From assembly GCA_902779565.1 (NCBI GenBank), contig CACZCD010000034.1, positions 1-38,078 on the forward strand: a stretch of DNA of 38,078 nucleotides, given 5' to 3'. The notes below the pieces were generated by a model that made no database searches, was not told the origin of the DNA, and saw only the letters and a program-made list of their open reading frames with translations. This DNA is from an uncultured bacterium (GTDB lineage Bacteria > Verrucomicrobiota > Kiritimatiellia > RFP12 > UBA1067). Below are positions 1 through 38,078 of the stretch, one piece after another. How positions within the stretch are numbered: position 1 is the stretch's first letter; each line of letters starts with the position of its first letter. A program made the position numbers and the translations under genes.

Positions 1-991
1 ACGCGCAGCCGGAACGGGCCTCGGCGACCATCGTGAGCTTCGTGCCTACCGTGTACTTGCCGGATCCCGCGGCGAAGCCGAGGTCGGACGGCGAGACGCC
101 CACTGTCACCTCGTTCGTCGCGACGCTCTCGCCCTTCTTCGGCTTGTAGGGCGAGACGGTCGGCTTGAGCGTCTTCTCGTTCTTGTCCGCGATCGTCGCC
201 CAGGCTGTCACCGTCTCGCCCGGACCCATGCCCACGAACTCCGCCAGCTGGAGGACGAACGTCTCGTATCCCTCCACGGTCTTGTCCGCCTTGACGGGGA
301 TCGATATCTTCTTCGGCGCCGTGTCGCCGGCGACCCAGGTGAGCAGAAGCGGGAACTTGAGCCCGCCCTTCGGCGTCACGCCGTCTATTGCGCCGTTCTT
401 GAGGTCCAGGTCGGCCGCCGCGGCGGTCAGGTACGAGAGGTTCACCGCGACCCGCGACGGCATCGTCGCGTTGCCGCCCTTCACGACAACCTCCAGCGTC
501 CCGCCCTCGTCGACGGAGTACGCCGCCTCGTCGAAGGAGACCGGATCCACCTTGCCCGTCACGATGAACCAGGCGGTCTCCACCTTCCCCGTCTCGCCGT
601 TCGCGCAGGTGATGTGCGTGAGCTTGTACGTGCCGTTGTACGGGACGCTCCACGCCCACTCGCCCTCGCTCGTCAGATTCTCGGCAACCGCCTCGCCGTC
701 CTGCGCGATCGTCACCGTCGCGCCGTCACCGCCGTCCCACAGGGGCGAGTAGGTAAGCATCTCGTCGCCTCCGCTTTCGCGTTCGGTGCGCAAATCGATC
801 ACAATCGGATTGGATTTCCCCGCATTCACGACCCCGGCGACCAACATCAGGGCCGCCGCTACCATTGCCTTTGCCACTCTCAAAGTAGTTACAAAACCCG
901 TTGTGGCAAGGGCGCCCTCGCCCTTGCGGCAAGGCCGAGGCGGCCTTGCTACATCGTGCATGCGTGTTTTTGCAATCCTCTCTCTCATCAT
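1..991 (-). CDS. Secreted Calx-beta/InlB-type surface protein, C-terminus cut off by the window edge
   Basis: Reading starts at the ATG complementary to 989-991 (or the adjacent ATG at 986-988), behind an AGGAGGT ribosome site at 994-1000, and runs open off the left edge (about 330 codons seen). After a basic leader comes a hydrophobic segment ending in VVNA, a plausible signal peptide. Next is a short beta domain (DGGDGATVTIAQDGEA.., WSVPYNGTYKLTH) that is nearly identical at DNA level to positions about 1985-2150 in the upstream gene, then a Calx-beta-like module (TPKGGLKFPL, KADKTVEGYETFVLQLAE, residues about 135-250), then the start of an InlB-type repeat (SGKYTVGTKLTMVAEA). It is 47 bp behind the FISUMP gene and probably shares its transcript. 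The leader contains a double palindrome (906-949) coding for extra residues before the hydrophobic core. Role: probably cell-surface or secreted; no catalytic domain visible. Confidence 0.8.
   Translation of the reverse strand, partial: MMRERIAKTRMHDVARPPRPCRKGEGALATTGFVTTLRVAKAMVAAALMLVAGVVNAGKSNPIVIDLRTERESGGDEMLTYSPLWDGGDGATVTIAQDGEAVAENLTSEGEWAWSVPYNGTYKLTHITCANGETGKVETAWFIVTGKVDPVSFDEAAYSVDEGGTLEVVVKGGNATMPSRVAVNLSYLTAAAADLDLKNGAIDGVTPKGGLKFPLLLTWVAGDTAPKKISIPVKADKTVEGYETFVLQLAEFVGMGPGETVTAWATIADKNEKTLKPTVSPYKPKKGESVATNEVTVGVSPSDLGFAAGSGKYTVGTKLTMVAEARSGCA
906..949. repeat. Double palindromic element inside a signal-peptide coding region
   Basis: Two adjacent hairpins: GCAAGGGCG at 906-914 pairs with CGCCCTTGC at 919-927, and GCAAGGCCG at 929-937 pairs with CGGCCTTGC at 941-949. 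The two stems resemble each other. The element sits in frame between the initiator and the hydrophobic core of the partial surface protein gene, adding residues rich in Pro, Arg and Gly. It looks like a REP-type dispersed palindrome; that is an inference, since only one copy of this exact type was noticed in the window. Confidence 0.6.
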
Positions 992-1038
992 GCCACCTCC
1001 TGAAAGACTTGAAGAATTGGATGCGCTCGCTTCGCTCG

Positions 1039-4000
1039 CTATTCGGTGAACCCTTGCACAGGGCGAACAGACAGCCCGTGAGCGCGGTCGCTGTAGCCCG
1101 AACCGAAGCAGAGGTCCCACGCGCTGTAGTAGTCCGAGAACGGGACGGACGACCAGTAGTCGCCGGACGAACCGGCAAAGTTGAGCGAAGTCCAGTTGCC
1201 GTACCCGGCGCAGGGGAGGAAGATGCTGCCGGAGTCCGGCCCTGTGATGGTGTACCCGTCGACACCATTCACCGTCGTCCTTTCCCAAATGCACTTGCTG
1301 TCGAGGTCGTACAGTTCCTGTTGCGTCGGCATGCGCCAGCCGCCGCCCCAGTGCACGTGCGCCGCGTCATGCTCTGGCGCAAGGACGCCGTCCGCGGTGA
1401 TCCAGCCCTCGCGTTGGAGCGTGGCAAGGTCTTTGCCGCATGTCGGCGCGTTCCTCTCCTCAAACGAGAAGTTTGACGAGGAACCGTTTGAAGCCACCCA
1501 CTTCTCGTTCTCCCACTTGTAACCCACCGTGTCGCCCCACCAGAAGTAGTAGCCGGATTGCTCGGGACTCTCTGCGCCGACGTTCGTCGTAGCCCAATAC
1601 GGCCCGCCCTCCCAGAGCTGGACCCTCGAGTGTCCCTTGACGACGGTCACGCTCACCACGACGTTGCTGTGAATTCCCCCCATGCCGAAGTACGCCCCGG
1701 CGTCCCAGAGAAGATGGTAGTTGCCGTTGGTGGACACGTTTCTGGATGCGGACTTTTTCCCGTCTCGCACGGTCCAGAGATGCGTGGCGTTGTGGACATC
1801 GCCCGAATCCATCACCGCCGCCACGGCGAAATCATACCCGTTGATGGTCCCGTCGATCCCGGACACCGTGCAGGTGATGTCCACAAGTCCGTTCCACGGC
1901 CACCGCTGCCGCGCAACGACGTTCTCGACCTCTGGCTGATTTATCTTTCCCGTCACGACGAATGTCGCTGTCTCCGCCTTACTCGCGACGCCGTTCGTGT
2001 AAGTGGTGTGCGTGAGCTTGTACGTGCCGTTGTACGGGACGCTCCACGCCCGCTCGCCCTCGCCCGTCAGATTCACGGCAATCGCTTCGCCGTCCTGCTC
2101 GATCGTCACCGTCGCGCCGTCGCCGCCGTCCCACAGGGACGAGTAAGTGAGCGTCTCGTCGCCAAGGGAGTTGCGCGGTCCTTCCAAGGTGTCCAGCAGA
2201 ATCGGCGCGGAATCTCCCGCGATGCCAGCAGGAAACGATACCGCTGTCGAAGTGAACCCTTGGACGGGACGAACGGACTGCCCGTGGTAGCGGTCGAAGT
2301 TGGACGTGCCGTGGTAGATCAAATAGAAGTAGAGGTACCCCGCGTCGTTGTCGTAGCCCGAGCTCGGAACGGACGACCAGTAGTTGCCGTATGAACCGGC
2401 ATCGTAGAGCGAAGCCTCATTGCCGTTGCCGGCGCAGGGAAGGAAGATGCTGGCGGAGTCCTTCCCTGTGATGGTGTACCCGTCGACACCATTCACCGTC
2501 GTCCATACCCAATTGCACTTGCTGACGAGGTCGTCCAGTTCCTGTTGCGTCGGCATGCGCCAGCCGCCGCCCCAGTGCACGTGCGCCGCATCATGCTCTG
2601 GCGCAAGGACGCCGTCCGCCATGATCCATCCCTCGCTCTGGAGCGAGGCTAAGTCTTTGCCGTATGTCGAAGCTGCCGTACTGTCATTCTCGAAGAACGA
2701 AATGCTGGTTCCGTCTTTGACCGAAATCCATCCACTTCCCGTGTTCGTATAGCCCACCGTGTCGCCCCACCAGAAGTAGTAGCCGGATTGCTCGGGACTC
2801 TCTGCGCCGATGTTCGTGGTGGCCCAATACGGCCCGCCCTCCCAGAGCTGGACTGTGGCATGTTCCTTGACGATGCTCACGCGCACCACGACGTTGCTAT
2901 ATATTCTCCCCTTGCCGAAGTACGCCCCGGCGTCCCAGAGAAGATGGTAGTTGCCGTTGGTGGACACGTTTCTGGATGCCGACTTTTTCCCGTCTCGCAC
3001 GGTCCAGAGATGCGTGGCGTTGCGGACATCGCCCGAATCCATCACCGCCGCCACTGCGAACTCAAGTCCATTGAAGGTCCCGTCGATCCCGGACACCGTG
3101 CAGGTGATGTCCACAAGTCCGTTCCACGGCCACCGCTGCCGGGCGAAGACATTGGAGATGGTCGGTGTCGGGGCATCGCACCATCTGCACGCATTGGTTC
3201 CATAGTCGTGCTTGCAGGATTCAATGCGCACCGAAGTGGTCTGGCGGCAGGCTTCCGTGCGGTTCGACGCCGCGCAGGGCGTCACGGCGTTCGTCGGGGA
3301 GAAGACCATCATGTGGCCGAGCGTCAACGTGCCTGTGTCTTTACCCTTGTCGTCAAGGTTCACGCCGATCGCCTGCGCGGCCTTGCCAGAACCTTGGGCC
3401 GTGCCGGCGACGGCGATGACCGTGCCGCCGGTGATCTTCACCGTGCCGGAGGTACGCGAGTGGTCGCTCTCGGGAAGGGGACGCCCCGCGCCGATGCCTG
3501 CAGCGGCCTGTCCCGTTGAACTGCGACGGCTGCCGATGGCCGTGACATGGCCGCCGTTGATCTCCACCTCGCCGCCGCTGCCATCGTCGCCGCCGCCGAT
3601 GCCAGCCGAGCCATTGTAGCCCTCGGCGATAATCGTTCCGCCGTTGACGACCAGCTTGCCGCCGTCCGCAGCGCGGCCGCCGCCGATGGCCGCGCCGTAC
3701 TGACCGCCCCAGACCTTCATCCAGCCGCCGTTGACCGTCAGCGTTCCGCCATTCTCCTGGTCGTTGCCGCCAATGCCGGCGCAGTAGTTGGCGGGACGCA
3801 GGGCGAAGAGCGCGCCCGTGCCCTGGCGCTGACCGTAGATCGTGAGGCTGTTCGAAGCCGCCAGCCTCACGCCGTTCGTGGCGTTCAGCGTCGCGCCGTC
3901 GCAGAGGATGAGATTCACGCCGCTTCCGTTGACCGTGACGCGGCCCATGATGGTCACGTCCGCGTTGACGACGTACCAGCCCTGCGTCAGGGTCGTGGTG

Positions 4001-4149
4001 GTGCCGGTGACGAGCGTGCAGTCCACCTCCTTGTGGGGACTTGCCGGATCGGTGGGGTCATAGTAGGAAACCCTGTTGGTGGCCGCGCACAACGCCGGCG
4101 CCAGCGCCGCGCTCGCCGCGAGAAACATTGCCGTCAGTTTCTTTTTCAT
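1039..4149 (-). CDS. Secreted protein with GIGGG repeats and a duplicated FISUMP unit
   Basis: 1,036 residues with an N-terminal signal peptide (MKKKLTAMFLAASAALAPALCAA). Start supported by TAGGAG about 10 nt upstream. Residues about 60-290 hold a glycine-rich beta-solenoid-like stretch with repeated NGG and GIGGG motifs. Then come two copies of a unit of about 400 residues: a beta domain (QRWPWNGLVDITC.., NGNYHLLWDAGAYFG) followed by a FISUMP (Fibrobacter succinogenes major paralogous) domain, recognised by YWATTN, YYFWWGDTVGY, WGGGWRMPTQQEL, LPCAG, NYWSSV and QSVRPVQGF. A short beta module (DGGDGATVTI..) separates them and recurs in the next gene. It follows the giant adhesin by 38 bp and precedes the partial Calx-beta gene by 47 bp, suggesting one operon. 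FISUMP domains occur in surface proteins of gut anaerobes; the ligand is not known from sequence. Confidence 0.88.
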   Translation of the reverse strand: MKKKLTAMFLAASAALAPALCAATNRVSYYDPTDPASPHKEVDCTLVTGTTTTLTQGWYVVNADVTIMGRVTVNGSGVNLILCDGATLNATNGVRLAASNSLTIYGQRQGTGALFALRPANYCAGIGGNDQENGGTLTVNGGWMKVWGGQYGAAIGGGRAADGGKLVVNGGTIIAEGYNGSAGIGGGDDGSGGEVEINGGHVTAIGSRRSSTGQAAAGIGAGRPLPESDHSRTSGTVKITGGTVIAVAGTAQGSGKAAQAIGVNLDDKGKDTGTLTLGHMMVFSPTNAVTPCAASNRTEACRQTTSVRIESCKHDYGTNACRWCDAPTPTISNVFARQRWPWNGLVDITCTVSGIDGTFNGLEFAVAAVMDSGDVRNATHLWTVRDGKKSASRNVSTNGNYHLLWDAGAYFGKGRIYSNVVVRVSIVKEHATVQLWEGGPYWATTNIGAESPEQSGYYFWWGDTVGYTNTGSGWISVKDGTSISFFENDSTAASTYGKDLASLQSEGWIMADGVLAPEHDAAHVHWGGGWRMPTQQELDDLVSKCNWVWTTVNGVDGYTITGKDSASIFLPCAGNGNEASLYDAGSYGNYWSSVPSSGYDNDAGYLYFYLIYHGTSNFDRYHGQSVRPVQGFTSTAVSFPAGIAGDSAPILLDTLEGPRNSLGDETLTYSSLWDGGDGATVTIEQDGEAIAVNLTGEGERAWSVPYNGTYKLTHTTYTNGVASKAETATFVVTGKINQPEVENVVARQRWPWNGLVDITCTVSGIDGTINGYDFAVAAVMDSGDVHNATHLWTVRDGKKSASRNVSTNGNYHLLWDAGAYFGMGGIHSNVVVSVTVVKGHSRVQLWEGGPYWATTNVGAESPEQSGYYFWWGDTVGYKWENEKWVASNGSSSNFSFEERNAPTCGKDLATLQREGWITADGVLAPEHDAAHVHWGGGWRMPTQQELYDLDSKCIWERTTVNGVDGYTITGPDSGSIFLPCAGYGNWTSLNFAGSSGDYWSSVPFSDYYSAWDLCFGSGYSDRAHGLSVRPVQGFTE
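1047..1935 (-). repeat. Second copy of the FISUMP duplication
   Basis: This stretch matches 2252-3150 on the same strand with high DNA identity: the block GTTCCACGGC at 1891 recurs at 3121 and the block CCCACCGTGT at 1523 recurs at 2753, both offset 1230. The offset is 1205 near the 3' end, so small indels separate the copies in the middle. Confidence 0.85.
2252..3150 (-). repeat. First copy of the FISUMP duplication
   Basis: Partner of 1047-1935. The copies differ most in the short variable segment after the YYFWWGDTVGY motif and in the segment between LPCAG and NYWSSV, which may be the surface-exposed parts. Two similar DNA copies in one gene offer a substrate for recombination that would lose or gain a unit. 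Confidence 0.85.
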
Positions 4150-4187
4150 CTCTGTATGGCTCCTATTATCCTATTAGAGGTAGTTGG

Positions 4188-7100
4188 TCAGTCGATGCGG
4201 ACGAAGGAGTCGAGCGTTATGTCGGTTGCAGTAACGGTGGCTTGACGCGGGAAAGTGAACTGCTGCTGGTAGAGATGCCCGTTGGCAAGGAAGAAGAAGT
4301 TGCAGTGCATCGTACCGCTGCTGCCGTCCAGGCCTTCCAAATCCAGCGTCGCCGTCGCGTTCACGCTCTCGCCGTAGATCTTGCCGGTGATCGATACCGT
4401 GCCGTCCGCGCCGAAGGCGTAGGTGAGAGAATCACCGTCGGAAAGGTCTGCGAGCCAGGTGTCCTTCAAGTCAAGCGTCTTCTCCGTCCCTGACGCGAAC
4501 GCAGGCTTCCACTCCGCCGCGAGGTCGGTACGCTTCCAGATGTTCTGCCACGCGCAGTTGAGGGCGATGCACGGCTCGTCCTGCACGTCCTCGCTCCCGC
4601 CCCCTATCTCGCCGAAGCCTTCGTCGCTGCCGGCATACGGTTGGGGATCACACATGAGCCCCATCGACATCGTCTTGCCCTTCACCGTGATCGACACCCC
4701 GGTCGCCACGTAGTTCGTGGCTCCGTCGGTCACCTGTTTCGCGAACGTCCCCGAGAAGGTCGCGTTCGTGCCGTCCGTCCCGAAGAACGTTCCCGTGAAC
4801 GACAGGTTCGCCGCCACGTTGATCGTGAAGAGCCCGTTCAGGAACTCCGTGCCGCCGCCCGCGATCGGGAACTGCGCGTCGCCGTAGCCGTTGAACTCGC
4901 CCGTGAACCAGCTGCCCGAGCCGGCCGGCGCATCGCCGCCACCGATGGTGACGTCTGTGACAACCTTCTGCTCGTCGGTCTCGAGCGTCACGGCGAACGT
5001 TGCGCAGAAGCCGGCCTTTGGCGCATAGAGCGTCACCTCCCAGCCCTCGCCGTCGTTGACCAGCTGCGACGAGCCGCTCACGCTCGCGCCGTCGACCTTG
5101 CCCGCGAAAGCGACAACGCCGTCCTTCTTGAACGTGAGCGTCAGCTTGTTGTTCGCGTCGCCAGGCTCGCCAAGCTCATGATCGACCTTGATGTCCTTCT
5201 TGATAACGGGCTGCTCGGCCTTCGTGTCCGCGCGCTTCCAGAGGTTCTGGTAGGCGGTCCAGGTAACGGCCGCCTCGGAGAGGGTCGTGCCTGTGACGCC
5301 GCTTGCCGCGACCTTCACCTCGTTGGTCTCGAGGAGCTTGCCATTCTTGCCGATCACGGTGGCATGGAAAACCAGACTTTCGGCTTCGGATTCCGGACTG
5401 CCATCTACACGCTCTACACGTTCTACACGGCTAAATTCTCCCGCGCTCAACGTCCACGTGCCGTCGTCGCGCAGCATCTTGCCGCTGATCTTGCCCTTGG
5501 CATCGACCGCCAGAGACACGGTACCGCACGGCTCCTCCCCTGAGACAGGGGAGGTGGCCGCAAGGCCGGAGGGGTATGACCTCACCGCGCCATCGAACGT
5601 GCCGACGGCCCAGGCGGGCAGCGGGTCGATGTAGAGGTTGATCGCGAACGTCTGCGTGGACTTGCCCGCCGTCATGACGGTGAACACCACCTTCGAGGGC
5701 GTGACGTTGCCGTTCTTGTCCGTCTTCGATGCCGCCGTCGGCGCACCGTAGACCGTGTTGGCGGGGATCTCGACTTCCGTCTTCGAGCCCTTCTTCAGGA
5801 TGTCCTTCGCGGTGAACTTGAGGCCAGCGGGCAGGCCCGCCACCTTGATCGTGGTGGCCGAGAGCGCCTCCGCCACGAGCTGCCAGCTCATCGCCACGCC
5901 GCAGAAGTTGGTAATGCTGACGATCTCATTGGTCGAGAGACCGAGAGCTTCAGCTTCCGCGCCCATGGCCACCGCCAACTCGATGCTCGCCTTGTCTTCG
6001 TCGGCCGTCACGAACTTCGCCGTGTACTCCACGTCGCTTTCGCCCATCGCGGCAATCGCGTACGTCGCGTCCTTGGTGAGCAGCTCGCCGTTCGCGTCAA
6101 GCCAGCCTGCGAACACGTAGCCCTTGTTGGCAGCGGCCTTCAGCGCGATCTTCGTCTTCCCGGGCGCGTACTTGCCCATGCCGGTGATCGTACCCGCGAC
6201 ATACTTGCCCGCGCCCTTGCCGGTCGGCTCCGCGCCGGTGCTGTCCGTCGCATCAACGGTCACGAATATCTCGGGATCGCTCTTGAACACGGCGTAGTAC
6301 GTCACGTCCTCCGCGACGTTGGTGAGCGTCGTCGAGGTCTTCGAGTCCGCCGCCGGCTTCGCCGACCGGTCGATCACCAGCGACGCCGTGGTAGCCACGT
6401 ACTCGCCGCCGTTCCCCGTTCCCCATTCCCCGTTCCCCGTTCCCCACCCAAGGAACGTGAAGTTCTTGTTCGCGGACGCCTTCAGCGTCACCTTCTTGCC
6501 CCGCGCGCACAGTCCGCTGCCGGACACCTTGCCGCCGTCCGCCGGGTCTGCCAGCCCGCGCACATACGGGATCTTCTCGAACCGCGCCGTGAGCGCGAGA
6601 TCGTTCGTGAGCGTCACTGACGGCTTCGCCTTCGCGTCGAAGAGCGTTTCGCCGTCATACCAGCCAATGAATTCGTAACCTACGTTCGCCGTGGCAACGA
6701 GCGAAATCTTCGTCTTGTCGGGATAGACGCCCGACCCGGCGACCGTGCCGCCCTCCGCAGGCTCGGCAGCGAGCGTGATCGCGCGCATCTCGGTATCGGC
6801 GGGCGACCAGACAACGTTTGCAACGTATGCGCGCGCGTTGGTGTCCGCACCCTGGACGACCTGCCACGTGAAGGCGTGGCTCGTCGCCTTCTCCTCCTTC
6901 ACCGTGTACGAGGCCGAGGTCCAGTCCGTCTCGTTCGTCCAGGCAAGCAGGACCGTCTTGCCGTCGAAGAGCGTCAGCACCGTCTTCGCGGCACCCTCCG
7001 CCGCCTCGGGCGACTCGCCCTCCAGGGCGTCGTTCGCCACGCGCACGTCGAAGGACAGCGTGCCGCTCCCCTTCACGGCGGCGGCCTTGAGCTCGGACAT

Positions 7101-10100
7101 CTCGCCCGCCTTCAGAACCGGCGACATGGCCGACGCGTAGGCCGTCTTGCCTGGCGCGGCCTCGCCACCCGTGCCGACCGCCGCATACGCCCACTTGCCC
7201 TTGCCGGACGTGGACATCTTCACGACGGCGTTGTTCACCGCGTCCTGCAGCGTCTCCTTCCCCGCCGCCACGGTCGCATCGCGGATCGTCACCGTGCAGA
7301 CGCGACCCTCGCCAAGCTCCATGCCGACAGGCTCGGCGAGCTGCAGCGTGAAGAACTCGTCGCCCTCCACGGTCTTGTCGGTCTTCACGGGGATTGTCAC
7401 GATCTTCTCCCCGACCTCGCCCGCCGCCCACGTCAGCGCCAGGGGGAACTTGAGCCCGCCCTTCGGCGTCTCGCCGCCGGTAGCACCCTTCGCAAGGTCG
7501 AGGTCGGCAGATGCGGCAGTGTTGTATGCGATATACATCTTGGCCGACGAAGCCTTTCCGATGTTACCTCCATAGACCGAAACCGAAACCAATTCACCCT
7601 CATTTACGACCTTCTCGGCCTTGCCAAATCCAACCTCAATCTTTTCTGGCGTGACGATATTCCACCAGGCGGGATCGGTGGTGATTGGATCGTTCGTGTC
7701 GAACACGATGGTGGCCGAGTTGTCGATGCGGACGCCCCGCGGAACGTCGTCACGCACCTTGATGGTGTAGGTGAGGTGCCCTTCGCCGCAATGCGTCTCC
7801 TCGTTGTTCGGCGGCAGGAACCCGCCCGTCACGTCCACCGGCCACGTGTCCCCAGAATTCGGATCAATCACGCGCTGATACCAGCACACCTCGCCCTTCG
7901 TCTTATCGAGATCGACGATTGTGCGGACAATGAGGTTTGTGCCGGTCATCGTCACCTCGTTCGTGCCGTTCTGCTTACCGACAAGACCGAGGTCAATCTG
8001 ATCGCCAAACGTCACCTCGCCCATCTCGAACGTGGACCAATCGAGATACTGGCTCAGCGAGTTTGTCACAAACACCTCCTGCGCGGCTGCGGTCGCATTT
8101 GTCTGGTTCTCGTAATAAACTGTGTACGTCACCTTCTGTCCCGGTTCGAGGAACCGCTGCGTATCGGGATCGCCCTTCCCAATCGGCCCCGCCATCTCGT
8201 TCGGATCTTTTGACTTGATTATGATTTGATCACCGCGCCTAACTACCTTAAAGTTCTTGGCATCGTCATTTTCAGGACCACTAACCGTTATTCTTTTTTT
8301 AGCCAATTTGGAACGCCACAATCCAACACTATCCAAGATAGAGAAATCAAGTTTCTTGGGTGCGTATGTCTCACGAAGAATGACATCGTAAGCAACCGTA
8401 TCCTGTTTTCGTGCTCGTAACGAAGCAGTACAACTCTCCCCACTTCCCTTACAACACCCTTCCCATGAACGCGCCTTCAAAACTGAATCGTACGGAACCG
8501 ACGTAGTAGATTCAAACGTTACTGGCACTTTGCCATTATTGTATCCTCCCACACTGTCAATCGCCAACTTCGGCAATGGCGTTTTCCACTCCCATTTATC
8601 GCCGACATTATTCCATTTAACAGAACCAGAACGATGAAATGCTGCGCCATCAAAACTTAGCTTACCCCATGATACTTTAGCATGTAGAACATTAATTTCC
8701 CAGTCCGTGTACGGACCATAACTATAATAATACTTATCCGCGATTTCCTCAGACGAACTTAATGTTACACCTGCCTTAACTTGTACTCCGAAATCAATAC
8801 TCGCATCAATAAGTGTCGCCTTTCTATCTTTTTTAGGATCTATCGCTCCTACACCGACCTCTATGTTACATCCTAGTCTGCCATCAATCTCTCCCTTGAA
8901 CTCCAGTTTTGAATCTTTGTCATCACCACTTTGCGTTATTTCTTTCTCGAAACTCTTTTTGGTTGGCATGTTATATTTCGTAAACCATGCATGTTTCCAT
9001 GATGTCTCGTAAGTTATATGGCTCTTGACATGTCCAGAACACTTCATCGTACCAGAGATATATGAGGCCAAAGGACCATATTGAATTTTCTTTGCTTCCT
9101 TGCTGGGATGAACATTCATTCCTGCATCAACGGACAGCTTAAAGTCAAGAATAAGTTGAAACACTTTTACTTCACCATCAAGCAACCATAAATTAACTCG
9201 CACATTTCGAGTAGATAATGTACCTTTCGCAAATAAACTTGAGTTCTTGACTCCTAACGACACATTTGCAAAGTCAAATGGATATGTTTCCTTTGAGATC
9301 TCTGGTGCACCTAACAATCTTAACGGAGACGAAACCGACAATGATTGATAGGCCGTTGTGAGCTCTACATATTCAGTCTGAACAATAATTTCGTCAGAAT
9401 CTGTTTCTTCTAATAATCTAATCCGCCTTGGCATTAACGGATATGCAGGATCAACGATTATATCTCCCTCACCTAGAATAATTACGTCTCTATCTAGCAT
9501 TCTTTGAAGCGTCATTGATTCTGCATTACTATCAAGAATCTTGTACCCAGAATTGTCATCAATGGTAAATGCTCCATCAGCCATTTTGGTTGGCAACGCC
9601 TCCCAAGCCATAACAGCCTCGCGTTTCTGATAGTTAAACACCCTCCCATTAGAGGTTGTAACTCTAAGCCCGATGGAATAGGTACCAGCTTCGGTATAAA
9701 TATTGGTCGGCGAAATGTCGCTACTGTCAACAACACCATCTCCATCAAGATCCCATTCACACGTAAAATTAGCTCCCCACGCGCCATCGTCTATCAAGAT
9801 GACTGCGGCTTTTAGCGGAATCTCGCCAACAGAAGAGTCGATAACGAACGGGACTACTGATGCAGGCACAACGCAATCAGTAGAAAACGCACCTGTTACA
9901 TCGATTTTATCATCGTCTGAGCGTTGCACCTTCGTGCCTATTGTTAAATCATATGACCCAGGGGGTGCATCAAATCTAACTTGCCCATTTTGATCAGTAA
10001 TGCCATATGCGACAATCCCGCCTTCTTCATTAACCAAGTTACAAACCACATTGCTGAGCACACAACTATTATTGGAGTCAACAATTGATACATTAACAAT

Positions 10101-13100
10101 TCCTGCCGGAAGAACATCTATTGTCCGCTCTGAATCATTAGATTCAACTTCACCAACTGAGATAACTATATCGTTCTTGCCCGTAATGCAACACCAGTCC
10201 TCTGATTTAAACGCAATGTCATAAACCCCATCAGCCATATTGCTAAAGACTGCTCTTCCATCTGGAGTAAATTGAGCAAGACTTATTACACCGTTTTGAT
10301 TAATTGCACACATGCTAGCACGATCTAAATCGCAATTAGCCAAATTATTTATCTTATACGCAAATGTGCAAAACGGCACAGCCATTAATCTAACCGCACC
10401 TGCATCTTTTCCAGAAGTCAATACCGTCTTCGAACACAAATTACATGTTTTTGCGACAACTTCATACTTCTCACCAATTGGGAGGTCTCGAAATTTCCAC
10501 GCACCTTCTGTGTCTGTCACTACCGTAGCGATGACAGTATAGTTGGTGTCCATCAGTAACAAAGTTTCTCCACTCATCGGAAGAGATGTTGTTCGATTGT
10601 ATAGGAATCCCGACAAACTTGTCGCGTCCTGTTCATACGCCATTCGCATTGCTCGGTTATATATAGTATGGAAATCATAAACGAGATGACCTGAAACACA
10701 CTCACGAGTTGCCGCTTCCGCCATACCTTCACAATACGATCTCCATGTTGGGAATACACTGTCACGCTCTGCAACATTGTCAGCATCGAGAACTCCAAGG
10801 CTGATGGAATATTCTTCTCCTGGAATAAAATAGAATGGCATCCGGACTGCCTCGCCTGCCTTAAGCATACCATGCGGAGGTCTCATCGAAACTCCGACAA
10901 TCGTACAAGAATTTGAGAAAGTCTCAGAATGTGAAGTCAAGGATACAACAGTTCCTCCATTTCCCACAAGGTTGAGAATCGGCACAACCATGTCTGCATT
11001 TCCTACATTCCCATATTCAACATATCCTACGCTAATTCGCTTAGCCCGTGCCGTCTCTGGAATGTCAAGTTCAAATCTCAACTTCCCTTCACCAACATTA
11101 TCAACAATTGAAACAATACCGTCATTTGTCGACGAAACGGTTTCGTTCAGGGCTTTGACATTTATTATCGTGCCGCTAGTATATTTCGTCGCATCTAAAT
11201 AGAACATGACCTCGCTCGTAGACAATATGAAGCACGAGACTTCTTCACTGTACGCTCCAGCAGAAAGAACTAACTTCGTATCTGAAGTAAATCCCGTACC
11301 TGTAGCTATGATAAATCTTTTCTCACCATATTTAACAACAGAAGGAGATACTGTATCAATCCGCAAAGCGAATTCCTCGAACGTCAGCGAATAGTTGCCG
11401 GTGCTGCCGCTCTCCAGCAGCACATACACGGTCTGTTCGCCATCTGGCGCGAGGAAGCACACGTCGCTCCCTGCTGCGACCGCTGCGCCACTCGATGCCG
11501 CACCCTGCGGCATGAAGCCGAAGCCCCACGATGCCGACACGCCAGCAGGCAACGCCATGCGCACAAGGCGGTTTGCCGCATCTTCCGCGAACGGCAGCTT
11601 CACGACCACCGGTATGCCGGCGGCAATCTGTCCCGAAACGGCGGTGGACATGTCGGCGGCGGCAATCGCCACCTCCACTGGTTCTGTGGCAGTCACCGCG
11701 TTGTTCTCGGTTAGCGAACCCTCGAAAATGTCGCGGTATGTGTTCAGCTGCACTTTCGGGTACCATACGCCCTCGGCTATCGCGGGCACGGTGAACGTAC
11801 AGTGGCAGTTGAGACTGCCGCCGGCGGGGATGCGACCGGTCGTCTCCTTCTCGCCAAGCGTGACGACGCGTCCGTTGGCCGACACGAGCGACACCGTATC
11901 GCGCCAAGAGCCGTCCGCCGCGATTCCGCCCCGGTTGTCAATGGCCCATCTCACGTCGATCTCGCCGCCCGGCGCGACAGGTCCCGTCGCCGAAACCGAT
12001 ATTGCCGCGAAGTCGACATCCGACATCTGCGCACGCTTCATCATCTCGCAGATCCCCGCATCCGGCACGCCACCGCCGTTCAGGGCGACGCCCGCCGGCT
12101 CATCCGTCGTAGTGACGCGCGGCTGTCCGTAGAAATCCAATTCGGGCGCATATTCCGCGCTGCCGATGTCGATGCAGGCCGACCCCTTCTGAATCCGGAA
12201 ATCGCCGTTGACCGGATCGGTGAAGAGCGGATCCCCCCATACGTTGCCGTTCCTGCCGACATAGACGGAGGCATCCTGCGTCTTGATGTTCGTGTTGGTC
12301 GTCTGCCATGCTACGTCGCCGGTGAGCGACATGCCGCCCGCGTTCCAGAAGCAGCAGTTGCGGAAGTTCTTCGGCTGCTGGCTGCTCTGCCACACCTCGG
12401 TGATCTCGGAGAACACGCAGTTCCTGAACTGGTGGTTCCCGGCTTGCGTAATCCGTCCGCAGTCATAGACCACGCAATTCACAATTTCATTTGTGTTGTA
12501 GTGGCGGAAGGCCGCAAGCGCATCGCGCACCACGCAGTTGGTGATGAACGTGTTGCCGCCCGACTCCACGCCTATCGCGTCGAATCCAGCATGAGCGACT
12601 TCCGAATCCACGATCCTCGCATAACCGCCGCCAAGCACCCGCACGGAACCGCCCATCCTCTGTCCGCTCGCATACAGTATCTTGACATGCTCCAATTCAA
12701 GCGTTCCGCCATCGTACACGTCAAGGCGAAGCCAATCGCCGGGCTGCGGAATTGTCTGGTCGCCATCGCCGTTCGTGTCGCCGCCATGCTCATCGTCCTT
12801 TATCGACGTGAATATGCACGGCGATGAACGCGTCCCTATCGCCCTCACAGTGCCGCCTTCGTTGGCTATGATTCGCACGTCTGGATTGAACTTGACGATA
12901 GCGCCCGGCTCGATGGTCAACACCGCATCCTCCATCACCCATATATTTCCAGTTACACGATATACCATTCCGCGCTTCATGACCATCTCTGTCCGCACAC
13001 TACCCTTCATTTCCCTCGGCGCGATCTTCAGATGCTCGGGCATTATCACCCGGGAAAGGTTCACACAACCCGCAAAAACGTCAACACCAATCTCCTCGAC

Positions 13101-14690
13101 CGTTTCCGGGATCTCCATCGACATCAGCTCCAGACTGTCCTGGAACGCGAACGATCCTATCGTCTTGACGCTTTCCGGGATCGCGATCGTCTCCATGCAT
13201 GCGCTATCGCTGAATGCGTAATCGCAGATTCGCGTTACCGTATCGGGGATATTGGTCAGCGTCACCTTCGCCGGGCACGCAATCAGCCGGGTGACATCCT
13301 TGTCGTACAGTGCGCCGTCCACAATCGTGTATCTGGGATTCTCCGGATCAAGGACGATCCGCTCCAGACTCTTGCATCCCCCGAACACCCCTTCCGCGAT
13401 GTTCGTCACGCTCGCCGGGATGTAGGCGGTCTGCAATGCGCTGCAGTTGAAGAATGCATTGCTCGTTATGATTGCGGAGCCTTCCGCAACTACAGCGTTT
13501 GTGATTGATGCATAGGAATGTGGAAATACCGTAGGCAACGCAAACGCGCTGGGGAATGTGACGTTGACGATGTTTGTATGCCCTTGAAATGCGGCGATCT
13601 TAAGTTCCGGGACGCCTATTTGAGTGACGCTTGCAGGAATGTGAACTTCAGAAAGGGCGGATTCGTACAACGAGTGATTGCTGAATGCATAATTACCAAT
13701 TCTCCTAAGCCCATCGGGGAGCACGACCGATCTCAATGCCGTACATCTTAAGAAAGCGCTGTCGTCAACGTTTGTGAGGCCATTCGGAAATATCACCTCT
13801 TCGAGGTTTGGGGAATACTGGAAGGTGTGCTGATTGATGGTTTTCATCTCATCCGGTATCCTTATCCGAGACAATCCAACACAACCGGAAAACGCATAGG
13901 CCACAATGTTCGTGATGGACTCTGGCAAAGATACCGGCGAAAGCGCCGCTGGGCATGCTATGACCGTCTTGCCCGCCTTGTCGCAAAGCAAGCCATCAAC
14001 AAGAGAAAGAGTTGGATGGTCGTCTGACAACGTGAATGAAGCCAAATTGTCACAGCCAGAACCACTAATACTGGTAGAAAAAGCACCGGCATCAATAGAC
14101 TTAAGTGTGTTTGGAATGAAGATTGACTCCGCATCGCATCCACCAAACGCTCCCGAAAATATTCGAGATACGTCACTCGGTATGGACACCTCTTTTACGC
14201 CGGCCGGCCACGCCACCATAAGTTTTGACGGCTTACAATAAAGGAAACCTTCTATAACGGAATATCTTGGATTACCATCTTCAACAACAAATGACGTCAA
14301 TCCCTTGCAACCGCCAAAAGCAAAACCGCTTATGGATGTCACATTGGCTGGTATTACCATGTTGGTTAGGCTTACGCAATTTCCGAACACGTTCCAACTT
14401 ATTTGCCTAATAGTGCTTGGAAGGGTCACGGATGTTAGATTGCTGCAATTGTAGAACGCCCATTGCCCCACTATCTCTACAGGGAATCCTCCCAACGTTT
14501 CCGGAACGATAATATCTCCCTCTGTCAATCTGTTAACCGCAGATGCGGATGCCCCACTTGAATTTAGACCTAACGATGCAACACCATCCGAAACAGTATA
14601 AGCCCATTCAATGCCATTCACGACTTCCTTGTCGGCAAACACCGGAAGCGCAGCAACCATCGCAGCGCTCATCAGTAGCATCTTCTTCAT
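4188..14690 (-). CDS. Giant secreted adhesin-like protein (BspA LRR, beta-helix, CARDB, PKD, Calx-beta, InlB repeats)
   Basis: 3,500 residues from the ATG at 14688-14690, chosen because AAGGAG lies at 14701-14706 and a signal peptide follows (MKKMLLMSAAMVAALPVFAD); the open frame extends 60 codons further but without signal character. Approximate order: BspA-type leucine-rich repeats 25-570; right-handed beta-helix 575-870; CARDB-like 888-1005; IPT/TIG-like 1109-1190; carboxypeptidase-regulatory-like 1362-1420; PKD 1610-1690 (EWDLDGDGVVDSSD); DUF11-like 2167-2347; Calx-beta 2350-2470; InlB-type repeats 2635-2893; Ig-like 2900-3030; C-terminal beta-rich tail with WQN.WKR motifs 3030-3500. No LPXTG or recognised type IX sorting signal. 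Codons for about 1109-2160 are visibly A+T-rich while both flanks are G+C-rich, suggesting a mosaic gene. Likely a surface adhesin or substrate binder; the ligand cannot be told. Confidence 0.9.
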   Translation of the reverse strand: MKKMLLMSAAMVAALPVFADKEVVNGIEWAYTVSDGVASLGLNSSGASASAVNRLTEGDIIVPETLGGFPVEIVGQWAFYNCSNLTSVTLPSTIRQISWNVFGNCVSLTNMVIPANVTSISGFAFGGCKGLTSFVVEDGNPRYSVIEGFLYCKPSKLMVAWPAGVKEVSIPSDVSRIFSGAFGGCDAESIFIPNTLKSIDAGAFSTSISGSGCDNLASFTLSDDHPTLSLVDGLLCDKAGKTVIACPAALSPVSLPESITNIVAYAFSGCVGLSRIRIPDEMKTINQHTFQYSPNLEEVIFPNGLTNVDDSAFLRCTALRSVVLPDGLRRIGNYAFSNHSLYESALSEVHIPASVTQIGVPELKIAAFQGHTNIVNVTFPSAFALPTVFPHSYASITNAVVAEGSAIITSNAFFNCSALQTAYIPASVTNIAEGVFGGCKSLERIVLDPENPRYTIVDGALYDKDVTRLIACPAKVTLTNIPDTVTRICDYAFSDSACMETIAIPESVKTIGSFAFQDSLELMSMEIPETVEEIGVDVFAGCVNLSRVIMPEHLKIAPREMKGSVRTEMVMKRGMVYRVTGNIWVMEDAVLTIEPGAIVKFNPDVRIIANEGGTVRAIGTRSSPCIFTSIKDDEHGGDTNGDGDQTIPQPGDWLRLDVYDGGTLELEHVKILYASGQRMGGSVRVLGGGYARIVDSEVAHAGFDAIGVESGGNTFITNCVVRDALAAFRHYNTNEIVNCVVYDCGRITQAGNHQFRNCVFSEITEVWQSSQQPKNFRNCCFWNAGGMSLTGDVAWQTTNTNIKTQDASVYVGRNGNVWGDPLFTDPVNGDFRIQKGSACIDIGSAEYAPELDFYGQPRVTTTDEPAGVALNGGGVPDAGICEMMKRAQMSDVDFAAISVSATGPVAPGGEIDVRWAIDNRGGIAADGSWRDTVSLVSANGRVVTLGEKETTGRIPAGGSLNCHCTFTVPAIAEGVWYPKVQLNTYRDIFEGSLTENNAVTATEPVEVAIAAADMSTAVSGQIAAGIPVVVKLPFAEDAANRLVRMALPAGVSASWGFGFMPQGAASSGAAVAAGSDVCFLAPDGEQTVYVLLESGSTGNYSLTFEEFALRIDTVSPSVVKYGEKRFIIATGTGFTSDTKLVLSAGAYSEEVSCFILSTSEVMFYLDATKYTSGTIINVKALNETVSSTNDGIVSIVDNVGEGKLRFELDIPETARAKRISVGYVEYGNVGNADMVVPILNLVGNGGTVVSLTSHSETFSNSCTIVGVSMRPPHGMLKAGEAVRMPFYFIPGEEYSISLGVLDADNVAERDSVFPTWRSYCEGMAEAATRECVSGHLVYDFHTIYNRAMRMAYEQDATSLSGFLYNRTTSLPMSGETLLLMDTNYTVIATVVTDTEGAWKFRDLPIGEKYEVVAKTCNLCSKTVLTSGKDAGAVRLMAVPFCTFAYKINNLANCDLDRASMCAINQNGVISLAQFTPDGRAVFSNMADGVYDIAFKSEDWCCITGKNDIVISVGEVESNDSERTIDVLPAGIVNVSIVDSNNSCVLSNVVCNLVNEEGGIVAYGITDQNGQVRFDAPPGSYDLTIGTKVQRSDDDKIDVTGAFSTDCVVPASVVPFVIDSSVGEIPLKAAVILIDDGAWGANFTCEWDLDGDGVVDSSDISPTNIYTEAGTYSIGLRVTTSNGRVFNYQKREAVMAWEALPTKMADGAFTIDDNSGYKILDSNAESMTLQRMLDRDVIILGEGDIIVDPAYPLMPRRIRLLEETDSDEIIVQTEYVELTTAYQSLSVSSPLRLLGAPEISKETYPFDFANVSLGVKNSSLFAKGTLSTRNVRVNLWLLDGEVKVFQLILDFKLSVDAGMNVHPSKEAKKIQYGPLASYISGTMKCSGHVKSHITYETSWKHAWFTKYNMPTKKSFEKEITQSGDDKDSKLEFKGEIDGRLGCNIEVGVGAIDPKKDRKATLIDASIDFGVQVKAGVTLSSSEEIADKYYYSYGPYTDWEINVLHAKVSWGKLSFDGAAFHRSGSVKWNNVGDKWEWKTPLPKLAIDSVGGYNNGKVPVTFESTTSVPYDSVLKARSWEGCCKGSGESCTASLRARKQDTVAYDVILRETYAPKKLDFSILDSVGLWRSKLAKKRITVSGPENDDAKNFKVVRRGDQIIIKSKDPNEMAGPIGKGDPDTQRFLEPGQKVTYTVYYENQTNATAAAQEVFVTNSLSQYLDWSTFEMGEVTFGDQIDLGLVGKQNGTNEVTMTGTNLIVRTIVDLDKTKGEVCWYQRVIDPNSGDTWPVDVTGGFLPPNNEETHCGEGHLTYTIKVRDDVPRGVRIDNSATIVFDTNDPITTDPAWWNIVTPEKIEVGFGKAEKVVNEGELVSVSVYGGNIGKASSAKMYIAYNTAASADLDLAKGATGGETPKGGLKFPLALTWAAGEVGEKIVTIPVKTDKTVEGDEFFTLQLAEPVGMELGEGRVCTVTIRDATVAAGKETLQDAVNNAVVKMSTSGKGKWAYAAVGTGGEAAPGKTAYASAMSPVLKAGEMSELKAAAVKGSGTLSFDVRVANDALEGESPEAAEGAAKTVLTLFDGKTVLLAWTNETDWTSASYTVKEEKATSHAFTWQVVQGADTNARAYVANVVWSPADTEMRAITLAAEPAEGGTVAGSGVYPDKTKISLVATANVGYEFIGWYDGETLFDAKAKPSVTLTNDLALTARFEKIPYVRGLADPADGGKVSGSGLCARGKKVTLKASANKNFTFLGWGTGNGEWGTGNGGEYVATTASLVIDRSAKPAADSKTSTTLTNVAEDVTYYAVFKSDPEIFVTVDATDSTGAEPTGKGAGKYVAGTITGMGKYAPGKTKIALKAAANKGYVFAGWLDANGELLTKDATYAIAAMGESDVEYTAKFVTADEDKASIELAVAMGAEAEALGLSTNEIVSITNFCGVAMSWQLVAEALSATTIKVAGLPAGLKFTAKDILKKGSKTEVEIPANTVYGAPTAASKTDKNGNVTPSKVVFTVMTAGKSTQTFAINLYIDPLPAWAVGTFDGAVRSYPSGLAATSPVSGEEPCGTVSLAVDAKGKISGKMLRDDGTWTLSAGEFSRVERVERVDGSPESEAESLVFHATVIGKNGKLLETNEVKVAASGVTGTTLSEAAVTWTAYQNLWKRADTKAEQPVIKKDIKVDHELGEPGDANNKLTLTFKKDGVVAFAGKVDGASVSGSSQLVNDGEGWEVTLYAPKAGFCATFAVTLETDEQKVVTDVTIGGGDAPAGSGSWFTGEFNGYGDAQFPIAGGGTEFLNGLFTINVAANLSFTGTFFGTDGTNATFSGTFAKQVTDGATNYVATGVSITVKGKTMSMGLMCDPQPYAGSDEGFGEIGGGSEDVQDEPCIALNCAWQNIWKRTDLAAEWKPAFASGTEKTLDLKDTWLADLSDGDSLTYAFGADGTVSITGKIYGESVNATATLDLEGLDGSSGTMHCNFFFLANGHLYQQQFTFPRQATVTATDITLDSFVRID
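5405..5431. repeat. Three 9-bp tandem repeats in frame
   Basis: CTACACGCT, CTACACGTT and CTACACGGC follow each other. On the minus strand they code RVERVERVDG in the C-terminal region of the giant adhesin. Because 9 is a multiple of 3 the array can grow without a frameshift. Confidence 0.7.
5535..5580. repeat. Palindromic element inside the giant adhesin gene
   Basis: CTCCCCTG at 535-542 (5535-5542) pairs with CAGGGGAG at 5546-5553, followed by GGCC 5556-5559 with GGCC 5564-5567. On the minus strand it codes YPSGLAATSPVSGEEP between two beta segments, a stretch that does not resemble the surrounding domain. It looks like a dispersed palindromic insertion that kept the frame. Confidence 0.6.
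6160..6400 (-). repeat. InlB-type module shared with the papain-like surface protein gene (copy A)
   Basis: Nearly identical at nucleotide level to about 18227-18467 on the same strand (offset 12,067; for example TCGGGATCGC at 6271 and at 18338). Both copies code DPEIFVTVDATD, GAEPTGKGAGKYVAGTIT and GMGKYAPGK. The identity is higher than in the flanking parts of the two genes, as expected from recent duplication or gene conversion. Confidence 0.85.
6411..6445. repeat. Heptamer tandem array (NTTCCCC x5) in the giant adhesin gene
   Basis: Five heptamers GTTCCCC or ATTCCCC in a row. On the minus strand they code a GTGNGEWGTGNGG segment placed directly after the conserved GW of an InlB-type repeat. 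The frame is kept. Confidence 0.85.
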
Positions 14691-15050
14691 GTCCGTTTCT
14701 CTCCTTATCATCCCTTTACTGATTATCGGTAGAGAACCAGAACAAATCTGACACCTCCTCCGAATGCACCGGATGAGGTACCTGAGATGAACCTGTAATG
14801 ATGCACTGAAGGAGGCGAAACTGCACGCAAGGCAGTGCCTATTCAATGCGCCATTACGAAAAGTTCTCAAGATTTCATCTGACGCAAACCCAAACGCGGC
14901 GGTGGCTACGGTTGCTCACCACCTGCCCGCGCGGGTAATCTGTACGCTCCACCCTCCAAAGCCACCCAGCCTTTTCAGGTGAAACGGCACGAAATCTACC
15001 AAACAAGCCGATCAAATGCAAGTGAAATATGCGTTATTCTCAATCAGCCA
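14691..15050 (-). promoter_or_regulatory. Upstream region of the giant adhesin gene, with hairpins and a GTGTCAGA motif
   Basis: Contains the ribosome site AAGGAG (14701-14706) and GTGTCAGA (14747-14754), exactly 57 nt from the ATG, the same distance as an identical motif before the thioredoxin gene at 26722. A stem CCTC.TCCG/CGGA.GAGG spans 14754-14778 and a second stem ACTGC/GCAGT spans 14820-14836. A weak promoter guess is TTGAGA followed 19 nt later by TGAATA, near 14840-14870; confidence in that is low. Nothing coding is seen between 14871 and 15050. Confidence 0.4.
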
Positions 15051-15140
15051 TCAGTCCTCCTCCCCCAATTGGGCGCCAAACGACACCCCCGCATGCGCTA
15101 CCGCCGCCCCAAAGGCTATGATGGATTTACCGTCAACCAT
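15051..15140 (-). pseudogene. Possible 29-residue remnant or tiny gene overlapping the end of the ATPase gene
   Basis: An ATG at 15138-15140 overlaps the stop of the ATPase gene and opens a 29-codon frame ending at 15051. The peptide contains GKSIIAFGAAVAHAGVSF, which reads like the last beta strands of a globular domain rather than noise. It vaguely recalls the C-terminal strands of PD-(D/E)XK domains attached to AAA proteins, but the match is weak. It could be a leftover of a longer neighbour, a frameshifted end of the ATPase gene, or chance. Confidence 0.3.
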
Positions 15141-16506
15141 CCTTTTTCGCCTTCGCCATTTCTGCGACTGCCTTCTGCGCCTCTTCCGCAGCCAAGCGGC
15201 CTTTTGCGAAGAAGTCATCGCGTATCTTCTCTTTGTCTATTTCCAGAAGCCACGCCACCACATTGACGATGCGCACGGTCTGCCCGCCCTGCCTGACTTC
15301 GCCGTCCTCGTGGTCTGTGACAACAACCAGATCGTCGCATTTGAACTTCTTTCCAGCCTCAAACAATGCGGACAACTCCCGGTTTCGGGTCTTCTCGTCC
15401 ACCATGCTGTAGCAGACCTGGACCAGTTTCATCGTACGGGTGCGTCGTTGGCAGAGAAAGTCTATTTCATGCTTATCGTCGCGGTAATAGTAAATCTCAA
15501 AGTCGAGTTCATATTGCTTGTTGCGGAGTTGGAGATAGACGATGTTCTCTAACCGCCGCCCCAACTGGTCTTCGCCGGGACTGTGACCGGTAAAGTAGTT
15601 AGCAAGCCCAGGGTCGACGGCATACACCTTGCCGATGCGCGTCCTTTCCCACGCTTTCCGTCCGTAGAGCGAAACCGTGTGGATGAGATACGCCTCTTCC
15701 ATGAAGTGAATGAAGTTCTGCACCGTGTTGGTGCTGTTCGTGCCAAGCTGGTTAGAGAGCTTGTTCGCGGAAATCTGGCAGGCGTAGTTCTCCATCACGG
15801 CATATGCGACGCGATTGAACAACGCCACCTCCCTGATCTTGTGGCGTTGAAGGATGTCCCGATAGACGATGGAGTCGTAGAGCGACTTGTGGTAGTTCCT
15901 CACATCCACCCATCTGAACGTTTCGGGGAATCCTCCGCGTTCGGCATACACCTCGTAGTCCCGCCGCGCCTCGCCGCGACCTTCGGCAAGCTCCGCCTCG
16001 CCGCGTCCAAGGTAGCGGCGGTATTCCGCAAACGTGAACGGCGTAAGTTCCACGGGAATGTGGCGCCCCGTGAGGTGCGTCGCCCTTTCGTCCGTCAACA
16101 GGCGCGAGTTCGACCCGGTGATGACAATGTGCATCCCCTGGCGCAGAAGCCGGTTCACGAACAGCTGCCAGGCGGGAACGTCCTGGATCTCGTCCATGAA
16201 CAGGTGCTTCACCGGCCCGTACACGGCATATACCGCCTCAAGCAGGTCGTTCAAATCTTCCGGTTGGACATCATGCAGCGGCTCGTCGTCAAAGTCAATG
16301 TAGCCGAACGGGAAACCGCTTTTCGCAAGCGCCATCCGGCACAGCACGGACTTTCCGCACCGGCGAACGCCCACCGCAAAATAGGCCAACGTAGAATCGA
16401 CCTCAAACCAGCCCAACTGGGCTCGCTCGATAAGGTCTGGCTGCGCCATCAGGCGTTCCAGCTCACGCTTCTGCGTCTTGAGCACTTCCACATAGTTGCT
16501 ACGCAT
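15133..16506 (-). CDS. AAA ATPase with DUF4143 domain
   Basis: 457 residues from the ATG at 16504-16506, preceded by AAGGAG at 7 nt; an upstream in-frame start would lack a ribosome site. The P-loop is GVRRCGKS (residues 46-53) and the Walker B region is HLFMDEIQD (101-109), followed by the sensor-like motif VITGSNSRLL. The second half carries the DUF4143 features: YDSIVYRDILQRHKIR, then a winged-helix-like segment (ISANKLSNQLGTN..) and a nuclease-like end (YYYRDDKHEIDFLC). Proteins of this AAA_14/DUF4143 family are common, often multicopy, in gut anaerobes, and their cellular role is poorly defined. The gene stands alone between surface-protein genes with its own promoter (16529-16557). Confidence 0.92.
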   Translation of the reverse strand: MRSNYVEVLKTQKRELERLMAQPDLIERAQLGWFEVDSTLAYFAVGVRRCGKSVLCRMALAKSGFPFGYIDFDDEPLHDVQPEDLNDLLEAVYAVYGPVKHLFMDEIQDVPAWQLFVNRLLRQGMHIVITGSNSRLLTDERATHLTGRHIPVELTPFTFAEYRRYLGRGEAELAEGRGEARRDYEVYAERGGFPETFRWVDVRNYHKSLYDSIVYRDILQRHKIREVALFNRVAYAVMENYACQISANKLSNQLGTNSTNTVQNFIHFMEEAYLIHTVSLYGRKAWERTRIGKVYAVDPGLANYFTGHSPGEDQLGRRLENIVYLQLRNKQYELDFEIYYYRDDKHEIDFLCQRRTRTMKLVQVCYSMVDEKTRNRELSALFEAGKKFKCDDLVVVTDHEDGEVRQGGQTVRIVNVVAWLLEIDKEKIRDDFFAKGRLAAEEAQKAVAEMAKAKKDG

Positions 16507-16528
16507 ACAATAACTCCTTTTGCGCAAC

Positions 16529-16557
16529 AGTATAGCATAATTCTCTCCACACAGCAA
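16529..16557 (-). promoter_or_regulatory. Promoter of the DUF4143 ATPase gene
   Basis: Extended -10 TGCTATACT at 16529-16537 with TTGCTG at 16552-16557 as a -35, 17 bp apart. The predicted start lies about 16 nt before the ATG, and AAGGAG falls in the short leader. It is the only promoter in the window where a -35 could be proposed at the usual distance. Confidence 0.6.
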
Positions 16558-16709
16558 TACAATCCAGTGATTTTCTCTTCGTGCAGCGAATCTTTCTTGT
16601 TTTTATCTCAGTGCGAAGAGATGTGTGGCTATTTATGTCATTTCACATCCCCATGATGCACAAATTCACGGAAATTACTGCTGTGTACTGCACAAATTTC
16701 CGCGAAAAT

Positions 16710-16728
16710 ATAGAAGAAGGTCTTCTAT
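16710..16728 (-). terminator. Weak terminator candidate behind the 1,578-residue surface protein gene
   Basis: A perfect 8-bp stem with a 3-nt loop; on the minus strand it is followed by ATTTT, a short U-tract. It lies about 76 bp past the stop codon of the gene. The short stem and low G+C make it weak. Confidence 0.35.
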
Positions 16729-16803
16729 CTCTTCCAAACCATACCCTCCGATTGGATGCTTTCAATGCGACCGCCGCCGTCGTAGAACGCGCAACTTGCG
16801 CGT

Positions 16804-19800
16804 TCACTCCTCTGGCCACGGCACGCTGATTGAGCGCGCGTGGGGGGCGAGGCCCTTCGGCGCGAGGTAGATGAACACCTCACAATGTTCCTCGTCCACC
16901 GGGACGAGCGTGGCAGAGCCAGTCGCCTTCACAGTCGTGTACTTCTTCGTCTTGTCGTTGTAGCCCGTCACAAACTCGCCGGCCACGCTCACCGTGCCGC
17001 TCGCCGCGAACTTCAGCGTCACGCGGGCGGTCACGTCCGCACCAAGTGCGGCCGTCAGAGCGACTTGGTCCTCGGAGAACGTGCCGTCGGGGAGAATCGC
17101 GTAGGTCATGGTCTTCTTGTCGAAGGACTTGCCGAGCGTCTTCCACGGCTCGACCTTCCAGTTGTACTGCCAGGCAACAAATTCGGGAGGGCCGACCTCT
17201 GTGTCGGCCGCGACGTCGCCCTGGCCGCCGTCATCCGGATCGGCCGCGACGGAGCGCGGCCCTCCCACGGCGATACCGCCTATGCCGTTGTCCTGCACCA
17301 CCAGCAGCACGACGTCGTTCGTCTTGATCGTCTTCGTGCCCTCCTTGTAGCTCCAGCTCGTCGTGACGTCCGCAAGGAAGTTGGAGCCGCCGTCGGCCAT
17401 GTCGAAGCCGGTGTAGTACGGCGCCGCCAGCGTGTAGGTGAGCCCGTCGCCCAGCGCCTTGCCGCTCACCTTGCCCGCCGCGCTCACCGTGAGCGAAACC
17501 TGCCCCGGTAGGGTCACGCGTCCCGCGTGACCGTCATCCGGTAGGGCGGGCGCGCCGCGCACGCCGTAAACCCCGCCCGCGAACGTGCCCTGCGCCCACG
17601 CGGGCAAGGCGTCCACCGTCGCGTCGATCTGGTACGTCTGCGTCGACTTGCCTGCCGTCGTCACCGTCACCTTCACCTCGCTCGGCTTCGCCGCGCCAGT
17701 ATTCTTGTCCGTCTTCGACGCCGCCGTCGGCGCACCGTAGATCGTGTTCGCCGGGACGTTCGTGACCGTGACCGCCGTCTTGCCGCTCCCGATCTTTGTC
17801 GTCACCGGCTTGTCCGTGAACTTGAGTCCCGCCGGCAGCCCCGCCACCTTCACCTTCGCCTCGGAAAGCGCACTTGCCGCCACCGGCCACTCGAGGTACA
17901 CCCCCGCCCAGATGTTCGTCTGGTGGGGCGAGCCGTCCCCGGCGAGCTGCATCTCCTCGCCATTCACCGCCAACTCGATGCTCGCCTTGTCCTCGTCGGC
18001 CGTCACGAACTTCGCGACATACTCCACATCGTTCGACGGCATCTTGTCGATCATGTAGCTCACCGCCTGTGAAAGCAGCCCATCCGCACTACTATTCCCT
18101 ATTCCCTCTTCCCTGTTCCCTATTCCCTCTTCCCTGTTCCCTATTCCCTCTTCCCTGTTCCCTGTCTCGTACCAGCCGGCGAACACATAGCCTTTGTTCG
18201 CCGTCGCCTTCAAGGTCACCTTCTTCCCGGGCGCGTACTTGCCCATGCCGGTGATCGTGCCCGCGACATACTTGCCCGCGCCCTTGCCGGTCGGCTCCGC
18301 GCCGGTGCCGTCCGTCGCATCAACGGTCACGAATATCTCGGGATCGCTCTTGAACACGGCGTAGTACGTCACGTCCTCCACGACGTTCGTGACCGTCGTC
18401 GACGTCTTCGAGTTCGCCGCCGGCTTCGCCGACCGATCGATCACCAGCGAAGGCGTGGTGGCGACGAAATAGCCGTCCGGGTAGGGCGCGGACTCCGGCC
18501 GCGCCGTATTGTTGGTTGTCCACCCCACAAACGTATAGTTCTTGTTCACGGCCGCCTTCAGCGTCAACTTCTTGCCCCGCGCGCACAGGCCGCTCCCCGA
18601 CACCTTCCCGCCATCCGCCGGATCGGCGAGCCCGCGGACATACGGGATCTTGTAATAGAAGGCAAACCACTGCGTCGAATTTGTCACCGTCACGATAAGT
18701 TTAGGATTGTTAAACTCTTCTATGCTCGTTAAATTGAGCCAACTGTCAAACTCATACCCAAAACGCGGCTTGGCTGTCAAAGTCACTTTGCTTCCATATT
18801 TATACGTCCCCGTACCACTTGAGAAAACGCCATCAACCAAGAAAGATCTCATGTCATCCGAGAAATAGAAATCCTTAATCGACAATGTGTACATCACCTC
18901 ATTATCTGGAACCCACTTCACTGCCGTAACCCTAACATGGACATCAGGAACCGCACCTTGCGTAAATTCCAGCACTATATGATGCGCTCCCGAACTGGAC
19001 AAAACGACCTGCCATCCGTGCCATCCTTCCCCATTTTCCGTTTGCGTAATTGGGCCATATCTTTTGGAATTATCATACAATCCAAATGTAGAAACCGACC
19101 CCGCATAATCATTTCCAACATATTCTAATTCGAACAGCAAACGCCCACTCCCATTAAACGTACCGAGGTCAAGTTTCGCCACCTGTCCAGCTTTCAAATC
19201 TGGGGACTGAACAAAGACAGAACAACCATTACTTGGATCGCAATGCGCCGCCTCGTGCGCCGTCCATTTGCCAGTTCCGCTCATCGACGGCTTAAGGCTC
19301 TCATTCCCAAGCCCCTGCGCAAGGGTAATGTCGGAGTTCATATCGCGTATCTCGACCGTGCAAACACGAACGTCGCCAAGCTCTACACCCTTGGCATTGC
19401 CCAACTGCAAAGTCAGCATCTCCATGCCCTCAATTGTCGTATCAGCCTTTACTGGTATGCTAATCCGCTTCTCACCTACCTCACCTTTAGACCACGAAAG
19501 CGTCAGCGGGAACTTCAGTCCTCCTTTGGGCGTCACGCCGTCAATCGCCCCTTTCGCCATGTCCACATCCGCAGCAACCGCAGTGTCGTAAGCTATAAAA
19601 ATCGTTGCGCTTGATGTTGAATCATCTATTCCGCCGGTAACGACAATTGAAATATTCGAACCCTCTTCGCAGACGACAGACTGCGATTCGAAATTGACGG
19701 CATATCTGATCTCGACCCAGTGCTGATACAACACAAAATCACCGCCAGGAACAATTGCATCGGGAGTTGCCTTCATGCCAGCACCATCTTCCCCTGTGTA

Positions 19801-21540
19801 CCATCCATCAAACTTGTATCCCGCACGTCGCAAGGGAATCGGCAGTTCACCGAACGGCTCACCAACTGTCAGTTCTAAACTATGCTCTACAGCTTCGCCG
19901 CAGCACGAATCCACAACATACGTCCCGATTGTCTTTGCCGGCAATGAATTAGTCGAGCCGTGAAACATAACTACGCACACAGGGCAAGGAGGAGGCTCCG
20001 GTTTGCCAGGCATGGGATCGTCGGGGGTAGGATCGTCAGGCGTGGGATCGTCAGGCGTGGGATCGTCAGGGGCAGGATCGTCAGGAGTGGGATCGTCAGG
20101 GGTAGGGTCGTCAGGAGTGGGATCGTCGGGCTTCGGATTACCAGGAGTTGGATCGTCATCATTAGGGGCCGCGTAGGCGGTAATAAACCATTCATTGTCA
20201 ACTGTGGAGTTTGCCATATCCGTCCATTGCATGGCGTCTATGCCATCTATGTTCCAATGCGAACGAAAGAATCGCCCCTTTACCGGATTAGGGTTGCTCA
20301 TTATAGCAACGCTCTCTGCGCAATCTACGATAATCGAATAACGCTGTCCCTTTTTCACTGCAAAGGGAGTTGGCAGGTCGATTGTGAAGTATCCTGTTCT
20401 ATCTGGGAATTCCATCTCCTTGCCATCGATGACACAGGTTCCTGTCGCCGGACTATCCTCGGTGCATCCGACAAAAGCATAAATCTTATAGTCGTCAAGG
20501 TGGGCTCCCATTATGCCTATGGCATTGATCGTGTCATCGCTTTCCGCAGTGAAAACAACGGCGCATGAATCCAGCTCGTTCATGGAAACCCCAATTAGCG
20601 ACGTCGGATTTTCCGCGCGATGGCAATACAGCCTGCCATATTTGTTTTGTACATCCGGAATGAGGACCGATGTGTAATCCGCAAAGCATAAATCCGTCCA
20701 GGCCAGTCCCATATAGCTGGCATGATTAACCGGTGGTCTGTACCTGAAGATGTTGTCATCGTAGTAGGAGACATAGAAGTATCCATTATCGCCAAAACCC
20801 GTGCCATACGAACCCTTTACGATCCACGCGCCGTCACCCTCGGGTACTTTACCGCCAGTCTTGAAAAACGACGCGGAAATGGAATCGTCGAAACCGACAA
20901 CCATTGCAGTACGGTAGTATTCGCGCTTGTAGTAGGACGACGAATCCGGCTGCATCGGGAAATAGCAATATTTCCCGTTGTTGAAAAAGGAATCAACATG
21001 CTGATACCAGGTGAGAAGAGGTGCGTTGACAAGATTTTGTTTCAGATATTTAAGCGAGGCCTTCCACTCAACCGTTCCAGTGCTTGACTGTTCGATGCCC
21101 TCCATCAGATACATATGTATTATGTGAGAGCCATCAAGCCAACTTCTCAAAATCCAATCGTAGGATTTTCCTATAAACGGTAGCTGCGTATTTCTCTGAT
21201 AGTATTCCGCCGCAGGTGCATCGGGGGCTGACTTCGCCTGCGCGGCAAATGCGGATATCTGAGCCTCGGTATACGTACAAGCGGCCCTCTCGGTATCCGT
21301 CAACCCGTCATAGGGCTTCTTCTTCAAGATCAAGTTAACAGACTCAATAAAGTCCATTGGCGCATACGCATAGGACTGATCTTCGGTCCCCTTCTGTGTT
21401 TTAACCGGAGTTGTGTAGCACTTACCATCTACATTGTCCCAGCGAAACTTCGTCGGCAATGCCGCCAATGTCGACAGTGACAACAACGCACAGGCAATTA
21501 CAATCGTCGCCAACACCATTCGCTTCATGATTCGTTTCAT
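16804..21540 (-). CDS. Large surface protein with a catalytically degenerate papain-like head and Calx-beta/InlB tail
   Basis: 1,578 residues; the ATG at 21538-21540 follows AAGGAG and a signal peptide follows (VLATIVIACALLSLSTLAA). Residues 28-265 have the bacterial C1 papain fold, seen from TPVKTQKGTEDQSYAYA, TAMVVGFDDS and GDGAWIVKGSYGTGFGDNGYFYVSYYD. In active relatives these read QG..G.CWAFA, HAV.IVG.DD and VKNSWG, so the Cys is Ser56, the His is Arg210 and the Asn is Gly243. A lectin-like domain typical of C1 relatives follows (about 300-455), then a (PDDPT)n linker, a Flg_new/InlB repeat (520-600), Calx-beta (613-734), more InlB repeats (887-1164), an Ig-like domain and a C-terminal tail related to that of the giant adhesin. 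Probably a secreted, non-proteolytic binding protein. It stands 113 bp behind the membrane-protein gene of the radical SAM locus. Confidence 0.88.
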   Translation of the reverse strand: MKRIMKRMVLATIVIACALLSLSTLAALPTKFRWDNVDGKCYTTPVKTQKGTEDQSYAYAPMDFIESVNLILKKKPYDGLTDTERAACTYTEAQISAFAAQAKSAPDAPAAEYYQRNTQLPFIGKSYDWILRSWLDGSHIIHMYLMEGIEQSSTGTVEWKASLKYLKQNLVNAPLLTWYQHVDSFFNNGKYCYFPMQPDSSSYYKREYYRTAMVVGFDDSISASFFKTGGKVPEGDGAWIVKGSYGTGFGDNGYFYVSYYDDNIFRYRPPVNHASYMGLAWTDLCFADYTSVLIPDVQNKYGRLYCHRAENPTSLIGVSMNELDSCAVVFTAESDDTINAIGIMGAHLDDYKIYAFVGCTEDSPATGTCVIDGKEMEFPDRTGYFTIDLPTPFAVKKGQRYSIIVDCAESVAIMSNPNPVKGRFFRSHWNIDGIDAMQWTDMANSTVDNEWFITAYAAPNDDDPTPGNPKPDDPTPDDPTPDDPTPDDPAPDDPTPDDPTPDDPTPDDPMPGKPEPPPCPVCVVMFHGSTNSLPAKTIGTYVVDSCCGEAVEHSLELTVGEPFGELPIPLRRAGYKFDGWYTGEDGAGMKATPDAIVPGGDFVLYQHWVEIRYAVNFESQSVVCEEGSNISIVVTGGIDDSTSSATIFIAYDTAVAADVDMAKGAIDGVTPKGGLKFPLTLSWSKGEVGEKRISIPVKADTTIEGMEMLTLQLGNAKGVELGDVRVCTVEIRDMNSDITLAQGLGNESLKPSMSGTGKWTAHEAAHCDPSNGCSVFVQSPDLKAGQVAKLDLGTFNGSGRLLFELEYVGNDYAGSVSTFGLYDNSKRYGPITQTENGEGWHGWQVVLSSSGAHHIVLEFTQGAVPDVHVRVTAVKWVPDNEVMYTLSIKDFYFSDDMRSFLVDGVFSSGTGTYKYGSKVTLTAKPRFGYEFDSWLNLTSIEEFNNPKLIVTVTNSTQWFAFYYKIPYVRGLADPADGGKVSGSGLCARGKKLTLKAAVNKNYTFVGWTTNNTARPESAPYPDGYFVATTPSLVIDRSAKPAANSKTSTTVTNVVEDVTYYAVFKSDPEIFVTVDATDGTGAEPTGKGAGKYVAGTITGMGKYAPGKKVTLKATANKGYVFAGWYETGNREEGIGNREEGIGNREEGIGNSSADGLLSQAVSYMIDKMPSNDVEYVAKFVTADEDKASIELAVNGEEMQLAGDGSPHQTNIWAGVYLEWPVAASALSEAKVKVAGLPAGLKFTDKPVTTKIGSGKTAVTVTNVPANTIYGAPTAASKTDKNTGAAKPSEVKVTVTTAGKSTQTYQIDATVDALPAWAQGTFAGGVYGVRGAPALPDDGHAGRVTLPGQVSLTVSAAGKVSGKALGDGLTYTLAAPYYTGFDMADGGSNFLADVTTSWSYKEGTKTIKTNDVVLLVVQDNGIGGIAVGGPRSVAADPDDGGQGDVAADTEVGPPEFVAWQYNWKVEPWKTLGKSFDKKTMTYAILPDGTFSEDQVALTAALGADVTARVTLKFAASGTVSVAGEFVTGYNDKTKKYTTVKATGSATLVPVDEEHCEVFIYLAPKGLAPHARSISVPWPEE
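17185..17270. repeat. Composite palindromic element, copy 1 of a dispersed family
   Basis: GGGAGGGCCG at 17185-17194 is inversely repeated by CGGCCCTCCC at 17257-17266, with TCGGCCGCGACG directly repeated inside (17204-17215 and 17240-17251). The 30 bp at 17241-17270 match 37441-37470 in an unrelated gene at 25 of 30 positions. On the minus strand it codes a VAADPDDGGQGDVAADTEVG-type insert in the C-terminal tail without breaking the frame. Confidence 0.75.
17505..17546. repeat. Hairpin flanked by 9-bp direct repeats, in frame
   Basis: GGTCACGCG (17512-17520) pairs with CGCGTGACC (17524-17532). The nonamer CCGGTAGGG stands on both sides, at 17505-17513 and 17538-17546. This is the layout expected of a small inserted palindromic element with a target duplication. 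It lies in the surface protein gene and keeps the frame. Confidence 0.6.
18094..18163. repeat. Heptamer tandem array (NTTCCCT x10) in the papain-like surface protein gene
   Basis: Ten heptamers ATTCCCT, CTTCCCT or GTTCCCT, organised as a 21-bp superunit repeated about three times. On the minus strand the array codes GNREEGI repeats directly after the GW of an InlB-type repeat (GYVFAGW), the same position at which the giant adhesin gene carries its own heptamer array. Confidence 0.9.
18227..18467 (-). repeat. InlB-type module shared with the giant adhesin gene (copy B)
   Basis: Partner of 6160-6400, offset 12,067. Only scattered substitutions are visible across more than 200 bp. Confidence 0.85.
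20015..20155. repeat. 15-bp tandem repeats coding a PDDPT linker
   Basis: The unit GGATCGTCAGGNGTG is repeated about nine times with small changes. On the minus strand it codes (PDDPT)n, a stiff acidic Pro-rich linker between the papain/lectin-like head and the InlB/Calx-beta stalk. There are no spacers, so it is not a CRISPR array. Confidence 0.9.
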
Positions 21541-21653
21541 GATTCTCCTTCAGTTTCTTTTCGTTAATAGGTTACACCATTTATCTCAAATAGGATCGCC
21601 TTTTATAGGAACACACCTATAACATCTGTGCAACTTTCGTCTTACAGCGCGTA

Positions 21654-22256
21654 TCACTTTCGCGATCCCAGATTACTCAACACCCAAAGACGTGTAATGG
21701 AATTCTGAACCTCAGCATACTTTCGAATGCGCTTTGCAACTTTTGAACGTTTCTCTTCGGACGTATTGCTTAAATAATCATCGACAAGCCATTCAGCGAT
21801 ATCGACGGGCGATGTGCCAATCTTGCACAAGATCTCATATAGTTCCGCAACATCAGGCAACACCGCTACTACGTCATCCACGTTCATTTCCGTTTTTAAA
21901 TGGTCTGATTTCTTCGCCCTGTCGAGAATCGCCATCACAACGGTATGAGACGCCCCCATCCCCACAAACGCATCATTCAGGAACACCAGATTTTCAAATC
22001 TTTTCCGTTCCTTCTCTCCAAGTCTTCCCCCACCTTTAGCGAGCATCGCTTCCCCACCGCCAACTGCGTCTACTTCTTGTCTTGTGTTGTAGTCTATCTC
22101 CATCATGCGTTTTAGGAGTGCGAGGTCGTCCATTGTAGAATACTCTTCGCAATCAAGTCGCTTCCACTCGTTCTTTTCGCGTTCAGACACAAAGAACAGA
22201 ACACCCGCCAGCACAAAGATGCCCGTAATCATCATTATTGTTATTTTCTCCACCAT
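21654..22256 (-). CDS. Small one-helix membrane protein next to the radical SAM locus
   Basis: About 200 residues from the ATG at 22254-22256; upstream sequence in frame reads through a hairpin and looks noncoding. No close ribosome site is visible (GGAG lies 16 nt away), so the start is uncertain. Residues about 6-24 form a single transmembrane helix (TIMMITGIFVLAGVLFFVS), followed by a charged, mainly helical domain with no motif I recognise (DDLALLKRMMEIDY, VDDVVAVLPDVAELYEILCKIG, VAKRIRKYAEVQNSITRLW). The topology suggests the bulk faces one side of the membrane as a soluble helical domain. It is 155 bp behind the 42-codon peptide gene on the same strand and could act with it (immunity, export or processing), but only position supports that. 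Confidence 0.7.
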   Translation of the reverse strand: MVEKITIMMITGIFVLAGVLFFVSEREKNEWKRLDCEEYSTMDDLALLKRMMEIDYNTRQEVDAVGGGEAMLAKGGGRLGEKERKRFENLVFLNDAFVGMGASHTVVMAILDRAKKSDHLKTEMNVDDVVAVLPDVAELYEILCKIGTSPVDIAEWLVDDYLSNTSEEKRSKVAKRIRKYAEVQNSITRLWVLSNLGSRK

Positions 22257-22364
22257 GGTTGTATCCGTTATTCTCCATTCATTTGTATGCAACTCTTCTG
22301 TAAGCCCGTTGCGAATGCAGGATGGTCTCTTCCTCGCCCAAGGCACCTTCGTAGAGTCCGAGAT

Positions 22365-22390
22365 GAGCGGTCGGATTTCTCCGACCGCTC
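22365..22390 (-). promoter_or_regulatory. Perfect 11-bp hairpin with GAAA tetraloop behind the peptide gene
   Basis: On the minus strand GAGCGGTCGGA pairs perfectly with TCCGACCGCTC around a GAAA loop. It begins 21 nt after the stop codon of the 42-codon peptide gene and has no U-tract, so it fits an mRNA-stabilising or partial-termination hairpin rather than a full intrinsic terminator. In RiPP operons such elements can raise precursor expression relative to downstream genes; that reading is an inference. Confidence 0.7.
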
Positions 22391-22411
22391 CGTTCGGAAT
22401 GCAATTAGGAG

Positions 22412-22540
22412 TTAATCGCTTCCCATGCCACACCCGAAAACGATGCATCCAGACCTATAGTCTGCGGCTTCCTGAGAAGTCACCGTAATCTGGGCGGCAA
22501 GCACTTCTGCTTCCGAAAGCATTTCTGCTGAGATTTTCAT
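22412..22540 (-). CDS. Candidate RiPP precursor peptide, 42 residues
   Basis: ATG at 22538-22540 preceded by AAAGGA at about 7 nt, stop TAA at 22412-22414. The N-terminal part (starting MKISAEMLSEAE, then Ala/Gln/Thr/Val-rich) looks like a helical leader. The C-terminal 16 residues, DYRSGCIVFGCGMGSD, are glycine-rich with two cysteines (32 and 37) and hydrophobic residues between them, as in substrates of thioether- or cyclophane-forming radical SAM enzymes. It lies 82 bp downstream of a radical SAM/SPASM gene on the same strand and is followed by a strong hairpin. I do not recognise the leader or core as a known family. The strong ribosome site, the position and the sudden change from leader to Gly/Cys-rich tail support a real gene. 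Alternative: a chance short frame. Confidence 0.65.
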   Translation of the reverse strand: MKISAEMLSEAEVLAAQITVTSQEAADYRSGCIVFGCGMGSD

Positions 22541-22622
22541 GATAATCCTTTCAATTGCGATACACTAAATGAACGGGAAAGCTACTTCACCAGCCATTAT
22601 CCTTCCCGAATGGAAAATGGCG

Positions 22623-23768
22623 TCACGGTTTATCTGTCACTGCTATCGCTTCCTCTTTCCTCCTTTCTGTCAGATGGTAGATTTCAATCGCTGCCTTCAA
22701 CTTGACCTGTTCTTCGCGAGAAAGAGAGTTCTTCTTCTTCATGTAATATTGTATTTGAAATGCGCTAATCACGCGAAACTCCGCCTCCAGCATCTTGCAG
22801 CCTCGTTTATCACGCAAGCCGACGTCCCCGCGTTCCTGTAAATTATCGGATATACATGTTGGACAACATTTCACAAGGGTGCATTTCTCACAAACCGGAT
22901 CCTTTCTCCCTGCCAGCGGATGTTCAAAATCAATACATTTAATTTCATCAAAAATATCGCGCCCCCAGACAAAAGGCAGAAACATGTGGCATGGATAGCC
23001 CTTGCCGCTGTAATCATAGGCAACCATGTGGTGACCGGCACCACAGAACGAGTCGCGCCTATCCGTAAGTTGGCCAGTGAATGAATACATAAAAAACGGA
23101 TTGGGGGAATATTCGGGATTCTCTAAATAAAAGTTGGCGATACGGGTCAACTGTTCTTCATAAATCAGTGCTTCTTCTGCAGTCCATTTAACTCCGACAG
23201 CACGACCGCTTTCCAACTGGTATCCCTGTCGCGTCAGGTTGATGAAATCTTCCGCATACCGTTTGAGGGCTTCACGAGAGACTGTCATTGAAAAATGGAC
23301 ATCCGGCCAAGTGTCGCGTGCAAATTCCACAGGGATATCTTCCAAGGAGACACCACGATTCAACAGCTGGGTCGAACTGTCTCCATCGATGGAGAGACGC
23401 AAGGAGATTTTGTCTTTGTGGCACCTAAACCAATCTCTTTTGTCGGCTGTCAATAAAGTCCCATTTGATGTGATGGAAACAGTATATTTTACCTTGGTAT
23501 CAAGCCCCCATAGCCATTCGCAGAAGGATTTTATCATTTCGAAGCGCAAAAGTGGCTCCCCTCCAAATAAATTTATGGTTAATCCATCAAAATTCCCTGT
23601 TCGCTCGATTGATTCAATTTCATTGGCGATGACTTTCTTGGCCGTATCCAAGCTCATGTGCCTTGAGGGATCATTCATTTTGAATTTTTCAAAGCAGTAT
23701 GTACAATGAAGATTACAGGCGTAAGTCAAGACCAACTTGCAAACTCGTGGATTTTTAAACTGAACCAT
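22623..23768 (-). CDS. Radical SAM/SPASM peptide-modifying enzyme
   Basis: 381 residues from the ATG at 23766-23768 with AAAGGAG about 9 nt upstream; a longer in-frame start (TTG at 23912) lacks support. The [4Fe-4S]/SAM site is C18-N-L-H-C22-T-Y-C25, with the glycine-rich motif NLFGGEP near residue 70 and SITSNGTLL near 103. The C-terminal SPASM region holds nine cysteines (242, 260, 278, 293, 296, 301, 302, 305, 324) in an FCGAG...YPCH...CEKC...KCCPTC...GCK arrangement, fit for auxiliary Fe-S clusters. SPASM enzymes of this kind modify ribosomal peptides (sactipeptides, ranthipeptides, cyclophanes) or activate sulfatases. It lacks the usual anaerobic sulfatase-maturase context, since no sulfatase gene is near, and is followed by a 42-codon Gly/Cys-tailed peptide gene, so peptide modification is the better reading. 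No transporter or protease partner is adjacent. Confidence 0.9.
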   Translation of the reverse strand: MVQFKNPRVCKLVLTYACNLHCTYCFEKFKMNDPSRHMSLDTAKKVIANEIESIERTGNFDGLTINLFGGEPLLRFEMIKSFCEWLWGLDTKVKYTVSITSNGTLLTADKRDWFRCHKDKISLRLSIDGDSSTQLLNRGVSLEDIPVEFARDTWPDVHFSMTVSREALKRYAEDFINLTRQGYQLESGRAVGVKWTAEEALIYEEQLTRIANFYLENPEYSPNPFFMYSFTGQLTDRRDSFCGAGHHMVAYDYSGKGYPCHMFLPFVWGRDIFDEIKCIDFEHPLAGRKDPVCEKCTLVKCCPTCISDNLQERGDVGLRDKRGCKMLEAEFRVISAFQIQYYMKKKNSLSREEQVKLKAAIEIYHLTERRKEEAIAVTDKP

Positions 23769-23889
23769 TTCTACATTCTCCTTTCCCTTGAATTTGTCTC
23801 CGTTCCGTTCGTTTTTTCTTGCTGCAAACGTTTTATCGCCTCCACCATCTCGTTCAGCGCCTGCTCGGGCAGGGGCGACCCGCCGACTG

Positions 23890-24216
23890 CTACGGCGCGG
23901 ACAAAACCGCAAACAGGATGATTATCAATCCTATTGCGGCAAGGGAAGGCCCCAGCAATGAACGCGACCAGCCACTCTCAAACTTGTCGAGCCGCGAGGA
24001 AATGACCGTCTTCTGAAACTCGTCGGCAAGCTCAATCCGATCACGATAAACGCCGAACTCGCAGAAGTCATCCCTGCCATAAAGCATCCGGCGAAACCAC
24101 GCTCGAATACCAACCCTCAGGCCATACAGCCTGAACAGGCATCCCCCGGTGTCCTCGCCCACTTCCAGCCGACGGAACAGATACCGCTTGGGGTGTACCA
24201 CGTACATCTTAGGCAT
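23890..24216 (-). CDS. Small membrane protein of unknown function, possibly frameshifted at its end
   Basis: 108 residues from the ATG at 24214-24216, which has AAGGA at 6 nt; the ATG at 24222 overlaps the stop of the DUF4282 gene but sits right against the ribosome site. The N-terminal part is basic and may be a small beta domain (YVVHPKRYLFRRLEV, FCEFGVYRDRIELADEFQ); a single transmembrane helix ends the protein (LLGPSLAAIGLIIILFAVLSAP). The frame one step over continues past the stop with a good-looking helical tail (SPLPEQALNEMVEAIKRLQ) that ends at the start of the radical SAM gene, so the present stop could result from a frameshift or sequence error. Third gene of the thioredoxin/DUF4282 operon by overlap. 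Family not recognised. Confidence 0.65.
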   Translation of the reverse strand: MPKMYVVHPKRYLFRRLEVGEDTGGCLFRLYGLRVGIRAWFRRMLYGRDDFCEFGVYRDRIELADEFQKTVISSRLDKFESGWSRSLLGPSLAAIGLIIILFAVLSAP

Positions 24217-24218
24217 TG

Positions 24219-24734
24219 TCATTCCTTCGCACCCTCCGGCGCAGCCGACTGCCGATGCTCCTCAATTTGCACCAAACGCCCAACGAGATCGGTCATCTTC
24301 GTAGTGGATTCATGAATGCGAAAGATTGCCATCAGCGACTCGAGGGAAAGCCGAAATGCAATCAGAATCAGGATGCTGATCCCAAAAACCTTCCACATGT
24401 CCCCAGAAGTGACGTATCGGCTCTTGGACATTGAGCCGAGAATCGAAATCATCGTGATTGGATAGGCGATGTACGCACCAACAAGCCAGGCAATGCGGAT
24501 GATCATCGGAGTAATCATCAGCCTAAAAGCATTGAACGCCCTGAAGCCCGTGTTCTGCGGAGCAAGATCGGTAACTCCGTAAATGCGTCGCTCTCCATCG
24601 TGCACGGCCTCGTCGGGCTGCGATTCGCGATGGGCCTCCCTGTAGTTCCTCACCCACTCCATACCCTTTGTCGCCATATCGCCCGCCGCCGCAAGCGCCT
24701 TTCTCGCCTTGTCTTCCATTTCTGCTCTGTTCAT
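24219..24734 (-). CDS. DUF4282-like membrane protein
   Basis: 171 residues from the ATG at 24732-24734, which overlaps the TGA of the thioredoxin-fold gene as ATGA; AAAGGG stands about 9 nt upstream, inside that gene. After a hydrophilic N-terminal half there are two transmembrane helices (RIAWLVGAYIAYPITMISI and DMWKVFGISILILIAFRLS) spaced as in DUF4282, ending in an amphipathic tail (MTDLVGRLVQIEEHRQ). DUF4282 proteins have no assigned function. Its stop overlaps the next start region, so the three genes 26722-23890 are translationally coupled. Confidence 0.75.
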   Translation of the reverse strand: MNRAEMEDKARKALAAAGDMATKGMEWVRNYREAHRESQPDEAVHDGERRIYGVTDLAPQNTGFRAFNAFRLMITPMIIRIAWLVGAYIAYPITMISILGSMSKSRYVTSGDMWKVFGISILILIAFRLSLESLMAIFRIHESTTKMTDLVGRLVQIEEHRQSAAPEGAKE

Positions 24735-26722
24735 TTCGACGTTCCCTTTGCCTTGCGCAGCTTGTTCAGAATGCGGCCGACATCGCGCTTGAAGTTGTCG
24801 AAAAGGAAACGTGAATCCCCGTCCGGCACTTCCGAGTCCATCTCGTCCAGCCGACGGACTGCGTCTGCGAACTTCGGTTCCCATTCCTCCGCCAGTTCGC
24901 CGGTAATGATATCCACGGTCTTGCTCCAGTTCATCCCGCCTTGCTCTCCACCCTCGGCCCGGATGCGTTTCTGCGTCTGGCCGTAGAGCGTACTGGAGTA
25001 GCTACGCTTCAATTCAATGATATCCTTGATTCTCGGATACACCTTCGCCACATACGGATAGCAGGCCCGATATCCGCGCGAACCGTCCGGATCGGCGGCT
25101 ACCAGCTTTCCCGCCCACCTCAGATAGTTGTAGTTCACAAAAGTTTCCGGCAGCTTCGACAGCGCATCATGCAGTTTCGCAAGCTCTGCATGCGTTGGAT
25201 TCTTCGCGTTCTGCGGCAACGCCTCAGGCATTACCTGACGTGCCTTGTCAAAACCCTTCAGAAGAGCCAGCATCTGGCCACCCGTCGCGTCAAAATAGTC
25301 GCTATGCCCCAGAGTCCATCTTTTGGGGTTATTCCCATCCGGCGACAAAAGCGTGCCTTCCGCATCCAATATCCGACACGACGGCCACCCTGAACTGAAT
25401 GCCCACGGAAACGCCGACTTCACCTCCGTTCCCCACCCGTCCACGCTCAAAAGGACATATCTGTTCGTCGCGTAGCTCAGAAAACCGGGGTCAGAAGGGA
25501 ATGGCTGATTTTTCAGCAAACCTCTAGGATAGTTGTACACAAGCATCAATTTGCCTGCGGCACGGGCTGCCTTCTGCGCCTCTCCACAGTCCGTCATCCA
25601 AGCAGACGGAACGGTTTCCCGGCCTTCCGTTGCTTCGGGCGACGAGGTAGGGGGAAGAGTTTTGGGGAGAACGATGGGTTTGACCTTCAGCCCTTTCGCA
25701 GGCCATTTCACGCCCTTCATCATCCCGTCCAACTGCTTCAGATATCCATTGGAATCGTTGCTGCGGTAGCCCGAATGGCGCTTCACTTCTTCGCCGTCCA
25801 AAGGGTTCACCACCACTATCGTGGGGAAGGCGCGAATCCCATACCGTTCCTTCAGCACGTCGTTCTGCGAAGCCGCCAGTTTCGACAGGGTTGATTTGTC
25901 GCGCGGAACGGACATCATCACCGGCACATATTTCTTCGTCAGTCTGCCCATGTATTTCCTCTGCGACAGCACTTCCTTTTCCAATGCCATGCACGGCCCG
26001 CACCAGTCGCTGCCCGAAAAGGCGAGCAGAACGAACTTCCCCTCCTTCGCGGCCTGCTGCCGCGCCGCCTCGAAGTCCTCCGTCCATCCTTTCGGCACAT
26101 GTTTTGAAACAGGAGGCCGCTTCGCCTCCTGCTGCGCGTACCAATCGGCCAGCTTCTCGTACCCGCCGTTGAACAGCGTTCGCGCCTCTGCTCCGTCAAC
26201 CTTACTGCCTTTTGATGCCAGGATTCCGCGCAGTTTCTTCAGGTATTCATCCAAGCCAAGTCCGCCGCCGCCTATCGCGCCGAGCTTTTCGCCCTTGGCG
26301 TTCATGACCAGCACATGCGGCACGCCACCACCGAAAGGCAGGGCCTTCACAATCTGCCGGTTGTGCGCCTTCTGCTCCTTGCCGAGCGGATCGCGGCTAG
26401 GGCTGTCTAAATAGACGAGCACGAGGTTCTTCCGCGCGAATTCGGCGAACTCCGGCTTGTCCAGCACTTCCGCCCGCAGTTTCTTACACCAGCCGCACCA
26501 GTCGCTGCCGGTACTCAGCAAGAAGAGCTTCTTGTTCGTCTTCTTCGACTCGGCCAGCGCCTTGTCCCAGTTCACGAACCAGTCTGCCGTGGGCCCGCCG
26601 CGCCAATTGGAATCGTCCACGGCAGAACTGTCATTTTTGCCGCCGGACGTCGGCGCGGCATAAGCGCAAACCGCCACCGTAATCGCCAATACGGTCGCCG
26701 GTACTATTCGCATAATGCCCAT
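24731..26722 (-). CDS. Exported triple thioredoxin-fold protein
   Basis: 663 residues, with AAGGA about 9 nt before the ATG at 26720-26722 and a signal peptide (IVPATVLAITVAVCAYA). Two thioredoxin-like domains carry redox motifs: SDWCGWC (Cys76, Cys79) and SDWCGPC (Cys241, Cys244), each followed by a cis-Pro region (GGGVPHVLVM; RAFPTIVVV). A third thioredoxin-like domain (about 375-500; AQKAARAAGKLMLVYN..) has no CXXC. The C-terminal 160 residues are helical with no known motif. Exported proteins of the thioredoxin_7 type act on disulfides or as electron carriers in the periplasm. Its substrates are unknown; the many secreted cysteine-bearing proteins in the window are possible clients. The gene heads an overlapping operon with the DUF4282 gene. 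Confidence 0.9.
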   Translation of the reverse strand: MGIMRIVPATVLAITVAVCAYAAPTSGGKNDSSAVDDSNWRGGPTADWFVNWDKALAESKKTNKKLFLLSTGSDWCGWCKKLRAEVLDKPEFAEFARKNLVLVYLDSPSRDPLGKEQKAHNRQIVKALPFGGGVPHVLVMNAKGEKLGAIGGGGLGLDEYLKKLRGILASKGSKVDGAEARTLFNGGYEKLADWYAQQEAKRPPVSKHVPKGWTEDFEAARQQAAKEGKFVLLAFSGSDWCGPCMALEKEVLSQRKYMGRLTKKYVPVMMSVPRDKSTLSKLAASQNDVLKERYGIRAFPTIVVVNPLDGEEVKRHSGYRSNDSNGYLKQLDGMMKGVKWPAKGLKVKPIVLPKTLPPTSSPEATEGRETVPSAWMTDCGEAQKAARAAGKLMLVYNYPRGLLKNQPFPSDPGFLSYATNRYVLLSVDGWGTEVKSAFPWAFSSGWPSCRILDAEGTLLSPDGNNPKRWTLGHSDYFDATGGQMLALLKGFDKARQVMPEALPQNAKNPTHAELAKLHDALSKLPETFVNYNYLRWAGKLVAADPDGSRGYRACYPYVAKVYPRIKDIIELKRSYSSTLYGQTQKRIRAEGGEQGGMNWSKTVDIITGELAEEWEPKFADAVRRLDEMDSEVPDGDSRFLFDNFKRDVGRILNKLRKAKGTSK

Positions 26723-26726
26723 CGTT

Positions 26727-26894
26727 TCATGTCCTTCTGATTTCCTCTTTCATTGTTTCGGCATAATGGCGAAGCGATTCTGACACATGGAAAGAAAAAG
26801 CGCACTTTCTTTCCGTCCGCATCTTCAGGGGTGGCCGACCAAAGCCTTTGCCGAAGACACGAAGGACAAGAAAGTACGCCAGAATTACAGGCAT
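26727..26894 (-). CDS. Doubtful 55-residue upstream peptide
   Basis: ATG at 26892-26894 preceded by a strong AAGGAGG (26898-26904), though only 3 nt away, and stopping 5 nt before the thioredoxin gene start. The product is hydrophobic at the start (MPVILAYFLVLRVFG) and basic later, with no family resemblance. It may be a leader peptide that couples translation to the next gene, or chance. Confidence 0.25.
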   Translation of the reverse strand: MPVILAYFLVLRVFGKGFGRPPLKMRTERKCAFSFHVSESLRHYAETMKEEIRRT

Positions 26895-26980
26895 ACCCCT
26901 CCTTCGGACATCCGTTCGGTTAAAGAAATTGGTCGTTTCCCCTAAACGAATCTATCCACAACTATGTGAAACAAAGCTGA

Positions 26981-26989
26981 AAGATACCA
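26981..26989 (-). promoter_or_regulatory. Possible promoter TGGTATCTT
   Basis: Resembles the TGNTATAAT element seen elsewhere in the window but differs in two positions of the hexamer. If used, transcripts would cover the doubtful 55-codon frame and the thioredoxin gene. Confidence 0.25.
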
Positions 26990-27324
26990 AAAAACGTCGC
27001 AAAAAGAAAGCGAAAATATGCCTCCGCCAACAACCATTAGGATCAAAAGGAACGGGTAAATCCCAGAGACAGAGGCGTGGCGGAGGGTTGGTCTTTCCCC
27101 TAAACGGCCTGAACCGTCCGGCAAATGCGCCCATCCGCCACGCAAAAGATAAGGATCAATCTCGGCCCTACCGCTTGGTCCGCAAATGCCTCAAGCGTTC
27201 GCACATGGCTTTCTTGAAGGTGCCGAACTGATATCGCCGATCATCTTCTTATGATTTGCTTCGGCAAGGTCGAAACGCCGTTCTGACACTTCTGGCGAGA
27301 AATGCTACCACACTAGATTGGCAT

Positions 27325-28950
27325 CTATTGCCCTTCTGCATCTGACGCAAGCGCATCCGCCACACAGGCGAAAAGAAGCCTGTCCCACCACTCCACGTTC
27401 TTTACCCGCGTCTCGCCTATATTTCCAACCAGTTGCTGCGGCGCGCAGAACAGCTTACCCCTCCCGACACGCCGAAATGCCATCACTGGCGCCCGCTCAT
27501 CGTCATCCGTCACTATGAGCGCATGCCAATCATCGGACATCTCCGTCACCCTGAAATAGGAGAACCCATCCAGTTGGCAGTCGCGCAGCACCGGCGCGAC
27601 GGCCCTCACCGGCGGCTTGCCCGGAAGGCTTTGTATCTTGAGTCCGTAGCCCGAAAGCAGGTCCCCCATCATCACCCGGTTGCACTCGCACACGAAAGCG
27701 AACACGGTGCCGCCATCCGTAAGGTAATGGGCGATGGACTCCTTGTCGGGATCCAAACAGCCTCTGCCAACCGAACGCCCAAAAAGCAGCAGCACGTCTG
27801 GCTTCGCCGCAACCGAACAGGCCACCCCATTGGTGGAAAAATTGACCGACGCGCGCGCCTTTACGTCCTCGCCGAAAAAGCACCGCTTGATGCCGGCTGT
27901 CGATTTGAGGCATGAACCGTATGTCGCATCGCCGCACACGGTTATGCGTTCAACATCCATGACAGGATGCGCCAACCATTCAAATGGGGCATCGACCACG
28001 GCGGCAGAGGTGCGCCAGGCGTGCCAGCCCAATCCGCCGACGACCATCAGCGCCATCCCCCCCGCCACGCAGAGTGCCGCCCTCACCTTGCGCCGCGTGC
28101 GGAATCCGCCGTAGCCATCGCCGGCATAGTCGATTTTATCCTGCAGGATCGTAGCCGCCTCGGTGCAGTGCGCCGACAGAAAGGCATAGTCGATCCTTGC
28201 GCATCTGGCGCCGATGGAATCGTCCCTCACAAAGAACTCGCCGCCGCCCGGCAGCGATTCCGAGTCGCGATAGCCCACAACAAGCACGGCGTGCGCACCC
28301 CTCCCGTCAGGATAGGCGTCAAGCGCAATGGCCACCGGCATCGGGCGATACCCGCCCGTTCCGGCCAGAACCCCTTTGATGGCGGCGACGTTACCCGGCT
28401 CCGGGAGAAAATCCAGTCCATTCGCCAAACGGCGGCGTCTTGCATCCTCTCGTGTGAAATCCGGCAGCGCGGGAGAATTGCCCACGAACGGCTCTGCGGA
28501 GCTGCCGCCTCCTTCGGGCCACAGGGCATGGCGGCAGATGCCGAACGCCACCAACGCCTCGGAAACGAACCTGATCGGGCAGCCGCTCGCGGAATCAAAC
28601 GTTGCGATCGCCGTTGCGCGGAACATTTCGCCGAAACGGCGGCACTGTACGGATTCTGCCTTGCCACCAGACATCAGGCAGCGAAGGCCCGCAAGGTTTT
28701 CTGCGAACACCGATTCGAAATCCGCCTCTCCCCGTTCTCCCCGCATCACAGCCGCGAGGTTCCGATCCAACCATTCCTGCACCTTGATGCGCATGGCGGC
28801 GAACAGGAACGCCGTACTCAACCTCACACGGCAGTCCATCTGGTACTCAAGCAGCGAAACGACCGCGTGCGCCGCGCAAGCGCCTTTCTGAGTCTGCGCC
28901 TCGATGATCGGCGGCAGGTTCCGCACAAGCGACACTCGGCGCGGCAACAT
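27325..28950 (-). CDS. Membrane protein: papain-like peptidase fused to a GATase1-like domain
   Basis: 541 residues. Residues 10-270 look like a C1-type papain domain: TQKGACAAHAVVSLLEY holds the presumed nucleophile Cys25, GAHAVLVVGYRDS holds His220, and FFVRDDSIG supplies Asp243/244 where most papains have Asn. Unlike the pseudo-papain at 16804-21540, the Cys/His pair is present. A transmembrane helix (289-312; ALCVAGGMALMVVGGLGW) follows, then about 225 residues resembling class I glutamine amidotransferase-like domains (PDVLLLFGRS, IAHYLTDGGTVFAFVC, VGRGKLFCAP). No signal peptide is seen, so the papain part is probably cytoplasmic and the rest extracytoplasmic. The ATG lies 3 nt behind the previous gene and is part of the sigma-factor operon. 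Likely a regulated peptidase sensor or effector; substrate unknown. Confidence 0.75.
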   Translation of the reverse strand: MLPRRVSLVRNLPPIIEAQTQKGACAAHAVVSLLEYQMDCRVRLSTAFLFAAMRIKVQEWLDRNLAAVMRGERGEADFESVFAENLAGLRCLMSGGKAESVQCRRFGEMFRATAIATFDSASGCPIRFVSEALVAFGICRHALWPEGGGSSAEPFVGNSPALPDFTREDARRRRLANGLDFLPEPGNVAAIKGVLAGTGGYRPMPVAIALDAYPDGRGAHAVLVVGYRDSESLPGGGEFFVRDDSIGARCARIDYAFLSAHCTEAATILQDKIDYAGDGYGGFRTRRKVRAALCVAGGMALMVVGGLGWHAWRTSAAVVDAPFEWLAHPVMDVERITVCGDATYGSCLKSTAGIKRCFFGEDVKARASVNFSTNGVACSVAAKPDVLLLFGRSVGRGCLDPDKESIAHYLTDGGTVFAFVCECNRVMMGDLLSGYGLKIQSLPGKPPVRAVAPVLRDCQLDGFSYFRVTEMSDDWHALIVTDDDERAPVMAFRRVGRGKLFCAPQQLVGNIGETRVKNVEWWDRLLFACVADALASDAEGQ

Positions 28951-28953
28951 TGA

Positions 28954-29418
28954 TCAGCCCTTCCCCTCGCCAAAAAACGTCAAGAGGCCCGAAGATGGCT
29001 TGCCACCTTCACGCGTAAAAGAGACGCCCGTATCTTTCGCCCCACCCACGAAGAGTTCAAAGAGAAGACGCCCTCGCCCTTCCTGAATCCGAATGTCGCA
29101 ACCGGCCAGCTTCAACAGGCCGTTACCGGCGTCTCGTCCCTCACCGTCAAAGACCGAAACCGGAAGCCACGTGCCAACCGCAGAATTGGCCGGCACCTGA
29201 AGTTCCGCCCGCCAGACCCGCGCCGGATCGCCAGAAATCGACGCGAAGCGAAAGCGGACTTCGCGATCAGGGCTTTGTAGCGCCGCACGGCCGGTGTCGC
29301 GGCCAGAGCGCGCACCGGGCGGATGGTAGGCCGGAGCGCAGGAAACGAGCCTGCACCTTTCAGATTCAAGCCACGCCTCGAACGCGACGCGGCTTTCTGC
29401 GGGAAGCCCGTCACACAT
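28954..29418 (-). CDS. Small unknown protein between sigma factor and papain-GATase gene
   Basis: 154 residues; its ATG overlaps the end of the sigma gene by 8 nt (ATGTGTGA), so it is translationally coupled. The first 25 residues (LPAESRVAFEAWLESERCR) resemble the start of anti-sigma/FecR-type proteins. The rest is predicted beta-rich (VRFRFASISGDPARVWRAEL, NGLLKLAGCDIRIQEGRG, RLLFELFVGGAKDTGVSF) with no zinc-binding HXXXCXXC motif and no transmembrane helix. By position it could be an anti-sigma factor, an adaptor, or the substrate of the neighbouring peptidase. I do not recognise the family. Confidence 0.8.
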   Translation of the reverse strand: MCDGLPAESRVAFEAWLESERCRLVSCAPAYHPPGARSGRDTGRAALQSPDREVRFRFASISGDPARVWRAELQVPANSAVGTWLPVSVFDGEGRDAGNGLLKLAGCDIRIQEGRGRLLFELFVGGAKDTGVSFTREGGKPSSGLLTFFGEGKG

Positions 29419-29992
29419 GTTCGCGCCTCAACTTTCGCATGGACTTCACCGCGCGGGAGAAGATCTGGTCCACATTCGCCTCCGAGGACAGTCCGAAGAA
29501 GCGCAGTATTTCGCGCGACGAAAGCCCTTCTCCGAGCTTCATGTAGTGGACGTAGGCGCGCATCGGATTCTTAAGCCACATCCGGCCAAGGCATTGATCC
29601 ACGAGACGCCGCTCCTCGCCGTTTACGACGGTATCGTCATGAACCACATCCGCATAGGGCACCACAGACTTGACCGGCATCTCGCGCCGCCGATCTGGAT
29701 TGGCGCGATAGATGTAACCCACCACATACTTTCCGAGCCAGCCATACAGATTTCCATCCCCTTGGTAGAAAGAGAGCTTTCCCTTTACGACCATGTCCTC
29801 ATACAGCTCTCCAAAAAGCTCATCCTCGGAAAGATGCCACAATCGCACCATGTTCGAATGGCGAAACCGGCCCATCTCCAAACGGACAGACCGCTCCCGA
29901 ACGCGCTGCCAAGCCTCCGCATCGCCGTTGCGGAGCAACTCGACCTCGCGCTTTCCATCTTCCCTGACTGTTGCCATGTTCATGTACGACAC
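29411..29992 (-). CDS. ECF-like sigma-70 family factor
   Basis: 193 residues starting at GTG 29990-29992 with AAGGG about 6 nt upstream; ATGs at 29983 and 29977 are alternatives. Residues about 20-95 fit sigma region 2 (LSEDELFGELYEDMVV, NLYGWLGKYVVGYIYR) and about 125-190 fit region 4 (YVHYMKLGEGLSSREILRFFGLSS, VDQIFSRAVKSMRKLRR), a helix-turn-helix for -35 recognition. Such factors direct RNA polymerase to stress or envelope regulons. It heads an operon with the small unknown protein and the membrane papain-GATase, a layout in which proteolysis of a partner might release the factor. The extended -10 upstream (30034-30042) suggests transcription by the housekeeping factor. Confidence 0.85.
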   Translation of the reverse strand: MSYMNMATVREDGKREVELLRNGDAEAWQRVRERSVRLEMGRFRHSNMVRLWHLSEDELFGELYEDMVVKGKLSFYQGDGNLYGWLGKYVVGYIYRANPDRRREMPVKSVVPYADVVHDDTVVNGEERRLVDQCLGRMWLKNPMRAYVHYMKLGEGLSSREILRFFGLSSEANVDQIFSRAVKSMRKLRREHV

Positions 29993-30033
29993 ACTTTGCC
30001 CTTGCCAAACGCAGCTGCAAAGACTGATTGGGC

Positions 30034-30042
30034 ATTATATCA
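30034..30042 (-). promoter_or_regulatory. Extended -10 promoter of the sigma-factor operon
   Basis: TGATATAAT on the minus strand; predicted start about 30027, giving a leader of about 35 nt before the GTG. No TTGACA-like box 16-18 bp upstream. Confidence 0.6.
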
Positions 30043-30108
30043 TATTTCCCCTCCCCGTGCGCATCAGCGCCTAACGGAAATTAAGATTGCACAGCACTTT
30101 TGGCGCAA

Positions 30109-32271
30109 TTACGGCAGGAGCCAGTAGCCGGGCAGGTCGCGGAGATCCTGGACCGGCGGCGGACGTTTCGGCGGCGGTGTGCCAGAGGGTGTGAGCAGAT
30201 AGCCGGTCACGCTCGCGGCGGGGGCGATGGTCTCCCACACCGTATATTCGCTCGCGGCGACGGTCTGGTTCTCGAGATTGCCCCAACGCCGCCAGATGGG
30301 CCATTGCGATGCGCGTCGCTTGTCGCCGGCAAACACCATCTCCACGGCTTTCGGCGGCATCCCGTAGTTCCAGCGATAGGGTGAGATGCCCGGCACGTAC
30401 TCCGCGATTCCATCCACATACGACGGCAGGTCGAGGAACGTGACGGGATAGACCTCGCCCAAACCGCTCGTGAGCGTCGTTCCCTGCGGATTGCAGCCGT
30501 TGTGGAAGTCGTTCGCAAGGGAGATCCACTCAATGTAACTGTTGTCGCCCGTCATGCCGTGCGCCGCCACAAGATACTGCGCGCGGCGCAGCGGATGGCA
30601 TTGCCCCCAGCTCATCGCATGGCACCAGCCCTTCTGCGGCGCCCACCACGGCGCACGGTAGGCATAGGCCGTTTTCATCTGCGTGCGGATCTCCTTCGCC
30701 ACGTTGACCGTTCGCTGATCCCAACGGCGGAAGAACTTCTCCAGCTCCTTCGGATAGCCAAAGGTCCGTTCGCCGGAGTACAGAAGCGGAATCCAGCTCC
30801 ATCCGCTGCGATTAAGCTCATCCATCAGCCGTTTCGGATCCCGTTCGACCGGATCGAAATAGCGGCGGTCCCCCGTCAGGGCGTGGAGATTGACGGCGGC
30901 TTTGACGAGATAGGCGGCCGGCAGGTCTTCGCTCTCCTTCCAGACGACATTGGAACTCTCGGTGTGTTTGAAGAAGAGCCGCCCCGTGGTGCGCTTGACG
31001 GTGAACACGTCGGTTGCGGGTCGGCTGGCCATCGCGAAATCCCATGCCCGCTTCGCCGATTCGAGATATTTCCCGCGGAACGCGGCATGGCAGCGCGCCA
31101 GCAGCGCAGCATGGGCGGCGTACATGAGCGAACTGCGACGCGTCGCCCGCGAAAGCGCGTAGCGCATCGGGTCCTTCGCGGCGACGCTTCCCGGGCCCGG
31201 ATGTCCCGTCGATTCAATCCAGGTCCCTACGCCGCCATCCTTCTGCTGCCCCGCCAATAGATGACGAAGCCCCCATTCCGCTTCATCCAGGATATCCGGG
31301 ATGCCGTTGGCGTTCTCCGGAATCGCCAGCTGCCCGTCGCGGAAGTTCTGCGGACGCATGAGATAGACGGCGCACAGGTCGTTGACGATGTTCAGGTGCG
31401 CGGGGCGCCGGTCATAGTCGGCGGCGTCATGCCAACCGCCGACAAGGTGAAGTTTCTCGCCGGTCTCCCAGTCCGTGTTGTGCCGGATGACATCGAACCA
31501 GCGCGTCGTCTTCGGCTCAAGCTTCCCTTCCTCGGGCGCGAACCGTCCGCGCACAACCTCCGTATGGCACGCGCCCGCCGTCCAGTGCGTGTACGGCTCC
31601 TCCTTCGCGATGCCGCACCGCTTCTGGTAGAGACCGCCCATGTGGACGCGGAACGCGTCTTCGGCCGCCGCCGCCGCGATGCGGAACGCCGCGCTCCGTC
31701 CGACATCAGGAATGCGCACGAAATAGACGCCCTCGTTCGTGACGGAGGAGAAATCCATCTCGTAAGTTTCCTCGCCCGTGAACGGAACGCCCTCCTTGGT
31801 CGTGCCATCCACCACACGGAGAACCGGACGCTCCGGGCTTCCATACACAACCTTTCCCGTCCTCTCCTCCACAATCTCCCAGGCGTTCCCCAACTTTACA
31901 TTTTCCATTTTACATTTTACATTCGCCCCCCATCTCGGCTTCCAAGCACCGAACGCGGGGCCGAGCCACGCGCCGACGTAGGCGAACTTGGGCGCGTGGG
32001 GAAGATAGCCGACCTGATTCACCTTGAAGAGCGGACTCGGCTTGGACGGATCGTAGTCCGCAAACGGCTTCTCCTGGACGCGGAAGACGGCATGCACCAC
32101 ACGTGGTTTCAGGTCCTTCGCGAGCGGATCGACGAGTCCTTGCGGCACAGGCCAATAGCCGATCTCGGCGGCGAGCTTCCGCCCCTCAGCCGGATCGTCC
32201 GTCTGGTACACGCTCGTGTACGGATCCAGAAACCGCAAAAGCGATGCGGCGAAAAAAATACCGTAAATCAT
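30109..32271 (-). CDS. Glycoside hydrolase family 9 enzyme with N-terminal Ig-like domain
   Basis: 720 residues. The N-terminal part has the CelD_N/Ig-like signature of GH9 enzymes (LFKVNQVGYLPHAPKFAYVG, VYFVRIPDVGRSAAFRI). The (alpha/alpha)6 catalytic domain follows: HLVGGWHDAADYDRR near residue 285 supplies the DXXD catalytic-base motif, IPENANGIPDILDEAEWGL follows, and SEYTVWETIAPAA near 675 corresponds to the C-terminal NEVXXXWNA motif with the acid Glu. GH9 members cleave beta-1,4-glucans, xyloglucan or related polymers, or act as exo-glucosaminidases. The N-terminus (MIYGIFFAASLLRFLD) is hydrophobic but a weak signal peptide, and a ribosome site GGAGG sits 12 nt away, so the start is less certain. 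An in-frame heptamer array (31895-31922) extends a loop of the Ig-like domain. Last gene of an operon with the SUMF1-like and DUF3089-like genes. Confidence 0.9.
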   Translation of the reverse strand: MIYGIFFAASLLRFLDPYTSVYQTDDPAEGRKLAAEIGYWPVPQGLVDPLAKDLKPRVVHAVFRVQEKPFADYDPSKPSPLFKVNQVGYLPHAPKFAYVGAWLGPAFGAWKPRWGANVKCKMENVKLGNAWEIVEERTGKVVYGSPERPVLRVVDGTTKEGVPFTGEETYEMDFSSVTNEGVYFVRIPDVGRSAAFRIAAAAAEDAFRVHMGGLYQKRCGIAKEEPYTHWTAGACHTEVVRGRFAPEEGKLEPKTTRWFDVIRHNTDWETGEKLHLVGGWHDAADYDRRPAHLNIVNDLCAVYLMRPQNFRDGQLAIPENANGIPDILDEAEWGLRHLLAGQQKDGGVGTWIESTGHPGPGSVAAKDPMRYALSRATRRSSLMYAAHAALLARCHAAFRGKYLESAKRAWDFAMASRPATDVFTVKRTTGRLFFKHTESSNVVWKESEDLPAAYLVKAAVNLHALTGDRRYFDPVERDPKRLMDELNRSGWSWIPLLYSGERTFGYPKELEKFFRRWDQRTVNVAKEIRTQMKTAYAYRAPWWAPQKGWCHAMSWGQCHPLRRAQYLVAAHGMTGDNSYIEWISLANDFHNGCNPQGTTLTSGLGEVYPVTFLDLPSYVDGIAEYVPGISPYRWNYGMPPKAVEMVFAGDKRRASQWPIWRRWGNLENQTVAASEYTVWETIAPAASVTGYLLTPSGTPPPKRPPPVQDLRDLPGYWLLP
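31895..31922. repeat. Heptamer tandem array (TTTMCAT x4) in the GH9 gene
   Basis: TTTACAT, TTTCCAT, TTTACAT, TTTACAT. On the minus strand they code NVKCKMENVKL within the N-terminal Ig-like domain, where they look like an added loop. Confidence 0.85.
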
Positions 32272-32298
32272 GTTGCGACACCCCCTCCACTCCTCCAG

Positions 32299-32340
32299 TC
32301 ATCTGTCATCTGTCATCTATCATCTGTCATCTATCATCTA
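32299..32340. repeat. Heptamer tandem array (TCATCTR x6) at the 3' end of the lipoprotein gene
   Basis: Six heptamers TCATCTG or TCATCTA in a row, running from the intergenic gap into the stop codon of the lipoprotein gene (32338-32340). Confidence 0.9.
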
Positions 32341-32898
32341 CTCATGCACCATTTCTTCCGTCATCTCCCGTCCCCAGGTGGCGCGGAATCGCACATGCTC
32401 GATGATCGACTTGATTTTCTTGACCATATCGCCTGTGACAAACCCCTTGTGTCCGACATCCGTATAGAAACTACCGACAAGCCCCATGGCCTTCAGCGAA
32501 CTCAGATGATCCTGTTCGTACTGCTTGAGGAGTTTCCCGCCCTCTCCCTCACCGATAAAGAAGAACGGACGCTTCCGTTGGTGGAAGCGCATCGTGTACC
32601 ACTTGATTGCGCGCGCAACATCCTCTTCGTTGGCGACAAGCGGCGCAAACACGCGCGCGATACCACTGAACTTACCCTTTCCAACCTCAGACAGGGCGTA
32701 TGAATACATCAACGGGCCGTTCGCAATATTATGGTAAAGCGCGCCTTGCACATAAAACACATCCGCCGGAACGGCAAACGGTCGTGTCGCGGCCTCGCAG
32801 ATCAGCCAATTCTCCGCATAACGGTACGGCGAATGCGACTGGCATCCGGCCAACACCGCCACCAGCAGCATGGGCAGAAAGGCTCTTCGCACCAACAT
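32338..32898 (-). CDS. DUF3089-like lipoprotein lacking the nucleophile serine
   Basis: 186 residues from the ATG at 32896-32898, which overlaps the TGA of the preceding gene. Lipoprotein signal with lipobox LAGC, Cys19. The body resembles DUF3089 alpha/beta-hydrolase-like proteins: PADVFYVQGALYHN (relatives: P.DVFYVYPT..), FSGIARVFAPL, AIKWYTMRFHQRKRPFFFIGEGEGG. Where relatives read GHSQG, this protein has GEGEG (residues 116-120), so the serine nucleophile is Gly118 and hydrolase activity by the usual mechanism is unlikely. The end of the frame is shaped by the heptamer array. Likely a membrane-anchored binding or scaffolding protein made with the SUMF1-like and GH9 proteins. The family call is by eye. 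Confidence 0.7.
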   Translation of the reverse strand: MLVRRAFLPMLLVAVLAGCQSHSPYRYAENWLICEAATRPFAVPADVFYVQGALYHNIANGPLMYSYALSEVGKGKFSGIARVFAPLVANEEDVARAIKWYTMRFHQRKRPFFFIGEGEGGKLLKQYEQDHLSSLKAMGLVGSFYTDVGHKGFVTGDMVKKIKSIIEHVRFRATWGREMTEEMVHE

Positions 32899-34178
32899 CA
32901 CTTCTTCCCTTTCCCGGAACAGGCGAGGCGGAACCCATAGATGCAGTTTCGTATGCTCGGCTCGCGTTTCAGGCGATACGCCGAACGGCAATCCCGTTCA
33001 TAGAAGAACCAACATCCACCGCGCAACACCCTGAACGATCCGGAAGGCGGTCCTTGAGGGTCGATGGACTCCCCCTCCGTCTTGGCGAACCAATCGTGGC
33101 ACCACTCCAGAACGTTACCGTGCATATCGTAGAAGCCCCAGTCGTTCGCCAGGTTCTTGCCGACATCGTGCGTTTGGCTTCCGCTGTTTCGGTCATACCA
33201 GGCCATATCGCCCAAATGCCCGTTTCCGGATATGGCCGCGCTGCTCCCGGCACGGCAGGCATATTCCCACTCCGCCTCCGTCGGCAGACGCGCCACCCCG
33301 CCGAGGGCGACATTCGCCTTACGGATGAAACTCTGGCAGTCCTCCCACGAAACGCTGTCCACCGGGCGATCCGGCCCCTTGAAACGCGAGCGGTTCTCCC
33401 CCATCACGCTCTCCCACTGGGCCTGCGTAACCTCGTACTTGCCGAGCCAGAACCCCTTTGTGAGCTTGACCGGATGAATGATCTCGTCGTCAAAGCGACC
33501 AGCCTCCGTGCTGGGGCTCCCCATCATGAAGGTACCAGGGCCGCACCAGATCATCTCCATCTTGGCGCCACCCGGCAGGGTGATGATCTTTACGTCGCCC
33601 GTCCTGCGGACTTCTTCCGTGACTTCCGCCACCTTCGCCACCGGTGCACCGCCAGAAGCCGCCTGCTCCTGCTGTTTCTCCTTCACAAACTTGACCTTGA
33701 CCAGATCGCGCACGGGTTCATCAAGAAGGTTGGCGGTGATGGGCTTTGGCTTGGACTCGTCAATGACAATGAGAATAGACTCCGTTCCGCCGTCGGCGAG
33801 CTTCCGAACAAGCGGAATATCGCAGATCGAGGTGAGCGAGCCATCCTTCGCGAGGGCAAACGCATGCTCCGGCATCTCCTCATCCTTCGCAACCACCTCG
33901 TTGATGGCGAGCAGCGCATCGCGGAGCGTGACAAGCTGTCCGCCACGTTCGCGAACGGAGCGCGGGAAGCGCCGCTTGATGCACCAAGGGGAGAGATGCG
34001 CAATATCGCCGAACCCAACGGCAATCTCCGTTGACGGATTCTTCTGAAGACGATCAGACGGGACGATAAGGGATGACATCTTGAACGGCTCATCGGCGGC
34101 AGACGCGATCCCGCCGACGGCCATCAGGGCCGCCAGAAGGAATCTGGCTTTCCCGCAATGCGGTCTTACTATCTTCAT
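32898..34178 (-). CDS. Exported SUMF1/formylglycine-generating-enzyme-like protein
   Basis: 426 residues from the ATG at 34176-34178, with GGAG close upstream and a signal peptide (RFLLAALMAVGGIASAAD); the open frame further upstream runs through the promoter and is rejected. Residues 30-165 form an unknown mixed alpha/beta domain, followed by a short Gln/Ala/Glu linker. Residues about 190-426 are a SUMF1 (FGE-sulfatase) domain: MIWCGPGTFMMGSP, GKYEVTQAQWESVMG, RPVDSVSWEDCQSFI, ARLPTEAEWEYACRAG, YDMHGNVLEWCHDW, RVLRGGCWFF and YGFRLAC. True FGE modifies a cysteine of sulfatases; most bacterial members with this motif set are FGE-fold proteins of unclear activity, and no sulfatase is nearby. 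It heads the operon SUMF1 - lipoprotein - GH9. Confidence 0.88.
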   Translation of the reverse strand: MKIVRPHCGKARFLLAALMAVGGIASAADEPFKMSSLIVPSDRLQKNPSTEIAVGFGDIAHLSPWCIKRRFPRSVRERGGQLVTLRDALLAINEVVAKDEEMPEHAFALAKDGSLTSICDIPLVRKLADGGTESILIVIDESKPKPITANLLDEPVRDLVKVKFVKEKQQEQAASGGAPVAKVAEVTEEVRRTGDVKIITLPGGAKMEMIWCGPGTFMMGSPSTEAGRFDDEIIHPVKLTKGFWLGKYEVTQAQWESVMGENRSRFKGPDRPVDSVSWEDCQSFIRKANVALGGVARLPTEAEWEYACRAGSSAAISGNGHLGDMAWYDRNSGSQTHDVGKNLANDWGFYDMHGNVLEWCHDWFAKTEGESIDPQGPPSGSFRVLRGGCWFFYERDCRSAYRLKREPSIRNCIYGFRLACSGKGKK

Positions 34179-34791
34179 CGTCTCCGTTCCCTCTCTTTCC
34201 CTCCCAGGAGAATCCCGAAGAAAGCCTCCCCTGTACTTAAAGGAAGTGTATATTATACCACAGTTCCGCACAAATCTACGCGCATCTGAATAAAGGCCCA
34301 TACTGAGCCACAGTCGTGAGTCCAGGCGGTTCGCTGCGCGGGGTACCTGTTTTGGGGGCCCTCCCTTCATTCGCCGCGTCCTGTCAGCGTACCATTTGGC
34401 GCGGCTCATGCCGGGCGTCCCTCAAAACAGGCACACCCGCCTTCGCTCACCGCATCGCTTTCAGTGTACGTGCGCAAGGCGTAGAGGAATTTTGTCCGCG
34501 CCGTTTTCGGCGAATGCCTCCCCTGCGGGCGGAGGGAGAGATGCGCTTTTGAGGGACGCTCGGAAAGGCGGCATGGCATTCGGTGCGCATGAGCCGCCAC
34601 GGACGCGGGCGCAGACCGCGCCCGTGCCGAGCGAATCCCCATGGTGGAGGCGCACCGACGAATGCCGCCTTGAAGAGAGGGTTCCCCGAAAGCGCATCCA
34701 CCCTCCGCCCGCAGATAACAGGAGTCTTTTTCTGGGGGGGCGGGAGCCGCCACCCTGTGGCGCAGTGTACGGATGCCACATTGGCGAGGCG
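34179..34791. other. Gene-free block with long nested inverted repeats
   Basis: Besides the promoter at 34252, nothing coding is credible, yet the DNA is highly self-complementary. Stem A: 34346-34358 with 34419-34431. Stem B: 34411-34427 with 34547-34563 (17 bp with one G-T pair). A and B share an arm and exclude each other. Stem C: 34523-34536 with 34701-34714 (14 bp perfect). Stem D: 34565-34574 with 34662-34671 plus 34581-34587 with 34651-34657. Hairpin E: 34598-34608 with 34616-34626. Stems B and C would cross as a pseudoknot. It could be a structured noncoding RNA or a nest of palindromic insertions. Confidence 0.65.
34252..34260 (-). promoter_or_regulatory. Extended -10 promoter of the SUMF1/DUF3089/GH9 operon
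   Basis: TGGTATAAT on the minus strand, about 67 nt of leader before the SUMF1-like ATG. No clear -35. Confidence 0.6.
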
Positions 34792-35787
34792 TCACGCCAA
34801 GCCGTGATAGCTGCGGTACCATTTCGCAAACACGGGGATGCCCTCACGGATCGTTGTCGTCGGCTCATAGCCGACGGCACTGCGCAGCTTGTCGATGCTG
34901 GCGTAGGTGGCGTACACGTCCCCCGCCTGCATCGGCAGCATTTCCATCTTCGGCTTGATGCCGAGCGCCTGCGCCAGCGTCTCGATCACGTCCAGAAGCT
35001 TCTCGCTGCGATGGTTGCCGATATTGAAGATGTCGTAGCGCGGAAGGTTGTCCGCCTCGACCACACGCACGATGCCGTTCACGATATCATCCACGTAGGT
35101 GAAATCACGCAGCATGTCGCCGTTGTTGAACACCTTGATCGGGCGGTCGTGCAGCATCGCATCGGCGAAAAGCGAAAGCGCCATGTCCGGACGGTACCAC
35201 GGGCCATAGACCGTGAAGAACCGCAGACCGATCGTCTGCATCCCGTAGAGGTGCGAATAGGTATGCGCCATCAGCTCGTTGGCCTTCTTCGTCGCAGCGT
35301 AGAGGCTTACGGGGGTATCCACCTGATCGGACTCCTCAAACGGCATCTTCTTGTTTCCGCCATACACCGACGAGGACGAGGCGAACACGAGCTTGGGCAT
35401 CTTTTCGGCATGGCGGCAGCATTCCAGGACATTGAGGAAACCCTCAAGGTTCGTCTTCTGGTACACGAACGGGTGCGTGATGGAATACCGCACGCCGGGC
35501 TGGGCGGCAAGGTTGAGAATCACATCCGGCACCGTCTCCGAAACCACCGCCTTCAGCTTTTCAAGATCGCAGATGTCGATCTCCCGAAACGCATAGCGAG
35601 GATGGGAGCCATTCGCAACCGCCGTCCCCCACGCGTCCGCCAACTGCTTTTCGCGATCATGCTTCAGCTGGACGTCGTAATAGTCGCAGAAGTTGTCGAT
35701 GCCGACAACCTCCCATCCGCGCCGCAGAAACTCCTGCGCCGCGTGGAATCCGATAAACCCGGCCGATCCTGTTATCAAAATCTTCAT
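34792..35787 (-). CDS. NAD-dependent sugar epimerase, UDP-glucuronate 4-epimerase type
   Basis: 331 residues, an extended short-chain dehydrogenase: dinucleotide motif GSAGFIG (7-13), acidic residue after beta2 (GIDNFCDYYD), NLAAQPGVRYS at 92-102, SSSSVYG at 137-143 and the catalytic YAATK (Tyr163, Lys167), then FFTVYGPWYRPDMAL and FTYVDDIVNGI. The YYDV, QPGVRYS and PWYRPDMA signatures are those of UDP-glucuronate 4-epimerases, which make UDP-galacturonate for capsule, exopolysaccharide or LPS in the cytoplasm. A ribosome site GGAAGG lies about 11 nt upstream. No other polysaccharide genes are adjacent, so the target glycan is unknown. Own promoter at 35851-35859. Confidence 0.9.
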   Translation of the reverse strand: MKILITGSAGFIGFHAAQEFLRRGWEVVGIDNFCDYYDVQLKHDREKQLADAWGTAVANGSHPRYAFREIDICDLEKLKAVVSETVPDVILNLAAQPGVRYSITHPFVYQKTNLEGFLNVLECCRHAEKMPKLVFASSSSVYGGNKKMPFEESDQVDTPVSLYAATKKANELMAHTYSHLYGMQTIGLRFFTVYGPWYRPDMALSLFADAMLHDRPIKVFNNGDMLRDFTYVDDIVNGIVRVVEADNLPRYDIFNIGNHRSEKLLDVIETLAQALGIKPKMEMLPMQAGDVYATYASIDKLRSAVGYEPTTTIREGIPVFAKWYRSYHGLA

Positions 35788-35850
35788 AACGGCTGCACCT
35801 TCCTCAACATCAAACGCATATAAAAACTTCCGTCATTCATATTGCGGCAT

Positions 35851-35859
35851 ATTATACCA
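35851..35859 (-). promoter_or_regulatory. Extended -10 promoter of the epimerase gene
   Basis: TGGTATAAT on the minus strand in an A+T-rich stretch, leader about 57 nt. No recognisable -35. Confidence 0.65.
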
Positions 35860-35900
35860 TAAAATAAATACGAAACGCCGGGAACGCCCACCGAAACCCG

Positions 35901-35919
35901 AACCGCAGCAATTGCGGTT
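35901..35919 (-). terminator. Weak hairpin behind the DUF192 gene
   Basis: AACCGCA pairs with TGCGGTT around a 5-nt loop, about 10 bp past the stop codon. No proper U-tract follows, so termination is a guess. Confidence 0.3.
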
Positions 35920-35928
35920 GGGGCCAGC

Positions 35929-36213
35929 TTAAGGATAAGCCGCTGTCTCCAGAACCTTGACGGCGCGGAAGCCACCCCACACGAACGGATGCCAAGGACG
36001 GATGTTGCGCACCACCTTCACCACACGGTCGTGCCGGTCAAGGAACGTCGCATCGATGGGGAACGACATGAAGAAGGTATGGATGGCGTTGCAGTGGAGG
36101 ATCAGCATCCCTTCTCCCGGCGGCAGATGTTTCGTGCCGATCAGCCCCTTGATGCGTGCGAACAGCGTTCGCGCGACCCGTGCCTTCACCCCGTTGATCT
36201 CCACACTCTCCAT
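35929..36213 (-). CDS. DUF192 family protein
   Basis: 94 residues from the ATG at 36211-36213, 10 bp behind the prepilin peptidase stop; no ribosome site is obvious, so translation may be coupled. It spans the DUF192 core: ARTLFARIKGLIGTKHL, GEGMLILHCNAIHTFFMSFPIDATFLD, VVKVVRNIRPW and AVKVLE. The first residues resemble the start of a family member without a signal peptide. DUF192 proteins are small beta-rich proteins with no proven biochemical role; some lie near secretion or envelope genes, as here with the prepilin peptidase. Confidence 0.88.
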   Translation of the reverse strand: MESVEINGVKARVARTLFARIKGLIGTKHLPPGEGMLILHCNAIHTFFMSFPIDATFLDRHDRVVKVVRNIRPWHPFVWGGFRAVKVLETAAYP

Positions 36214-36223
36214 GGCGCTGTAT

Positions 36224-37090
36224 TCACTGGGCGAAGAGCGCGACATAGCGCGCCACCAGCGAGGGACCCCAGAACATCCACACAAGCGTCGCAACGGCGA
36301 TGAACGGTCCGTAGGGAACGGCGGTAAATCCGCCCAGCTTCGCACGTCCGCGAATGATGAGGGCCACCCCCACGACGGAACCGACGAGCGACGAGACGAT
36401 CAGCACGAACAGCACCGCCGTCGGACCGAAGAACGCCCCGATCGCGCCCATGAGCTTGACATCCCCAAAGCCGAGCGCCTCCTTCCGGAAAAGCTTGGAG
36501 AACACCCAGCCCATCCCCCACAGGAAAAAGAAGCCGAACGCCAACCCGCCCGCGCTCCAGCAGAGGGCGTGAATCCAGGTCGTCTCCAGCTGAAGTTCCG
36601 GGATGAGCACCGAAGCCGGCACGCCCAGCAGCATGCCGCCGATCGTCACGCGGTCCGGCAGATAGAAATGCTCGAGATCGATGAACGACCCGAGGATCAG
36701 TCCGGCGAACACGAGCCAATACGTCGGCAGCATCCAGAAATTGAGGAGCGGATGCATCGCGGCGATCGGCGCGTCGCGGAACATCGCCGGCATCGCCCAC
36801 TGGAGGTACGCCATCAGAAAGAGGATTCCGCCCAGCAGCTCCACGATCGTGTAGCGTATCGAGATCGGCTTGCGGCAGTTCGCGCACTTGCCGCCGAGCG
36901 CGAGGTAGGAGAGGATCGGGACGTTCTGGTACCAGCGGATCGGCGCGTTGCAGTTCGGGCAGTGCGAACCCGGGCGCACCACGCTCTCGTTGCGCGGCAG
37001 CCGCCAGATGCAGACGTTTAGGAAACTCGCGACGCAAGCGCCGAAAGCGAAGCTGAAGAACCCGAAGATGCAGAAGTAATACATGTCCAT
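36224..37090 (-). CDS. pilD: Prepilin peptidase (A24 family, PilD/GspO type)
   Basis: 288 residues, multi-pass membrane protein. The N-terminal methyltransferase-like half has the zinc motif CPNC...CANC (Cys44, 47, 69, 72) after LNVCIWRLPR. The aspartic protease sites are Asp138 in GSFIDLEHFYLPD and Asp210 in GFGDVKLM, the A24 catalytic pair. It cleaves and N-methylates type IV prepilins or type II secretion pseudopilins at the inner membrane. Pilin genes are not in the window. The TGGTATAAT at 37099-37107 leaves only about 2 nt before the ATG at 37088-37090, and no ribosome site exists, so the mRNA is probably leaderless; a second ATG at 37084 is possible. The DUF192 gene follows 10 bp behind. 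Confidence 0.93.
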   Translation of the reverse strand: MDMYYFCIFGFFSFAFGACVASFLNVCIWRLPRNESVVRPGSHCPNCNAPIRWYQNVPILSYLALGGKCANCRKPISIRYTIVELLGGILFLMAYLQWAMPAMFRDAPIAAMHPLLNFWMLPTYWLVFAGLILGSFIDLEHFYLPDRVTIGGMLLGVPASVLIPELQLETTWIHALCWSAGGLAFGFFFLWGMGWVFSKLFRKEALGFGDVKLMGAIGAFFGPTAVLFVLIVSSLVGSVVGVALIIRGRAKLGGFTAVPYGPFIAVATLVWMFWGPSLVARYVALFAQ

Positions 37091-37098
37091 GGCGCGAA

Positions 37099-37107
37099 AT
37101 TATACCA
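37099..37107 (-). promoter_or_regulatory. Extended -10 promoter of the prepilin peptidase gene
   Basis: TGGTATAAT on the minus strand. Transcription should begin near 37092, at or next to the start codon, implying a leaderless message. Confidence 0.6.
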
Positions 37108-37131
37108 CACAAGCGCGAAAAATGAGCCTGT

Positions 37132-37626
37132 TTATGTCAAGACTCTAAGAGCCTTTTGCATGATCGGCTGGGCGCGGGCGGCATCGTCGGGATGGACGAT
37201 GATGCACATGCGCGTGCCCATGCCACTGTTGCCGTACTGGTGGAACGAATTGTCGAGAACTGTCTGCCGCACGGCGAAGCGGATGTTCGCGGACTCGAGC
37301 AGCGGCGCCAGTTCTGAGACCTCGGAGACCGAGGCGTCTGGCACAAGTATCACGCCCACGACAGGCGGCGATTCGTCCATCTCCGGTTCCAACGACGGCC
37401 GTTCGTCCACTTCCGGCTCCAGCGATGGGGTTGGGACATGTGGCCGCGACGGGGCACGGCCCTCCCCTGGCGGCCTGTCGAAGGCGTGCGTGAAGTCCGT
37501 ACATTCGCCCGGATTGCGGGCTCTCCTGGTGATGATCCAAAGAATGGCCATGACGCCTGCGGCCACCGCCGCGACTATGGCGGCAAGCTGCAGTGTCGGA
37601 TCGTTCGTCATGGTCCACTCACTCAT
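37132..37626 (-). CDS. One-helix membrane protein with DUF2007-like C-terminal domain
   Basis: 164 residues from the ATG at 37624-37626. One transmembrane helix (LQLAAIVAAVAAGVMAILWIIT), then a Pro/Glu-rich linker with a short duplication (SLEPEVDERP, SLEPEMDESP), then about 70 residues resembling DUF2007-type signal-transducing domains (VSELAPLLESANIRFAVRQ, CIIVHPDDAARAQPIM). The linker includes a palindromic repeat element (37441-37470) coding RPPGEGRAPSRP, apparently an in-frame insertion. Its extended -10 lies so close to the ATG that the message should be leaderless. Function unknown; it precedes the prepilin peptidase by 41 bp and may be co-transcribed. Confidence 0.75.
   Translation of the reverse strand: MSEWTMTNDPTLQLAAIVAAVAAGVMAILWIITRRARNPGECTDFTHAFDRPPGEGRAPSRPHVPTPSLEPEVDERPSLEPEMDESPPVVGVILVPDASVSEVSELAPLLESANIRFAVRQTVLDNSFHQYGNSGMGTRMCIIVHPDDAARAQPIMQKALRVLT
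37441..37470. repeat. Palindromic repeat element, copy 2 of a dispersed family
   Basis: Matches 17241-17270 at 25 of 30 positions, including GGCCGCGACGG and CGGCCCTCCC. It lies in the linker of a different, unrelated membrane protein gene and keeps the frame. Confidence 0.7.
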
Positions 37627-37633
37627 GGCGCAT

Positions 37634-37642
37634 ATTATAGCA
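37634..37642 (-). promoter_or_regulatory. Extended -10 promoter, leaderless, minus strand
   Basis: TGCTATAAT on the minus strand; expected start about 37627, one base before the ATG of the DUF2007-like gene. Divergent from the plus-strand promoter at 37685. Confidence 0.6.
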
Positions 37643-37684
37643 CGTATCGCCCCTCATGTCGCCCCGCAACGGCAGATGGAGATA

Positions 37685-37693
37685 TGGTATAAT
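37685..37693 (+). promoter_or_regulatory. Extended -10 promoter of the plus-strand gene
   Basis: TGGTATAAT, expected start about 37700, giving a leader of about 55 nt before the ATG at 37756. Confidence 0.6.
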
Positions 37694-37755
37694 TCGTGGC
37701 AACTTATGAGAACATATTCCCATAGAGCCTGTGTCGGTGCCGGGGCGGAGACAAG

Positions 37756-38078
37756 ATGCGCATAGGAAGTAAGATACCAAAGCCGTGGACGCTGAAGGCG
37801 GCGTTCCTGATCATTGACGGAGCGTGCCTTCTGGCTGTAGGTCTGTGGCTATATTCGCTTTTCCGGCTTCCTGTCTCCTGGGAACGACTTCTGGGGCTCT
37901 TCGTTATCTGCGGGCCTGTTGGCTTAAGTCTATCTTTGCGACAGGGTAAGTCGGCGATGCGGTTGATCTTCATTCCAGTCGGAATCATGTGCGCCATTGG
38001 GCTTTACGCCATGGTATGGACGTTTGAGTTCAACTTGACGGTATCCCTTGTAACGTTGCCATTTGTCGCCTTGCCTGT
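37756..38078 (+). CDS. Multi-pass membrane protein, truncated by the window edge
   Basis: Reading begins at ATG 37756-37758 with GGAG about 6 nt upstream and stays open to the end of the window (107 codons seen). At least four hydrophobic helices are visible: FLIIDGACLLAVGLWLYSL, LLGLFVICGPVGLSLSL, LIFIPVGIMCAIGLYAMVW and LTVSLVTLPFVALP. Short basic stretches (MRIGSKIPKPW, RQGKSAMR) suggest cytoplasmic loops. No family recognised from this portion. It is the only plus-strand gene and is divergent from the rest, with its own extended -10 promoter. Confidence 0.75.
   Translation, partial: MRIGSKIPKPWTLKAAFLIIDGACLLAVGLWLYSLFRLPVSWERLLGLFVICGPVGLSLSLRQGKSAMRLIFIPVGIMCAIGLYAMVWTFEFNLTVSLVTLPFVALP

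Follow-up and report, generated by a model that had tools for sequence, protein, structure and literature searches.

The described systems closest to the locus analysed here are the CXXX-repeat systems (TIGR04114, TIGR04115, TIGR04117), the PapA/PapB freyrasin-type ranthipeptides (NF047865) and the SCIFF/CteB ranthipeptides. CteB is a thioether ranthipeptide maturase, and sactisynthases use SPASM domains too (PMC8326336). PapB takes Cys-to-Asp separations of 0 to 6 (PMC9413430). The SCIFF ranthipeptides have been tied to quorum sensing (Chen et al. 2020, cited in PMC8326336). Each of these systems resembles one side of the present locus: the CXXX-repeat systems have enzymes of a sister clade and a precursor adjoining the enzyme, PapA/PapB provides the best curated enzyme model and a single small precursor, and SCIFF/CteB provides the closest solved fold and a Cys-rich C-terminal core. 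The peptide encoded here belongs to a group with short, Gly-rich tails (the short-tail peptides), which looks like a so far undescribed branch within a modified-peptide family that is already known; no description of it was found in the literature covered, which was partial, most subscription papers lying outside it.

The enzyme gene

The window, meaning the whole stretch of 38,078 nt that was analysed, is one contig of a genome that most likely belongs to an uncultured, gut-type Kiritimatiellae bacterium. It contains on its minus strand an intact frame (22623..23768) for a SPASM radical SAM peptide maturase of 381 aa, running from an ATG at 23768, with AAGGAG upstream, to a stop at 22623. The nine C-terminal cysteines described in the first-pass annotation are present, and seven of them (242, 260, 293, 296, 302, 305 and 324) do not vary across the 35 enzymes that were aligned. 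The radical SAM motif CX3CX2C (residues 18/22/25) and the SPASM cysteine set are complete and all cluster-ligand cysteines are conserved in the same alignment, as is characteristic of RiPP radical SAM/SPASM enzymes. The top NCBIfam match is the PapB ranthipeptide maturase model NF047865 (5.9e-33; 114.5 bits against a cut-off of 340), and the CXXX-repeat maturase TIGR04115 is also matched (3.1e-22; 79.5 bits against a cut-off of 350); both are among the best peptide-maturase matches of the enzyme, with scores far under the curated cut-offs. A defence-system identity was rejected, the viperin models matching the generic radical SAM part only.

In the AlphaFold model (mean pLDDT 92.3) the enzyme starts straight at the radical SAM barrel and thus lacks an N-terminal RRE domain. 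The leader of any substrate must therefore bind the enzyme itself or a separate RRE protein, and no such separate leader binder was seen. The closest PDB folds are those of CteB (5WHY/5WGG, E 2.3e-15), followed by anSME, ChlB and TigE.

The precursor gene and its hairpin

Behind the enzyme gene, and separated from it by a spacer of 82 nt (22541..22622, minus strand, read directly) that carries the ribosome site AAAGGA, lies a gene of 42 codons (22412..22540, minus strand, ATG at 22540) encoding the peptide MKISAEMLSEAEVLAAQITVTSQEAADYRSGCIVFGCGMGSD, with a leader of approximately residues 1-30 and a core of approximately residues 31-42 (GCIVFGCGMGSD). G31, C32, C37, G38 and G40 are invariant in a seven-sequence alignment. 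C32 and C37 are the only cysteines and have four residues between them; there are no CXXX repeats, and the ending CGMGSD has a C-x4-D spacing and contains no CX3D/E motif. Against Pfam, NCBIfam and PHROGs the peptide gave no match that was significant or exceeded the cut-off of a family; the NCBIfam models likewise did not match those of its relatives that were tested. Reading past the stop in three frames gave no longer Cys-rich precursor by frameshift.

That this frame is a gene, as the first-pass annotation had proposed, is supported by profile searches. A profile of six homologous peptides, with that of the window left out, placed 22415-22540 at the top of a six-frame search of the 4.09-Mb genome (full length, E 0.0038; runner-up E 2.0), and a nine-peptide profile placed the frame first among 761 window frames (E 7.6e-6; second 0.046). 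The frame also ranked first with a CXXX leader profile, at a non-significant E of 0.83. Between the homologous genes of loci L022 and L023, the 19 codons from residue 29 contain 10 synonymous differences and 1 non-synonymous difference, which indicates strong purifying selection on the core; the leader has 5 synonymous and 14 non-synonymous differences. Judged from these sequence comparisons, the coding is genuine and the enzyme-peptide pair is conserved.

The hairpin was likewise found as described: 21 nt past the precursor stop, a perfect 11-bp stem with a GAAA loop (22365..22390, minus strand) lies in a stretch with a folding energy of -30.7 kcal/mol (z = -6.4) and without a U-tract. Strong hairpins also occur 3' of the peptide gene in L022, L023, L024, L025, L030 and L136, and none was seen after that of L134 within the stretch folded. 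Because such hairpins follow the peptide gene in most of the homologous loci folded, the element is probably the end of the transcript despite the missing U-tract. It occurs once in the genome, so that a dispersed genomic repeat was rejected, and Rfam and tRNA searches gave nothing.

Phylogenetic distribution of the enzyme-peptide pair

A maximum-likelihood tree built from 42 enzymes places that of the window in a set of 12 rows (support 99/96, a value that applies to the short-tail set as a whole, the tree giving no exact branching order inside it), and the neighbouring sister set of 16 rows (support 100/98) has CXXX-repeat precursors. A homologous frame of 42-46 aa adjoins the enzyme in 10 of the 12 members, the window included; the other two are L032, in which the DNA is cut at the enzyme end, and L036, which is without a recognisable frame. 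Thus the proposed RiPP pairing is conserved. Close homologues without a similar frame, or with unconserved cysteines, had been named in the first-pass annotation as evidence that would speak against it, and with the exception of L036 none were encountered.

Nine closer enzymes (36-47% identity to that of the window) came from a profile scan of named genomes and a scan of Bacteroidales; an earlier single-sequence scan of genome contigs gave nothing, and an alignment-based scan succeeded. Their hosts are Odoribacteraceae (L022, L023), Alistipes (L024), Oscillospiraceae (L025), Bacteroidales (L026, L030) and the genomes G713, G961 and G750 (L134, L135 and L136, respectively). The 42-46 aa frame stands beside all nine, downstream of the enzyme except in L026 and L135, where it is upstream; examples are MKVSDALLLEATALVQSKDLSEQMQRVVACGCFGCGLGCSGTVGMD in L023 and MLNNELLMDAAALVNSNEAKIAQLQADVECASGCGMCGYGSN in L024. 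The start, the leader pattern, the cysteines of GC and CG and the Gly-rich tail of the window peptide are common to the nine other peptides. The window tail is nearest to those of L024 and L025 (CGMGSD versus CGYGSN). Its core is shorter than most, lacks the third cysteine present in most relatives, and aligns at both cysteines only with a 2-residue gap.

Nine more enzymes, at 28-39% identity and spread over eight genomes, came from a search across the class. Wherever their flank could be read, one to three Cys-rich peptides of the CXXX type lie immediately behind the enzyme or around it; one relative, L018, stops at a contig edge. In 59 genomes of the Odoribacteraceae family and 275 of the Oscillospiraceae order, the peptide profile returned only known short-tail peptides. 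The enzyme is absent from five genus-mates (genomes 63-87% complete) and is thus not conserved inside the genus.

Some of the related records have features of their own. L024 and L025, recorded as Bacteroidota and Bacillota, share 83% DNA identity across enzyme and peptide, a likeness that suggests transfer or mis-binning. L036 (1450-4089) contains a pair of radical SAM enzymes separated by a 36-aa frame (MKKLENLQSVDFEEVSVKSMNDAWIVAGYDNFCVIA) that may be a precursor of another type. At the edge of L141 (1452-4125), a contig from a viral collection, an L025-like enzyme adjoins a phage integrase; since the record ends at the enzyme stop codon, phage cargo and host flank are indistinguishable.

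Neighbouring genes and GC content

Most loci of the CXXX clade (L013, L029, L034, L035, L037-L040, L042, L043, L074, L075 and L079) have a ClpP-like protease, an ABC exporter or both as neighbours, and the recurring proteases may be dedicated leader peptidases. In L013 (G064) a single run (1788-7495) combines three CXXX-type precursors and two radical SAM enzymes with both an ABC exporter and a ClpP-like protease. No such protease or exporter was found beside the short-tail loci within the DNA examined, in which some flanks are short (~0.9 kb behind the L022 peptide); in L030 the sole ClpP match is distant and lies on the opposite strand, and in L136 a fragment of an ABC-ATPase is found where the stretch ends. 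The lack of transporter and protease remarked upon in the window is therefore a feature of the short-tail group too, though the sister clade has them. Other enzymes accompany certain short-tail peptides: a B12-radical SAM enzyme lies directly behind the peptide in L024 (4451-6223) and L025 (2575-4392), with an E1-like ThiF protein upstream in L024, and a YcaO lies directly behind the enzyme in L026 (4070-5821), where the short-tail peptide is upstream and the YcaO possibly adds an azoline or thioamide to the scaffold. Upstream of the enzyme, L025 (779-1135) and L026 (2348-2710) encode small membrane proteins that are homologous to each other and have a zinc ribbon as their tail; L134 has one of similar make-up, which phmmer did not match to them.

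The first-pass annotation had pointed to the one-helix membrane protein behind the hairpin (21654-22256) when suggesting that the product might act at the cell of origin. Membership of this protein in the module is unsupported, since no relative occurs at any related locus, and with no homologue in 333 other genomes of the class either it was rejected as a partner. Upstream, a DUF4282 protein and a 110-aa membrane protein (23890-24734) were rejected on the same ground of no homologue at related loci; the DUF4282 protein is also absent from genus-mates. The thioredoxin, DUF4282 and 110-aa genes overlap by 4 nt, lie 121 nt from the enzyme and look like an operon of their own.

The GC content of the enzyme, peptide and membrane-protein genes (44.6-49.6%) is lower than that of the whole window (56.8%), in keeping with import. 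A sharp-edged low-GC island was rejected, because the low-GC zone is wider (~18.6-23.9 kb), and the locus is thus not a clean cassette. Elsewhere in the window, 16804-21540 encodes a large surface protein with InlB repeats, which begins with a papain-like part and has a GNREEGI repeat; the catalytic Cys position reads QSYAYA, and by this reading the papain-like part looks inactive. A second papain-like protein (27325-28950) seems to have its catalytic Cys motif intact, the sequence being QKGACAAHAV. In L136 a C10 protease with InlB repeats is convergent to the peptide gene.

Proposed maturation and alternative explanations

The enzyme and peptide quite probably constitute a two-gene RiPP module, in which the peptide would be the precursor and the enzyme would install a ranthipeptide-like thioether crosslink under guidance of the leader. 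The N-terminal, helix-like leader would be bound by the enzyme directly or via an RRE from elsewhere, and the enzyme would make a 5'-deoxyadenosyl radical from SAM. By homology to PapB and CteB (PMC9413430, PMC8326336), it would then take a hydrogen from an acceptor residue and join the cysteine sulphur, with a change of -2 Da per link. Using the SPASM auxiliary clusters, the sulphur of Cys32 and/or Cys37 would be linked to a nearby core residue, probably at a non-alpha carbon as in PapB and SCIFF ranthipeptides. I33-F35 could supply the acceptor, as could Asp42 (separated from Cys37 by four residues), the C-x4-D spacing being no obstacle in view of the separations that PapB takes. Leader removal and release would fall to housekeeping proteins, as the locus has neither a protease nor an exporter dedicated to it. 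We infer the thioether chemistry, the residues used, the processing and a possible biological role as signal or local antagonist; the type of crosslink (thioether or C-C) and its residues are thus putative. A role that is local or inside the cell would be consistent with the missing exporter.

Alternative explanations differ in what becomes of the tail. The link could be a sactionine, joining the Cys sulphur to an alpha carbon: the Gly/hydrophobic tail is poor in Asp/Glu/Thr acceptors and SPASM domains serve sactisynthases as well, but PapB and CXXX are the nearest families and CteB the nearest fold, two of the three (PapB and CteB) being ranthipeptide maturases, and the sactisynthase SkfB stands far lower in the fold ranking, so that this linkage is unlikely. 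Slightly less likely again is some other change, such as a C-C link, epimerisation, or oxidation of cysteine or glycine. Radical SAM/SPASM enzymes are chemically diverse and Gly is the only near-constant residue besides Cys; however, no side chains of the core are better conserved than those of the two cysteines, and the neighbouring clade has Cys-repeat peptides.

The remaining alternatives would leave the pair without a product of the proposed kind. The absence of the locus from genus-mates, the shortened core and the GC content suggestive of import could mark a decayed remnant whose precursor lost the third Cys and a TVG tail and now yields nothing. This is improbable, as both frames are intact and the same short ending recurs in L024 and L025, itself a conserved pair. 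Least credible by far is a chance frame beside an enzyme with another substrate: short frames abound, with 72 of 30 aa or more in a stretch of 6 kb, but the precursor ranks first in both the genome and the window profile searches, and its position beside nine homologous enzymes is conserved. The ranthipeptide-like module thus remains the preferred reading. A wider interpretation is possible, although held tentatively, in which the short-tail peptides form a new RiPP family spread horizontally among gut-type Kiritimatiellae, Bacteroidales and Oscillospiraceae, their short Gly/Cys-tailed scaffold being cross-linked by a radical SAM enzyme dedicated to it and tailored in some hosts by a B12-radical SAM enzyme or YcaO. 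Having no exporter of their own, these peptides would perhaps act in or at the cell that makes them.

Comparison with known systems

The short-tail peptides make up a compact precursor family (~42-46 aa, two to four Cys) outside the curated libraries searched, and the enzyme and its substrate are a pair ready for testing how SPASM enzymes choose the type of linkage. SCIFF, unlike the window peptide, has six Cys in forty-five residues, and CteB is ~70 residues longer than the window enzyme, with ~22% identity. PapA has six CX3D/E motifs (PMC9413430), whereas the window peptide has none. The CXXX-repeat precursors share a related leader start (hhalign, 18 columns, pairwise E 4.9e-5, probability 68%) but carry 4-19 Cys in CXXX repeats, in contrast to the Gly-rich tail with 2-4 Cys of the short-tail group. 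The sister clades thus contrast, Cys repeats being accompanied at most loci by a ClpP-like protease, an ABC exporter or both and the short tail by neither, and this makes the role of these peptides and their site of action directly testable.
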